DNA from: Desulfobaculum xiamenense
GTDB lineage: Bacteria; Desulfobacterota; Desulfovibrionia; Desulfovibrionales; Desulfovibrionaceae
Assembly: GCF_011927665.1 (NCBI RefSeq)
Contig: NZ_JAATJA010000002.1
Coordinates: 744,001-808,000, forward strand
Length of the DNA: 64,000 nt
Reading direction: 5' to 3'
Below the pieces are notes generated by a model. The model worked only from the letters and a program-made list of their open reading frames with translations, was not told the DNA's origin and ran no database searches. Made by a program: the position numbers and the translations under genes. Shown here one piece after another: positions 1 to 64,000 of this stretch (positions are counted from its first letter, which is position 1; each line of letters starts with the position of its first letter).

Positions 1-1
1 C

Positions 2-1180
2 ACCTGCGAGGACGTGACCAAGGAATCGAGCCTCGAAAAGCAGTTGCTCCAGTCGCAGAAGATGGAGGCCATCGGCACGCTGGCCGGTGGCATTGCCCAC
101 GACTTCAACAACATCCTGACGTCCATCATCAATTCGACGGAACTCGCCTTGCTCGACGTCGCGCCGGATACGCCAGCCGGAATAGACCTCGAACGCGTGC
201 TCAAGGCCGCACAACGCGGTAGCGGGCTGGTCAAGAAGATACTCACCTTCAGCCGTCCCTCGCAGGAGGGCTTCCAGTACGTGAAGATCGAGGACGTGGT
301 GCGCGACGCCGTGGGCCTTCTTTCGGCCTCGCTGCCGCGCAATATCAAGGTCTCCACCCATATCGGCGTCGATCTCGGCACCTGTCTGGCTGACCCTACG
401 CAGATTCATCAGGTGATCATGAATCTGTGCACCAACGCCTTCCACGCCCTGCGCGCTGAGGGCGGGCGCATCGAGATAAGTCTCGAAGTGGAGGAGCTGG
501 ACGCCGAGGGCGCGGAACTGCACAACCTGCCGCGCGGCAGCTACGTTTCGCTCTCCGTGGCGGACAATGGACCGGGTATTCCCACGGACATTCTGGACAA
601 GATATTCGACCCCTTCTTCACCACCAAGGGCAAGGCCGAGGGCACCGGACTCGGGCTTGCCGTGGTGCTCGGCATCGTCAAGGTCCACAAGGGCGGCATC
701 GAGGTGTCCAGCGCGCCGGGCCTGCGCACGGCCTTCACCATCCGCCTGCCGCGGGCCGACGGCGCGGACGCGGAGCGCACCCTTGATGCGGAGCAGGCGC
801 GGCCCGGACGCGGGCGCATCCTCTTCGTGGAGGACGACGAGGACCAGTTGGCCACCATTCCCCGCGTGCTGGAGATGCTCGGCTACGCAGTCGTCGCCGC
901 CTGTGACGCCGACGCGGCGATGGAGTTGCTCGGTGCGGACACGCAGGGAATCGACCTCGTCATCACCGACTACGATATGCCGGGACACAACGGCGTGCAA
1001 TTGGCGCGGATGATCGGCGGCGTGGCCCCGCATCTGCCCATCATCATGGTCTCCGGCCGGGAGCTGGCCATGGCCGCAGCCGAGGACGAGGCCAACATCG
1101 TGCGGGTCGTGCTCAAACCATACGACAGGAACATCCTGTCCGAAGCCATAAGGGATGTGCTGCGTGACAATGCTCAATGA
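2..1180 (+). CDS. Hybrid sensor histidine kinase, 5' end outside window (LurS-like)
   Basis: Partial gene: the reading frame is open to the left edge, and the first visible residues (TCEDVTKESSLEKQ) are the usual end of a PAS domain, so the N-terminal sensor part is missing. Visible parts in order are a dimerisation/phosphoacceptor helix with GGIAHDFNN (His near visible residue 33), an HATPase domain with N-box (MNLCTNAFHAL), DNGPGIP and GTGLGL, then a C-terminal receiver domain (VEDDEDQ; phosphoacceptor Asp in VITDYDMPG; conserved Lys in VLKPYD). It overlaps the downstream sigma-54 activator gene, so the two are co-translated. By synteny with the lactate-oxidation region of Desulfovibrio vulgaris it is the likely LurS-type sensor for lactate use. 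The ligand is not visible here. Confidence 0.9.
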   Translation, partial: TCEDVTKESSLEKQLLQSQKMEAIGTLAGGIAHDFNNILTSIINSTELALLDVAPDTPAGIDLERVLKAAQRGSGLVKKILTFSRPSQEGFQYVKIEDVVRDAVGLLSASLPRNIKVSTHIGVDLGTCLADPTQIHQVIMNLCTNAFHALRAEGGRIEISLEVEELDAEGAELHNLPRGSYVSLSVADNGPGIPTDILDKIFDPFFTTKGKAEGTGLGLAVVLGIVKVHKGGIEVSSAPGLRTAFTIRLPRADGADAERTLDAEQARPGRGRILFVEDDEDQLATIPRVLEMLGYAVVAACDADAAMELLGADTQGIDLVITDYDMPGHNGVQLARMIGGVAPHLPIIMVSGRELAMAAAEDEANIVRVVLKPYDRNILSEAIRDVLRDNAQ

Positions 1181-2657
1181 TCAGAACATATTCGGCAGGA
1201 TTCTCGTGGTGGACGACGATCCCGAGGTCCGTGGCACCATGGAGAGCCTGCTGCGGCGGATGCTGTTGCACTGCGAGTGTGCGGCCACGCTGGGTGAGGG
1301 ACTGCGCGCCATGCGCGAGGGCAGTTTCGACGTGGTCTTTCTCGATGTTCGCCTGCCGGACGGCAACGGACTGGAGGCGCTGGCCGAGATCAAGGCCATC
1401 CCCGACGCGCCCGAGGTCATCATCCTCACCGGGCAGGGCGATCCCGACGGCGCTGAATTGGCCATTCAGGGTGGCGTGTGGGACTACCTCGTCAAGCCCA
1501 CGCCCATCAAGCAGACCATGCTCAGCGTGCAGCGCGCGCTCAAGTATCATGAGGAGAAGAAGGCCGAGGCCCCGGTGGTGGCCCTGAATCTCGACAGGGT
1601 CATCGGCCATGCGCCGGGCATGCACGCCGTGTTCGACCTCATCGCGCAGGCGGCGCGGTCCGTGTCGTCCACGCTCATCACCGGCGAGACGGGCACCGGC
1701 AAGGAACTCACCGCGCGCACCATCCACGAGAACGGTCCGCGCAAGGACGGGCGCTTTGTGGTGGTGGACTGCGCCTCGCTCACTGAGACGCTTGTTGAGA
1801 GCACACTGTTCGGCCACCGCAAGGGCGCGTTCACCGGCGCGGACAAGGACCGTACCGGACTGGTCCGGATGGCCGACGGCGGCACGCTGTTCCTCGACGA
1901 GGTGGGCGAGATGCCCATGTCGCTCCAGAAGTCCTTCCTGCGCGTGTTGCAGGAAAAGCGCTTTCGGCCCGTGGGCGACACGCGCGAGGAGCAGAGTGAT
2001 TTTCGGCTCATCGCCGCCACCAACAAGGATCTGGAGGCCATGGTCCGCGAGGGGCGCTTCCGCGAGGATCTGCTCTTCCGGCTCAAGACCATTACCATCG
2101 AGTTGCCGCCCCTGCGCAGCCGTCCGGAGGACATCCGGCCGCTGGCCATGTACCACGTGACGAACCTCTGCGAGGAGTACTGCCTGCCGGTGAAGGGGTT
2201 CGGCTCGGACTTCTTCGAGGTGCTCGGGGCCTATTCGTGGCCGGGCAACGTGCGCGAGCTGTTCAACGTGCTGGAGCGCGCCTTCGTGGCCTCCGGGCAG
2301 GAGAAGACGCTCTATGCCATGCACCTGCCGCACGACATCCGCATCAAGGTGGCCAAGGCCAGCCTCGGCGGGAAGGGCGGTCCCTGCCGCGAGACGCCCC
2401 GTCCCGGACTGGAGGCGACGCACGTTCCCGCCGTGGACGCGAAGAGCGGCTCGCCGTTCGCCGGGCTGGATGCGCTGTTCGTCGGGCCGCTGCCCAACCT
2501 TCGCGACTTCAAGACCATCATGGAGAAGCGCTACCTCGAATACCTGATGGAGCGCTACGATGGCGACCTCGCCAGCATCCTCAAGGTGTCCGGATTGTCG
2601 CGCTCCCATTACTACGCGCTGCTCAAGAAGACGGGCATCGCCTCGCGGCAGGGATGA
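1170..2657 (+). CDS. Sigma-54-dependent response regulator (LurR-like)
   Basis: NtrC-family activator of about 495 aa. It has an N-terminal receiver domain (VVDDDPE; phosphoacceptor Asp59 in VFLDVRLPDG; Lys in YLVKPTP), a central AAA+ domain with Walker A GETGTGKE, the sigma-54 contact loop GAFTGA and Walker B GGTLFLDEVGEMP, and a C-terminal Fis-type helix-turn-helix (LASILKVSGLSRSHYYALLKK). The start at 1170 gives an 11-base overlap with the kinase; an in-frame ATG at 1155 is possible but lies in the Shine-Dalgarno region. The two sigma-54 promoters and repeated inverted sites just downstream (before por and the permease) make it the probable activator of the lactate operon. This assignment follows synteny with D. 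vulgaris and is inference. Confidence 0.93.
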   Translation: MLNDQNIFGRILVVDDDPEVRGTMESLLRRMLLHCECAATLGEGLRAMREGSFDVVFLDVRLPDGNGLEALAEIKAIPDAPEVIILTGQGDPDGAELAIQGGVWDYLVKPTPIKQTMLSVQRALKYHEEKKAEAPVVALNLDRVIGHAPGMHAVFDLIAQAARSVSSTLITGETGTGKELTARTIHENGPRKDGRFVVVDCASLTETLVESTLFGHRKGAFTGADKDRTGLVRMADGGTLFLDEVGEMPMSLQKSFLRVLQEKRFRPVGDTREEQSDFRLIAATNKDLEAMVREGRFREDLLFRLKTITIELPPLRSRPEDIRPLAMYHVTNLCEEYCLPVKGFGSDFFEVLGAYSWPGNVRELFNVLERAFVASGQEKTLYAMHLPHDIRIKVAKASLGGKGGPCRETPRPGLEATHVPAVDAKSGSPFAGLDALFVGPLPNLRDFKTIMEKRYLEYLMERYDGDLASILKVSGLSRSHYYALLKKTGIASRQG

Positions 2658-2663
2658 GCGGAG

Positions 2664-2707
2664 GTCCGCTTTTTCGGACGGATGGACCACTGTCCGGAAA
2701 AGCGGAC
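2664..2707. promoter_or_regulatory. Two GTCCG-N6-CGGAC inverted repeats upstream of por (probable activator sites)
   Basis: Two perfect copies of the inverted repeat GTCCG-N6-CGGAC lie at 2664-2679 (spacer CTTTTT) and 2692-2707 (spacer GAAAAG), centre to centre 28 bp. They sit about 260-300 bp upstream of the sigma-54 promoter before por. The same motif recurs before the lactate permease. This is the expected placement of enhancer sites for the NtrC-type regulator encoded next door. Binding is inferred, not shown. Confidence 0.6.
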
Positions 2708-2862
2708 GGCATTCGCCGTTCCCGGTGCGCGTCGTCCGTCCACCCGTCTATTTTGCCACTCGGCTGATTTTGAGTGGACAATGATTTCATGAAATGGAAG
2801 GTAGAGAATGAACGTGGTAGAAGCTTGCTGATTGAGCGAATAAACGGCCTTCGCCGATTCCT

Positions 2863-2878
2863 GTCCGGAAAAACAGAC
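2863..2878. promoter_or_regulatory. Third, imperfect GTCCG-N6-CAGAC site upstream of por
   Basis: GTCCG-GAAAAA-CAGAC differs at one base from the inverted repeat seen at 2664 and 2692. It lies about 100 bp upstream of the sigma-54 promoter at 2963, the usual distance for an activator site. Confidence 0.45.
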
Positions 2879-2962
2879 CTCCGGGGCTATGCCGACGGGG
2901 TTGGCGGGGATGTCATTCTTGCAATGCCCCGTATTCGCTTGGAAATTTTGCAAAGCTGTTTC

Positions 2963-2977
2963 TGGCACGGTTCTTGT
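2963..2977 (+). promoter_or_regulatory. Sigma-54 (-24/-12) promoter of por
   Basis: TGGCAC-GGTTC-TTGT matches the sigma-54 consensus TGGCAC-N5-TTGC with one mismatch. The -24 GG is at 2964-2965 and the -12 pair is GT instead of GC. Transcription would start near 2988, giving a leader of about 75 nt before the por start at 3062. The AAGGAG-like Shine-Dalgarno (TTAAGGAGAGG) is just ahead of the ATG. Confidence 0.7.
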
Positions 2978-3043
2978 TGGACTTGGGCGCTTTTCCCACA
3001 CGTCCTCGGTTCCCGTGCCCAATGCGACGGAAACCGTTCATAA

Positions 3044-6721
<3,678 letters not shown>

Positions 6722-6749
6722 CCCCTACTGGTTCATTCGAACGCTTGAA

Positions 6750-6786
6750 ACGGGGCGCGGCGACACGCCGCGCCCCGTCTTTTTTT
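6750..6786 (+). terminator. Rho-independent terminator after por
   Basis: A 13-bp perfect stem (ACGGGGCGCGGCG) with loop ACA, followed by a run of seven T within 6780-6786. It ends the por transcript 29 bases after the stop codon. Confidence 0.92.
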
Positions 6787-6981
6787 GTGGAGTTGACAGG
6801 AGCGGCGGTGCGCCTTGCGAAGCGCCCGTGCGCAGATTCCGGCGGCAAAGCGTGCCTGCGCCGTACGGGAACAGGGAAGAGGGGTGTCCACCACAGCGGG
6901 ATACCGTGTTGAGGAGACTGGGACGTTGCGTCAGCAAGCATTGTCCCGCAACGGTCGATGGTTGTCCGCAATGGCGAACAC

Positions 6982-7187
6982 GTCCGTTTTTCCGGACCGG
7001 AGAGTGTCGTCCAGTTTGTCGGACGCGCTTTCAAAACCCGGAAAATCGCGGTATCATCGGCATGAATCCTCATTCGACGGATCTTGCCTACTCACTTCTC
7101 CTCCTCCAAATCGACTCTCGCAATGGATAATGTCTTTTATTTCGGCATGTTGTACTCGCAGCGTGGCCGGAGTCCGTTTTCCCGGAC
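6982..7187. promoter_or_regulatory. Cluster of GTCCG-N6-CGGAC sites upstream of the lactate permease
   Basis: Two perfect inverted repeats, at 6982-6997 (spacer TTTTTC) and 7172-7187 (spacer TTTTCC), and one copy with a single mismatch at 7009-7024 (GTCCA-GTTTGT-CGGAC). They are the same motif as before por. The nearest lies about 90 bp upstream of the sigma-54 promoter at 7274. The 6722-7345 gap contains no convincing gene; it is best read as a regulatory region. Confidence 0.6.
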
Positions 7188-7273
7188 CGGTTCCGATAGC
7201 CCCGGAGCCGAAGAAGGGGAGGGCGTGAAGACAATATCCCGGAATAATGGAAGAAGTCGCAACATGTAGAAGT

Positions 7274-7288
7274 TGGCACGCAACTTGT
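7274..7288 (+). promoter_or_regulatory. Sigma-54 promoter of the lactate permease operon
   Basis: TGGCAC-GCAAC-TTGT has the -24 GG at 7275-7276 and the -12 GT at 7287-7288, the same form (TTGT rather than TTGC) as the por promoter. A start near 7299 would leave a leader of about 47 nt before the permease ATG at 7346. This also rules out longer in-frame starts upstream. Confidence 0.72.
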
Positions 7289-7345
7289 TCTTGGAAAAAA
7301 CGGATTATCGTTCAACCTCTAACTCGCTTTCCAAGGAGCCTTTCT

Positions 7346-9058
7346 ATGTCCATTGGAGTCCTGGCCCTTGTCGCCGTTCTACCCATCGTGCTGGCCCTCG
7401 TGCTGATGGTCGGCATGCGCTGGCCCGCCACCAAGGCCATGCCCGTCGCGTGGCTTGTCACCGCGCTCGGCGCTGTGCTTGCGTGGCAGCTTCCCGCAGG
7501 ATACGTCGCGGCCCTTACCGTTCAGGGTTTCGTGACCGCCATCGGCATCCTGATCATCGTTTTCGGAGCCATCCTGATCCTCTACACGCTGCAGTACAGC
7601 GGCGGCATGGAGACGATCCAGTGTGGCTTCCAGGGAATCTCCCGTGACCGCCGCGTGCAGGCCATCATCATTGGCTACATGTTCGCGGCCTTCATCGAAG
7701 GCGCAGCCGGCTTCGGTACGCCCGCCGCACTGGCCGCACCGCTGCTTCTGAGCCTCGGCTTCCCGCCGCTGGCCGCAGCCGTGATGTGCCTCGTCTTCAA
7801 CTCCTTCCCTGTGACCTTCGGCGCCGTCGGCACCCCCGTGGTGCTCGGCCTGAAGTTCCTGAAGGACCTCGTCGAGGCTGCGGTGGTCTCCGGCGTGGCC
7901 GGGGTGAACTTCACCAGCATGGAGTCCTTCAACCTGCTGGTGGGTCAGTGGGCGACGCTCATGCACCTGCCCATGATCTTTATCCTGCCCATCTTCACCC
8001 TCGGTTTCATCACCCGGTTCTTCGGCCCCAACCGTAGCTGGACCGACGGTTTCAAGGCGTGGAAGTTCTGCATTTTCGCGGCAGTGTCCTTCACCATTCC
8101 CTACATGATCTTCGCATGGTTTGTCGGTCCCGAGTTCCCGGCCCTCATCGGCGGTCTCGTGGGTATCGGCATTCTGATCTTCGGTGCCAAGAAAGGCTTC
8201 TGCGTGCCCGAGGACACCTGGGATTTCGGCCCTCACGACAAGTGGGAGCCTGAGTGGACCGGTTCCATCGCCCCTGACGAGAAGGCCGAGTTCAAGGCCC
8301 ACATGAGCCAGTTCCGCGCGTGGGTGCCTTACATCCTCATCGGCCTCATCCTCGTGCTGACCCGCATTCCCGAGCTTGGCCTCAAGGGCATTCTGGCCGG
8401 ACAGAAGGTCTCCTTCACCGATATCCTCGGTTATCAGGGCGTGGACGCCTCCATCGCCTACCTGTACCTGCCGGGCACCATTCCCTTCATGCTCGTGGCC
8501 GTGATGACCATCTTCATCCACGGCATGAGCGGCGCAAACGCCAAGCGCGCATGGACCGAGTCCATCGCCAAGATGAAGAACCCCACCATCGCGCTGTTCT
8601 TCGCCGTGGCGCTGGTGTCCATCTTCCGCGGTTCCGGCGTGGGCAACGAGCTGCTGAACCCCAATGCGTACCCCTCCATGCCGCTGGCCATGGCCAAGAC
8701 CGTGGCGGCGATGGTCGGCAACGCGTGGCCCATGTTCGCCTCCTTCGTGGGCGGTCTGGGTGCGTTCATCACCGGCTCCAACACCGTGTCCGACCTGCTG
8801 TTTGCCGAATTCCAGTGGGGCGTGGCCACCACCCTCGAACTGCCCCGTCAGATCATCGTTGCCGCGCAGGCCGTCGGCGGCGCCATGGGCAACATGGTCT
8901 GCATCCACAATATCGTCGCGGCATGCGCCGTGGTTGGCCTCTCCGGCATGGAAGGCCAGATCCTCAAGAAGACCGTGTGGCCCTTCCTGCTGTACGGCAC
9001 CGTGGTTGGCATCGTGGCCAGCCTGCTGAGCTTCGTGTTCTTCCCGCACCTGTTCTAG
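7346..9058 (+). CDS. lctP: L-lactate permease (LctP family)
   Basis: Integral membrane transporter of 570 aa, highly hydrophobic from the first residue ([20 protein letters not shown]), with about a dozen membrane segments and family motifs such as [16 protein letters not shown] and [14 protein letters not shown]. It should import lactate, and perhaps glycolate, with a proton. The start at 7346 is chosen for the AAGGAG seven bases upstream and because the sigma-54 promoter lies inside the longer reading frame. It is the first gene of the run permease - D-LDH - Fe-S subunit - pta - ackA - lutC - lutAB. Confidence 0.96.
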
Positions 9059-9126
9059 CGGAAGAAGGATCGATCGGAAGCGGATGGCGTGCCACGCGCG
9101 CCATGGACTCCGACGGAAAGGAAAAT

Positions 9127-9161
9127 GAGCGGGCCGCGGGCGGCCGCAAGGCCGCCCGCTC
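9127..9161 (+). other. Intercistronic stem-loop between permease and D-LDH genes
   Basis: A perfect 10-bp stem (GCGGGCGGCC) with a GCAA tetraloop at 9136-9159, set in a wider GAGCGGGC/GCCCGCTC pairing. No T-run follows and the genes on both sides are in one direction. It is more likely an RNA-processing or stability element than a full terminator. Confidence 0.6.
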
Positions 9162-9202
9162 CCCGACGCCAAACGTCAGCCCATTTGTTTCTGGAGAGCA
9201 AG

Positions 9203-10582
9203 ATGAACGATGCCCTGATCAAGGAATTTGAAGCGATAGTCGGTAAGGAAAATGTGATGCACGCCGAGGCCGACAGACAGGCCTACTCGTACGACGCCGC
9301 AGTGCTCGAACCTGTGGTCCCCGACTTGGTTGTGCGCCCGACCACCAGCGAGGCACTCGGCAAGACCGTGCGCCTGTGCAACGAGAACGCGCTGCCCATC
9401 ACCCCGCGCGGCGCTGGAACCAATCTTTCCGGCGGCACCATTCCCGGCCGCAAGGGAGTGGTGCTGCTGACCAACTCCCTGAACAAGATCATCGAGATCA
9501 ACGAGCAGGACATGTACGCCGTGGTGCAGCCCGGCGTGGTCACCGCCAAGTTCGCGGCCGAGGTCGCCCGGCGTGGCCTGTTCTATCCGCCGGACCCGGG
9601 TTCGCAGGCCGTGTCCACCCTTGGTGGCAACGTGGCCGAGAACGCCGGAGGCCTGCGCGGCCTCAAGTACGGCGTGACTAAGGACTACGTGATGGGCGTG
9701 GACTTCTTCGACGTCAACGGCGAACTGGTCAAGGCCGGATCGCGCACCGTGAAGTGCGTCACCGGCTTCAACCTCTCCGCCCTTCAGGTGGCGGGCGAGG
9801 GCAGCCTCGGCGTGATCAACGAGATCATCTTCAAGCTCGTTCCTCCGCCGGCGGCCAACAAGGCCATGATGGCCGTGTTCGATTCCATCGACAAGGCCTC
9901 CGAGACCGTGGCCGCCATCATCGCCGGTAAGATCGTGCCCTGCACCCTTGAGCTGATGGACAAGAAGACCATCGAACTGGTCGAGGCCTTCACCAAGGCC
10001 GGTCTGCCCACCGACGCCGCGGCCATCCTGCTCATCGAGGTGGACGGCCACCCCGCGCAGGTTGCCGACGAGGCCGAGAAGGTCGTCGAGATCGCCAGGC
10101 GCATCGGTGCCATCGACGTGCGCGCCGCCAGCTCCGACGCCGAACGCAACAAGATCTGGGAGGCCCGCCGCGCCGCGTTGCCCGCGCTCGCCCGCGCCCG
10201 TCCGACCACCGTGCTTGAGGACGCCACCGTCCCGCGCTCGCAGATCCCAACCATGATTCGCGCCATCAACCGCATCGCCGAGAAGTACAACGTGACCATC
10301 GGCACCTTCGGCCACGCTGGCGACGGCAATTTGCACCCGACCATCCTCTGCGATCGCCGCGACAAGGAAGAGTTCAAGCGCGTGGAGGACGCGGTGGATG
10401 AAATCTTCGAGGTGGCGCTGTCCCTCAAGGGCACGCTGTCCGGAGAGCACGGCATCGGTCTGGCCAAGGCCAAGTGGCTGGAGAAGGAAACCTCCCCCGC
10501 GACCATCGCCTACGCCAAGAAGATCAAGGCTGCCATCGATCCCAAGGGCATCCTCAATCCCGGCAAGATCATAGGAGCGTAG
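9203..10582 (+). CDS. FAD-linked D-lactate dehydrogenase (GlcD family)
   Basis: Flavoprotein of 459 aa, in the usual size range of GlcD/D-LDH subunits. The N-terminal half is an FAD_binding_4 (PCMH) domain (residues about 38-177; TPRGAGTNLSGG, PPDPGSQAVSTLGGNVAENAGG) and the C-terminal half is the FAD-oxidase cap with the metal/substrate motif GHAGDGNLHP and the terminal GEHGIGLAKAKWL. It oxidises D-lactate to pyruvate. The next gene, 4 bases downstream, encodes its iron-sulfur partner. The start at 9203 has GGAGAG seven bases upstream. Confidence 0.95.
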   Translation: MNDALIKEFEAIVGKENVMHAEADRQAYSYDAAVLEPVVPDLVVRPTTSEALGKTVRLCNENALPITPRGAGTNLSGGTIPGRKGVVLLTNSLNKIIEINEQDMYAVVQPGVVTAKFAAEVARRGLFYPPDPGSQAVSTLGGNVAENAGGLRGLKYGVTKDYVMGVDFFDVNGELVKAGSRTVKCVTGFNLSALQVAGEGSLGVINEIIFKLVPPPAANKAMMAVFDSIDKASETVAAIIAGKIVPCTLELMDKKTIELVEAFTKAGLPTDAAAILLIEVDGHPAQVADEAEKVVEIARRIGAIDVRAASSDAERNKIWEARRAALPALARARPTTVLEDATVPRSQIPTMIRAINRIAEKYNVTIGTFGHAGDGNLHPTILCDRRDKEEFKRVEDAVDEIFEVALSLKGTLSGEHGIGLAKAKWLEKETSPATIAYAKKIKAAIDPKGILNPGKIIGA

Positions 10583-10586
10583 CGAC

Positions 10587-11882
10587 ATGGCAGACTTGCA
10601 GAAACTCGCGACGATGCTTCAGGAGCTGGACGACCAGATGGCCGCCTGCATGAAGTGCGGCATGTGTCAGGGCGTCTGCCCCGTTTTCGCGGAGACCATG
10701 GCTGAGGCCGACGTCACCCGCGGCAAGATCGCGCTGCTCGAAAACCTCGCCCACGAGCTGGTCGTCGACGCCGAGGGTGTCAAGGACAAGCTCAACAAGT
10801 GTCTGTTGTGCGGCTCGTGCGCGGCCAACTGCCCCTCGGGCGTGCGCATCATGGACATCTTCCTCAAGGCGCGCTGCATCGTGAACGGCTACCTTGGCCT
10901 GTCCCCGGCCAAGAAGGCCATCCTGCGCGGCATGCTGACCCGGCCCAAGCTGTTCAATGCCCTGCTCGACACGGCGGGCAAGTTCCAGGGACTGGTCACC
11001 TCCAAGGCCGACGAGATCGTGGGCACGTCGTGCTCGCGGCTCATGAGCCCGATCATTGGCGAGCGCCACTTCAAGCCGCTGGCCAAGGAGCCGCTGCACG
11101 CGGCGGTGCCGTCGCTCGATACTGCCGTGGGCGCGTCCGGGCTGAAGATTGCCTTCTATCCCGGCTGCGCGGTGGACAAGTTCTTCCCGCAGGTGGGGCA
11201 CGCGGCGTTCAAGATCTTCAGGCATCACGGCGTGGGCGTGTTCATGCCCGAGGGACAGGCCTGCTGTGGCCTGCCGTCCCTCGCCTCCGGCGACATGGAG
11301 TCCTTCCTGCGGCTGGTGGAACTGAACGTGAAGCTCTTCGGCCAGATGCCCTTCGACTATCTGGTCACGCCGTGCGGTTCGTGCACGGCGGCCTTCAAGG
11401 AAGTCTGGCCCAAGTTCGCGGCGGAGATGCCCTCCGCCATCCGTCACGCAGCCATGACGCTGGCCGATAAGGCTATCGACATCAACGCGTTCATCGTGGA
11501 CAAGCTGGGCGTCGAGGTGCCTACGGAAGCCCCCAAGGGTGGCACGCCGCTGACCTACCACGACCCCTGCCATCTGGATAAGTCCCTGCACGTCACGGCG
11601 CAGCCGCGTGCCCTGCTCAGATCCAACCCGAACTACGAGTTCCGGGAGATGAGCGAGCACAACCGCTGCTGCGGATGCGGCGGCAGTTTCAACCTCTATC
11701 ACTACGACGTCTCCAAGAAGATCGGAGAGCGCAAGCGCGAGAACATCGTGGCCAGCGGGGCCAAGGTTGTCGCCACGGGCTGTCCGGCCTGCATGCTGCA
11801 GATTAGCGACATGCTTTCGCAGGCGGGTGACGGCATCGCCGTGAAGCACGCCATCGAGATCTACGCGGAGACGCTCGGCTAA
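10587..11882 (+). CDS. Iron-sulfur subunit of D-lactate dehydrogenase (GlcF-like)
   Basis: 431 aa. Two [4Fe-4S] ferredoxin motifs near the N-terminus (CMKCGMCQGVCPVF; CLLCGSCAANCPSG) are followed by two CCG domains (FYPGCAVDKFFPQ ... ACCGLP; CHLDKSLH ... CCGCGGSFN). This is the layout of GlcF and heterodisulfide-reductase-like subunits that pass electrons from the flavin to the membrane pool. It is translationally close to the FAD subunit (4-base gap) and forms one enzyme with it. Confidence 0.94.
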   Translation: MADLQKLATMLQELDDQMAACMKCGMCQGVCPVFAETMAEADVTRGKIALLENLAHELVVDAEGVKDKLNKCLLCGSCAANCPSGVRIMDIFLKARCIVNGYLGLSPAKKAILRGMLTRPKLFNALLDTAGKFQGLVTSKADEIVGTSCSRLMSPIIGERHFKPLAKEPLHAAVPSLDTAVGASGLKIAFYPGCAVDKFFPQVGHAAFKIFRHHGVGVFMPEGQACCGLPSLASGDMESFLRLVELNVKLFGQMPFDYLVTPCGSCTAAFKEVWPKFAAEMPSAIRHAAMTLADKAIDINAFIVDKLGVEVPTEAPKGGTPLTYHDPCHLDKSLHVTAQPRALLRSNPNYEFREMSEHNRCCGCGGSFNLYHYDVSKKIGERKRENIVASGAKVVATGCPACMLQISDMLSQAGDGIAVKHAIEIYAETLG

Positions 11883-11891
11883 ACACCGCGA

Positions 11892-11918
11892 CGGGCGGCG
11901 GCACGGTGCCGCCGCCCG
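11892..11918 (+). other. Intercistronic stem-loop before pta
   Basis: Perfect 11-bp GC stem (CGGGCGGCGGC) with loop ACGGT, no T-run. It sits between the LDH iron-sulfur gene and pta, as do similar hairpins before the D-LDH and lutC genes. Confidence 0.6.
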
Positions 11919-11936
11919 GAGACAGAGGAAATCGCA

Positions 11937-14048
11937 ATGTCGAACAATCTGTACATCACCGCAACCGAGTCCCGAAGCGGCAAGTCGGCCATCGCGCTTG
12001 GCGTGATGCAGTTGCTCACGCGAAACGTGCGCAACGTCGCCTTCTTCCGCCCCATCATCAACAATGGCGTTGATAGTGGCAGGGATCATGACATCAACCT
12101 CATCCTCCGGCAGTTCAAGCTCGACATCCCCTACGAGGACACGTTCGCCTGCACGCTCGCGCAGGCCCGCGAACTCATCAACAGCGGCCAGCACGCCCAG
12201 CTCCTCGAGAACATCCTCAACAAGTACAAGGCGCTGGAAGCGGAGTACGATTTCGTGCTGTGCGAGGGGACGGACTTTCAGGGCAAGGACCCGGCCTTCG
12301 AGTTCGACCTCAACGTCGACATCGCGGCCAACCTCGGCTGTCCTGTGATGCTCGTCGTCTCCGGCCGTGGCAAGACTGACGAGGAGATCGTGGCCTCTGC
12401 CCAGATCACCATCGACACGATGGAAGAGAAGGGCGTGGACCTCGTGGCCGCCGTGGTCAACAGGGCGGAGAAGGGCGCGGACCGCGAGCGCATCGTGTCC
12501 AGTCTCGAATGCAAGGTGCGTTGCACTCAGCCGCTGTCCGTGTTCGTGATCCCGGAGGAGGAGAGCCTTGGCAATCCCACGGTCAAGGACGTCATGAAAT
12601 GGCTCGACGCGCAGGTGCTCTACGGGCACGGCCGCCTCGAGACGGTGGTTGGCGACTTCCTCGTCGCCGCGATGCAGATCGGCAATTTCCTCGGCTATAT
12701 TTCCAAGGGCAGCATGATTATCACCCCCGGCGACCGTGAGGACATCATCCTCACCGCGCTGGCATCGCGCCTGTCGAGCGCCTATCCGGACATCTCCGGC
12801 GTGGTGCTCACCGGCGGGCTGCAACCCTCGGCTGGCGTGCATCGCCTCATCGAGGGCTGGACCGGCGTGCCGCTGCCCGTGCTTTCGGTCAAGGGTCACA
12901 CCTACCAGACCACCCAGAAGCTCGCCGAACTCTACGGCCGCATCGACCCGGACGACCAGCGCAAGGTGGCGCTGGCACTCGGCACCTTCGAGGCCCACGT
13001 GGACGTACCCGTGCTGTCCGAGCGTCTCGTCACGCGGCGCTCCACCCGCATCACGCCCAAGATGTTCGAGTACAACCTCGTGGAGACGGCCAAGAAGCAC
13101 CGCATGCGCATCGTCATGCCCGAGGGCGAGTGCGATCGCATCCTGCGCGCGGCCGAGATACTGCTGCGGCGCGGCGTGTGCGAGGTCATCATCCTCGGCA
13201 CCATGGACAAGCTGACGGCCAAGATTTCCGAGCTGGGCCTCAACCTTGACGGCGCGCGGCTCATCGACCCCGCCACCTCGGAGCTGCTGGACGACTACGC
13301 GCAGACCTACTTCGAGTCCCGCAAGCACAAGGGCATCCTCATGGACGAGGCGCGCGACAAGATGCTCGACCCCACCTACTTCGGCACGATGATGGTCCAC
13401 AAGGACCATGCCGACGGCATGGTCTCCGGCGCCATCAACACCACGGCCCACACCATCCGCCCCGCCTTCGAGTTTGTGAAGACCAAGCCGGATGCGTCCA
13501 TCGTGTCCAGTGTGTTCCTTATGTGCATGAAGGACCGCGTGCATGTGTTCGGCGACTGCGCGGTGAACCCTAATCCCAACGCGCAGCAGCTCGCCGAGAT
13601 CGCCATTGTGTCCGCGCAGACGGCACGCATCTTCGGCGTGGAGCCGCGCGTGGCCATGCTGTCCTACTCCACGGGCGCATCCGGCAAGGGTGCCGACGTG
13701 GACAAGGTGAAGGAGGCCACGGTCATCGCTCGCGAGCGCGTGCCCGAGTTGGCCATCGAAGGCCCGTTGCAGTTCGATGCCGCCGTGGACCCCGATGTCG
13801 CGCAGACCAAGCTGCCCGGCAGCGAGGTCGCGGGCAAGGCCACCGTGTTCATCTTCCCCGACCTCAACACCGGCAACAACACCTACAAGGCCGTCCAGCG
13901 TTCCGCCGGGGCCGTGGCCATTGGGCCGGTGCTTCAGGGCCTGAACAAGCCCGTCAACGACCTTTCCCGGGGGTGCACCATCCCCGACATCGTTAACACC
14001 GTGGCCATCACGGCCATTCAGGCACAGGCCGAAAAGGGCCTGCTCTAG
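11937..14048 (+). CDS. pta: Phosphate acetyltransferase (long form)
   Basis: 703 aa; converts acetyl-CoA and phosphate to acetyl phosphate and CoA. It is the three-domain form: an N-terminal BioD-like P-loop domain (TATESRSGKSAIALG), a central DRTGG domain (residues about 215-320) and a C-terminal PTA_PTB catalytic domain from about 370 (RIVMPEGECDRILRAAE; SYSTGASGKGADVDKV; FPDLNTGNNTYKA). The start has GAGGAAATCGCA just upstream. With ackA 21 bases downstream it forms the substrate-level ATP branch of lactate oxidation. Confidence 0.97.
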   Translation: MSNNLYITATESRSGKSAIALGVMQLLTRNVRNVAFFRPIINNGVDSGRDHDINLILRQFKLDIPYEDTFACTLAQARELINSGQHAQLLENILNKYKALEAEYDFVLCEGTDFQGKDPAFEFDLNVDIAANLGCPVMLVVSGRGKTDEEIVASAQITIDTMEEKGVDLVAAVVNRAEKGADRERIVSSLECKVRCTQPLSVFVIPEEESLGNPTVKDVMKWLDAQVLYGHGRLETVVGDFLVAAMQIGNFLGYISKGSMIITPGDREDIILTALASRLSSAYPDISGVVLTGGLQPSAGVHRLIEGWTGVPLPVLSVKGHTYQTTQKLAELYGRIDPDDQRKVALALGTFEAHVDVPVLSERLVTRRSTRITPKMFEYNLVETAKKHRMRIVMPEGECDRILRAAEILLRRGVCEVIILGTMDKLTAKISELGLNLDGARLIDPATSELLDDYAQTYFESRKHKGILMDEARDKMLDPTYFGTMMVHKDHADGMVSGAINTTAHTIRPAFEFVKTKPDASIVSSVFLMCMKDRVHVFGDCAVNPNPNAQQLAEIAIVSAQTARIFGVEPRVAMLSYSTGASGKGADVDKVKEATVIARERVPELAIEGPLQFDAAVDPDVAQTKLPGSEVAGKATVFIFPDLNTGNNTYKAVQRSAGAVAIGPVLQGLNKPVNDLSRGCTIPDIVNTVAITAIQAQAEKGLL

Positions 14049-14069
14049 GTCCGCGAGGGAGATACGGCA

Positions 14070-15284
14070 ATGAAGATACTGGTCATCAATTCCGGCAGCT
14101 CGTCCATCAAGTACCAGCTGTTCGACATGGCAGCCCGTTCGGTCATGGCGTCTGGCGTGGTGGAGCGCATCGGCCTCGACATGGGCAGCCTGACCCACAA
14201 GCGCTACCCCGGCACTCCGGACGAATCCAAGAGCGTCTTCGAGCAGCCCATCCCGGACCACGAGGTCGGCATGGAGCTGGTCATCGAGAAGCTCATCGAC
14301 GCGAACATCGGCGTCATTCACGACACTTCGGAGATCGACGGCGTCGGCCACCGCGTGGTGCATGGCGGCGAGAAGTTCACCACGCCCATGCTGGTGGATG
14401 ACACGGTCAAGAAGGGCATCGAGGAGGTCGCACCGCTTGCGCCCCTGCACAACCCCGGACACCTCGCGGGTATCAATGTGGCCCAGCGCCTGTTCCCCAA
14501 CGCGGCGCACGTCACCGTGTTCGATACGGCCTTCCATCAGAGCATTCCGCCGCATGCGTATCACTACGCCGTGCCATACGAGCTGTACGAGGAATTGCAC
14601 GTGCGCCGTTACGGCTTCCACGGCACCTCGCACCACTACGTGGCCAAGCGTGCGGCCCAGCTTCTGGGGCGTCCGCTCGACGAGCTGAACCTCATTACGG
14701 TGCACCTCGGCAATGGCAGCTCCATCACGGCCATCAAAAAGGGCAAGAGCTATGACACGTCCATGGGACTCACCCCCACGGGTGGCGTGATCATGGGCAC
14801 CCGCTCCGGTAACATCGACCCCGCCATTATCGGCTTCCTCGCCCGCGAGAAGGGCATGGACATCCAGCAGATCGACGACCTGCTGACCAAGAAGGCGGGC
14901 CTGCAGGGCATCTGTGGCATGTCCGACATGCGCGATATCCACGCCGCGCGGGAGAAGGGCGACGTGCGCGCCCAGCTCGCACTGGACATGGCCTGCCACC
15001 GCGTACGCATGTACATCGGTGCCTACATGGCCGAACTGGGGCATGTGGACGGCGTCATCTTCACTGCAGGAATCGGCGAGAACGACGACATCGTCCGCTA
15101 CAACTCCATAAGTGGACTGGAAGAATACGGCATCGTCATCGATGCCGAGGCCAACGCCAAGCGTCCCGACGAGTGGATGCGCATCTCCACCGATGATTCG
15201 CGCATTCCCGTGTTCGTCATCCGCACCAACGAGGAGCTAGAGATAGCTCTCCAGACCATGGACCTCATCACGAGAAAGTCCTGA
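14070..15284 (+). CDS. ackA: Acetate kinase
   Basis: 404 aa, full length for the family; transfers phosphate from acetyl phosphate to ADP, yielding acetate and ATP. Signatures are the N-terminal INSGSSSIKYQLFD, the adenosine/phosphate motifs LGNGSSITAI and MGLTPTGGVIMGTRSG, and FTAGIGEND near the C-terminus. It lies directly behind pta in the same operon. Confidence 0.98.
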   Translation: MKILVINSGSSSIKYQLFDMAARSVMASGVVERIGLDMGSLTHKRYPGTPDESKSVFEQPIPDHEVGMELVIEKLIDANIGVIHDTSEIDGVGHRVVHGGEKFTTPMLVDDTVKKGIEEVAPLAPLHNPGHLAGINVAQRLFPNAAHVTVFDTAFHQSIPPHAYHYAVPYELYEELHVRRYGFHGTSHHYVAKRAAQLLGRPLDELNLITVHLGNGSSITAIKKGKSYDTSMGLTPTGGVIMGTRSGNIDPAIIGFLAREKGMDIQQIDDLLTKKAGLQGICGMSDMRDIHAAREKGDVRAQLALDMACHRVRMYIGAYMAELGHVDGVIFTAGIGENDDIVRYNSISGLEEYGIVIDAEANAKRPDEWMRISTDDSRIPVFVIRTNEELEIALQTMDLITRKS

Positions 15285-15304
15285 TCATTCCCGCTTGACA
15301 TTGC

Positions 15305-15336
15305 GGCGGGTGGAGTCTTTGGTGTCTCCACCCGCC
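15305..15336 (+). other. Stem-loop between ackA and lutC
   Basis: Perfect 11-bp stem (GGCGGGTGGAG / CTCCACCCGCC) with a 10-base loop, followed by ATTTGTT. It could act as a partial terminator that lowers expression of the lut genes, or as a processing site. Confidence 0.6.
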
Positions 15337-15411
15337 ATTTGTTCAATGAAACCGGACCGCAAGCGGTTCGCATAGGGACTCTTACGCGCCCGCAATAGGG
15401 AGATACCAACA

Positions 15412-16044
15412 ATGAGTTCAGTCGATACTCTGGTCACGGAGTTCACACAGCGCGCCGAGAAGGTCGGTGCGGTGGTCTCCATGGTGAAGAGCATGTCCGA
15501 GGCCTTCGCCTACACGGTTGATCTGTGCGAGAGGAAGGATGCCTGCCAGTTGCTGCTTTCGGGCTGTGGCCTGCCGCTGTCCGACGCCGCTGGCGAGATG
15601 TGCGAAGCACGGACCCAGCCGAAGGTCGTCGCCGCGCCCGCCCTTGCGGGAGAGGAGCGCGAGGCCCTTGCCGCTGCATGCGAAGCGAAGGGAATGACCC
15701 TCATCAGCGATGGGATGCGTAAGCACCTTGCAGGAATCGACATCGGTTTCACCGTGGCCGAGTACGGCATCGCCGAGACCGGCACCATCGTCCAGAACTC
15801 CAACAGCGAGGAACTGCGACTGGCGACCATGGTCAGCGAGAATCACGTGGCCGTGCTACCCGTCTCGCGCATTCGTGCCACGTCCTACGATGTGGAGCGC
15901 GAGTTCGTGAACATGGTTGACGCGTCCCCGAGCTACATGGCCTTCATCACCGGTCCCAGCCGTACGGCAGACATCGAACGCGTGCTCGCCCTTGGCGTGC
16001 ATGGTCCGCTGGAACTCCACATCCTGCTGCTGGAGGGCGAATAG
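15412..16044 (+). CDS. lutC: LUD-domain protein LutC-like (L-lactate dehydrogenase component)
   Basis: 210 aa consisting of one LUD domain, the family of LutC/YkgG. Visible motifs include GFTVAEYGIAETGTIV and the C-terminal FITGPSRTADIERVLALGVHGP, which is typical of LutC. Together with the next gene it should form the flavin-independent, iron-sulfur L-lactate dehydrogenase of the lut type. The gene is set off from ackA by a 127-base gap with a hairpin. The start ATG follows GGGAGATACCAACA. Confidence 0.92.
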   Translation: MSSVDTLVTEFTQRAEKVGAVVSMVKSMSEAFAYTVDLCERKDACQLLLSGCGLPLSDAAGEMCEARTQPKVVAAPALAGEEREALAAACEAKGMTLISDGMRKHLAGIDIGFTVAEYGIAETGTIVQNSNSEELRLATMVSENHVAVLPVSRIRATSYDVEREFVNMVDASPSYMAFITGPSRTADIERVLALGVHGPLELHILLLEGE

Positions 16045-16045
16045 C

Positions 16046-18199
16046 ATGCAGAAGTCCACGAATCTTTCCGAGTACCGCAAGTCCTGTCAGGAGGCACTTG
16101 GCGATGACTTCCTGCGCGAGGCCATGGACAAGTTCGCCACCGCCTACCGCGCCAACCGCGTCAATGCCTTCGCCGACATGCACGAGAAGGAACTCATCGC
16201 CGAAATCGCCGAGTCCAAGGACGCCGCCATCGCGCGTCTGCCGGAACTCTTCGAGCAGTTCCGCGCGAAGGCCGAGGCCGCTGGCGTGAAGGTGCACCTT
16301 GCCCGCACGGCTGGCGAGGCCAACGAGATCATCGCCCGCATCGCGCGCGACAACGGCGTGAAGAAGATCGTCAAGTCCAAGTCCATGACCGCCGAGGAGA
16401 CGCTGCTGAATCACGCCCTCGAAGACGAGTTCGAGGTGGTGGAGACCGACCTCGGCGAGTGGATCATCCAGTTGCGCCATGAAGGTCCCTCGCACATGGT
16501 CATGCCTGCCATCCATCTCTCGCGCCATCAGGTCCGCGACCTGTTCAGCGAAGTGACTGGCCAGCAGCAGGAGTCCGACATTCAGAAGCTCGTCAAGGTT
16601 GCCCGCCGCGAACTGCGCCGCCACTACGCCGAGGCGGACATGGGCATCTCCGGTGCGAACTTCGCCATCGCCGAGACCGGCTCCATTGGCCTCGTCACCA
16701 ACGAGGGCAATGCCCGCCTCGTGACCACGCTGCCCCGTGTGCACGTGGCCCTGTGCGGTCTGGACAAGCTGACCCCGAGCATCCACGACGCCCTGCGCGT
16801 GCTCAAGGCCCTGCCGCGCAATGCCACCGGTCAGGCGCTGACCTCCTACGTCACGTGGATCACCGGTGCCAACGAGTGTGCCACGGCCGAGGGCGGCCGC
16901 AAGGAAATGCATGTCGTGTTCCTCGACAACGGCCGTAGCGCCATGGCCGAGGACCCCGATTTCGCGCAGGTGCTCCGGTGCGTGCGCTGCGGCGCGTGCG
17001 CCAACGTTTGCCCCGTGTACCGACTGGTGGGCGGCCACAAGATGGGCCACATCTACATCGGTGCCATCGGTCTCATCCTGACCTATTTCTTCCATGGGCG
17101 CGACAAGGCCAGAAACCTCGTGCAGAACTGCATCAACTGCGGTGCATGCAAGGAGGTCTGCGCCGCGGGTATCGACCTGCCGAGGCTCATCAAGGAGATC
17201 CACTCGCGCATCCTCGACGAGGACGGCCACCCCACGTATTCCGACCTGCTTGGCAAGCTCATGAAGAACCGCAAGCTCTTCCACACGCTGCTGCGCACGG
17301 CCAAGCTCGGTCAGGCTCCGCTCAAGGACGGCGAAGGCTTCCTGCGCCACCTGCCGCTCATGTTCTTCAAGGAGCACAACTACCGCGCCCTGCCCACCAT
17401 CGCCGAGAAGCCCTTCCGCGACATGTGGAAGGAGATTGAGCCGAAGCTCACCGGCACCAAGCTGCGCGTGGGTCTGTTCGCGGGCTGCGTGCAGGATTTC
17501 GTGTACCCCGAGCAGATGGCCGCCGCCGTGAAGGTGATGGACCACGGCAAGGCGCACATGGACTTCCCCATGGAGCAGTCCTGCTGCGGTCTGCCTCTGC
17601 AGATGATGGGCGAGACCGCCCACGCCGCCGAGGTCGCCGCGCAGAACGTGGCCGCGCTCGATCCCGCGCGCTACGATTACATCGTCACCCTGTGCGCGTC
17701 CTGCGCATCGCAGCTCAAGCACAGCTACCCCCGTCTGCTGGCCGATGATCCGGCCATGTCCCTCAAGGCGAAGCAGTTCGCGGACAAGGTCATCGACTTC
17801 AGCTCCTTCGTGCGCGACGTGCTCGGCATCGGCGCAGACGACTTCCAGAACGTGGCCGTAACCACGAAGACCGCCTACCACGCTCCGTGCCACCTGTGTC
17901 GCGGGCTTGGCGTGGTCGGCACCTCGCAGGAGCTCATCAGCGACAGCGGGCTCGACTACGTGAAGGCGGACGAGGAGGACGTGTGCTGCGGATTCGGCGG
18001 CACCTTCTCCATGAAGTTCCCCGAGGAATCCAAGGAACTGCTCAACAAGAAGCTCGACAACGTCGCCAAGACCGGCGCGAAACAGCTGCTCACCGACTGC
18101 CCCGGCTGCGTTATGCAGCTTCGCGGCGGTGCGCGCCGTCGTGGTGACGACCTTCAGGTCCGGCACATCGCCGAGGCCCTTGCCGAGCGCCTGAAATAG
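16046..18199 (+). CDS. Fused LutB-LutA iron-sulfur protein (L-lactate dehydrogenase)
   Basis: 717 aa. The N-terminal 300 residues are a LUD domain as in LutB (KSKSMTAEETLLNHALE; ADMGISGANFAIAETGSI). Two [4Fe-4S] motifs follow (CVRCGACANVCPVY from Cys312; CINCGACKEVCAAG from Cys362). The C-terminal part carries two CCG domains as in LutA (FAGCVQDFVYPEQ ... CCGLP; CHLCRGLG ... CCGFGGTFSMK). So LutB and LutA, separate in Bacillus, are one chain here. The start at 16046 is one base after the lutC stop. It passes electrons from L-lactate to the quinone pool or a membrane redox complex; the acceptor is not visible. Confidence 0.93.
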   Translation: MQKSTNLSEYRKSCQEALGDDFLREAMDKFATAYRANRVNAFADMHEKELIAEIAESKDAAIARLPELFEQFRAKAEAAGVKVHLARTAGEANEIIARIARDNGVKKIVKSKSMTAEETLLNHALEDEFEVVETDLGEWIIQLRHEGPSHMVMPAIHLSRHQVRDLFSEVTGQQQESDIQKLVKVARRELRRHYAEADMGISGANFAIAETGSIGLVTNEGNARLVTTLPRVHVALCGLDKLTPSIHDALRVLKALPRNATGQALTSYVTWITGANECATAEGGRKEMHVVFLDNGRSAMAEDPDFAQVLRCVRCGACANVCPVYRLVGGHKMGHIYIGAIGLILTYFFHGRDKARNLVQNCINCGACKEVCAAGIDLPRLIKEIHSRILDEDGHPTYSDLLGKLMKNRKLFHTLLRTAKLGQAPLKDGEGFLRHLPLMFFKEHNYRALPTIAEKPFRDMWKEIEPKLTGTKLRVGLFAGCVQDFVYPEQMAAAVKVMDHGKAHMDFPMEQSCCGLPLQMMGETAHAAEVAAQNVAALDPARYDYIVTLCASCASQLKHSYPRLLADDPAMSLKAKQFADKVIDFSSFVRDVLGIGADDFQNVAVTTKTAYHAPCHLCRGLGVVGTSQELISDSGLDYVKADEEDVCCGFGGTFSMKFPEESKELLNKKLDNVAKTGAKQLLTDCPGCVMQLRGGARRRGDDLQVRHIAEALAERLK

Positions 18200-18205
18200 C
18201 GCGAC

Positions 18206-18220
18206 AGGGGGCATTGCCCC
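18206..18220 (+). other. Short hairpin after the lut genes
   Basis: GGGGGCATTGCCCCC, a perfect short inverted repeat just after the stop codon. On its own it is weak; it precedes the larger stem at 18262. Confidence 0.4.
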
Positions 18221-18261
18221 CACCCCCCGGCGGACGAGCCCTGTCCGCCGACTCATCCCGG

Positions 18262-18303
18262 CCGCCCGGTCCGCCGCCTCCCACCATGCGGCGGACCGGG
18301 CGG
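18262..18303 (+). terminator. Long GC hairpin closing the lactate operon
   Basis: A perfect 16-bp stem (CCGCCCGGTCCGCCGC) with a 10-base loop CTCCCACCAT. No T-run follows, so it is either an atypical terminator or a 3' stabiliser of the operon mRNA. Confidence 0.6.
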
Positions 18304-18389
18304 ACAAACGCGATGATTCGCGCTATCCTCGAACCCGGCAACGACGTCCGGCACGAATTGGTGCCGAATACATCCGGATTGGAGACACG

Positions 18390-18923
18390 ATGAAGGGAAA
18401 GACCAAGCGCGAATCGACCACCATGCTCACCCAGCGGATGCTGCCGCAGGACGCCAACCCAGCGGGCAACGTTCACGGCGGCGTGACGCTCAAGTACATC
18501 GACATAGCGGGCGGCACCGTGGCCATGCGCCATTGCCGCACCAACGCCGTCACGGCGTCCATCGACCGCATGGACTTCCTGCAGCCCGTGTACGTGGGGG
18601 ATCTGGTCACCTTCAAGGCCAGCCTCAACTACACCGGCCGCACGTCCATGGAAGTCGGCGTGCGCGTGGAGGCCGAGAACATGTTCACCGGCGAGAAGCG
18701 CTACTGCGCGTCGGCCTATCTGACCTTCGTGGCGCTGGACAAGGACGGGCGACCGCACGAGGTCCCGCCGCTCATCCTCGAAACGGACGAGGACCATCGC
18801 CGCTGGCGCGAGGCCGAGGCCCGCAGGGCCATCCGCAAGCAGGAGCGCCAGCGCGAGCGCGAATCCCAGCGGGCCGCGCAGACCGCATCACTCAACGAAC
18901 AGGGAGACGACGAGTCATGTTGA
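18390..18923 (+). CDS. Acyl-CoA thioesterase, hotdog fold (YciA/BFIT type)
   Basis: 177 aa. A single hotdog domain covers residues 10-130, with the family motif NPAGNVHGGVTLKYID and the Asn/Asp-containing helix. It should hydrolyse acyl-CoA thioesters to free acid and CoA in the cytoplasm; chain-length specificity cannot be read. The last 45 residues are a charged helix (RRWREAEARRAIRKQERQR) not needed for the fold. The end overlaps the next start by 7 bases, which implies translational coupling. Confidence 0.9.
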   Translation: MKGKTKRESTTMLTQRMLPQDANPAGNVHGGVTLKYIDIAGGTVAMRHCRTNAVTASIDRMDFLQPVYVGDLVTFKASLNYTGRTSMEVGVRVEAENMFTGEKRYCASAYLTFVALDKDGRPHEVPPLILETDEDHRRWREAEARRAIRKQERQRERESQRAAQTASLNEQGDDESC

Positions 18924-19219
18924 AGCACATCGTGTTGTGGGTGCTGAAGGACGAGGCCGAGGGCGACACCGCCGCTGGCAATGCCGCCAAGCTGAAGGAG
19001 CGCCTCGAAGCGCTCAAGGGCCGTGTGCCTGGCCCCGTGGAGCTGGAGGTCGGCATCAACGTCGATCCGGCGGGCGGCGTGTCGCACGTGGCGCTGTATT
19101 CGGTGTTCGAGAACGCTGAGGCCCTGCAGGGCTACGCCGTGCATCCCCTGCATCTCGAAGTGGTCGACTTCATCCGCAAGGTGGCCGCCGAGCGCCGCTG
19201 CGTGGATTACGAATTCTAG
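18917..19219 (+). CDS. Dabb-domain (stress-responsive A/B barrel) small protein
   Basis: 100 aa, a single Dabb ferredoxin-like barrel: MLKHIVLWVLKDEA at the N-terminus and the typical YAVHPLHLEVVDFI near the end. Family members form dimeric barrels; most have no known reaction. The start at 18917 has AGGGAG eleven bases upstream and overlaps the thioesterase stop by 7 bases, so the two are co-translated. Confidence 0.88.
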   Translation: MLKHIVLWVLKDEAEGDTAAGNAAKLKERLEALKGRVPGPVELEVGINVDPAGGVSHVALYSVFENAEALQGYAVHPLHLEVVDFIRKVAAERRCVDYEF

Positions 19220-19257
19220 AAACCGGCCGTCGGCGAGCGCGCGACGGTGCGGATGAG

Positions 19258-19291
19258 AAAAGGCCCGTGGGTGTTCCCCACGGGCCTTTTT
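19258..19291. terminator. Bidirectional terminator between convergent genes
   Basis: Stem AAAAGGCCCGTGGG / CCCACGGGCCTTTT, 14 bp with a 5-base loop. T-runs form on both strands. It serves the Dabb gene (plus) and the lipoprotein gene at 19309 (minus). Confidence 0.93.
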
Positions 19292-19308
19292 GTTTGGCTG
19301 TCAGCGCG

Positions 19309-20118
19309 TCAGTCGGCGCAGGGGGGCGCTTCGGAAAGCGACGCCATGCGACGTGGGAGCGGACGCAGCACTGCCACCCGCCAGCCGTAGAAGTCCCTGT
19401 ACTGCTCGCGCGAAAGCGTTACCGCCGGGTCGAGGCGGATGATGTCCGCGATGTCGATGGTCAGGGCGACATCGGCCCCGGCGGGGGTGCGGTCCATGAC
19501 GAAGATGGCCAGATGGTGGCCCTCCAGCTGCGACGCGGCGGTGATGCCGCCTGCGGGCATGGCGTCGAGACCCTCGAAGAGCGTGAACAGTTCGTCCCAC
19601 GAGTCGGGCAGGGCGTTTTCGGCGGGGAGATGGTCGTCCGGGACGAGCATCACGCGTACGGCGGGGCTGTGCGTGTACACCGCGCTGGTTTCGGCGGCGT
19701 CGATGCGCAGTCCGTCGCGGTCCGCGTCGTAAAGGGCGCTGTACATGAAGCGGGCCGAGCGCCCGTGCGCATCGCGAAGCGAGACGATGCCGCTGGCGTA
19801 GCGCCCCGTTGGACCGTCCTCGCGGGCGCGGTATTCAAGCAGCCGATGCGCGTCGATGTGGAAGCCGGGGAAGGCGAAGTCGCCTACGAGACCGGCGGCG
19901 GTCTGCTGGTCGATGGTCGCCCCGCGCAGGTCGCGGCCTTGCATGGCGGCGAAGATGGCGCGCGCGGCGAAGACGGCGTCCGGCGGATAGTCCGCCGCGC
20001 AGGTCGGAATGTCCTGTGGCACGGGGCTTACAGCAGTGGGATACGTGGCGCAGGCGGCCAGTGCCGCCGCAAGCACGAGTCCCGCGTACAGGATGAGAAT
20101 GCCCGGTCTGTGGTGCAT
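19309..20118 (-). CDS. Putative lipoprotein of unknown function
   Basis: 269 aa. The N-terminus is a lipoprotein signal peptide: a hydrophobic stretch then the lipobox LAAC with Cys23, so the mature protein should be anchored in the envelope. The rest (VFAARAIFAAMQGRDLRG...) shows no family I recognise; it is mixed alpha/beta with no repeats or metal motifs. The start at 20118 is set by GGAGGAACGCA directly upstream. It stands alone on the minus strand between convergent and tandem neighbours, so context gives no function. Confidence 0.75.
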   Translation of the reverse strand: MHHRPGILILYAGLVLAAALAACATYPTAVSPVPQDIPTCAADYPPDAVFAARAIFAAMQGRDLRGATIDQQTAAGLVGDFAFPGFHIDAHRLLEYRAREDGPTGRYASGIVSLRDAHGRSARFMYSALYDADRDGLRIDAAETSAVYTHSPAVRVMLVPDDHLPAENALPDSWDELFTLFEGLDAMPAGGITAASQLEGHHLAIFVMDRTPAGADVALTIDIADIIRLDPAVTLSREQYRDFYGWRVAVLRPLPRRMASLSEAPPCAD

Positions 20119-20271
20119 TGCGTTCCTCCGGCTGGTTCGCGGATGAAATCGTTGCACACCATAGCACACCATCGGGAATCGCACAGCCCCGCAGCGCATG
20201 TTTTGCGTCCGGAATGTCGAAAAGTCCGTAACTGGGCGGTGGAAGGGGAAAATCGTGGAGCGCCCGACGCG

Positions 20272-20298
20272 GCCGGAGAGGCTGGGCTTCTCCGGCCG
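20272..20298 (-). terminator. Terminator-like hairpin after the PEBP-like gene
   Basis: 9-bp stem (GGCCGGAGA / TCTCCGGCC) with a 9-base loop, 36 bases past the stop of the minus-strand gene at 20335. No strong T-run. Confidence 0.5.
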
Positions 20299-20334
20299 GT
20301 GCGTGTCGCCCTTGTGGGCAAAAGACGTGGGCGA

Positions 20335-20793
20335 TCAGCGGGAGTAGTGGCCCGTGAGCTGCGCCGTGGCGAGGGTGTGCCCGTCCATGGCCGCGAGGAG
20401 TTCGTCGCGGGTGGCCTCGGGGGCGAGGTCGGGCGTCGTGTCCAGCGCGTAGATGGTGAAGACGTAGTCGTGCTTGCCGTGTCCCTCGGGCGGGCAGGGG
20501 CCGTTGTAGCCGATGTTGCCGAAGGAATTCACGCCCTGGCGCATGCCGGAGGGGTGCTCCGCGGTGCGGGGAATCTTGGCCGCGAGGCGGAAGGCCACGC
20601 CGGGGATGCCGTAGATGACCCAGTGCGTCCAGGTTCCGGCGGGGGCGTCGTGATCGTCGCAGATGACGGCGAAGCTTTCGGTGCCCTCGGGCGCGTCCTC
20701 CCAGTCGAGAGAGGGGGAGAAGTCGCTGGCGTCGCAGGTGAACTGGATGGGAATGCGCGTCCCTTCCTGAAAGGAACTGCTGGTGAGTTTCAT
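20335..20793 (-). CDS. YbhB/YbcL-family PEBP-like protein
   Basis: 152 aa, the full length of bacterial phosphatidylethanolamine-binding-protein homologues. Signature elements are the DDHDAPAGTWTHWVIYGIP segment around the ligand pocket and GYNGPCPPEGHGKHDYVFTIYALD near residues 95-115. No signal peptide, so it is cytoplasmic. The biochemical role of this bacterial family is not settled; ligand and partner cannot be inferred from the neighbours. Confidence 0.92.
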   Translation of the reverse strand: MKLTSSSFQEGTRIPIQFTCDASDFSPSLDWEDAPEGTESFAVICDDHDAPAGTWTHWVIYGIPGVAFRLAAKIPRTAEHPSGMRQGVNSFGNIGYNGPCPPEGHGKHDYVFTIYALDTTPDLAPEATRDELLAAMDGHTLATAQLTGHYSR

Positions 20794-20941
20794 GGGTGGG
20801 TGACTCCTGCTGTGATGAATTTTCGCCCGAGCATCCTAGCAGAGGCCGGGGCGGAGGGCAAAGGTCGTGATGGGGGGACAGCCGCACGGGGGCGTCGCAT
20901 CGGAGCGGATTCTGGTGTATGCTGTGGAGACTGGAGGTCCC

Positions 20942-22261
20942 ATGCCGAAGCGATGCGTGCTCATGCTGCTGGACGGAGCGGGCGACCGGGCGCAGGCCGC
21001 CCTTGGCGGGCGTACCCCCCTTCAGGCCGCACGGATGCCGAATCTCGACAGGCTGGCCCGGGCCGGTGCCAGCGGGCTGTATCACGCGTCCATGCCCGGA
21101 CGTCCGCTGGCCAGCGAAAACGCCCACTTTGCCCTGTTCGGCTACCGCCTGCAGGAGTTTCCCGGACGCGGAGCGCTGGAGGCCCTTGGCGCGGGTATCG
21201 CACTCGGCCCGCGCGACGTGGCGGTGCTGGCGCATCTGGCCAGCCTGCGCAACGAGGGTGGCGTTCTTTTCCTCGACTCGGACCGTCCGTCCGTGGCGGA
21301 GGAGGAGACGGCCGCGCTGTGTGCGGAGCTCTCGACCTACGAGGGCGACGGCATTGGCATATCATTCCATCCCTACGCGGGGCTGTTCGGCATCCTGCGC
21401 CTGCGGGGCGACGTGTCGCCCCATATCACGGACACCAATCCCATGCGTGAGGGAGCGGCCCTCTCGGAGCCTGCCGCCCTGTGGCATCATGCGTCGGACA
21501 ATTCCTCACTGCGCACGTCGCGCGTTCTGCTCGAGTATCTGACGTGGGCGCATCGCCGTCTCGACGCGCATCCCGTCAACGCCGAGCGGCGCCGTCGCGG
21601 TCTTGCGCCCGTCAACGGCATGGTCACCCAGCGCGCCGGGCAGCGGCGGCTGGTGGAGCGCTTTCCCGAGCGCTTCGGCCTGCGCGGGGCAAGCGTGTGT
21701 GCTGGCGTGGTGTACTGGGGGCTGTGCGAGTATCTGGGCATGGACTGCCTGCGCATGGAGGATGGCGCGGACTGCGGCGAGGACTTTGCGCGGCGGCTGG
21801 ATGCGGCCATGAACGCCCTTGGCACCCACGATTTCGTGCATGTGCATTCCAAGGCCCCGGATCTGGCCAGCCACGCCAAGAATCCCGAGGGCAAGGTGGC
21901 GGTGCTGGAGGCGCTCGACGCGGCCATCGGCAGGCATCTGGAGCGGATGCTCGGCGATCCGGACCTGCTTGTGGTGGTGGCCGCGGACCACAGCGCGCCC
22001 AGTTCCGGACCGCTGGTGCATTCGGGGGAGTGCGTTCCCGTGGCCATGGCCGGGGCCGGGGTGCGCGTGGACGATGTGGCGGCTTTCGACGAGGTCCACG
22101 CCGCGCGCGGAGCGCTTGGGACGCTGCGCGGGCCGGAGATCATGTATACGGTGCTCGACCTGCTGGATCGCTCCAAGCAGTCTGGCATCATGGATACGCC
22201 GACGGATCAGCCGTTCTGGCCGGGCAACTATCGTCCTTTCCGCATGGAGCCGGAGGCTTGA
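20942..22261 (+). CDS. Cofactor-independent phosphoglycerate mutase, archaeal (ApgM) type
   Basis: 439 aa, alkaline-phosphatase superfamily. N-terminal metal motif LLDGAGDR, TPNLDxLA-like MPNLDRLARAGASG, the phospho-acceptor region ASENAHFALFGY (family usually GSDTAH), GRGALEALG, and the C-terminal metal site ADHSAPSSGPLVHSGECVP. It should interconvert 3- and 2-phosphoglycerate. The Ser is kept but its neighbours differ from the family consensus, so a related phosphoryl-transfer role is possible. The start at 20942 is preceded by GGAGGTCCC. Confidence 0.85.
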   Translation: MPKRCVLMLLDGAGDRAQAALGGRTPLQAARMPNLDRLARAGASGLYHASMPGRPLASENAHFALFGYRLQEFPGRGALEALGAGIALGPRDVAVLAHLASLRNEGGVLFLDSDRPSVAEEETAALCAELSTYEGDGIGISFHPYAGLFGILRLRGDVSPHITDTNPMREGAALSEPAALWHHASDNSSLRTSRVLLEYLTWAHRRLDAHPVNAERRRRGLAPVNGMVTQRAGQRRLVERFPERFGLRGASVCAGVVYWGLCEYLGMDCLRMEDGADCGEDFARRLDAAMNALGTHDFVHVHSKAPDLASHAKNPEGKVAVLEALDAAIGRHLERMLGDPDLLVVVAADHSAPSSGPLVHSGECVPVAMAGAGVRVDDVAAFDEVHAARGALGTLRGPEIMYTVLDLLDRSKQSGIMDTPTDQPFWPGNYRPFRMEPEA

Positions 22262-22296
22262 TTCCGGACGCGGACGAGCGGGGGTGAGACGCGGAC

Positions 22297-24144
22297 ATGG
22301 CGCTTGGCGAACTGATGTCGGGGGCTGCACAGGTGGCGGCCATTTCCGCGCAGACGGCGTGGGCGGTCTTTTGGCTCGCGCTGGTCGTGGCGTGCGCCGT
22401 TGCGCTTGGCAGGCGGGCGCGGTGGTTCCCGCGCGTGCGGGGCCGAGTGCGGCTCGGCGGCGCGGACGATTTCCGCTGGCGCGAGCACGAGGTGCTGCGC
22501 CACATCATGGCGGCCACGCCAAGCCCGTTGTCCTTCATGGACGCCGGGGGGCGCATCCGGCTGGCGAATCCCGCCTATGAGGACATGGTTGGCAGATCGG
22601 CCGAGGAGATAATGGGGCGGACCGCCGTCGACGTGTTCCCGCCCGAGGCCGCCAAGGCCCTCATGCATATGGATGCGCAGCTTTTGACCAGCGACGGCCC
22701 GGCCGTCCTGCGGCAGGAACTTCGTCTGGAGGTGCAACCCGGCGACGTGCGCGACGTCGTCGTGACCAAGGAGCTGCTGCGCGACGCGCACGGTCGCACG
22801 TTTGGCGTGGTGGGCGTGTTCACGGACGTGACCGAGACGCGGCGGCACATGCGCGAACTCGTCGAGAATCGCAATCTTCTCGTGTCGTTCATCGATACTG
22901 TGCCGGACCTTGTGTTCTACAAGGACGCGCACGGAGTGTACCGGAGCTGCAATGCCGCGTTCGCCGCCTTCGCGGGCTGTGCGCAGGAGGAAGTGGTCGG
23001 GCGGAGTGATTACGAGCTGTTCGATGAATCGGTGGCCTCGTCGTTTCGCGAGCAGGATAGCGAGACACTCGCCACCATGCGGCCAAGCCTGCGCGAGGTG
23101 TGGGTGACGCGCGCTGACGGGACGCCCGCGCTCATGGAGGCGGTAAAGGTGCCGCTTTTGGGGGCGCAGGGCGATCTGCTCGGCATCGTGGGCATAAGCC
23201 GGGACATCACCCGTCGCCGCGCCACGGAAACCGCCCTGCGCAACGCCGAGGACGTCTATCGCAACATTTTCGACAACGCCAGCGAGGGGCTGTTTTCCAC
23301 GAGTCCACAGGGTCGCTTCCTGCGGGTGAATCGCGCCATGGCCGAGCTGTTCGGATACGATTCGCCAGAGGAAATGGTCGCCACCGTCAGGAACAGCGGT
23401 CGCGACATTTTCGTGCACGACGAGGAACGCAAGGCCATGCTGGAGCGCCTTGTGCTGGAGGGCGTGATCCGCAACATGCGCTTCAAGGCCCGAAGGCGCG
23501 ACGGAAGCGTCATGTGGGCCGGGGCCAGCCTGCGCGGCATCCGGACGGAGCATGGCGAACTGGTGAGCATCGAGGGCATCATTTCGGACATAACGGAGTA
23601 TGTGGAGGCCGTAAGCGAGATGGAGCATCGGGCGACGCACGATCATCTGACCGGCCTCGCCAATCGGGCCGTGTTCGAGGAGACTCTTGAGCGAATGCTG
23701 GCCCAGAGCGAGCGCTCCGGCGAGCGCGTGGCCGTGCTGTACATGGACCTCGACGGATTCAAGGGAATTAACGACACCTACGGTCATCAGACGGGCGACA
23801 CGCTTCTCGTTGCCGTGGGGCAGCGCATCTGTTCGCGGCTGCGACGCTCTGACCTTGCCGCGCGCCTTGGCGGCGACGAATTCGCTGTGCTGTTGTGGAA
23901 TGTCGCCGGGCGCGAGGCCGTGGCCTCCTACGCACAGGACGTGGTGGACGCGCTGTCGCGATCCTTCGACTGCGACGACGTGACCTGTCGCGTTGGAGTG
24001 AGCATCGGCGCGAGCATCTGCCCGGACCACGGCTGCGACGCTCAGACCCTCGTCCGGCTGGCGGACAGGGCGCTCTACCGCATGAAGGCGGAGGGCAAGG
24101 GCGGGTACCGCTTCGCCGATCCGGAGGCCGACGCGGAGGAGTAG
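22297..24144 (+). CDS. Membrane PAS/GGDEF diguanylate cyclase
   Basis: 615 aa. One transmembrane segment at about residues 17-38, then three PAS domains (about 64-165, 190-300 and 325-440) and a C-terminal GGDEF domain with the intact active-site GGDEF at 525-529. The inhibitory RxxD site (RRSD, 516-519) stands exactly five residues before it, so the enzyme is predicted to be active and subject to product inhibition. It makes cyclic di-GMP at the inner membrane. No EAL domain. It follows the mutase gene by 35 bases. Confidence 0.93.
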   Translation: MALGELMSGAAQVAAISAQTAWAVFWLALVVACAVALGRRARWFPRVRGRVRLGGADDFRWREHEVLRHIMAATPSPLSFMDAGGRIRLANPAYEDMVGRSAEEIMGRTAVDVFPPEAAKALMHMDAQLLTSDGPAVLRQELRLEVQPGDVRDVVVTKELLRDAHGRTFGVVGVFTDVTETRRHMRELVENRNLLVSFIDTVPDLVFYKDAHGVYRSCNAAFAAFAGCAQEEVVGRSDYELFDESVASSFREQDSETLATMRPSLREVWVTRADGTPALMEAVKVPLLGAQGDLLGIVGISRDITRRRATETALRNAEDVYRNIFDNASEGLFSTSPQGRFLRVNRAMAELFGYDSPEEMVATVRNSGRDIFVHDEERKAMLERLVLEGVIRNMRFKARRRDGSVMWAGASLRGIRTEHGELVSIEGIISDITEYVEAVSEMEHRATHDHLTGLANRAVFEETLERMLAQSERSGERVAVLYMDLDGFKGINDTYGHQTGDTLLVAVGQRICSRLRRSDLAARLGGDEFAVLLWNVAGREAVASYAQDVVDALSRSFDCDDVTCRVGVSIGASICPDHGCDAQTLVRLADRALYRMKAEGKGGYRFADPEADAEE

Positions 24145-24163
24145 TTGGGCGATTTGATGAGAA

Positions 24164-24194
24164 AAAGGCCCCGGGGTAGCGCCTCGGGGCCTTT
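24164..24194. terminator. Bidirectional terminator between GGDEF gene and folD
   Basis: AAAGGCCCCG / CGGGGCCTTT, with A-run upstream and T-run downstream, between two convergent genes. Confidence 0.85.
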
Positions 24195-24216
24195 GACATT
24201 CGTGCGGGGGAACGGA

Positions 24217-25083
24217 CTAGTTCGCGAGGCCGAGATGGTTCTCGCAGGCCTTGACCGTGTTCACCAGCAGCATGGCGATGGTCATGGGACCGACGCCGCC
24301 GGGAACCGGGGTAATGGCGCTGACCTTGTCCTTGATGGCTGCGAAATCGCAGTCACCCACGAGGCCGTCGTCCGTGCGGTTGATGCCCACGTCCACGACC
24401 ACCGCGCCGTCCTTGACCATGTCGGCGGTGACGAAGTGCGGGCGGCCGATGGCTGCCACGAGGATGTCGGCCTCGGCGCAGAGCTTGGCGAGCTCGGGCG
24501 TGCGGGAATGGCACACGGTGACCGTGGCATTGGCGAAGTCGCCGTAGCCCCAGAGCATCATGGCCATGGGCTTGCCCACGATGTTGGAGCGGCCGATGAC
24601 CACGGCGCGCTTGCCGGAGGTGGTGACATTGTGGCGGCGCAGCAGCTCAATGACGCCTGCGGGAGTGCAGGGGGCGAAGCCGGGCAGGCCGAGGGCGAGG
24701 CGGCCCATGTTCACGGGGTGGAATCCGTCCACGTCCTTGTCGGGCGCGATGAGGTCGAGGCAGGCCTGACTGTCGAGGCCCTTGGGCAGCGGAAGCTGGA
24801 GAAGGATGCCGTCCACGTCATCGCGGGCGTTGAGCTCGCGGATGAGGCCTTCCACGGCGTCCTGCGTGGAGTCTGCGGGCAGGCGGTAGGCCAGCGAGCG
24901 GATGCCGACGTTTTCGCAGGCCTTTTCCTTGTTGCGGACGTAGACCTGCGACGCGGGGTCCTCGCCGACGAGAATGACGGCCAGACCGGGCGTTCTGATG
25001 CCACGGGCCTCCTGTGCCGCCACTTTGTCCTTCAACTCGCTTCTGATTGCGGCAGCGGTAGCCTTGCCATCCAGCAGGATCAT
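24217..25083 (-). CDS. folD: Bifunctional methylenetetrahydrofolate dehydrogenase/cyclohydrolase
   Basis: 288 aa, full length. It oxidises 5,10-methylene-THF with NADP and hydrolyses the methenyl product to 10-formyl-THF. Motifs: [19 protein letters not shown] (catalytic Tyr and Lys), [12 protein letters not shown], the Rossmann segment [17 protein letters not shown] and the C-terminal [15 protein letters not shown]. It lies downstream of eno on the minus strand, but a hairpin separates the two. Confidence 0.97.
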
Positions 25084-25120
25084 GGTCGGTTCCCCCTTGA
25101 ATATGTCTGATGAAAGGGAT

Positions 25121-25149
25121 GGGGCGCGGAAATGTGCTTTCCGCGCCCC
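25121..25149 (-). terminator. Hairpin between eno and folD
   Basis: Perfect 12-bp stem GGGGCGCGGAAA / TTTCCGCGCCCC with a 5-base loop. It lies after the eno stop (minus strand) and before folD; no long T-run, so termination may be partial. Confidence 0.65.
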
Positions 25150-25187
25150 CGATGAGCATGTGATGCGGCTGTGGTTACAACCGGATG

Positions 25188-27372
<2,185 letters not shown>

Positions 27373-27489
27373 GGGCAGTGTGTCCGATGATGGGTGTCGG
27401 GCAGGGCTGGCCGTGCGCCGCCATCGGGAATGTAGCGGTTTGGGTCCGAATTTCAAGCTGTTATTTTTGTCCGACACGCCGCTGATCGG

Positions 27490-27516
27490 TTGTCCTTTTT
27501 CGTTGTCCGGTATAAG
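27490..27516 (+). promoter_or_regulatory. Candidate sigma-70 promoter of the bd-like pair
   Basis: TTGTCC and TATAAG separated by 15 bases, about 60 bp upstream of the start at 27577. The -10 is good, the -35 and spacing are only fair. Confidence 0.35.
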
Positions 27517-27576
27517 AATGGCACGAGTATCGGGGAAGCAATGACTCGTGAACATTGAAATTTCCGGGAGGCGCGA

Positions 27577-28644
27577 ATGGACCCGGCAACCCTCGTCCCC
27601 GCGGCGGGAATCATTCAGGTCGAATGGCAATGGTTTCAGGGACTGTTGCTTGTCACCTTCGTGGCGCATCTGCTGCTCATGAATGCGCTTGTCGGCAGCG
27701 CGGTCATGGCGTTGGCCGAGGGCCTCGGTCATGGCAGCACCGCGCCGGTATGTCGGCACGTCTCGCGAAAGCTGCCGACCGTCACGGCGTTGACCGTGAA
27801 CTTCGGCGTCGCCCCGCTCCTGTTCATGCAGGTGCTCTACGGCCAGTTCTTCTACGTGTCCGACATTTTGATGGGCGTGTACTGGCTGGCGGTCGTCGCG
27901 CTCATCATCATCGCATACTACGCGAGCTATCTCTACGATTTCCGGTTCGATGCGTTGAGGAGCCGGCGCACGGCTGTCCTTTTCGTGGTCGTTCTCGCGC
28001 TTCTGGCGGTGGCTTTTCTTTTCGTCAACAACCTGTCGATGATGCTGACCCCCGAACGCTGGGTCGTTTATTTCGAGAATCCCGGCGGCACGGTGCTCAA
28101 TTTTGCCGAGCCGACGCTCGTTCCGCGTTATCTACATTTCGTCCTCGCCTCGGTGGCCGTGGGCGGGCTGGTACAAGCCCTGTACTGGTCCCGCCCCGGC
28201 CGTAGGGGCTTGCCCGGTGCCGTGGAGACTGCCGCACGCGGCATGCGCGCCTTTGCCTACGCCACGGCCGCGCAGGTGGCCGTGGGGTCGTGGTGGTTGG
28301 TGAGCATGCCCCGTGAGGTGATGCTGACGTTCATGGGCGGCAGCGCGCTGCATACGGTGGTGTTCCTCGCCGCACTGGCTGGTGCAGCGGTCTGTCTCGT
28401 CCTCGGTTTCCGTGGGCGGCCGGGGTCGGCGGCATGGGCGCTGGTGGTCACGGTGGCCGTGATGGCCGTTCTGCGCGAATTGGTGCGCGTGGCGTATCTG
28501 GCCCCGTATTATCGCGTGGCGGAGTTGCCCTCGCAGGGGCAGCACTCTCCGATGGTCATGTTCGTGGTGGCCCTCGTCATCGGGCTTGGGGTGATCGGTT
28601 TCGTCCTGAAGCTGGCGTCCGGCGCACGCAGGAAGGAGGCCTAG
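27577..28644 (+). CDS. Membrane protein related to cytochrome bd subunit I
   Basis: 355 aa with about eight or nine membrane segments. The first segment, FVAHLLLMNALVGSAVMA, carries His31 in the position of the heme b595 ligand His19 of E. coli CydA (YHFLFVPLTLGMA). The protein is shorter than CydA and lacks the Q-loop. It ends one base before the start of a second CydA-like gene, so the two probably form a heterodimer. Role (quinol-linked reductase or oxidase subunit) is inferred from fold and neighbour. Confidence 0.72.
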   Translation: MDPATLVPAAGIIQVEWQWFQGLLLVTFVAHLLLMNALVGSAVMALAEGLGHGSTAPVCRHVSRKLPTVTALTVNFGVAPLLFMQVLYGQFFYVSDILMGVYWLAVVALIIIAYYASYLYDFRFDALRSRRTAVLFVVVLALLAVAFLFVNNLSMMLTPERWVVYFENPGGTVLNFAEPTLVPRYLHFVLASVAVGGLVQALYWSRPGRRGLPGAVETAARGMRAFAYATAAQVAVGSWWLVSMPREVMLTFMGGSALHTVVFLAALAGAAVCLVLGFRGRPGSAAWALVVTVAVMAVLRELVRVAYLAPYYRVAELPSQGQHSPMVMFVVALVIGLGVIGFVLKLASGARRKEA

Positions 28645-28645
28645 C

Positions 28646-31303
28646 ATGGAATATCCCGTCTGGCAGATTCCCTATTTCGGGGGCGGCATCCTCGTGGCGG
28701 TCATCGCCGTGGTGCATGTGTTCGTGGCGCACTTCGCCGTGGGCGGCGGGCTGTTTCTCGTGCTCACGGAGATGCTCGGGCACCGGCGCGCATCGCGCGG
28801 AATCCTCGACTACGTGCGCGGGCACACGCTGTTCTTTCTGCTGCTGACCATGGTTTTCGGCAGCCTGACCGGCGTAGCCATCTGGTTCATCATCGCCCTG
28901 ACCAATCCCGCGGCCACGCTCACGCTCATCCGCACCTACACCTTTGGCTGGGCCACGGAGTGGGTGTTCTTCCTTGGCGAGATCGTCACGCTATTGGTGT
29001 ACCACTACACCTTCGACAGCATGGAGCGCAGGCGGCACCTGCTGGTCGGGTGGCTGTACTTCGGCTTCGGCTGGCTGTCGCTGTTCATGATCAACGGCAT
29101 CATCGGCTCCATGCTCACGCCGGGGGACTGGGTGGCCACGGGCAATTTCTGGGATGGCTTCTTCAACCCCTCGTTCTGGCCCTCGCTGGTCTTCCGTTCA
29201 CTCCTGGCCTTCTCCATCGCTGGGCTGTTCGCCTTTCTGACGGCCATGCGCATCGAGGATGACGACCTGCGGCTGACGCTTACGCGTTTCGCCGCCATGT
29301 GGGCGGCGGTACCCGTGGTGCTCATGGCACCCGTCGCGTGGTGGTACTTCGGTGCGTTGCCGGAGATTTCGCAGGCCATGATTACGGGACGCAACAACGA
29401 GATCGCGCCGTTTTTGCGGGCCTTCCTCACCGCAGGGCCGGTGGTGGTCGCCGCCAGCCTGCTCATGGCCGCGCGCATGCCCCGTTCGCTGGGCAGCCTC
29501 GTGGCTGTGCTGCTGCTGACCGCCGGGTTCGTGCAGATCGGTTCCTTTGAGTGGATACGCGAGGCGGCGCGGCGGCCGTGGATCATCGTCGGACACACCT
29601 ATTCCAACGCCATAACCGTGGCCGATGTCGCACGGGTGGAGGCGGAAGGGTTTCTCAAGGTCGCCAAGTGGGTGGAGCATCGCGAGATCACCCAAGAAAA
29701 CCGCCTCGATGCCGGGCGCGAGATTTTTGTCAAGCAGTGCCTTGCCTGTCACAGCGTGGGCGGCCCGTCTAACGACATCCTGCCGCTCACGGCGAAATTC
29801 ACTGTCGTGGGCATGGATTCGCAGTTGAACGGACAGGGGAAGCTCAACGACTACATGCCGCCCTTCTTCGGCACGGAGGAGGAGCGCGGCGCTCTGGCCG
29901 CCTACATCGTGGAGACGTTGCATGGCGGCGCGGCGGAGGTGCCCCTCGCTGCGGAGGCTGTGCGCCGTTCGGGCGGTACGGTGGACGTGCCGCCCTTTGA
30001 TCCAAAGGCCGACGAATATGTGCTGCTGGCGTGGAACAACCTCGGCATGCACTGCATTTCGGATTCCGATCCCTTCTGGATTCTGCTGCCCCCGGCCAAC
30101 GACCTGTACTGTCAGTTGGTGCGCCGGGGCGAAACGCCGGAGCTGGTGACCGAGGGTGTGAAGATCACCTACCGCGCCGACGATGCCTTCATGAATCCTT
30201 CTGGCCATGTGCGCTTCTGGGCGTTTGCCGAGAGCCTGTTCGGCAAGCGGCTGGAAGCCAATGTGGGCGTTTCTGGCAATGGTCTGTCGGGAGAGATGCA
30301 TTTCGACGAGAAGCTCGGTGCGTTCGAGGCGGGACTCATTCCCGTGGCGCCCTATCCCGATGAGGGCGGGTACAACCCATATCCTCTATTTACTGTGGAG
30401 GCGCATGACGCGACGACGGGCGAACTCCTCGCCCGCACGCGGACCGTGGCACCGACGTCAACGGAAATGGGTTGCCGCAACTGCCACGGCGGCGCATGGC
30501 GCGTGGCCGGGGTGGCGGGCTTCACGGATGAGACATCGGCCGACGTGCTGGCCGTTCACGACCGCATCAGCAAGACCGATCTGCTTGCCACGGCCCAATC
30601 CGGGAAGCCCATGCTCTGTCAGAGCTGCCATCCCGATCCGGTGCTGGGCGCAGAAGGCAAGCCGGGGCTACTCAATCTGCCTGCCGCGCTACACGGCTGG
30701 CACGCCAACTATCTCACCGACCGAGGCGCCGAGGCCTGTGCCTACTGCCATCCCAATGCGGAGCAGGGTGCAACGCGTTGCCTGCGCGGCGTGCATGCCG
30801 AGCGCGGACTCGACTGCACGAACTGCCACGGTACGCTGGAGGATCACGCCCTGTCGCTGCTCAAGCGCGAGGACGAGCGGGGCGCTCCGGGAGCCAAGCG
30901 GCTCATGCGGCAGTTGGCTCCACGCGCCGTGGCGGGGGTAGCGGACGTGAATGCGCGCACGCCGTGGCTGGGTGAGCCGGATTGCCTGACGTGCCATGTG
31001 GATTTCCAGCCGCCGGAGAACGATGACGCGTTCAATGTGTGGACCGGGGACGCGACGGGATTGTACCGCATGCGCAGGGACGACATGGGAGCGCTCATGT
31101 GCGCGGCCTGTCACGGAAGTCCGCATGCGGAATACCCGGCAGTCGCCGACAGTGGGTACGGGGAAAATCGTGACAATATTCCTTCGTTGCAGTATGTCGG
31201 CAATGCCGGACCAATCGGTTCCGGCGGAAGTTGCGGCCTGTGCCATGTCGGAACCGACATGACCGCAGGAGATTCGGCCCATCATCCCAAGGGGTTCCGC
31301 TAG
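28646..31303 (+). CDS. Cytochrome bd subunit I-like protein fused to eight-heme c-type cytochrome
   Basis: 885 aa. The N-terminal 330 residues hold about eight membrane segments and the CydA-like motif HVFVAHFAVGGGLFLVLTEM (His24), a GWATEWVFFLGE segment with two Glu, and ITGRNNE. From residue 355 on, the chain is exported: a class I cytochrome c domain (CLACH at 365, Met in YMPPFF) and, after a beta-rich stretch (NNLGMHC), seven more heme motifs at residues 610, 658, 698, 724, 780, 819 and 863. That is eight CXXCH in all. It likely links membrane quinol or heme b to a periplasmic cytochrome chain. Direction of electron flow is unknown. Confidence 0.85.
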   Translation: MEYPVWQIPYFGGGILVAVIAVVHVFVAHFAVGGGLFLVLTEMLGHRRASRGILDYVRGHTLFFLLLTMVFGSLTGVAIWFIIALTNPAATLTLIRTYTFGWATEWVFFLGEIVTLLVYHYTFDSMERRRHLLVGWLYFGFGWLSLFMINGIIGSMLTPGDWVATGNFWDGFFNPSFWPSLVFRSLLAFSIAGLFAFLTAMRIEDDDLRLTLTRFAAMWAAVPVVLMAPVAWWYFGALPEISQAMITGRNNEIAPFLRAFLTAGPVVVAASLLMAARMPRSLGSLVAVLLLTAGFVQIGSFEWIREAARRPWIIVGHTYSNAITVADVARVEAEGFLKVAKWVEHREITQENRLDAGREIFVKQCLACHSVGGPSNDILPLTAKFTVVGMDSQLNGQGKLNDYMPPFFGTEEERGALAAYIVETLHGGAAEVPLAAEAVRRSGGTVDVPPFDPKADEYVLLAWNNLGMHCISDSDPFWILLPPANDLYCQLVRRGETPELVTEGVKITYRADDAFMNPSGHVRFWAFAESLFGKRLEANVGVSGNGLSGEMHFDEKLGAFEAGLIPVAPYPDEGGYNPYPLFTVEAHDATTGELLARTRTVAPTSTEMGCRNCHGGAWRVAGVAGFTDETSADVLAVHDRISKTDLLATAQSGKPMLCQSCHPDPVLGAEGKPGLLNLPAALHGWHANYLTDRGAEACAYCHPNAEQGATRCLRGVHAERGLDCTNCHGTLEDHALSLLKREDERGAPGAKRLMRQLAPRAVAGVADVNARTPWLGEPDCLTCHVDFQPPENDDAFNVWTGDATGLYRMRRDDMGALMCAACHGSPHAEYPAVADSGYGENRDNIPSLQYVGNAGPIGSGGSCGLCHVGTDMTAGDSAHHPKGFR

Positions 31304-31337
31304 GCCGGATGTTCCGCCCAAAGAAGGAAAAAGGGAT

Positions 31338-31365
31338 GCCCCGGCCGCGCCTGCGTGGCCGGGGC
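31338..31365 (+). terminator. Terminator-like hairpin after the multiheme gene
   Basis: GCCCCGGCC / GGCCGGGGC, 9 bp with a 10-base loop, 34 bases after the stop. Followed by GTCTGTT, a weak T-rich tract. The 31304-31614 gap also holds the elements at 31550-31597 and no gene. Confidence 0.6.
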
Positions 31366-31549
31366 GTCTGTTGCCTGACGGGGCGAAGGACGGTAGGAAC
31401 CCGAGGGGGCCGAGGCGACGGTGACGTCGCCCGCCCGGCCGGACCGGAACCGATACCGTGGCGGCGTGCAGAACGACTGGACGAACGACCGCGGCGAACC
31501 TCTTGACCTTCGCATGGCCGTCGGGTAAACAACCCGCGCCGTGTCAAGC

Positions 31550-31597
31550 TTGACTAAATGGAAGAGGTTCTTTAACTAGAACCTCTTTTATTTTTTT
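31550..31597 (+). promoter_or_regulatory. Overlapping promoter and terminator hairpin in front of ffh
   Basis: TTGACT (31550-31555) and TTAACT (31572-31577), 16 bases apart, look like a sigma-70 promoter. The same stretch forms a perfect 10-bp hairpin, AAGAGGTTCT (31562-31571) / AGAACCTCTT (31578-31587) with loop TTAACT, followed by a T-rich tract to 31597. Transcripts coming from upstream would be stopped, while those started here would lack the 5' arm. The ffh start is only 18 bases beyond. Confidence 0.55.
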
Positions 31598-31614
31598 GGG
31601 ACGGGAAACACACT

Positions 31615-33159
31615 ATGTTCGACAGCCTTTCAGACCGCCTGGAATCGGCATTCAAGAAGTTCAAGGGGCAGGGTCGCCTCGATGAGTCCAACATTCAGGA
31701 AGGCCTGCGCGAAGTTCGTCTGGCGCTTCTGGAAGCGGACGTCAATTTCAAGGTCGTCAAGGACTTCACCGAGCGCATCCGCGAGCGCTGCCTCGGGCAG
31801 GAGGTTCTGGGCAGCCTGACCCCCGGCCAGCAGGTCATCAAGATCGTCAATGAAGAGATGGTCGGCCTGCTCGGTGGCGAGACGCAGGACGTCGATCTGC
31901 GCGGCAAGCCCGCCGTCGTGATGATGGTCGGCCTGCAGGGCTCGGGCAAGACGACCTCCGCCGCAAAGCTGGCCCTGCACTTCCGCCGCCTGCGCAAGAT
32001 GAAGCCGTACCTCGTCCCCGCGGACGTGTATCGCCCCGCGGCCATCGACCAGTTGCAGACGCTGGGCCGTCAGTTGGACGTGCCCGTCTTCGCGTCCGAC
32101 ACGTCCATGGACCCCGTGGAGATCTGCCGCAAGGGCATCGAGGCCGCGCGCGAGGAGGGCTGCAACGTCGTCCTGCTCGACACCGCCGGTCGTCTCCACA
32201 TCGACGAAACGCTCATGGACGAGCTGGCCAACATCAAGGCCGCCTGCGCCCCCGGCGAGATTCTCTTTGTCGCCGACGCGATGATCGGCCAGGAGGCCGT
32301 CACCGTCGCCGAGGCCTTCAACGAGAAGCTCGATATCTCCGGCGTGGTGCTCACCAAGATGGACGGCGACGCCCGTGGCGGCGCGGCCCTGTCCATCAAG
32401 TCCGTGACCGGCAAGCCCATCAAGTTCGTGGGCATGGGCGAAAAGGTCAACGACCTCGAAGTGTTCCATCCTGACCGCGCTGCGTCGCGCATCCTCGGCA
32501 TGGGTGACATCCTCACCCTCATCGAGAAGGCGCAGACCACGATGGACCAGGAGGAAGCCGAGGCCATCGGCAAGAAATTTCAGCGCGCGGAGTTCGATTT
32601 CGAGGACTTCCGCACGCAGATGCGCCGGCTGAAGAAGCTCGGATCCCTCGAAGGCATCCTGAAGCTGCTTCCCGGCATGAAGGGCCTCAAGGAGAAGCTT
32701 GGCAACCTCTCCGTTCCTGACAAGGAAATGGGCCGCATCGACGCCATCATCAGTTCCATGACGATGGAGGAGCGCCGCAACCCCGCCATCATCAATGCCA
32801 GCCGCAAGGAACGCATCGCCCGTGGTTCCGGCGTGAGCGTCAACGACGTGAATCAGCTGGTGAAGAACTTCGAGCAGATGCGCAAGATGATGAAGCGGAT
32901 GATGGGCGGCGGCACCAAGGGCAAGACGCCCCGGATGCCGCGCATGCCCAAGGGTATGCCGGGTATGCCCGGAATGCCCAAGGGTCTGCCCGGAATGGGC
33001 GGCATGCCCGGTGGAATGCCGGGAATGTCCGGAATGCCTGGCATGGGCGACATGGGTGACGCCGAGGGAGGACGTGCATCCGCAGGTTCCACCAAGGCGA
33101 AGACCGAGCGCAAGAAGCGCAAGAAGACAGCCGGCAAGAACAAGAAGAAAAAGAAGTAA
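31615..33159 (+). CDS. ffh: Signal recognition particle protein Ffh
   Basis: 514 aa; the SRP GTPase that with 4.5S RNA targets nascent membrane proteins to FtsY. N domain (1-85), G domain with GLQGSGKTT, DTAGR, TKMDGDARGG, and a Met-rich M domain from about 300. Ordinary Ffh proteins are about 450 aa; here the M domain is followed by a 70-residue tail of Met-Pro-Gly repeats (RMPKGMPGMPGMPKG...) and a poly-Lys end. It leads a run of ribosome and translation genes. Confidence 0.97.
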   Translation: MFDSLSDRLESAFKKFKGQGRLDESNIQEGLREVRLALLEADVNFKVVKDFTERIRERCLGQEVLGSLTPGQQVIKIVNEEMVGLLGGETQDVDLRGKPAVVMMVGLQGSGKTTSAAKLALHFRRLRKMKPYLVPADVYRPAAIDQLQTLGRQLDVPVFASDTSMDPVEICRKGIEAAREEGCNVVLLDTAGRLHIDETLMDELANIKAACAPGEILFVADAMIGQEAVTVAEAFNEKLDISGVVLTKMDGDARGGAALSIKSVTGKPIKFVGMGEKVNDLEVFHPDRAASRILGMGDILTLIEKAQTTMDQEEAEAIGKKFQRAEFDFEDFRTQMRRLKKLGSLEGILKLLPGMKGLKEKLGNLSVPDKEMGRIDAIISSMTMEERRNPAIINASRKERIARGSGVSVNDVNQLVKNFEQMRKMMKRMMGGGTKGKTPRMPRMPKGMPGMPGMPKGLPGMGGMPGGMPGMSGMPGMGDMGDAEGGRASAGSTKAKTERKKRKKTAGKNKKKKK

Positions 33160-33241
33160 TCCCGGATCGTTGCGGGCATCGGTGTGTGCCCGGTTCCGGC
33201 TCGGATCGCGGTCGAGTGGCTGCGAGTTACGCGCAGACTGC

Positions 33242-33269
33242 TTGCATTTTCTTTCAATTGTAATACTAT
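33242..33269 (+). promoter_or_regulatory. Candidate promoter of the rpsP operon
   Basis: TTGCAT - 16 bases - TACTAT in a locally AT-rich stretch between ffh and rpsP. It would start transcription about 15 bases before the rpsP ATG region. Moderate match only. Confidence 0.35.
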
Positions 33270-33291
33270 CTATCAGAATGGGGGAAACCAC

Positions 33292-33540
33292 ATGGCTCTG
33301 AAACTGAGACTGACCCGCATGGGTTCCAAGAAGCGTCCCTTCTACAGGATTATCGCCGTCGAGAGCACCACGCGCCGTGATGGCCGTGCGCTTGATTTCC
33401 TGGGTCACTACAATCCCATGGTCAAGCCTGCTGAGATCGTCGTCGATTCCGAGAAGGTGCAGAAGTGGATGGAGCGCGGCGCCACGCCGTCCGACACCGT
33501 CCGTTCCCTGCTGAAAAAGGCCGAGTCTGCCAGCGAGTAG
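33292..33540 (+). CDS. rpsP: 30S ribosomal protein S16
   Basis: 82 aa, normal for bacterial S16: [20 protein letters not shown] at the N-terminus and FLGHYNPM in the middle. The start at 33292 follows GGGGGAAACCAC. Gene order rpsP - KH protein - rimM - trmD - rplS is the standard one. Confidence 0.98.
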
Positions 33541-33610
33541 CATCCGTTCGTACGGACACCACGCGGCGAAGTGTTCGCACACCCCGTCGATTCCCTAGCC
33601 GGAGGTCATC

Positions 33611-33844
33611 ATGTTGAAGGATCTGATTTCCTATATTGCGAAATCCTTGGTCGACAATCCTGAGGCGGTCGAGGTTTCGGAAATCGAGGGAGAGCAGACT
33701 TCGGTGATCGAGTTGAAGGTCGCCAAGGAAGACCTCGGCAAGGTGATCGGCAAGCAAGGCCGCACCGCCAGGGCCATGCGAACCATCATCGGGGCAGCCT
33801 CCACCAAGGCCCGAAAACGGGCCGTGCTGGAGATCATCGAGTAG
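33611..33844 (+). CDS. khpA: KH-domain RNA-binding protein (KhpA/YlqC type)
   Basis: 77 aa, a single type II KH domain with the nucleic-acid-binding loop [15 protein letters not shown]. Found between rpsP and rimM in many bacteria. It binds RNA in the cytoplasm; in Gram-positive bacteria it pairs with KhpB, whose gene is not in this window. Start preceded by CCGGAGGTCATC. Confidence 0.95.
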
Positions 33845-33938
33845 GAACGCCGGCCTCGCGGCCAGCGGTTCCGTCTCGTGCTCCCATGAGCCGACACGCT
33901 CGTGGTGTGCCGTATACGGTACATGCGCGTATTCCGTG

Positions 33939-34565
33939 ATGAGCAAATCATTCGGCATGCAAGCCGGGAGCGGGAACCTCGTCCTCGTTGGCGAGGTGAC
34001 CAAACCTCATGGACTCAGGGGGGAAGTCTGCGTACGTCTGTACGCGGACTCCCCTTCTTTTTTTGATCTCGTGGACGTCGTCCACCTGCGTCCCGCAGCG
34101 GAAGCGCCAGCTCCCGATCCGGTACCCGCAGGTCGCGGCCGTCGTCCCGCTCGTCCGCAACCACCCCGCATGCGCCGTGTGCGCATCGTGTCGTGGCGCG
34201 AGCACAAGGGCATGGTACTGCTCGTCTTCGAAGGCGCGCAGGACCGTTCCGCCGCCGAAGCATTGCGCGGCAGCGAAATCCTCGTCCGCGAGACCGAACT
34301 TCCCGACCTCTCGGACGACGAGGTCTACATCCATCAGATCGAGGGACTTGCCGTGCGCCTGGAAGGCGGCGAGCCGCTCGGTGTCGTGCGCGAGGTGCTC
34401 ACGCCCGCGGGACAGGAAATCTGGGCCATCGAAACGCCGGACGGCCGCGAGGTCCTCTTTCCCGTGGCGGAGCAGTTCGTTCTCGCCGTTGATCTGGAGG
34501 CCGGATTCGTGGAGATAGCTCCGCCGCCCGGACTTCTCGATCTCTATCTTAGCGACGACGCCTGA
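33939..34565 (+). CDS. rimM: 16S rRNA processing protein RimM
   Basis: 208 aa. N-terminal beta-barrel (VGEVTKPHGLRGEVCV) and C-terminal PRC-barrel (EVYIHQIEGLAVRLEGGEPLG; EVLFPVAEQFVLAVDLEAGFVEI). It helps mature the 30S head with S19. A Pro/Arg-rich insert (about residues 54-80, AEAPAPDPVPAGRGRRPARP) interrupts the N-terminal barrel and is longer than usual. The start is taken at 33939; GTG at 33936 and ATG at 33957 are also in frame. Confidence 0.94.
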   Translation: MSKSFGMQAGSGNLVLVGEVTKPHGLRGEVCVRLYADSPSFFDLVDVVHLRPAAEAPAPDPVPAGRGRRPARPQPPRMRRVRIVSWREHKGMVLLVFEGAQDRSAAEALRGSEILVRETELPDLSDDEVYIHQIEGLAVRLEGGEPLGVVREVLTPAGQEIWAIETPDGREVLFPVAEQFVLAVDLEAGFVEIAPPPGLLDLYLSDDA

Positions 34566-34614
34566 CCCCTCGGGCCGCGCTACGCGGCACGGCCATCCCA
34601 AGGAAACGCTTCAC

Positions 34615-35904
34615 GTGAAGTTCCATATCGTCACTCTCTTTCCCGAGTTCTTCGATTCCCCCCTGTCCAGCGCCATGCTCGGCAAGGGGGCGGAGGAGGG
34701 ACTCGTGGCCTTCACCCGGACCAACCCGCGGGACTTCACCGAGGATCGCCACCGGACCGTGGACGACCGCCCCTACGGCGGCGGCCCCGGCATGGTCATG
34801 ATGTGCGAGCCGCTTTCCCGTGCGCTCGACAGTATCGAGACTCCCGGACGCATGCTGGCGCTCACCCCGCGTGGGCGTCCGCTCGATCAGGCTTTTGCGC
34901 GCGAGCTCGCCGCGCAGGAGAATCTGACGCTCATCTGTGGCCGCTACGAGGGCATCGACGAGCGCATCTTCGATCAGTATCCAATTGAGGGCGTCTCCGT
35001 GGGCGATTTCGTGCTCAACGGTGGCGAGGCCGCCGCGTTGTGCGTCATCGAGTCCGTGGCGCGGCTCGTGCCCGAGTTTATGGGCCACGAGGATTCCGGC
35101 GACGAGGAGAGCTTTTCGCACGGACTGCTGGAATATCCGCACTACACGCGGCCACCGGTCTTCCGTGGGCAGTCTGTTCCGGACATCCTGACCTGTGGCG
35201 ATCATGGCCGTATCGCCGCATGGCGCAGGCACAAGGCGCTGGAAGTCACCCTCGCCAACCGTCCGGACATTCTGGAACAAGCGTCGCTCACCGGCGACGA
35301 CATCGAGGTGCTTCGCGAAATTCGCGCTCAGGGCGGCATTGAAACGCTTGGGCGCAATTTGTACGTTGCGTTGCTACATGCACCGGTGCTCAATAAATTT
35401 GGGCAAACCGTTGCTGTGTCTTTGACAAACCTCGACGTTCACGATATAGCCCGCGTTTCGCGCACCTATGGTCTCGGGGGTTATTACATCGCAACGCCCC
35501 TGACCGATCAGCGCAATCTGCTCGAACGTCTCGTCGGGCACTGGGTCGACGGGCCCGGTCAGCGAGCGAACCGCGACCGGACCGACGCATTCGGAGCCAT
35601 CCGCACGGCCAGTGATCTTTTCGAGATCATCGCCGACGTGGAACGAAGAGCAGGGCAGAGGCCGGTTGTGGTGGCAACGACCGCCCGTGGCGCTGGCAAC
35701 GCGAGCGTGCCCGCCGTCAGACAATGGCTGGCGGACAAACCCGTGCTGCTGGTGATGGGTACGGCCTCCGGGCTGGCCCCGGAAGTGATGGAGGACGCCG
35801 ACGCGGTGTTGCGGCCCGTGCGCGGCATCGGAAGGTACAACCACCTCTCCGTTCGTTCGGCCACGGCCATTATCGTTGACCGCGTCCTCGGTGACGCGTA
35901 TTAA
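34615..35904 (+). CDS. trmD: tRNA (guanine-N1)-methyltransferase TrmD fused to a second SPOUT methyltransferase domain
   Basis: 429 aa with a GTG start. Residues 1-235 are TrmD, methylating G37 of tRNA: VTLFPEFFDSPLSSAMLGKG, the knot motif ICGRYEGIDERI and VSVGDFVLNGGEAAA. Residues about 240-429 are an additional SPOUT-like domain of the SAM-dependent RNA methyltransferase type (VALLHAPVLNKFGQ; YYIATPLTDQRNLLERL; MGTASGLAPEVM). TrmD alone is about 240 aa. The target of the second domain is unknown. Confidence 0.95.
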   Translation: MKFHIVTLFPEFFDSPLSSAMLGKGAEEGLVAFTRTNPRDFTEDRHRTVDDRPYGGGPGMVMMCEPLSRALDSIETPGRMLALTPRGRPLDQAFARELAAQENLTLICGRYEGIDERIFDQYPIEGVSVGDFVLNGGEAAALCVIESVARLVPEFMGHEDSGDEESFSHGLLEYPHYTRPPVFRGQSVPDILTCGDHGRIAAWRRHKALEVTLANRPDILEQASLTGDDIEVLREIRAQGGIETLGRNLYVALLHAPVLNKFGQTVAVSLTNLDVHDIARVSRTYGLGGYYIATPLTDQRNLLERLVGHWVDGPGQRANRDRTDAFGAIRTASDLFEIIADVERRAGQRPVVVATTARGAGNASVPAVRQWLADKPVLLVMGTASGLAPEVMEDADAVLRPVRGIGRYNHLSVRSATAIIVDRVLGDAY

Positions 35905-35948
35905 AATGTTTTCGGACGACGTAAAATATCCCGTGAAGGAGTTTTAAT

Positions 35949-36299
35949 ATGGACGCTATCCGTAAGATCGAGAGTGAACACCTCCGCCTGGACATTCCTC
36001 AGTTCAAGGCCGGTGACACCGTCAAGGTGCATCAGCGCATCATCGAGGGCGAGAAGGAACGCATCCAGGTGTTCCAGGGTGTTGTGCTGCGCGTGCAGCG
36101 CGGTACCCTTGACAGCACCTTCACCGTGCGCAAGGTTTCCGACGGCGTGGGCGTGGAGCGCATCTACCCCATGAACAGCCCCTTCATCGAGCGCGTTGAA
36201 GTGCTCGCCGAGGGCAAGGTTCGCCGTGGCCGCATTTACTACCTGCGTCAGCGCAAGGGTAAGGCTGCCCGCATCAAGACCAAGAACCAGTGGGATTAG
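35949..36299 (+). CDS. rplS: 50S ribosomal protein L19
   Basis: 116 aa, full length: GDTVKVHQRIIEGEKERIQ, FQGVVLRVQRG and the C-terminal RRGRIYYLRQRKGKAARIK. The start has AAGGAGTTTTAAT upstream. It forms the B6 intersubunit bridge region. Last gene of the rpsP-type run. Confidence 0.98.
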   Translation: MDAIRKIESEHLRLDIPQFKAGDTVKVHQRIIEGEKERIQVFQGVVLRVQRGTLDSTFTVRKVSDGVGVERIYPMNSPFIERVEVLAEGKVRRGRIYYLRQRKGKAARIKTKNQWD

Positions 36300-36362
36300 T
36301 TCCGCTGGATGCCGTCCGGCCGTCCCGGCCGGGGGCGCCGCAGGCGGCAGGAGACCGTATCC

Positions 36363-37001
36363 ATGCCGTTGCTTGCATGTGAGAGAATGGCCGGGGATTC
36401 CTATCCCCGGCCATTTGCAGGCGTAGACGAGGCCGGGCGGGGCTGTCTCGCCGGTCCGGTCGTCGCCGCCGCCGTCATTCTGCCCGAAAGGTTCGACCTT
36501 CCGGGTCTTGCCGATTCAAAAAAACTCACGGAAAAGAGACGTTCGGTTCTCGAACCGCTGGTCAAGTCGCAGGCCCTCGCGTGGGGCATCGGCGTGGCGT
36601 GGCCCGGCGAGATCGACAGCATTAATATCCTTCGCGCATCGCTGACGGCCATGTGCCGCGCGGTGGGCGTCCTTCGCATTCCCCCCGTTTTCCTCGCCGT
36701 GGACGGCAACCAGCCTGTTCCCCTCGATACGCCCCAGCAGACCGTGGTGGGCGGCGACGGGAAGATTCCGGCCATTTCCGCAGCATCCATCCTTGCCAAG
36801 ACCTTTCGTGACAGGCTCATGATCAAGCTCGATGTCCGCTATCCCGGTTATGGGTTTGCAGTGCACAAGGGCTATGGTACCAAGGTACATCTTGAGGCCA
36901 TCCGGAGGCTTGGGCCATGCCGGATGCATCGCATGACCTTCCGGGGCGTGCTTCCCGGAGAGACATCCAAGGAGGAGGCGCTGTGTCTGCCCGGCATCTA
37001 G
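36363..37001 (+). CDS. rnhB: Ribonuclease HII
   Basis: 212 aa; cleaves RNA in RNA-DNA hybrids and removes misincorporated ribonucleotides. Active-site motif [20 protein letters not shown] (Asp-Glu), then SKKLTEKRR, the third Asp in FLAVDGNQP, and [12 protein letters not shown]. The start at 36363 gives a normal N-terminus. It overlaps yraN by 19 bases. Confidence 0.96.
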
Positions 37002-37390
37002 AAACCGGAGAGAAGGGCGAGCGCGCCGCAGAGGACTATCTGCGCGCGCACGGATATCGCGTCGTCGAACGCAATTGGCGCTGCCGTAGCGGCGAGTTGG
37101 ACCTCATCTGCGATCAGGGCGGCACCATCGTCTTCGTCGAGGTCAAGACGCGCACCAATGGCGCGATGGCCGACCCCTGCGGTGCCGTGAACCGCGCCAA
37201 GAAGGCCCGCCTCTCGCGGGCGGCGGGCGAGTACCTCACCATCCACGACGCGTGGGGACGCCCCTGCCGCTTCGACATGGTTTCCGTGCTCAACGGCACA
37301 AACGGCGACGCACCAGACATCGAGCATCTCGAAAATGCCTTCGAGCTGACGCATTCCGGCCTCGGGGCCTGTCCGTGGCAGCCCTGGTAG
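36983..37390 (+). CDS. yraN: YraN-family putative endonuclease
   Basis: 135 aa, UPF0102 family, with the restriction-endonuclease-like core [21 protein letters not shown] and the N-terminal [25 protein letters not shown]. Function in bacteria is unsettled; it commonly sits beside rnhB. The GTG start at 36983 is supported by GGAGGAGGCGCT just upstream and lies inside the end of rnhB. Confidence 0.9.
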
Positions 37391-37475
37391 GCGAATCCTT
37401 TTCCATTGTCCCGCTGGGCGAAAGCGCGTACAGCCATCATTGCGGTCGCGCGTTTTGCATCGCTTACATCCCGAA

Positions 37476-38348
37476 ATGAAAGAACACGTCGTGAACGAAG
37501 AAGTTTTGCGCCCGGCGCTGTACGTCGTGGCAACTCCCCTTGGCAACGCCGACGATCTGTCGCCGCGTGCCCGTTTCGTGCTGGCCAATGCCGAGGTCGT
37601 CCTCGCGGAGGACACTCGTCGCGCAGGTCAGCTCTATCAGCGTCTTGATATTCCCTCGCACGGCTTCGTGAGCTTTCACGAGCACAATGAGGACCAGCGT
37701 GTGGAGCACGTCGTCTCCGCGCTGGAGGAGGGCAAGAGCGTGGCCATGGTGTCCGACGCGGGCACCCCGCTGTTGTCCGACCCCGGCTTCACGCTGGTGC
37801 GCGCCTGCCGCCAGCGGGGGCTGGCCGTGGTTCCCGTGCCGGGGCCGAGCGCACCGCTCACCGCCCTGTGCGCCTGCGGATTGCCACCCCTGCCGTTTAC
37901 TTTTCTCGGCTTCCTGCCCCGCAAGGATAGCGACAAGGTTCGGCTGCTCACCGCGCATGGGGCCACCGGGGCCACCCTCGTCTTCTTCGAGCGCAAGAAT
38001 CGCCTTATGGAGAGCCTCGCCGTCGCGGCGCAGGTTCTGGGCGCGCGCGAGGTGTGCATTGCACGGGAATTGACCAAGACGCATGAGGAATTTATATATG
38101 GTCGCTTGGACGACCTCGACGCTCTCGACGTCCCCATGCTTGGCGAATTCACCATCGTGATCGGCCCGCCGGCCGAGGTCGAGGTGGCCGAGCGCGATGA
38201 ACTGCTCGATGTGCTTCGCGAGGAACGCGAGCGCGGCGGCAAACCGCGTCAGGTCGTGCGCAGGGTGCTTGAGCGCGTGGAGGGATGGTCGTCCAAGGAC
38301 GTCTATGCGCTGTTGAATGAACTGGGGGACGAGACTCCACAGGAGTAG
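37476..38348 (+). CDS. rsmI: 16S rRNA (cytidine1402-2'-O)-methyltransferase
   Basis: About 290 aa, tetrapyrrole methylase fold. Motifs: LYVVATPLGNADDLSPRA, EDTRRAGQLYQRL, VSDAGTPLLSDPGF, VPVPGPSAPLTALCACGLP and FTFLGFLPRK. It methylates the ribose of C1402 in 16S rRNA. The ATG at 37476 is chosen; GTG at 37491 is another option. It is followed 21 bases later by the PTS genes. Confidence 0.95.
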   Translation: MKEHVVNEEVLRPALYVVATPLGNADDLSPRARFVLANAEVVLAEDTRRAGQLYQRLDIPSHGFVSFHEHNEDQRVEHVVSALEEGKSVAMVSDAGTPLLSDPGFTLVRACRQRGLAVVPVPGPSAPLTALCACGLPPLPFTFLGFLPRKDSDKVRLLTAHGATGATLVFFERKNRLMESLAVAAQVLGAREVCIARELTKTHEEFIYGRLDDLDALDVPMLGEFTIVIGPPAEVEVAERDELLDVLREERERGGKPRQVVRRVLERVEGWSSKDVYALLNELGDETPQE

Positions 38349-38369
38349 CCCCGAAACCCGGGAGGGCGA

Positions 38370-39176
38370 GTGGCCGAGGCTGGCGCGACAAGACGCACCG
38401 ATGCGGCCGGGCGAAGGGTATTCCCCAACGCCCGCGTGCTGCACGACTGCTTCGTGCGCACCCTTTTCGTGGGTGCGGGCTTCAACACGCGCGGCATGCA
38501 GAACGTGGGGCTGGCCAACGCCATGGACCCCGGCCTGCGGGCCATCTACGGCTCCGGCGAGCAGTTGCGCCGCGCGCGCAAGCGCTACGTTGGGCACTAC
38601 AACACGCATCCCTTCTGGACTCCGCTGCTGGTGGGCATATTCCTCGGCGTGGAGATGAAAATTTCGCGCGGGCTTCTGGCTCCCGAGAGCTTCGAGAGCC
38701 TGCGCGGCACCACGATCTATGCGCTGTCGGCCATCGGGGACTCGTTCTTCGGCGGCAGTGTGCTGGTTTTGTGGTCGCTGGCCACCTTCCTTCTGTGGGC
38801 GGCTGGCTATGGTTGGCTTGCCGTGGTACTGGGTGTGGTGTGCTTTCTGGCGCTTCAGGCCTTCAAGGCATACACCTTCTTTGCCGGGTTCCGTCAGGGC
38901 TTGCAGTTCGTGCATACCTTGAAGCGCTGGGATCTCATCAACTGGGGCCAGCGCGTCAAGATGCTGAACGCGGCCCTTGTGGTGCTGGTGTGGGTGCTGG
39001 CATGGCCGGAACCCTTCCTATGGTACGAGTGGCTGGCCGCGGTGCTCGCACTCGGGGGACTTGCCGGGGTGGTGTTCACCGCCGGGCTGTCCCGCGAGAT
39101 CATCGTGGCGCTGCTGGTGGCCGGGTATCTCGGCTACCCATGGCTGGAGCGCATCGTCGCGGGGCTTTTCTCGTGA
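38370..39176 (+). CDS. PTS mannose-family EIID component
   Basis: 268 aa membrane protein. The N-terminal half has the EIID hallmark NxRGMQNVGLANAMDPGLRAIYG and HYNTHPFWTPLLVGIFLGVE; the C-terminal half holds about four membrane segments. In complete mannose-type systems EIID pairs with EIIC, but no EIIA, EIIB or EIIC gene lies in this window; HPr and EI follow directly. The GTG start follows GGGAGGGCGA. Confidence 0.9.
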   Translation: MAEAGATRRTDAAGRRVFPNARVLHDCFVRTLFVGAGFNTRGMQNVGLANAMDPGLRAIYGSGEQLRRARKRYVGHYNTHPFWTPLLVGIFLGVEMKISRGLLAPESFESLRGTTIYALSAIGDSFFGGSVLVLWSLATFLLWAAGYGWLAVVLGVVCFLALQAFKAYTFFAGFRQGLQFVHTLKRWDLINWGQRVKMLNAALVVLVWVLAWPEPFLWYEWLAAVLALGGLAGVVFTAGLSREIIVALLVAGYLGYPWLERIVAGLFS

Positions 39177-39238
39177 CGGGCCGAATGAGAGATGACGACG
39201 ACGCCCATAGGGCGAGAACATACATTTTGGAGGATGCG

Positions 39239-39538
39239 GTGATCGAACCGGGAGCTGAGGAAGAAGGCTACCGAAGCGCCGAGGTCTGTGTGCGCAACGA
39301 GCTGGGGCTGCATGCCCGCCCCGCTGCGCGGCTGGCCCAGGAGGCGCAGCGGTTTGACGCTGAAATCAGGCTGGCGACGCAGGATCAGGAAGTGGATGCC
39401 AAGAGCATTCTGGACATTCTGACCCTTGCCGCGCCGCAAGGCTGCGGGCTGACGCTTCGGGCCAACGGGCACGACGCCACCGAGGCGCTGGCCGCGCTCA
39501 TCGAACTGTTCCGGACCCGCTTCGGCGAGGAGAAATAG
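39239..39538 (+). CDS. ptsH: Phosphocarrier protein HPr
   Basis: About 99 aa. His25 in ELGLHARPAARL is the phospho-acceptor, and Ser56 in DAKSILDIL sits 31 residues later, the same spacing as His15 and Ser46 in standard HPr. The GTG at 39239 is chosen because GGAGG stands five bases upstream; an ATG at 39185 would add 18 residues. The stop shares a base with the start of EI. Confidence 0.93.
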   Translation: MIEPGAEEEGYRSAEVCVRNELGLHARPAARLAQEAQRFDAEIRLATQDQEVDAKSILDILTLAAPQGCGLTLRANGHDATEALAALIELFRTRFGEEK

Positions 39539-41319
39539 TGGCGACCAAGGTCATCACGGGCATTCCGGTGTCTTCGGGCATTGCCATCGGCAAGGCCTTC
39601 TTCATGAACCGCAGGCTCTACGGTTTCATCCCGAGGCAGTCCATCGCCGCGGACATCGTGTCCGACGAGGTGGCGCGTCTGGAGGAGTCCATCGCCCGTG
39701 CGGCAGCGGAACTCTCCGAGGTGCGCGAGAGCCTGCCGCCGGAATTGCGCGACCACGCGCTGCTCATCGATTCGCACATCACCATCCTGCGCGATCCGAA
39801 GCTTGCGAAGTCCGCCCGTTTCTACATCGAGGACATGCGCATTAACGCGGAGTGGGCGCTGCTCAAGGCCGTCAAGGACATGGAGCAGGCGTTCTCGGCC
39901 ATCAAGGACGACTACATCCGCGACCGCATTCAGGATGTGCGGCTCATGGCCGACCGCGTGTTGTCCAAGCTCATGGGCCTGTCCACGGGCCTCAAGGCCA
40001 TCGAGGGGCGCGTCATCCTGCTTGCCCACGATCTCGCTCCGTCGGACACGGCGGGGCTTGAGGTCGACAAGATCATGGCCTTCACCACCGCGGAGGGCGG
40101 CAAGACCTCGCATACCGGCATTCTGGCTCGTTCGCTCCAGATTCCGGCCATCGTGGGCGTCGTGGGGCTTGAGGACAACGTGCAGGACGGGCAGTTCATC
40201 ATCATAGACGCGCTCAAGGGGCGCATCCTCGTGGAACCCAACGAGGACGAACTGGCTCGCTATACGGACCTTCAGAACAGGTTCGAGTCGTACCAGAAGA
40301 ACATCCACCGCAACTGCCACCAGCCCGGAGAGACCATCGACGGCTACCGGGTGAAGGTGATGGCCAACATCGAACTCTTCGAGGAGGTCGCGGCGGTTCT
40401 GGATCACGGCGGCGAGGGCATCGGCCTGTACCGCACCGAATATTCCTACATGAACCGCAAGACGCTGCCGAGCGAGGACGAACTCTACGAGGAGTATCGC
40501 GATCTGGCGGCGATCATGGACGGGCGCAAGGTCGTCTACCGCACGCTGGATCTCGGATCGGACAAGTACATGTCCCAGTACGGCCAGACGCAGGAGCGCA
40601 ATCCCGCCCTCGGCCTGCGGTCCATCCGCTTCTGCCTGCGGCACAAGGAGATGTTCAAGACGCAGCTTCGGGCCATCCTGCGCGCCAGCGTGGAAGGCAA
40701 CTGCGCCATGATGTATCCGATGATTTCCGGCCTGCGTGAACTGCGCGAGGCCAACAAGGTGCTCTTCGAGGTCAAGCAGGAGCTCAAGCGCGACGGGCTG
40801 CCCCACGCCTCCGACATTCCCGTCGGCATCATGGTGGAGCTGCCTTCGGCGGTGATGACGGCCGAACTGCTGGCCCGCGAGGTGGATTTCTTCTCCATCG
40901 GCACTAACGATCTCATCCAGTATTCGCTCGGCATCGACCGGACGAACAAGGACGTCTCGTACCTCTATCAGCCGCTGCACCCGGCGGTGCTGCGCTCCAT
41001 CAAGCTGGTGGTGGACGCCGCGCATCAGGGCGGGATAGAGGTCAGCCTGTGCGGCGAGGTGGCGTCGGACCCGTTTTGCATCCCCATTCTTCTGGGTATG
41101 CAGATCGACTCCATCAGCATGAATCCGCAGGCCATTCCGGGCATCAAGCGCATCATTAGGCAGACCACGATGGACGAATGCAAGGAGCTGCTGCGGCGCA
41201 TCCTCGAATGTCGCACCGTGACCCGCATAAACCGCCTCGTGATGGATTCCATTTTTCAGCGATTCCCCGAGGAACTCACATTCTACTCGTCCTTGCTCGA
41301 CGTGGACGATTTCGTCTAG
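39538..41319 (+). CDS. ptsI: Phosphoenolpyruvate-protein phosphotransferase (Enzyme I)
   Basis: 593 aa. Takes phosphate from PEP to HPr. The N-terminal part holds the phospho-His domain with GGKTSHTGILARS (His192); the PEP-binding barrel has GIGLYRTEYSYMNR, RTLDLGSDK, NPALGLRSIR, GIMVELPSA, FFSIGTNDLIQY and LCGEVASDP. GTG start overlapping the HPr stop by one base. Together with EIID and HPr it may serve regulation rather than sugar uptake. Confidence 0.96.
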   Translation: MATKVITGIPVSSGIAIGKAFFMNRRLYGFIPRQSIAADIVSDEVARLEESIARAAAELSEVRESLPPELRDHALLIDSHITILRDPKLAKSARFYIEDMRINAEWALLKAVKDMEQAFSAIKDDYIRDRIQDVRLMADRVLSKLMGLSTGLKAIEGRVILLAHDLAPSDTAGLEVDKIMAFTTAEGGKTSHTGILARSLQIPAIVGVVGLEDNVQDGQFIIIDALKGRILVEPNEDELARYTDLQNRFESYQKNIHRNCHQPGETIDGYRVKVMANIELFEEVAAVLDHGGEGIGLYRTEYSYMNRKTLPSEDELYEEYRDLAAIMDGRKVVYRTLDLGSDKYMSQYGQTQERNPALGLRSIRFCLRHKEMFKTQLRAILRASVEGNCAMMYPMISGLRELREANKVLFEVKQELKRDGLPHASDIPVGIMVELPSAVMTAELLAREVDFFSIGTNDLIQYSLGIDRTNKDVSYLYQPLHPAVLRSIKLVVDAAHQGGIEVSLCGEVASDPFCIPILLGMQIDSISMNPQAIPGIKRIIRQTTMDECKELLRRILECRTVTRINRLVMDSIFQRFPEELTFYSSLLDVDDFV

Positions 41320-41325
41320 GCATCC

Positions 41326-41799
41326 ATGGCAAACACTCCCCAGAAGTCCGGCATCAAGATTATCGCCCAGAACAAGAACGCCTGGCGCAATTACGAGATT
41401 CTCGAAACCTTCGAGGCAGGCATTGCGCTCATGGGTTCGGAAGTGAAGTCCCTGCGCGAGGGCCGGGTGAATTTCAAGGACGGTTACGTGCGCCTTGCTG
41501 ATGGTGAGGCGTTCCTTATCGGCGTGCATATCGCACCCTACGAGCATGCCGTGCACACCGGTCACGAGCCGGAGCGCGAGCGCAAGCTCTTGCTCCATGC
41601 GCGCGAGATTCTGATCCTTGCCGCCAAGGTGGAGCAGAAGGGCCTGTCCGTGGTGCCCACTAAGATTTACTTCACCCGTGGCCGCGTGAAGGTGGAGATC
41701 GCCCTCGGGCGCGGCAAGAAGAACTACGACCGTCGCGACGACATCAAGAATCGCGATATCGCGCGTGATACCGAGCGCGAAGTGGCGCGCTACAAATAG
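41326..41799 (+). CDS. smpB: SsrA-binding protein SmpB
   Basis: 157 aa, full length. NKNAWRNYEILETFEAGIAL, GSEVKSLREGRVNFKDGYV and the C-terminal KKNYDRRDDIKNRDIARDTER. It carries tmRNA to stalled ribosomes. No tmRNA gene is recognisable next to it. It follows ptsI by 6 bases. Confidence 0.97.
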   Translation: MANTPQKSGIKIIAQNKNAWRNYEILETFEAGIALMGSEVKSLREGRVNFKDGYVRLADGEAFLIGVHIAPYEHAVHTGHEPERERKLLLHAREILILAAKVEQKGLSVVPTKIYFTRGRVKVEIALGRGKKNYDRRDDIKNRDIARDTEREVARYK

Positions 41800-41826
41800 C
41801 GCCGCCCGCTCCCCCTCGTCTTTCTC

Positions 41827-41850
41827 CGCAGCCGCCTCCGGGCGGCTGCG
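41827..41850 (+). terminator. Terminator-like hairpin after smpB
   Basis: Perfect 10-bp stem CGCAGCCGCC / GGCGGCTGCG with a TCCG tetraloop and TCGTTTCC after it. Confidence 0.65.
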
Positions 41851-41993
41851 TCGTTTCCATCCCTGCGTCCCTCTTCCCTTTTCCTCGCGCACTCCGTACC
41901 ATTGTCGTCGCGGGCACAACCATCTTTCTACCCCCCTCCCCCTCTTTTTTCCCCGCCCGCCAAGTAAAGGTTTTTGGGGGAAGGGATGAGGGT

Positions 41994-42062
41994 CCGGGAG
42001 AAGGGGAACCCCCTTTTTTCCTTTCAAAAAGGGGGTTCCCCTTCTCCCGGCCGCCGGAGGCA
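41994..42062. repeat. Long perfect inverted repeat with REP-like core
   Basis: Two 25-base arms (41994-42018 and 42026-42050) are perfect reverse complements around TCCTTTC. It could end the smpB transcript or act as a dispersed palindromic element. The flank at 42046-42062 (CCCGGCCGCCGGAGGCA) is identical to a part of each 263-bp tandem repeat at 62.3-63.1 kb. Confidence 0.75.
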
Positions 42063-42073
42063 CCCAGACCGCA

Positions 42074-43441
42074 ATGCTCACAGCCACCCAGAAACGCTTC
42101 CTCACCGACCTTTTCCCCGGCGACGCCTGCGTGCTCACGCCGGAGGAAACATGCGCCTTTGGCGCGGATTCCAGCCGCATCTTCGCGCAGCCATGGGCGG
42201 TGGTCCGCCCCGAAACCCTCGACCAGACGCGTAGCCTGCTCAAGTGGGCGCACGAGGAGCGCGTCCCGCTGTTTCCGCGCTCGCGCGGGACCAACGTGGT
42301 GGGCGACTGCACTCCCAAGGGCGGCGGCGTGGTGGTCTCGGCCCTGCGCATGAACCGCATCGTGGAGGTGAGCGGCGATGACTTCGTGGCCGTGGCGCAG
42401 CCCGGCGTGGTCACTGCCGATCTCCAGCGCGCCTGCGAGGCCAAGGGCCTTTTCTACCCGCCTGACCCCGCCAGCGTGCGTATTTCGACCATCGGGGGCA
42501 ACGTGTCCACCAATGCGGGGGGCATGCGGGCCGTGAAGTACGGCGTCACGCGCGACTATGTGCTGGGGCTTGAGGCCGTGCTGCCCGGTGGCGAGGTGAT
42601 TCGCACGGGCGGGCGTACGCACAAGAACGTAGTGGGGCTGGACCTGACGCGGCTCTTCGTGGGTGCGGAGGGCACGCTTGGCTTCATCACCGAGGTGACG
42701 CTGAAGCTCCTGCCACGTCCCGAAGCGTCGGCCTCTGTGCTGGCTGGGTTCGCTGCGCTGGAAGCGGCGCTCGACGCCGCGCGCGACGTGTTCCGCGCGG
42801 GCATCCTGCCCGTGGCCATGGAATTCATGGCCGACGAGGTGCTGCGCGCGTTGGCGAAGGTCACGGATGCGCCGTGGCCGCAGGGCACGCAGGCCGTGCT
42901 GCTGCTCAAGCTCGACGGCAGCGGCGAGACCCTGCCGCTGGAACTCAAACGGCTGGAGACGGCGCTTGCGCCTTCGTCGCCGTCGTTCATGGCCCGGGGC
43001 ATGGGCGCGGATGAGGAAGCCCTGTGGGAGGTTCGTCGGCTCATCAATCCCGCGTCGTTTCGTGTCGCGCCGGACAAGATGAGCGACGATGTGACCGTGC
43101 CGCGTGGGCGCGTGGCCGAGGCCGTGGCACGCATCCGCGATGCGGGACGCGAGGCCGGGCTGACGGTGCTCGTGTTCGGGCATCTGGGCGACGGGAACCT
43201 GCATGTGAACATCATGCACGACGCGGCGGGCGGCGAGGGCGAGCGGGCGCGGACCCTGAAGGAAACGGTGCTCGGCATCGTCCTCGACGTGGGGGGGACC
43301 ATGTCCGGCGAGCACGGGGTGGGCCTGACCAAGCGTCCCTACATCGACAGGCAGATCGGGGGACGCGAGCTGGAGATCATGCGGCAGGTGAAGGCAGTTT
43401 TCGACCCGCATGGGATTCTCAATCCCGGCAAGGCATACTGA
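42074..43441 (+). CDS. FAD-linked oxidase, GlcD/D-lactate dehydrogenase family
   Basis: 455 aa, paralogous to the D-LDH at 9203. FAD_binding_4 domain (FPRSRGTNVVGD; PPDPASVRISTIGGNVSTNAGG), cap domain with GHLGDGNLHVN and GEHGVGLTKRPYI. It should oxidise a 2-hydroxy acid (lactate, glycolate or similar); substrate not readable. No iron-sulfur subunit follows immediately; a GlcF-like gene appears only at 46518, beyond five other genes. Confidence 0.92.
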   Translation: MLTATQKRFLTDLFPGDACVLTPEETCAFGADSSRIFAQPWAVVRPETLDQTRSLLKWAHEERVPLFPRSRGTNVVGDCTPKGGGVVVSALRMNRIVEVSGDDFVAVAQPGVVTADLQRACEAKGLFYPPDPASVRISTIGGNVSTNAGGMRAVKYGVTRDYVLGLEAVLPGGEVIRTGGRTHKNVVGLDLTRLFVGAEGTLGFITEVTLKLLPRPEASASVLAGFAALEAALDAARDVFRAGILPVAMEFMADEVLRALAKVTDAPWPQGTQAVLLLKLDGSGETLPLELKRLETALAPSSPSFMARGMGADEEALWEVRRLINPASFRVAPDKMSDDVTVPRGRVAEAVARIRDAGREAGLTVLVFGHLGDGNLHVNIMHDAAGGEGERARTLKETVLGIVLDVGGTMSGEHGVGLTKRPYIDRQIGGRELEIMRQVKAVFDPHGILNPGKAY

Positions 43442-43575
43442 TTCGCCATGTTTCGGCCTGTTGGCTAGCGCTGCCGAACGCGCAATCATCACGCAAGTCT
43501 TGAATAGTTCCGGAATGTTGCGTACATGGTGAAAGGAATCTCCATGCGTTTGGCTCTCTTCGGAAAGGGGGAGTG

Positions 43576-44022
43576 ATGAATTTCGTCGTCGTCTGCGTCG
43601 TCATGCTGGCTGGGGCCATTGCCTTCAGTCTGTATGTGCGTGGGGCGCGGGCGCGCTACATAGCGCGGATTCAGACGCTTCGGCTTCAGGCACGGCGCAA
43701 GGAGACGGAACTCGGCGACGTGCGCAATGATTTGGCCGTGCGCCGCGAGAACGTCCGGCTACTGGAAAAGCAGCTGGAGAAACTGCGCTGGGAGGGCGAG
43801 CGCGAGAGGAGGGCTGCGGAAGAGGCGGCTTCCAATGTCGAAAAGACACCGCTCTCCGTTTTGCAGTCCATGGGCCGAATCACTGCGGAGGACCTTGCCC
43901 GGGCCGAGGAATTTCGCACTCGCAGCGGGAGCGAATCGACCATCGAGGAGATTCTCGTGCTGCTCGAAATCGTCAGCCCCGAAGAGGTGCACAGTGCCAA
44001 GGTCGCGGCGCGCAAGGGGTGA
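43576..44022 (+). CDS. Small membrane coiled-coil protein, cluster member 1
   Basis: 148 aa, no family recognised. N-terminal transmembrane helix (residues 2-20), a charged coiled coil (about 25-85, KQLEKLRWEGERERR) and a C-terminal module of about 50 residues (GRITAEDLARAEEFRTRSG ... IEEILVLLEIVSPEEVHSAK). The same module ends cluster members 2 and 4. It resembles the helical repeat of the MshEN/type II secretion ATPase N-domain, but the Arg-Leu-Gly used there for cyclic di-GMP is not present. ATG at 43576 with GGGGGAGTG upstream. Confidence 0.78.
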   Translation: MNFVVVCVVMLAGAIAFSLYVRGARARYIARIQTLRLQARRKETELGDVRNDLAVRRENVRLLEKQLEKLRWEGERERRAAEEAASNVEKTPLSVLQSMGRITAEDLARAEEFRTRSGSESTIEEILVLLEIVSPEEVHSAKVAARKG

Positions 44023-44058
44023 CGCCTCGCCGCGAGCGCGGGCGTGGGGAGGGCGTCG

Positions 44059-44493
44059 ATGACGGTGCTCTATCTTTCCGTGCTGATCCTGCTCTTCCTG
44101 TGTGCAGGGCCAGCCTACTACTCGCGGATGATCCGGGGTTACACCGACGCCATCCGCACGCTGGAATACGGCCTACAACAGCTCGATGACGAGCTTGAAG
44201 CCCTCAAGGCCGAGCGCGACGTGCTGATGGAGCGGGAGGAGGAGCTCAACAGCGAGCGCATCGCCCTCGTTCAGGCGGCACACGGGCTGGCCTCGTTCAC
44301 CGAATCCGGCGGGGCATCGTCCGCAGTGGAGTACCTGATGCAGTCCGGGAAGCTACGTCCAGAGGATCTCCAGAAGGCCAAAGACTTCAAGGCAGGCTCC
44401 CAAAGTCCTTACGAGCTGGAGGACGTCCTCGTCATGCTCGATCTCGTTTCGTCCTACGACATGGAGAACGCGAAGCGGAAGGCTTCGTCGTGA
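44059..44493 (+). CDS. Small membrane coiled-coil protein, cluster member 2
   Basis: 144 aa. Layout as in member 1: transmembrane helix (2-21), coiled coil (about 28-72, DDELEALKAERDVLMEREEE) and the C-terminal module (GKLRPEDLQKAKDFKAGSQ ... LEDVLVMLDLVSSYDMENAK). The start at 44059 follows GGGAGGGCGTCG. It lies 36 bases after member 1 in the same direction. Function unknown; an inner-membrane protein with a cytoplasmic rod is the plain reading. Confidence 0.78.
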   Translation: MTVLYLSVLILLFLCAGPAYYSRMIRGYTDAIRTLEYGLQQLDDELEALKAERDVLMEREEELNSERIALVQAAHGLASFTESGGASSAVEYLMQSGKLRPEDLQKAKDFKAGSQSPYELEDVLVMLDLVSSYDMENAKRKASS

Positions 44494-44743
44494 TCTGACG
44501 TCATGTCATCGCGCGTCCGGCGCTGTCGGCGCGGTCTCCTTTTCTCCTCATCGTTGCATGCGGTCCCTGTCGATGTGGCGGGTGTCTCGTGATAGCCCAT
44601 GGTATATCCGTCTGCTGAAACGGTGCTTTTGCATGATTGTTGTGTGCGCAATCATGGTGTGGCGATGATGGATGTTGCCTTGGCATGGCTCATTCACTAT
44701 TGTCGCCATGCGACGACTGCGCCGCGAAGAGGGGGGATGGTCC

Positions 44744-45007
44744 ATGGAAACGTTTGCCAGCATCTTTCTGGCTTTGATAAGTATCGGTTTTTCGCTGTTC
44801 CACTATACCTGCGTCCGTCGCGACTATACGGAGCGCATCAATGCGTTGAAGTGCGAGGTGCAGAAGCTGGAGGATGAGTATGTGTGCCTGAGCGCCGACA
44901 TCCGCTCCAGACGCCAGACCGTGGCCACGCTTGAACGCGAGGTGGCTGACTTCGAGCGCCGGGTGCCCGGCGGACGCCCGAAACGACGCGAGGCGGCCGC
45001 GCGATGA
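44744..45007 (+). CDS. Small membrane coiled-coil protein, cluster member 3 (lacks C-terminal module)
   Basis: 87 aa. Transmembrane helix (3-20) and coiled coil (about 28-70, LKCEVQKLEDEYVCLSADIR), with FHYTCVRRDYTERINALK resembling the juxtamembrane parts of members 2 and 4. The C-terminal module is absent; the chain ends in a basic tail. The start at 44744 has GAGGGGGG upstream. Its stop overlaps the next start as ATGA, so members 3 and 4 are translated together. Confidence 0.72.
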   Translation: METFASIFLALISIGFSLFHYTCVRRDYTERINALKCEVQKLEDEYVCLSADIRSRRQTVATLEREVADFERRVPGGRPKRREAAAR

Positions 45008-45465
45008 GCATCATGTGCACGGCGGCGGTGCTTCTTGTGCTGGGCGGCATCGGCGGCTTCTGGTTGTCGCGGGTATGCGCGGACTATCGGGCGGTGATGC
45101 GTGGGCTGGAGTTGGAGCGCATGCGGCTGATGGATCGCCTCTCTTCTGCGGAGCTTGAGCGCGACCGGCTGCGTGATGCGCAGGAGCAGCTGGAATGCCG
45201 GGTGGGCGTGCTACGCGACGAGCTTCAGGATTCCGCGCAGGTCACCGTCGCGCCCGCGAAGGGGCGGCCCGCTCCGCGCACGCCTGCCGAGTGGCTGGTG
45301 AGCGTGGAGAAGCTGACGCCGGAAAACCTGCGCAAGGCCGAGGAGTACCGACGCGGAACGCGCACGGAACTGTCGATGGAGGAAGTCTTGATTCTGCTCG
45401 ACATGGTCAGCGCGCAGGATGTCCGCGCCGCCAAGGCCATGTTCAGCGGTCCCGCCGCTGGCTGA
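45004..45465 (+). CDS. Small membrane coiled-coil protein, cluster member 4
   Basis: 153 aa. Transmembrane helix (5-23), coiled coil (about 30-75, LERDRLRDAQEQLECRVGVL), a Pro-rich linker and the C-terminal module (EKLTPENLRKAEEYRRGTR ... MEEVLILLDMVSAQDVRAAK). The 3' end overlaps that of the convergent EamA gene by 23 bases. Of the four it has the module with the clearest two-helix periodicity. Confidence 0.78.
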   Translation: MSIMCTAAVLLVLGGIGGFWLSRVCADYRAVMRGLELERMRLMDRLSSAELERDRLRDAQEQLECRVGVLRDELQDSAQVTVAPAKGRPAPRTPAEWLVSVEKLTPENLRKAEEYRRGTRTELSMEEVLILLDMVSAQDVRAAKAMFSGPAAG

Positions 45466-46333
45466 TGATGACGCCCGCCAGAACGAGGGCCGAGGCCGCG
45501 AACTGCTGCGGCGTGAAGCGCTCGTCGAGGATGAGCCAGCCCATGATCACGGTGAAGACCGGAATCAGGTTGATGAACGCGGTGGACTTGCTCGCGGGGA
45601 TCTTGCTCACGGCGTAGTTGTGCATGCCGTAGGCGCCAAGGGTCACGACGAGGCCGAGGTAGACGATGCTCAGCGTGGCGTCGAGGGGGAAGTGCGTGGG
45701 CAGCACGGTGCTCGGCAGAAAGAGCAGCGGCAGGAAGAACGTCGCTCCGGCCACTGCCTGAAAGCCGGTGAGGAAGTGCGGGGAATAGCGGAAGGACAGG
45801 CGCTTGAGGGTGACGATGTAGCCCGTGGCCGCGCACATGGCCAGCCCTTCGAGGGTGTTGCCGAGTGCGGGGTTGGGCGCACCTTCGCAGGCCTCGCCGG
45901 ACAGGCTCAGCCAGACCACGCCGCCCACGGCCATGACGAATCCCGCCATCATGGAGCGCGAAATCTTTTCGTTCAGCAGCGGCACGGCGGCTACGGCCAC
46001 GAGGAGCGGCAGGGTCGCCGTGACCATGCCCGCCTGCGACGCGGATGTGAACCGCAGTGCGTTGGATTCAAAGACGAAGTACAGGCACGGCTCACACAGG
46101 GCCATGAAGCACAGGTATTTCCAGTCGCCGGGCTGGTAGCGCACCTCGCGCAGGAGCTTCAGGAACGGCAGTAGGGCAATGCTGGCGATGAACAGACGGC
46201 CGAAGATCATGACGTAGGGGTCGAAAGAGCGCAGCACGATCTTCATGGCGATGAAGGAACTGCTCCACAGGAGCACGGCGAGAAGAAGCGTGAGAAAGGG
46301 AAAAAGGCGCGCGCGGTCCGTTCTGCCAGTCAT
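45443..46333 (-). CDS. EamA/DMT-family transporter
   Basis: 296 aa with about ten membrane segments in two EamA repeats (LLLAVLLWSSSFIAMK; ...YAVSKIPASKSTAFINLIPVFTVIMGWLILDE). It probably exports or imports a small metabolite; the substrate cannot be read. The start at 46333 has AGGAT six bases upstream; an ATG at 46348 would add five residues without a ribosome site. Confidence 0.9.
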   Translation of the reverse strand: MTGRTDRARLFPFLTLLLAVLLWSSSFIAMKIVLRSFDPYVMIFGRLFIASIALLPFLKLLREVRYQPGDWKYLCFMALCEPCLYFVFESNALRFTSASQAGMVTATLPLLVAVAAVPLLNEKISRSMMAGFVMAVGGVVWLSLSGEACEGAPNPALGNTLEGLAMCAATGYIVTLKRLSFRYSPHFLTGFQAVAGATFFLPLLFLPSTVLPTHFPLDATLSIVYLGLVVTLGAYGMHNYAVSKIPASKSTAFINLIPVFTVIMGWLILDERFTPQQFAASALVLAGVIISQRRDR

Positions 46334-46517
46334 TTCTGTATCCTGCATGGTGTCGGTTGAGTAGACGCTCGGGTATCGAGGTCTATATCCCGCATCACGG
46401 TATGTCCAGCCTTTCCTAGGAATGTGCGCGGGTTCATTGACGACCGCCACCCTCGGTCTTATTGTCCTGCATTGCGCCGCCCTTTTCCCCGCATTTCCGC
46501 CCGGCGCATCCACCCGC

Positions 46518-47720
46518 ATGACTGACGAAGACAAGGTAACCCAACAGGCCGAGGGCCGAAACGAACCCCAGTGCATCCTCTGCGGACGCTGCCTTGAGGT
46601 GTGCCCGCTGGTGGCCGCCACAGGACGGGAGGAGCTTGGCCCACGCGGCAAGATGCTGTTGCTCCTCCGCCTGCGCGAGGCTCCGCAGACGCTTTGCGAG
46701 GATGACGCGGCGCGTCTGGCGTCCATGTGTCTGTCCTGCGGACGCTGCGCGAAGGTTTGCCCCCAGAAGGTGAATGTGCCCCTCGCCGTGGCCCGCGTCC
46801 GGCAGGCGCATCCGGGCTTCGCACGCTGGCTGTGGAAGGCGTGGATCGGCTCGTCGCGCCTGTCGTGGCCTGCCGCCGCGCGCCTTGGCCGGGCGGCGGT
46901 GCGCCTTGCTCCCGCTGGGAGCGAATCCCGCGCTGCACGGACGCTGCGCAGCCTTTCGGCCATGGCCGCCGAGGAGACGGTGACGCCGTGGATTGTCCCC
47001 GATGTCGCGCCCGCTTGCGCTCCAGGGGAGAAGACCGTACTTTTTCCGGGCTGCCTCGCATCGAACGTGCGCAGACGCTATGTGCGCGCGGCCACGGCGC
47101 TCCTGTCGTGGTGCGGTGCGGAGGTCGAGTCCATGCCGGATTTCGGCTGCTGCGGGGGAACCCTCGGGCACGCCGGGCTCGGTGTCGAACAGGCCAAGGC
47201 CCGCGCCCGCAACGTGGCCGCATGGCGTGCCGCAGGGCGACCGCGTATGGTCACCTTCTGCGCCAGTTGCCATGCCGGGCTTGCCGAGTATGCCGCCGAT
47301 GCGACGCTGTTCGCTGACGCGGCGGAGGCCGCGGCCTTTGCCGCCGCGCTGGTGCCCCTGTCGGTGCTTGTGGCCGATGGCGGGTTTCGCGTGGAGGACG
47401 GCGGTCCGGCGGCGGTGGTCTATCATCGCCCCTGCCACGCTCCGCAGGACGATCCGGATGCCCGCTTGCTGCGCAAGGCCCTTGGTGGGCGACTTCGCAT
47501 TCCTGACCGTGCCCGCTGCTGCGGCATGGGCGGGGTGCTGCAACTTTCCGCGCCGGAATTGTCGGCGCAGGTGGCCGATGCATGCTGGGACGGGCTTGAC
47601 GCCGTCGAGGGGACCGTGGTCCTCACCGGGTGCAGCGGCTGCGTGCTTCAGCTTGCGGCCTCGGCTCCACGGGGAGTCCGCGTGGCCCACTGGCTCGACG
47701 CACTGCATTTCGAGGAATGA
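46518..47720 (+). CDS. Iron-sulfur oxidoreductase subunit (GlcF-like)
   Basis: 400 aa. Two [4Fe-4S] motifs ([28 protein letters not shown]), then two CCG domains ([14 protein letters not shown] ... [19 protein letters not shown] ... [10 protein letters not shown]). Layout as in GlcF. The natural partner would be the GlcD-like protein at 42074. The start at 46518 begins just before the first cluster; the longer frame adds a stretch without homology. secA follows. Confidence 0.88.
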
Positions 47721-47764
47721 CGCCCGGTGTGCCCGGTGCGCAGAACATACATCAGGAGACACAT

Positions 47765-50284
<2,520 letters not shown>

Positions 50285-50472
50285 GCTGCGGTTCCAGGCC
50301 GGTTGGCCTTTGTGATGAAGGCGGGGGGTGAAGGCCCTTCGCCTTTGTCGATTCAGCCCCCACGGGGGCGCTGCGCGGGCATCCGCGCAGGCGACGCGGT
50401 GGTTTTTGCAGGATGTCTTCCGGCAAGCCCGGCGGCATCATCCCGGTTCCATCACGCATGGGGGAAACGAAA

Positions 50473-51651
50473 ATGCTTGTCCCACAGGGATTCAGATTCG
50501 CAACGGCGGCAGCGGGATTCAAGAAGCCCGGCCGGAACGATCTTGCGCTCGTGCTTAGCGACACTCCCGCCTCCGCGGCGGGTGTATTCACCACGAACCG
50601 TTTTCAGGCCGCTCCGGTGCTCGTCTCTCGTGAGCGCCTCGTGGAGTCCGAAACGGCCATGGCCGTGGTCATCAATTCCGGTCAGGCCAATGCCTGCACC
50701 GGTGACGAGGGCCTCGCCAACTGCCGCGAAACTCTGCGACTGGTGGGCCGTGCGGTGGGCGTTGACAAGTGCGACGTGCTGTGCGCGTCTACCGGCGTCA
50801 TCGGACAGCAGCTCAAGATGGACCTCTGGCGCGAGACCGTGCCGCAGCTCGCGAAGACGCTTGGCGCCAATGGTCCCCTCGACGTCGCCAAGGCGATCAT
50901 GACCACGGATACCTTCGCCAAGGTGGCGTGGGCATCCGTCGGCGAGGGCGACGCGCAGGTGCGCGTGCTCGGTTTCGCCAAGGGTGCGGGCATGATCTGC
51001 CCGAACATGGCCACCATGCTCGGCTGCGTGCTGACCGACGCCGCCGTTCCGCCGCAGGTGTGGCGGAGCATGCTGCGCGAGGCCGTGGACGCGAGCTTCA
51101 ATTGCGTCACCGTGGACGGCGACACCAGCACCAACGATACGGTGTTCGGGCTGGCCAACGGAGCCAGTGGCGTGAGTGTGGACGACATCGGCGCTACGGC
51201 GCTGGCCGATGCTGTGCGCGAGGTGTGCCGCTCGCTGGCGTACATGATCGTGCAGGATGCCGAGGGTGGCACCAAGGTGGTGCGCATCACCGTCTCCGGT
51301 GCGCGCGACGACGCAGAGGCCGACATGGCCGCGCGGGCCGTTGGCAACTCCCCCTTGGTCAAGACCGCCATGTTCGGTCAGGACCCCAACTGGGGGCGCA
51401 TCGCCGCGGCCCTTGGGCGGAGCGGAGCGGCCTTCATGCCCGAGGACGTGAGCATCAGCATCGCCGGACTGGTCATCTTCGAGGCCGGACAGCCCGTGGA
51501 TATCGACTTTGATAGCCTGCTGGCTCCGCATCTTCGCAAACCGGACATCGACATCAGGATTTCCCTTGGCCGGGGGCCGGGCGGCTGCGAACTGCTCGCC
51601 TCGGACCTGACGCACGACTACGTGAGCATCAACGCGGACTACCGATCGTAG
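50473..51651 (+). CDS. argJ: Bifunctional ornithine acetyltransferase / N-acetylglutamate synthase
   Basis: 392 aa. Transfers acetyl from N-acetylornithine to glutamate in cyclic arginine synthesis. The self-cleavage site is KGAGMICPNMATML with Thr181 as the nucleophile; other motifs are VINSGQANACTG, AMFGQDPNWGRI and the C-terminal LTHDYVSINADYRS. ATG at 50473, with GGGG eight bases upstream; ATG at 50458 is an alternative. Confidence 0.96.
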   Translation: MLVPQGFRFATAAAGFKKPGRNDLALVLSDTPASAAGVFTTNRFQAAPVLVSRERLVESETAMAVVINSGQANACTGDEGLANCRETLRLVGRAVGVDKCDVLCASTGVIGQQLKMDLWRETVPQLAKTLGANGPLDVAKAIMTTDTFAKVAWASVGEGDAQVRVLGFAKGAGMICPNMATMLGCVLTDAAVPPQVWRSMLREAVDASFNCVTVDGDTSTNDTVFGLANGASGVSVDDIGATALADAVREVCRSLAYMIVQDAEGGTKVVRITVSGARDDAEADMAARAVGNSPLVKTAMFGQDPNWGRIAAALGRSGAAFMPEDVSISIAGLVIFEAGQPVDIDFDSLLAPHLRKPDIDIRISLGRGPGGCELLASDLTHDYVSINADYRS

Positions 51652-51673
51652 TCCGCCGACAAGGCACAAGCAC

Positions 51674-52318
51674 ATGAATGACGCACATCCGGAGGCCCAG
51701 TCTCCGGCGTTGAAGAATCTGGACATGGACCGCCTGAAGCGACTGGCGGATTTCCTTTTCGAAGTGGGCATGCTGCGCAAGACGCCCCGCACCGGCTACC
51801 AGTTTCTCGGAACGGGCAGCGAAAACGTGGCGGAGCATAGCTTCCGTACGGCGGTGACCGGTTACGTGCTGGCCGAGATGGCGGGCGCGGACACGGCGCG
51901 GACCACGCTCCTGTGCCTGTTTCACGACCTGCACGAGGCGCGCACGGCCGATTTCAATTACGTGAACCGTATGTACAATTCCTCGGATCGTACCCGCGCC
52001 CTGCGTGACGCCACGGCTGGGACGGGTCTCTCCGAGGGCATCTTGTCCCTGTGGGAGGAGTTGGAGACGACTGAAAGCCTTGAGGCGCAGCTTGCGCAGG
52101 ACGCCGACCAGATCGACTTCATCCTGAACCTCAAGGAACAGGCCGATCTTGGCAACACGTACGCCACGAAATGGCTGGAGAGCGCGCTTCAGCGCCTGCG
52201 CACCCCGCAGGGCAAGGCGTTGGCCGAGAAGATCAGCACCACGGACCAGTCCGACTGGTGGTTCCTTGGTCCCGACACCTCGTGGTGGACCCGCAAGAAC
52301 GGCAAGAAGAAGGAGTAG
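51674..52318 (+). CDS. HD-domain phosphohydrolase (YfbR-like)
   Basis: 214 aa. Metal-binding HD motifs: His in ENVAEHSFRT, HD in LCLFHDLHEARTADF and the distal Asp in AQDADQIDF. This pattern matches the 5'-nucleotidase/HD family (YfbR, HDDC2). It probably hydrolyses a nucleotide monophosphate; substrate not certain. It lies 22 bases after argJ and may be co-transcribed with it. Confidence 0.87.
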   Translation: MNDAHPEAQSPALKNLDMDRLKRLADFLFEVGMLRKTPRTGYQFLGTGSENVAEHSFRTAVTGYVLAEMAGADTARTTLLCLFHDLHEARTADFNYVNRMYNSSDRTRALRDATAGTGLSEGILSLWEELETTESLEAQLAQDADQIDFILNLKEQADLGNTYATKWLESALQRLRTPQGKALAEKISTTDQSDWWFLGPDTSWWTRKNGKKKE

Positions 52319-52448
52319 GGCGGAATCCGCCACTCCTTTCCCTTCGCGCGCGTAGACTGGCGTGGAGGGATGCGCACTGTGCATGATGCTCCGCAACCTG
52401 CGGGGCAGTAGAGAATTCGGGGATGACGCGAGCGCCCATTCCCATCGC

Positions 52449-52475
52449 AAAGGCCCGGCCTCCCGCCGGGCCTTT
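52449..52475 (+). terminator. Rho-independent terminator after the HD hydrolase
   Basis: AAAGGCCCGGC / GCCGGGCCTTT, perfect 11-bp stem with a CTCCC loop, followed by TGTCGTCTGT. Confidence 0.8.
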
Positions 52476-52529
52476 GTCGTCTGTGTCGGTCCGAAGACGA
52501 CGGGACGGACCGAGGGATGATTTTTTGGT

Positions 52530-52600
52530 ATCGCGCAACTGGCTGGAAATGTCGCAAAAGATGCACCGCGGTGAGTCTCGCAATGCATCTTGCGCAAAAG
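52530..52600. promoter_or_regulatory. Repeated CGCAA sites and inverted repeat upstream of the 52704 gene
   Basis: The stretch carries four CGCAA or GCGCAA half-sites and an 8-bp inverted repeat, AAGATGCA (52558-52565) / TGCATCTT (52584-52591), 18 bases apart. It lies about 60-120 bp upstream of the sigma-54 promoter, as expected for activator sites. It is unlike the GTCCG motif of the lactate operon, so a different activator is implied. Confidence 0.45.
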
Positions 52601-52647
52601 CCGCGCGGAAAGCCTTGAGGCTGGCTGATTTCCTGGACGGTGTGCAT

Positions 52648-52663
52648 TGGCACGCTGGTTGCT
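52648..52663 (+). promoter_or_regulatory. Near-perfect sigma-54 promoter of the 52704 gene
   Basis: TGGCAC-GCTGG-TTGCT fits the consensus fully, with -24 GG at 52649-52650 and -12 GC at 52661-52662. Transcription would begin near 52673, about 30 nt before the ATG; AGGAGG (52691-52696) is the ribosome site. Confidence 0.78.
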
Positions 52664-52703
52664 TTGTGACTCGGGCAAGTGCCCAAAATAGGAGGAGTAC
52701 GCA

Positions 52704-53273
52704 ATGAACCTGACCTTTGAAATCGCCGGCCCCAGTTGTGACCTCGCCCTGCATCCGATTTCCGAGAAGACCGCGCAACGGATACGGGAACAGGGAAGAG
52801 ATATTTACAAGCAGAAGTATCTGTCCTGGTGGCGCAAGGGCAACACCGCCACATACGGCATGCGCTTTGGCGACGACAGCAACGTGCGCGTGCTGACGAA
52901 CGACACCCCCGTGAAATTCGACGAGTCGCTCATCACGCGCGACGTCATCGAGATTCGCCGCCGCCTGTACCTGAACAGCAAGGCCAAGTTCCTCGCCGTG
53001 CTCGGCTTCGACGACGAATACTGCAAGTTCCAGTGGATGTGGCATGACGTGAAGGACTTCGATCCCACCCTGTTCAGTTTCAGTGTGCAGCGCTGGGACC
53101 GTGTGATGGGCGAGCCGAACTATTTCGTCATCGACAACGTCATGTACGACGGCCGCTGGGCGGACGAGGAGGACTGGTGCGATCCCAGCGGGTTCACCCT
53201 CATCGACCCCATCGTCATCGACCTCAAGACCGTGCGGCAGGACGTTGAGCGCGAGCAGCGCGCAAAGAACTAG
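52704..53273 (+). CDS. Uncharacterised protein under sigma-54 control
   Basis: 189 aa, no family recognised. No signal peptide or membrane helix, so probably cytoplasmic. The sequence is rich in Trp and acidic residues (KYLSWWRKGN, FQWMWHDVKDFD, GRWADEEDWCDPSG) and looks like a mixed alpha/beta domain with a charged C-terminal helix. It stands alone between its own sigma-54 promoter and a hairpin at 53302, so it is a single-gene unit. The neighbouring minus-strand kinase may or may not control it. Very strong AGGAGG site and long leader suggest high induced expression. Confidence 0.85.
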   Translation: MNLTFEIAGPSCDLALHPISEKTAQRIREQGRDIYKQKYLSWWRKGNTATYGMRFGDDSNVRVLTNDTPVKFDESLITRDVIEIRRRLYLNSKAKFLAVLGFDDEYCKFQWMWHDVKDFDPTLFSFSVQRWDRVMGEPNYFVIDNVMYDGRWADEEDWCDPSGFTLIDPIVIDLKTVRQDVEREQRAKN

Positions 53274-53301
53274 CGGTAGCGCATGACGCACCGCGGGATT
53301 G

Positions 53302-53333
53302 TGCGGCGGCCATCACACCGGGTGGCCGCCGCA
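53302..53333 (+). terminator. Terminator-like hairpin after the 52704 gene
   Basis: Perfect 11-bp stem TGCGGCGGCCA / TGGCCGCCGCA with a 10-base loop, followed by TGTGTTT. Confidence 0.7.
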
Positions 53334-53459
53334 TGTGTTTGCCCGAAGTGAACGGTGGATGTTTGTCGCGCCGTGTCGCTACGCGTTGGCGCCGAGCCGT
53401 TTCCCACCTCGGGAAGGGCTGGGCGCTGGTGGCAGCGCGTTGCGTGTGGCGCGTTTTGC

Positions 53460-53485
53460 GAGTGTTGCGCGATTGCGCAACACTC
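53460..53485. other. Perfect palindrome at the 3' end of the kinase gene
   Basis: GAGTGTTGCGC - GATT - GCGCAACACTC, 11-bp arms, overlapping the kinase stop codon. It could end the minus-strand transcript. Its core GCGCAA is also found in the repeats upstream of the 52704 gene. Confidence 0.6.
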
Positions 53486-55574
53486 AGATGGGAAGGCGGA
53501 TGATGAATGTTGCGCCGTGGCCTTCCTCGGACTCCACGAAGAAGTCGCCACGGTGCTTGTTGGTGATGATGAAATAGGAAACCGAAAGCCCGAGTCCCGT
53601 GCCGACTCCGGGTTCCTTGGTCGTGAAGAACGGCTCGAAGATGCGCTTGCGGGTGGATTCCCCAAGCCCCGGGCCGTTGTCGGAAATCTCTATACGGACG
53701 TGGTTTCCATCCCTGCGGCTGCGCAGCAGGATGTGCGGCTGTTCGGTCATGCCGGACATGGCCATGGCTTCTGCCGCATTGCGCAAGACGTTCAGGACCA
53801 CCTGTTCGATCTCCGTTTGCACCATTTCCACCTGTGGCAGGTCCGGTGCGTAGTCCTTATCTATGTGAATCAGCCTAAAATCGTAATTCTTCTTCAGATC
53901 ATAGTCGCTTGATGCCAGTTCAAGTGTCCTGTCGAGCAGCGCGTTCACGTCCTCCGGCTTGCGGGTCGATTCGCTCTTGCGGCTGAAGTCCAGCATGTTG
54001 CGCACGATGCGCGCCGCGCGGCTGGCCGCGTCGCGAATGCCGGAGATATAGTTGCCGATTCCACGTTTTTCAATGTACTGGCGAACGCCTTCGAGATTCA
54101 CCTCGAATTCGTTGGCAACCTTGGTGTTGGCCGGGAGATGCGGGTCGAAGCGGCGTTCGATGTTTTGCGAGCACTGGAGGATGATGCCGAGGGGGTTGTT
54201 GATTTCGTGGGCCATGCCCGCGGCCAGCCCGCCGACGGACATCATCTTTTCCGTCTGGATCATGAGGTCCTCGATGCGGGTGCGCTCCGTCACGTCGTCC
54301 ACGCGGATGACGGCACCATCGACCTCTTCGCCCGCAAGGGGAAAGACGATGATGTCCTCGTAGCGGACGGCGCCCTCGGCAGTGGTCCTGCGGACCTTTT
54401 CCCGCGTCTGCGGTTGGCCGGTGGCGAGGGCGCTTCGAATCATGTTCAGGCAGAACCCCAACGCTGGAAAGGCCTCCGCCAGCGGCATGCCTTCCGCGGG
54501 CCGCGTATCGCTTCCCGCCATGGCTTCGGCGCGCTGGTTCCATTGCGTCACGGTGCCGTCCGGCGTGACGCCGACGAGCATCGACGGCATGGAATTGAAG
54601 GTGCGGTCAAGGAGCGTGCGTAGCCTGCGCGATTCCCGCTCGGCCTGCATGCGGTCGGTGATGTCCATGATGATGCCGATGATGCCTTCGTGGCGGGCGT
54701 TTTTGCCGATCCTGGTCTTGATGAGAACGACGGTCCGTTCAGCCCCGTCGGGCGTGGTGACCTTCAGCTCGTAGGTTTGTAGCCCGCCTTCGTGCATGAG
54801 TTTCTGGTCCATGTCGCGGTAAATGCTGCCGAACGGCTCGGGAGCGCATTCCTGTGCCGATCTGCCGATGATCTCCTCGCGCGGGAGCCCGAGGAACTGC
54901 TCGAAGGCCGTATTGCACAGCCTGTAGCTTCCTCCCTGATCCTTGAAGAAGATGGGGGTGGGGATGGCGTCGGTGAGGGTTCGGATGAAGGTCAGCTGGT
55001 CGTGCAGTTCCTCCTCGGCGCGTTTGCGCTCGGCCATTTCCGCCTCAAGCTGGAGTTTCGCAAGCGCTTGATGGGAAATAAACCGCACAAGGTGCAAGTT
55101 GAAGTCCATGATTTTACGCATCTTGTCACGGCTGAAGAATGGAACTTCGGCCAGTGCGGCCAGGTAATCCGCTTCGTCGAAGCCAAGTTCCCTCGCCTGA
55201 TTGCGGAAGAAGTCTTCGTCGGGGCGTTCGTCGTCGTAGAAGAACTGGCCTACGAACAGCGTAGCGAGATGCGTGCCTTCAACTATGATCGGCATGGCAA
55301 TGTCCCACATGCCGTTGGCGCAGCGGTATTCGATGTATGGTGCGGTGCCGAGCCGACTGTAGATCCTTGCGTCGCTTTCTCGGCATCGGGCGGCGGAGAC
55401 GGAGTTCTTGCGGTGGAAATCCGTGCAGATGCGTTGCCAGCCGGTGCGCACCAGTACCGTGCCGTTGAGATCGAGGATGGTGAAGGGTATCCCAGCCGCG
55501 GCGTGGAGCGCATCTGCGATGTGCTGGAGTTCGTCCGGATCGACGAGTTGGGCGAAGGTCAGGGCGGGGTGCAT
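53484..55574 (-). CDS. PocR/PAS sensor histidine kinase
   Basis: 696 aa. Residues about 1-165 form a PocR-type sensory domain (CTDFHRKNSVSAARCRESD, YRCANGMWDIAMPI, VGQFFYDDERPD), followed by a helix and two PAS domains (about 195-320 and 325-440). The kinase core then has MAAGMAHEINNPLG (phospho-His), a long insert, NVLRNAAEAM, DNGPGLG and GTGLGLSVSY. No transmembrane segment, so it senses a cytoplasmic signal. No response regulator gene is adjacent. The start at 55574 follows GAGGAGCAACCACC. Confidence 0.92.
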   Translation of the reverse strand: MHPALTFAQLVDPDELQHIADALHAAAGIPFTILDLNGTVLVRTGWQRICTDFHRKNSVSAARCRESDARIYSRLGTAPYIEYRCANGMWDIAMPIIVEGTHLATLFVGQFFYDDERPDEDFFRNQARELGFDEADYLAALAEVPFFSRDKMRKIMDFNLHLVRFISHQALAKLQLEAEMAERKRAEEELHDQLTFIRTLTDAIPTPIFFKDQGGSYRLCNTAFEQFLGLPREEIIGRSAQECAPEPFGSIYRDMDQKLMHEGGLQTYELKVTTPDGAERTVVLIKTRIGKNARHEGIIGIIMDITDRMQAERESRRLRTLLDRTFNSMPSMLVGVTPDGTVTQWNQRAEAMAGSDTRPAEGMPLAEAFPALGFCLNMIRSALATGQPQTREKVRRTTAEGAVRYEDIIVFPLAGEEVDGAVIRVDDVTERTRIEDLMIQTEKMMSVGGLAAGMAHEINNPLGIILQCSQNIERRFDPHLPANTKVANEFEVNLEGVRQYIEKRGIGNYISGIRDAASRAARIVRNMLDFSRKSESTRKPEDVNALLDRTLELASSDYDLKKNYDFRLIHIDKDYAPDLPQVEMVQTEIEQVVLNVLRNAAEAMAMSGMTEQPHILLRSRRDGNHVRIEISDNGPGLGESTRKRIFEPFFTTKEPGVGTGLGLSVSYFIITNKHRGDFFVESEEGHGATFIIRLPI

Positions 55575-55701
55575 GGTGGTTGCTCCTCGGTATCCTGCGA
55601 TAGTACCAGAAGCCTGCCGGGTGACAAATGCTGGAATCGTGTGTTCGAAAGCGCGAGCACAAAGCGGTCCACTCTGCGCAATACGTAGATGTCGGATGCG
55701 C

Positions 55702-57015
55702 TCAATCTTTGCTGACGCGTTTCCTTTCGATATCCTCGGCAACCTTCTTCGCGGCATCGTCCTGCGGGTTGGGGCGTTCGTCCTCGGGCAGGTTTTCTGT
55801 GAATTTTTCACGGATGGCGGTGACGACGTCCCATATGGACAGGAAGCTTTCGACCACGTCGGGATCGAAGTGCGTTCCGGAATCCTCCTTGATGACCGTG
55901 ATGATCTTTTCGTCTGGCCACGGCGGCTTGTAGGTGCGTCGGGACGACAGCGCGTCGAAGACGTCGGCCAGTGCGCAGATGCGCGCGGCAAGGGGAATGG
56001 CTTTGCCAGAGAGGGGCTGTCCGAGGCTTTTCACCGTCCCGTGCAGGTCGCTCACGCGTCCGGGATAGCCGTTTCCGTTCCATTTCTCGTGATGGCGCAG
56101 GGCGATTTCTCCGGACATGGCGTCGAGCTCGGAGGTCGAGTTGGTGAAGAGTTTTGCCCCGAATACCGTGTGGAACTGCATGGTCGCGAATTCGTCGGGG
56201 TCGAGCTTTGCCGGTTTTTTGAGGATGGCGTCGGAGATGCCGACCTTGCCCACGTCGTGCAGCATGGCCGCGATGCGTATGTGATCCTTGAATTTCTTGA
56301 GCTCGTGTTCCGGCACGCCCTTGTTGAGAGCCCACTGGTGGTAGATTTCGGCCGAATAGGCCCCTACGCGTTGCACGTGCGCGCCTGTTTCCGAGGGGTC
56401 ACGCAGTTCGGCCATCTGAATCATACGCAGGATGAGTTCGCGGGTCATGATGGCGCGTTCTATGGCCACGGAAGCCGTCGTTGCGAAGAGCGGCAGGTAG
56501 TGCCTCGCCTCTTCGGAGAAGGGAACGGATTCCCCGTTGTCGTCCTTGGCATTGATGATCTGGATGACGCCCACTACGCTTCCCTGCGAGGTGGTGATGG
56601 GGAAGGTGAGGATGGAGCGCGTGCGGTAGCCCGTCTTGATGTCGAAGGCGGGGTTGAAGCGCACCGGCGAGTCCGCCGGCATGTCGTAGGCGTCGTCTAT
56701 GGCGATGAGCTCCCGGTGCCCGGCCGCGTAGCCCACGATGGAGTCGTCGTTCATGGGCATTGAGAAGTTGGCGTAGACCTCCTTGTTCACGGACGAGGTG
56801 AACAGGGTGTCGTTGTGGACGTAGCTGAAGCGAAGCCGACCATCCTCGACGAGGTAGATCGTGCCCGCGTCGGCGCGCGTGACCTTGCGCGCCCGCGTCA
56901 GCACGCGGTCGAGTATCGCGTCGAGGTCTTTGAGCTGGGCCAGCTCATCGTTCACGCGAATGATTTCGTTGACGATGTCCTCGTGCACCTTGGGGCACGG
57001 ACAGAGCTCGGGCAT
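55702..57015 (-). CDS. GAF/HD-GYP protein (putative cyclic di-GMP phosphodiesterase)
   Basis: About 437 aa. GAF domain (residues about 25-190; GTIYLVEDGRLRF) and HD-GYP domain (about 205-400) with HVQRVGAYS, AAMLHDVGKVGI, HHEKWNGNGYPGR and ALADVFDALSSRR. All metal ligands of the family appear present, so it should cleave cyclic di-GMP. The start at 57015 has GGAGG five bases upstream; ATG at 57057 would add 14 residues. It is followed by the kinase on the same strand. Confidence 0.92.
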   Translation of the reverse strand: MPELCPCPKVHEDIVNEIIRVNDELAQLKDLDAILDRVLTRARKVTRADAGTIYLVEDGRLRFSYVHNDTLFTSSVNKEVYANFSMPMNDDSIVGYAAGHRELIAIDDAYDMPADSPVRFNPAFDIKTGYRTRSILTFPITTSQGSVVGVIQIINAKDDNGESVPFSEEARHYLPLFATTASVAIERAIMTRELILRMIQMAELRDPSETGAHVQRVGAYSAEIYHQWALNKGVPEHELKKFKDHIRIAAMLHDVGKVGISDAILKKPAKLDPDEFATMQFHTVFGAKLFTNSTSELDAMSGEIALRHHEKWNGNGYPGRVSDLHGTVKSLGQPLSGKAIPLAARICALADVFDALSSRRTYKPPWPDEKIITVIKEDSGTHFDPDVVESFLSIWDVVTAIREKFTENLPEDERPNPQDDAAKKVAEDIERKRVSKD

Positions 57016-57196
57016 GGGGTCCTCCGCATGCTCACTCGTGACAATTCGAGCATCCATTGTAAGCCATGGGCGGGATGCGTCAAGAATGGCCTGGATTCAT
57101 GGACGCAAGGCCCGTGCGCTCTCTGGCAAATTGCGGTAATGCATGATAAAGACGAAACTCTGCCGGAGCGAGTCTGCCCCGGAATCATGAAGAGGG

Positions 57197-57985
57197 ATGG
57201 CGCGGGGAGAGATGTTCACACGATTTTTCGAATGGCTTGGGGCTGGAACCATCGGAATGGTCCGCGAAATGGGGCGCATGGCGCTGCTTTTCGTGGATGT
57301 TTGCGCGTGGATGGTGCGCCCGCCCTTCCGCTTCCGTCTGCTGTTTGGGCAGATGGAATTCGTGGGGGTGCGCTCGCTGTTCGTCGTGGCGCTCACCTCC
57401 CTGTTTACGGGCATGGTGCTTGCCTTGCAGACCTACTATGCCTTCCGCCTGTTTTCCGCCGAATCGCTTGTCGGCGCTACCGTGGCCCTGTCCATGACGC
57501 GCGAGCTCGGTCCCGTCATCACCGCGCTTATGGTCACCGGGCGCGCCGGATCGGCCATCGCCGCCGAGATTGGCACCATGCGCGTCACCGAGCAGGTGGA
57601 CGCGCTGACGGTCATGGCCATCAATCCCGTGCAGTATCTCGCCGTGCCGCGCATTCTGGCCGGGTTCGCCATGCTGCCGCTTCTGACCGTGCTCTCGGAC
57701 TTCGTGGGCATGGTGGGCGGCTATCTCGTCGGCGTGAAGATGCTCGGCATCAACTCCGGCATCTTCATGAACAAGATTTACGAACTCGTGGAACTTGAAG
57801 ACATCTACAATGGATTGGTCAAGGCGGCCGTGTTCGGCGTCATCCTGACCCTCGTCGGCTGCTACAAGGGCTTCGGCACCCATGGCGGCGCGGAGGGCGT
57901 GGGACGCTCCACCACCGAGGCGGTGGTCCTGTCGTCCGTACTCATTCTTTCCAGCGACTATGTGCTTACCGCACTCATGATGTAG
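57197..57985 (+). CDS. mlaE: MlaE-family ABC transporter permease
   Basis: 262 aa with about five membrane segments; the conserved block MTRELGPVITALMVTGRAGSAIAAEIGTMRVTEQVDAL carries the EQVDA coupling motif. Inner-membrane part of an MCE lipid transporter. ATG at 57197 is used; ATG at 57212 is also in frame. First gene of a three-gene operon with the ATPase 2 bases downstream. Confidence 0.95.
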   Translation: MARGEMFTRFFEWLGAGTIGMVREMGRMALLFVDVCAWMVRPPFRFRLLFGQMEFVGVRSLFVVALTSLFTGMVLALQTYYAFRLFSAESLVGATVALSMTRELGPVITALMVTGRAGSAIAAEIGTMRVTEQVDALTVMAINPVQYLAVPRILAGFAMLPLLTVLSDFVGMVGGYLVGVKMLGINSGIFMNKIYELVELEDIYNGLVKAAVFGVILTLVGCYKGFGTHGGAEGVGRSTTEAVVLSSVLILSSDYVLTALMM

Positions 57986-57987
57986 CC

Positions 57988-58743
57988 ATGAAACCGATCA
58001 TCCAATGTGAAGGCCTCCGCAAGAGCTTCGGCGAGCAGACGGTGCTCGACGGGCTGGATATCACCCTCCGCCCCGACTCCGTGAGCGTCATCATTGGGCG
58101 CAGCGGCGGGGGCAAGTCCGTGCTGCTCAAGCACATCATCGGACTCATGCGGCCGGATTCCGGCCGGGTGCTGGTGAACGGGCAGGACATCACCGCCCTG
58201 TCCGAGCGCGAACTCGTGGCCGCACGGCGGCAGTTCGGCCTGCTTTTTCAGGAGGGCGCGCTGTTCGACTCCATGAACGTGGCCGAGAACGTCGCCTTTC
58301 CGCTGGTGGAGCACTCCGGCCTGTCGCGGCGGGAGATAGCGGACATCGTGGATGCCAAGCTCGCCGCGGTGGGGCTTTCCGGCGCAGGGCACAAGATGCC
58401 CGCCGAGCTTTCGGGCGGCATGCGCAAGCGTGTGGGCCTGGCCCGCGCCATCGCGCTGGACCCGAAGATCGTGCTCTTCGACGAGCCGACGTCCGGTCTC
58501 GATCCCGTGATGTCCGCGGCCATCAACGACCTCATCTTACGCACCCGTGGCGAGTTCGGGGCCACCTGCGTGGTCATCAGCCACGACATTCCGGCGACCA
58601 TGGCCATCGCGGACGAGATTTTTATGCTCTACAACGGGCGCATCATCGCCAGTGGCAGCCCGGACGAGATACGCGCCTCGGATGATCCGGTGGTGCGACA
58701 GTTCATCGAGGGCCGCGCTGACGGTCCCATTGGATTGGCCTGA
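57988..58743 (+). CDS. mlaF: MlaF-family ABC transporter ATPase
   Basis: 251 aa. Walker A GRSGGGKSVLLKHI, Q-loop FQEGALF, signature LSGGMRKRVGLARAI, Walker B IVLFDEPTSGLDP, H-loop SHD. Powers the MlaE permease. Start is 2 bases past the permease stop. Confidence 0.96.
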   Translation: MKPIIQCEGLRKSFGEQTVLDGLDITLRPDSVSVIIGRSGGGKSVLLKHIIGLMRPDSGRVLVNGQDITALSERELVAARRQFGLLFQEGALFDSMNVAENVAFPLVEHSGLSRREIADIVDAKLAAVGLSGAGHKMPAELSGGMRKRVGLARAIALDPKIVLFDEPTSGLDPVMSAAINDLILRTRGEFGATCVVISHDIPATMAIADEIFMLYNGRIIASGSPDEIRASDDPVVRQFIEGRADGPIGLA

Positions 58744-58790
58744 CCGCGCCGTAGCGCGGGGACCGATCACACGAAAAGAGAGAGAGGCTT

Positions 58791-60305
58791 ATGGCAGGCA
58801 AGAGCGGAGCCGAGATCAAGGTCGGCATTTTCGTATTTGTGGCGGTAATCATGCTGGCCTACATGTCGCTTCAGGTGGGCGAGCGTGAACTGCTGCGTAG
58901 TGGTGTCTACGACCTCGTGGTCTACTTCGACAGCGTGACCGGACTCAAGGAGGGCGCTCCCGTCGAGATCGCGGGCATCGAGGTGGGCCGCGTGAGCGGT
59001 ATCGAGCTCGAAAACGGCCGCGCGAAGCTGGTCCTTGAGCTTGAGGACCGTGTGCGGCTGCGCGCCGACGTCGTCGCCCGCATCATGACCCGTGGTGTGC
59101 TCGGCGACAAGTATGTCGCCCTGTCCGGCGGTACGGAGGCCTATCCGGAGCTTGCCGAGGGCGGTGTCATCCAGCGCTCTGACCGCAGCGCCGACCTTGA
59201 AGTGCTCATGAACAAGATCGGCCAGATCGCCGACGACATCGGCACCGTGTCCAAGAGCGTCTCCAGCGTGCTTGGCGGTCCGGACGGCGAGCGCGGCCTG
59301 CGCGACACCTTCGAGAACCTGCGCGACCTCACCGTGACGCTCAACCAGATGGTGCAGCGTAACGTGGAGAGCATCGACCTCATCGTCACCAACATGCGCG
59401 ATTTCTCCGGCGACCTGCGGGACCTTTCCTCCGCCAACAAGCAGAGCATCGGCTCCATCATCCAGAATTTCGAGACGGCATCCAACGGCCTGCGCGATAC
59501 GCTGACCACCGTCAACAGCGTGCTCGCCAAGATCGACGAGGGGCAGGGCGCGGCCGGGCGGCTGGTCAACGACGAGGAAATGGGACGCAATCTGCACGAG
59601 GCCGTGGCATCCCTCGAAAGCGTGGCCCGCAAGATCGATGAGGGGCAGGGCACCCTCGGCAGGCTCGTCAACGACGACACCACCTCCCGCGAGCTGGACA
59701 AGGCCCTCGAAGGCATCAACACCTACCTTGAGAAGCAGGAGACCTTCAAGACCAGCGTGGACTTCGGTGCCGAGTACCTCGCCGACTCCGGCGACACCAA
59801 GACCTATCTGAACATGCTCATCGAGCCGTCGGCCGACCATTTCTACATGGTCGGCGTGGTCGCCAACCCCAACGGCCGTACCCGCGAGACGGAAACTTTT
59901 ACCACCACCAGCGTGGACGGTGGCAAGCCCACCACGACGCATGAGGTCGAGGAAAAGACCGAGCGCGACGAAATCACCTTCAACGCGCAGATCGGCAAGC
60001 GCTGGGGCGATCTGGCCCTGCGCGGCGGTCTCTTCGAATCCACCGGCGGTGCGGGACTCGACTACTACGTGTGGGACGATCGCCTCAAGTTCACCTTCGA
60101 GGCCTACGACTTCGATGACGAGGACGCCCCGCACCTCAAGGCCGGAGCCAAGCTCTATTTTCTCAAGAATTTCTATGCCATGGCCGGTATGGACGACTTC
60201 GCCAGCGAGCACGGCGGAAGCTCCTTCTACACGGGCCTTGGCCTGTACTTCACCGACGACGATCTCAAGTACCTCATGAGCGCCTCGCCGGTTCCCATCA
60301 AGTAG
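58791..60305 (+). CDS. MCE (MlaD-like) protein with C-terminal beta-barrel-like domain
   Basis: 504 aa. Transmembrane helix (about 12-28), MCE domain (about 38-118; VYFDSVTGLKEGAPVEIAGIEVGRV), a long helical stretch (about 140-335) with two copies of KIDEGQGxxGRLVNDxx (275-290 and 307-322), and a C-terminal region of about 160 residues that alternates hydrophobic/aromatic beta strands (DLALRGGLFESTGGAGLDYY; KLYFLKNFYAMAGMDDF; SSFYTGLGLYF). The last part looks like an outer-membrane barrel, so one chain may span the periplasm. Typical MlaD is only about 180 aa. Carries lipid with MlaE and MlaF. Confidence 0.88.
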   Translation: MAGKSGAEIKVGIFVFVAVIMLAYMSLQVGERELLRSGVYDLVVYFDSVTGLKEGAPVEIAGIEVGRVSGIELENGRAKLVLELEDRVRLRADVVARIMTRGVLGDKYVALSGGTEAYPELAEGGVIQRSDRSADLEVLMNKIGQIADDIGTVSKSVSSVLGGPDGERGLRDTFENLRDLTVTLNQMVQRNVESIDLIVTNMRDFSGDLRDLSSANKQSIGSIIQNFETASNGLRDTLTTVNSVLAKIDEGQGAAGRLVNDEEMGRNLHEAVASLESVARKIDEGQGTLGRLVNDDTTSRELDKALEGINTYLEKQETFKTSVDFGAEYLADSGDTKTYLNMLIEPSADHFYMVGVVANPNGRTRETETFTTTSVDGGKPTTTHEVEEKTERDEITFNAQIGKRWGDLALRGGLFESTGGAGLDYYVWDDRLKFTFEAYDFDDEDAPHLKAGAKLYFLKNFYAMAGMDDFASEHGGSSFYTGLGLYFTDDDLKYLMSASPVPIK

Positions 60306-60315
60306 CGGAGCGCAC

Positions 60316-60834
60316 ATGAAGATTGCTGTCATTTCCGACACGCACGCCTACGAGGTCACCGAGTGGATGGAGGCGGTCTATGACCGTTACCTCGCCGGTG
60401 CCGATCTGTTGCTGCACTGCGGCGACACCACCGGCCATCCGGTGTGGTCGTGGCTGTGCCAGCATCCCGGTTTTCACGCCGTATCCGGCAACGTGGATGA
60501 CTATGCCCTTACGCAGGAGCTTGACGTGCGCGTCTCCCTGCGCGTGGGCGGGCTAACCGTCGGCCTCGTCCATGGCTTCGGTTACGGTCCCGTAGATGGC
60601 CTTTCCGCCAGAATCGCCGAAGCCCTCGGGCCGGACTACGATCTCGTCTGTTTCGGGCATTCGCACCGTACGGAGTGGGTTCGCCACGGCAGCACGTGGA
60701 TGCTCAATCCCGGCAGCCTGCGCGAGGGCGGTGCCGAGCCGACGCTCGCCTTCCTTCACATCGCCGACGACGGAACTATCGCTCACGAATTCGTCAGCGT
60801 GCCGCTCACCGCGGCCGAGGTTCGCTGCGCCTAG
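60316..60834 (+). CDS. YfcE/MJ0936-family metallophosphoesterase
   Basis: 172 aa. Two-metal phosphodiesterase core: ISDTHAYE, LLHCGDTTGHP, VSGNVDDYAL, VHGFGYGPV and FGHSHRTEW. It should hydrolyse phosphodiesters with Mn; natural substrate unknown. It starts 10 bases after the MCE gene, so it is probably co-transcribed, although its link to lipid transport is unclear. Confidence 0.92.
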   Translation: MKIAVISDTHAYEVTEWMEAVYDRYLAGADLLLHCGDTTGHPVWSWLCQHPGFHAVSGNVDDYALTQELDVRVSLRVGGLTVGLVHGFGYGPVDGLSARIAEALGPDYDLVCFGHSHRTEWVRHGSTWMLNPGSLREGGAEPTLAFLHIADDGTIAHEFVSVPLTAAEVRCA

Positions 60835-60868
60835 CCGCTCCGGTTTCCATAATGAAAGGGGAATGGAC

Positions 60869-62278
60869 ATGAATTTCCGCACCGAAAAGGACAGCCTCGG
60901 ACCGCGCAAGGTTCCGGCCGATGCGTATTATGGCGTGCAGACCGTGCGCGCACTCGAGAATTTCCAGATCACCGGCATTCCCGTCTCCCATTTCACCCGC
61001 CTTATTCAGGCGCTGGCCTGCGTCAAGAAGGCCGCCGCGCTCGCCAACATGGAGCTGGGCCTGTTGCCCGACGACATCTGCGACGCCATCGTGCAGGCCG
61101 CGCGCGACGTGCGCGAGGGGCGGCTTGACGAGCACTTCCCCGTGGACGTCATTCAGGGTGGCGCGGGGACCTCGGTCAACATGAACGCCAATGAGGTCAT
61201 CTGCAATCGGGCGCTGGAGATTATCGGGGCCGAGCGTGGTGACTACTCGCGCATTCATCCCAACAATCACGTCAACCTTTCCCAGTCCACCAACGACGTT
61301 TATCCCACGGCCCTCAAGATCGCCCTCATCTGGTACTGTCAGGATCTCCTCAAGGAGATGGAGGCCCTTGTCGCCTCGCTGCGTGCCAAGGGCGAGGAGT
61401 TCGCAGACGTTATCAAGATGGGCCGCACCCAGCTTCAGGACGCCGTGCCCATGACCCTCGGTCAGGAATTCGCTGCCTACTCCGTCACCGTGGGTGAGGA
61501 CATTTCGCGCCTGCGCGAGGCCATCACCCTGCTTCGCGAATCCAACATGGGTGCCACGGCCATCGGTACCGGCATCAATACCGTCGAGGGCTACGCCGAG
61601 GCCGTCTGTCGCTATCTCGCCGACGTTACCGGGCTCGACATCGTGCCCGCCGAGAACCTTGTGGAGGCCACCAGCGACACCGGCGTCTTTGTCCACGTCT
61701 CGGGCATCCTCAAGCGTATCTCCGTCAAGCTCTCCAAGATCTGTAACGACCTGCGCTTGCTTTCGTCCGGCCCATTCACCGGCTTCCACGAGATAAATCT
61801 GCCGCCCATGCAGCCCGGATCGAGCATCATGCCCGGCAAGGTCAATCCCGTCATCCCCGAGGCCGTCAATCAGGTCTGCTATCAGGTCATCGGCAACGAC
61901 GTTACCGTGACCATGGCCGCCGAGGCCGGGCAGCTTGAACTCAACGTATTCGAACCCATCATCGCCTTCAACCTCTTCCAGTCCGTGGACATGCTCGCCC
62001 GCGCGGCGTTCATGCTCCGCAAGCGCTGCATCGACGGCATCACCGCCAACCGCGAGCGCTGTGCCGCTCTGGTGCGGATGTCCGTCGGCGCCGTCACCGC
62101 CCTCGCGCCCTACATCGGCTACGAGGCCGCCGCCGCGTTGGCCAAGGAGTCCGAATGCACCGGGCGCGCCCTCATCGACCTCGTCGTCGAACAGGGACAC
62201 ATGAGCCGCGACGAGGCCCAGAAAGTCCTCGACCCTCTCACTATGACCCGCCCAAAACCCGGAGCGATGCGCGACTAG
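60869..62278 (+). CDS. aspA: Aspartate ammonia-lyase
   Basis: 469 aa, the family length. Aspartase/fumarase superfamily with GAGTSVNMNANEVICNRA, HPNNHVNLSQSTNDVYPTA, MGRTQLQDAVPMTLGQEF and the signature GSSIMPGKVNPVIPEAVNQ. It deaminates aspartate to fumarate and ammonia; fumarate could feed the fumarate-reducing pathway. Start at 60869 with GGGG seven bases upstream. The sequence identity to fumarase makes fumarase the only serious alternative; FRTEKDSLGPRKVPADAYYG favours aspartase. Confidence 0.93.
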   Translation: MNFRTEKDSLGPRKVPADAYYGVQTVRALENFQITGIPVSHFTRLIQALACVKKAAALANMELGLLPDDICDAIVQAARDVREGRLDEHFPVDVIQGGAGTSVNMNANEVICNRALEIIGAERGDYSRIHPNNHVNLSQSTNDVYPTALKIALIWYCQDLLKEMEALVASLRAKGEEFADVIKMGRTQLQDAVPMTLGQEFAAYSVTVGEDISRLREAITLLRESNMGATAIGTGINTVEGYAEAVCRYLADVTGLDIVPAENLVEATSDTGVFVHVSGILKRISVKLSKICNDLRLLSSGPFTGFHEINLPPMQPGSSIMPGKVNPVIPEAVNQVCYQVIGNDVTVTMAAEAGQLELNVFEPIIAFNLFQSVDMLARAAFMLRKRCIDGITANRERCAALVRMSVGAVTALAPYIGYEAAAALAKESECTGRALIDLVVEQGHMSRDEAQKVLDPLTMTRPKPGAMRD

Positions 62279-62317
62279 CGCCGATTGCCCGTAGCGCCCG
62301 TGGCTGTCGTCCGGCGT

Positions 62318-63092
62318 AGTGGCTGGGCCGTGTCGTTCACTGCCGCATGCAAGCCGTAGGCTCCGCCAGCCAAGGGGCCGCTGGCCCCCTGGACCCCCGA
62401 CATGCGATTGGCCGTGTGCCTATGGCGAGTCGTGCGGCTTTGCGTGACGAAGCCCTAATGAGGATTGTTAAGGGAATCATTCCCTTGACCGGATCCGGGC
62501 AGAGCCCGGCCGCCGGAGGCATCCTTTCGTCCCGCCGGTCGCCAAAGGCCATGCCCCGCATAGCGGCTGGCGCCTGTCGCAGTGGTAGGGCCGTGTCGTT
62601 CACTGCCGCATGCAAGCCGTAGGCTCCGCCGGCCAAGGGGCCGCTGGCCCCCTGGACCCCCGACATGCGATAGGCCGTGTGTCTATGGCGTGTCGTGCGG
62701 CTTTGCGTGACGAAGCCCTAATGAGGATTGTTAAGGGAATCATTCCCTTGACCGAATCCGGGCAGAGCCCGGCCGCCGGAGGCATCCTTTCGTCCCGCCG
62801 GTCGCCGAATGCCATGCCCCGCGCAGCGGCTGGCGCCTGTCGCAGTGGTAGGGCCGTGTCGTTCACTGCCGCATGCAAGCCGTAGGCTCCGCTGGCCGCT
62901 GGCCGCTGGCCCCCTGGACCCCCGACATGCGATAGGCCGTGTGTCTATGGCGTGTCGTGTGGCTTTGCGTGACGAAGCCCTAATGAGGATTGTTAAGGGA
63001 ATCATTCCCTTGACCGGGTCCGGGCAGAGCCCGGCCGCCGGAGGCATCCTTTCGTCCCGCCGGTCGCCGAATGCCATGCCCCGCGCAGCGGG
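62318..63092. repeat. Three tandem copies of a 263-bp repeat
   Basis: Units begin at 62318, 62581 and 62844; the anchor ATGCAAGC recurs at 62347, 62610 and 62873, exactly 263 bp apart. Copies 1 and 2 differ at only a handful of bases; copy 3 differs more near GCTGGCCGCTGG and is cut short. Each unit holds three hairpins: GGGGCC-GCT-GGCCCC, AAGGGAAT-C-ATTCCCTT, and the CCCGGCCGCCGGAGGCA core also seen at 42046. The 62279-63192 gap contains no convincing gene; the overlapping reading frames inside are by-products of the repeat. Confidence 0.9.
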
Positions 63093-63126
63093 CTAGATTG
63101 CGCGGGTATCGCGCTGTCCGTGGCGC

Positions 63127-63158
63127 AAAAAGAAGCCCCCTCCGGTGGAGGGGGCTTC
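63127..63158 (-). terminator. Terminator of the flagellin gene
   Basis: Perfect 12-bp stem GAAGCCCCCTCC / GGAGGGGGCTTC with a GGT loop; on the minus strand it is followed by TTTTT (A-run 63127-63131). Confidence 0.93.
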
Positions 63159-63192
63159 GGTCAGTCTGGAGCCAAGTGCGGAACCGGCGCGA

Positions 63193-64000
63193 TCAACCGC
63201 CGAGGAGCTGCATGGCCATACGGGGCAGGGAGTTGGCCTGCGCGAGCATGGACACTGCGGACTGGGTCTTGATCTGCTGGCGGACGAACTCGGTCATCTC
63301 GGTGGCCACGTCCACGTCGGAGATGCGGGACTCGGAAGCCTGAAGGTTTTCGGCCTGCACCTGCAGGTTGGACACGGTCGCGTTCAGGCGGTTCTGGTTG
63401 GCACCGAGCTGGGCGCGGATGTTGTCCTTGGAGATGATGGCCTTGTCGATGGCTTCCAATGCGTTGCGAGCCGCATCCTGGGTGGAGATGGAAGCGCCGT
63501 TGCCGGAGGTCTGGTTGCCGAGACCGAGGGCAGAGGCCGTCGCCGAGTTGATCTGGATGTCGTAGTAGTCTTCCTTGGAATCGTTCTGCGTGCCGAAGTG
63601 GACGCGCATGGAGCCGGTGCTGGTGAGGCCCGTGCCGGAGTGGGTACCGGAGAGGTTGCCGTTCAGCAGGTGGATTCCGTTGAAGTCCGTGGCATCCGCG
63701 ATACGGGTGATTTCCGAAGCCATGGCCTGGTACTCGGAGTCGATGACGAGGCGCTGGTCGGAGTTGTAGGTACCGGTGGAAGCCTGTTCGGCCAGTTCCT
63801 TCATACGGATGAGCTTTTCGTCGATGACGCCGAGGGCGCCGTCGGCGGTCTGGATCATCGAGACGGCGTCATTGGCGTTGCGGGTGCCCTGATGCAGAGC
63901 GGTCACGTCGGAGCGCATGAGTTCGCGGACTGCGAGGCCGGCGGCGTCGTCAGCGGCGGTGCCGACACGCAGACCGGAAGACAGGCGGCGGACAGAGGTT
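63193..64000 (-). CDS. Flagellin, N-terminus outside window
   Basis: Partial gene on the minus strand: 268 codons visible, open at the right edge. The visible N-terminal part (TSVRRLSSGLRVGTAADDAAGLAVRELM) is the conserved D0/D1 flagellin motif and the C-terminal part ends in the standard ESRISDVDVATEMTEFVRQQIKTQ...NSLPRMAMQLLGG. The central region is short, so this is a compact flagellin. It builds the flagellar filament after export by the type III apparatus. A clean terminator follows. Confidence 0.97.
   Translation of the reverse strand, partial: TSVRRLSSGLRVGTAADDAAGLAVRELMRSDVTALHQGTRNANDAVSMIQTADGALGVIDEKLIRMKELAEQASTGTYNSDQRLVIDSEYQAMASEITRIADATDFNGIHLLNGNLSGTHSGTGLTSTGSMRVHFGTQNDSKEDYYDIQINSATASALGLGNQTSGNGASISTQDAARNALEAIDKAIISKDNIRAQLGANQNRLNATVSNLQVQAENLQASESRISDVDVATEMTEFVRQQIKTQSAVSMLAQANSLPRMAMQLLGG

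Follow-up and report, generated by a model that had tools for sequence, protein, structure and literature searches.

Four small genes stand in tandem on the forward strand of a 64,000-nucleotide stretch of the Desulfobaculum xiamenense genome, the whole of which is referred to here as the window. They raise the question of what kind of proteins they encode, and whether these proteins form a single system. An earlier interpretation of the nucleotides and their translated frames (the sequence-only reading) had described a tandem family of membrane-anchored coiled-coil proteins, most of them ending in a shared module, and had considered them a possible undescribed system with a role in signalling or secretion. 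The open frames confirm four tandem genes, here M1 to M4, and in each of them an N-terminal hydrophobic membrane helix followed by a charged helix.

A block of two cassettes

The block and its boundaries comprise the following features:

42074-43441 (+): glcD-like FAD-linked oxidase; upstream boundary, common to the same-site loci L020 and L081
43576-44022 (+): M1, 148 aa; transmembrane helix (TM), coil and MshEN_N-type module at 43840-44019; first gene of cassette 1
44059-44493 (+): M2, 144 aa; TM, coil and MshEN_N-type module at 44314-44490; second gene of cassette 1
44744-45007 (+): M3, 87 aa; short TM and coil, without the module; first gene of cassette 2
45004-45465 (+): M4, 153 aa; TM, coil and MshEN_N-type module at 45274-45453; second gene of cassette 2
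46422-47720 (+): glcF-like iron-sulfur/CCG protein; downstream boundary, followed by secA

The boundary genes were assigned from a shared neighbour order and from the domains of their counterparts. The same-place neighbour in genome G001 (L020:8434-9801) has FAD_binding_4 and FAD-oxidase_C domains; CCG and Fer4 domains occur in the L017 and L020 neighbours, and SecA domains are found in L017. A gene of EamA type lies on the opposite strand between M4 and the glcF-like gene. M2 starts with ATG and has the ribosome-binding site GGGGAGGG, and the frames of M3 and M4 overlap by 4 nt (ATGA). A promoter and terminator scan gave no signal above chance. Elsewhere in the window, an 885-aa frame at 28646-31303 (+) matches c-type cytochromes (cytochrome c7/c3, MtrC/MtrF-like and cbb3-type).

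The phylogenetic tree joins M1 to both M1-type copies from genomes G003 and G122 (support 98/88) and M2 to both M2-type copies of the same genomes (100/97), while M4 and a member from G001 are sister to the M2 clade (98/92). Because of this placement, the block is read as two tandem paralogous two-gene cassettes, M1-M2, in which both proteins carry the module, and M3-M4, in which one does. The idea of a four-gene system is not supported by gene content at the same glcD-glcF-secA site, where the four genes of G003 and G122 are M1-M2 twice and G001, of the same genus, has the M3-M4 pair alone. In view of the tree, the proposal that four different coils join in a single complex was abandoned.

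A known fold in an unnamed family

M1, M2 and M4 match one another with phmmer E-values of 1e-8 to 1e-16. They end in a shared module of about 55 residues, and 51 module sequences can be aligned over about 60 columns, so that the likeness noticed at first sight is beyond chance. M3 had been described as lacking the module and as translationally coupled to M4. The lack of the module and the 4-nt overlap are real, and the protein also belongs to the family, since its TM-coil part is matched by the family profile (E 1.2e-8, profile positions 1-83). A direct phmmer comparison links it to M1 and M2 in the same part (E 2e-4 and 2e-3), and its closest relative is a gene of G001 that likewise has no module (E 1.2e-5).

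The module has a known fold. A profile built from the 51 sequences (A5) was compared with the PDB, and PilF (1.3e-10), MshE (9.5e-6), PilB and XpsE were recovered first (range 1e-10 to 1e-3), all others being lower. The AlphaFold2 model of M2 has a mean pLDDT of 92.9 and contains helices at residues 2-81, 89-95, 101-114, 120-126 and 132-143; the isolated module reaches 90.7. In Foldseek, the first 14-16 matches are all N-domains of MshE, PilF, PilB or XpsE, with probabilities reaching 0.99-1.0 and E-values that are modest, as expected at 59 residues. Superposition of the module on MshE residues 7-63 with VIA-align gave a Z score of 9.8 and an rmsd of 1.3 A over 57 residues, compared with Z of at most 3.9 for unrelated folds. 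Residues 9-61 of MshE constitute the exact 53-residue cyclic di-GMP-binding unit (PMC5013675). The module likewise is compact, about 53 residues long, and folds into a four-helix bundle built from two 24-residue helical-hairpin motifs; it is a complete MshEN_N (T2SSE_N/GSPII) unit, not a new fold.

The MshE-related motif of NCBIfam is matched by 23 of 52 members (best 6.6e-9); on M1 and M2 the model NF053729 scores 13.6 and 14.2 bits, below its cut-off of 38. PF05157 gives no match for M1-M4, and neither Pfam nor NCBIfam places any of the four in a family above cut-off. No T2SSE ATPase domain is matched in these proteins, which are 87-153 aa long and in which the module is C-terminal. Pfam matches of the family that were driven by the coil or TM were set aside as identities.

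Relatives were gathered by comparing M1 with 39 related genomes and then a 17-row profile with 247 genomes of the order, in which relatives were found order-wide (best E 1e-48). With a 52-row profile (A4) and a threshold of 1e-12, matches occur in about 86 of the 247 genomes, distributed over 18 genera and four families (f1-f4). Presence within the order is patchy, and identity among members is low (about 10-40%). In a sample of 345 genomes from the phylum, full-length matches were found only in the window's own genome among the matches listed; the others are coil-only, or module-only inside mostly long frames. Three of the module-only frames were inspected. Two of them proved to be T2SSE ATPases, and in one of these Pfam recognises MshEN; the remaining frame, L090:1495-3204 (+) from another order of the phylum, encodes a protein that combines MshEN with a receiver domain. 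As the phylum matches listed elsewhere were module-only or coil-only, the TM, coil and MshEN_N architecture appears to be confined to the order within the order and phylum samples.

The literature searched contains no account of MshEN in Desulfovibrio, and MshEN together with coiled-coil and transmembrane segments was met only in a general review. The proteins constitute an unnamed family in which a TM, a coil predicted to be cytoplasmic and a probably ligand-blind MshEN_N unit form a new architecture of a known fold, not found described in that literature. The architecture and the fold of the family can be regarded as nearly certain. The sequence-only reading had named membership of the module in a well-known family as an outcome that would speak against it; profile and fold searches do place the fold in MshEN, a likeness that had itself been sensed from the rhythm of the residues. 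What lacks a name is the architecture, not the module.

The cyclic di-GMP site

In MshE, R9 and R38 stack on the guanines, and the backbone amides at G11 and G40 bind the guanine edges. Ribose and phosphate are held by Q32 and Q61, while several leucines, 10, 54 and 58 among them, lie packed against the bases; MshE with a mutated G11 no longer bound the ligand (PMC5013675). These contact residues (RLG...Q in both motifs) are almost wholly absent from the 51 modules. R9 is retained in 3, G11 in 2, L29 in 3 and Q32 in 1 of them, and in the second motif R38 is kept in 1, G40 in 4, L58 in 3 and Q61 in 2; positions 29 and 58 are now mostly charged. The hydrophobic core has been preserved, with L14 in 45, A28 in 42 and L43 in 36 modules, and positions 20 and 49 hydrophobic in 51/51. 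The loss of contact residues is specific to the family, because two ATPases of type II secretion or type IV pilus (T2SS/T4P) type in the same genome keep the motif: L028 has RLG...Q twice and L030 nearly so.

Binding of cyclic di-GMP has been lost in XpsE through changes at the same positions (PMC5013675). The GSPII-B domain of PilF binds cyclic di-GMP at 6 nM without the arginines (PMC11731258), and for this reason, that arginine alone is dispensable there, the evidence from sequence for lost binding is strong, not final. It is very probable that the module no longer binds cyclic di-GMP in the canonical way, and the suggestion that it takes part in cyclic di-GMP signalling is not supported by its residues. 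That suggestion had also drawn on GGDEF and HD-GYP genes in the window. Both are present by motif, a GGDEF frame at 22297-24144 (+) and an HD-GYP-like frame (LHDVGKVGI) at 55702-57057 (-), but they lie 10-20 kb from the block and nothing links them to it.

Stalks, partners and possible function

The net charge of 52 long members is -0.3 before the TM and +2.0 within the 15 residues after it, and 17 short members are similar. By the positive-inside rule, this bias predicts that coil and module are placed in the cytoplasm (N-out/C-in). The description of the charged segment as a coiled coil is retained because of the predicted 80-residue helix and the coil-type profile matches, not because of a strong heptad signal: the heptad periodicity of M1-M4 taken singly is weak, the observed power being reached by 56-253 of 1000 shuffles. 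The TM-coil stretch (profile positions 1 to about 75) is common to long and short members, so that the short form corresponds to the long form without its head.

Headed and headless genes tend to be neighbours on one strand, as M3 and M4 are in the window. A family-like same-strand neighbour is present for 41 of 58 full-length members and absent for 17; short/long pairs occur at 28-29 places among the 58, with the exact 4-nt overlap in 12. The short gene precedes the long one in f1 and follows it in f2-f4, which indicates that the pairing has outlived a change in gene order. Two tandem pairs are present in some genomes (L066, L072). As the two forms share the TM-coil stretch and are neighbours in either order, the heteromeric rods proposed from the sequence are plausible for the partners of a cassette. 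In genera g22 and g39, the place upstream is in some cases taken by a gene for a larger TM-coil protein (about 430-720 aa) that carries a long acidic tail. Proteins with such low-complexity tails are found directly upstream of a long member at L021:7155-9305 (+), L074:8899-11064 (-) and L077:7533-8831 (+); a Pfam search with one of them gave no match.

Clustering of the flanking genes of 31 loci and the window revealed only lineage-specific neighbours and no theme common to the order. In genus g8, the pair divergently adjoins a response-regulator/histidine-kinase gene and a receiver-DUF3369-HD gene (L063:5337-8089 (-), with the same place in L062, L064, L065 and L079). In f2-f4, a shared cluster with two PilT-like T2SSE genes, DivIC, TPR and FBPase genes adjoins the family on the opposite strand (L022-L024, L026, L027 and L075).

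In the explanation preferred here, each protein would be anchored by its single N-terminal helix, N-out/C-in, and would extend a continuous helix of about 80 residues (TM and coil) into the cytoplasm. Cassette partners might pair through their coils of equal length to give a hetero-oligomer, in which at least one protein would end in an MshEN_N four-helix bundle without cyclic di-GMP binding. This head could serve as a fixed protein-docking site and recruit to the inner membrane a partner from the cytoplasm or from a membrane machine. Computation supports the family itself, its charge bias, the gene pairing, the fold, the loss of ligand residues and the duplication of the cassette; the hetero-oligomer and the docking are inferences. 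A precedent for docking is the N-domain of X. citri PilB, which has no cyclic di-GMP motif and binds PilZ; important PilZ contacts in that complex are on the ND1 subdomain (PMC8389850). The absence of ND1 from the family counts against the precedent, and the lineage-varying flanks, the weak single-sequence heptads and the 17/58 members without a family neighbour count against the model. The full model of heteromeric membrane stalks presenting a protein-docking module is given a probability of roughly 0.5. A bolder formulation can be offered only tentatively: the two genes may constitute an undescribed, self-contained membrane scaffold, restricted to a single order among the sampled genomes, whose heteromeric coiled-coil stalks and repurposed nucleotide-blind MshEN head would hold some cytoplasmic machine in position at the inner membrane.

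A narrower version of the docking idea would make the proteins accessories of type IV pili or type II secretion, in which the module mimics the N-domain of the ATPase and competes for, or hands over, regulators or platform subunits. The MshEN_N homology of the module is to those ATPases, and in f2-f4 the two PilT-like genes are within a few genes of the pair; they are on the other strand, however, and f1, the window included, has no T2SSE neighbours, which leaves this version unlikely. Less probable still is that the proteins are membrane-anchored receptors which bind cyclic di-GMP, or a different dinucleotide, through unusual residues. The fold is that of a cyclic di-GMP receptor, the PilF example binds tightly without arginines, and in some lineages the gene next to the pair encodes a response regulator with an HD domain (L063) or a GGDEF-EAL protein (L019). 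These neighbours are lineage-specific, though, and the family has lost both glycines, both leucines (29 and 58) and both glutamines besides the arginines, including the G11 on which MshE binding depended. That the genes are fast-evolving paralogues with no conserved role, as their patchy presence and low identity could suggest, is very improbable, given that architecture, coil length, pairing and module core persist throughout four families and 18 genera in spite of that divergence and of the change in gene order. The least credible relationship is to bitopic cell-division proteins such as FtsB and FtsL, which are comparable in size with one TM and are echoed by sub-threshold FtsL matches on M1 and M3 and, for 5 of 52 members, by matches to DivIC, but the charge bias implies a topology opposite to their N-in arrangement with a periplasmic coil, M1-M4 have no curated match above cut-off, a genuine separate DivIC gene is present in the same loci (L024:8171-8455), and an MshEN head is, to our knowledge, not known in FtsB or FtsL.

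Fold and architecture together give a structural identity to hypothetical proteins that about one in three of the genomes sampled from the order encode. The closest curated model calls such domains cyclic di-GMP-binding, and for this family that inference is probably wrong. The family represents a clear case of ligand-site loss, its pairing of headed with headless stalks is conserved, and it offers a small system in which the docking targets of ligand-blind MshEN domains can be sought.

Several known systems share part of this design. MshEN_N of Vibrio cholerae MshE (PDB 5HTL; PF05157, NF053729) has the same 53-residue four-helix bundle, helix order and hydrophobic core; the family differs from it in having no cyclic di-GMP-contact residues, MshEN_C subdomain or ATPase, and in placing the unit on a membrane-anchored coil. 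FtsB/DivIC and FtsL are likewise short one-TM coil proteins that pair with another, but have the opposite predicted topology and no MshEN module. The GSPII-A domain of Thermus PilF is an MshEN-type domain that does not bind cyclic di-GMP; its motif deviations are only small, and it is part of an ATPase. The ND0/ND1 region of Xanthomonas citri PilB (PDB 7LKM) has a motif-less MshEN_N-type subdomain within a protein-docking domain, but it includes ND1 and belongs to a pilus ATPase. The N-domain of XpsE/GspE (PDB 2D27, 2D28) has the MshEN_N fold and has lost binding, with changes at G11, L29, R38, G40, L58 and Q61; it belongs to an ATPase of type II secretion, is not membrane-anchored and has no headless-stalk partner.
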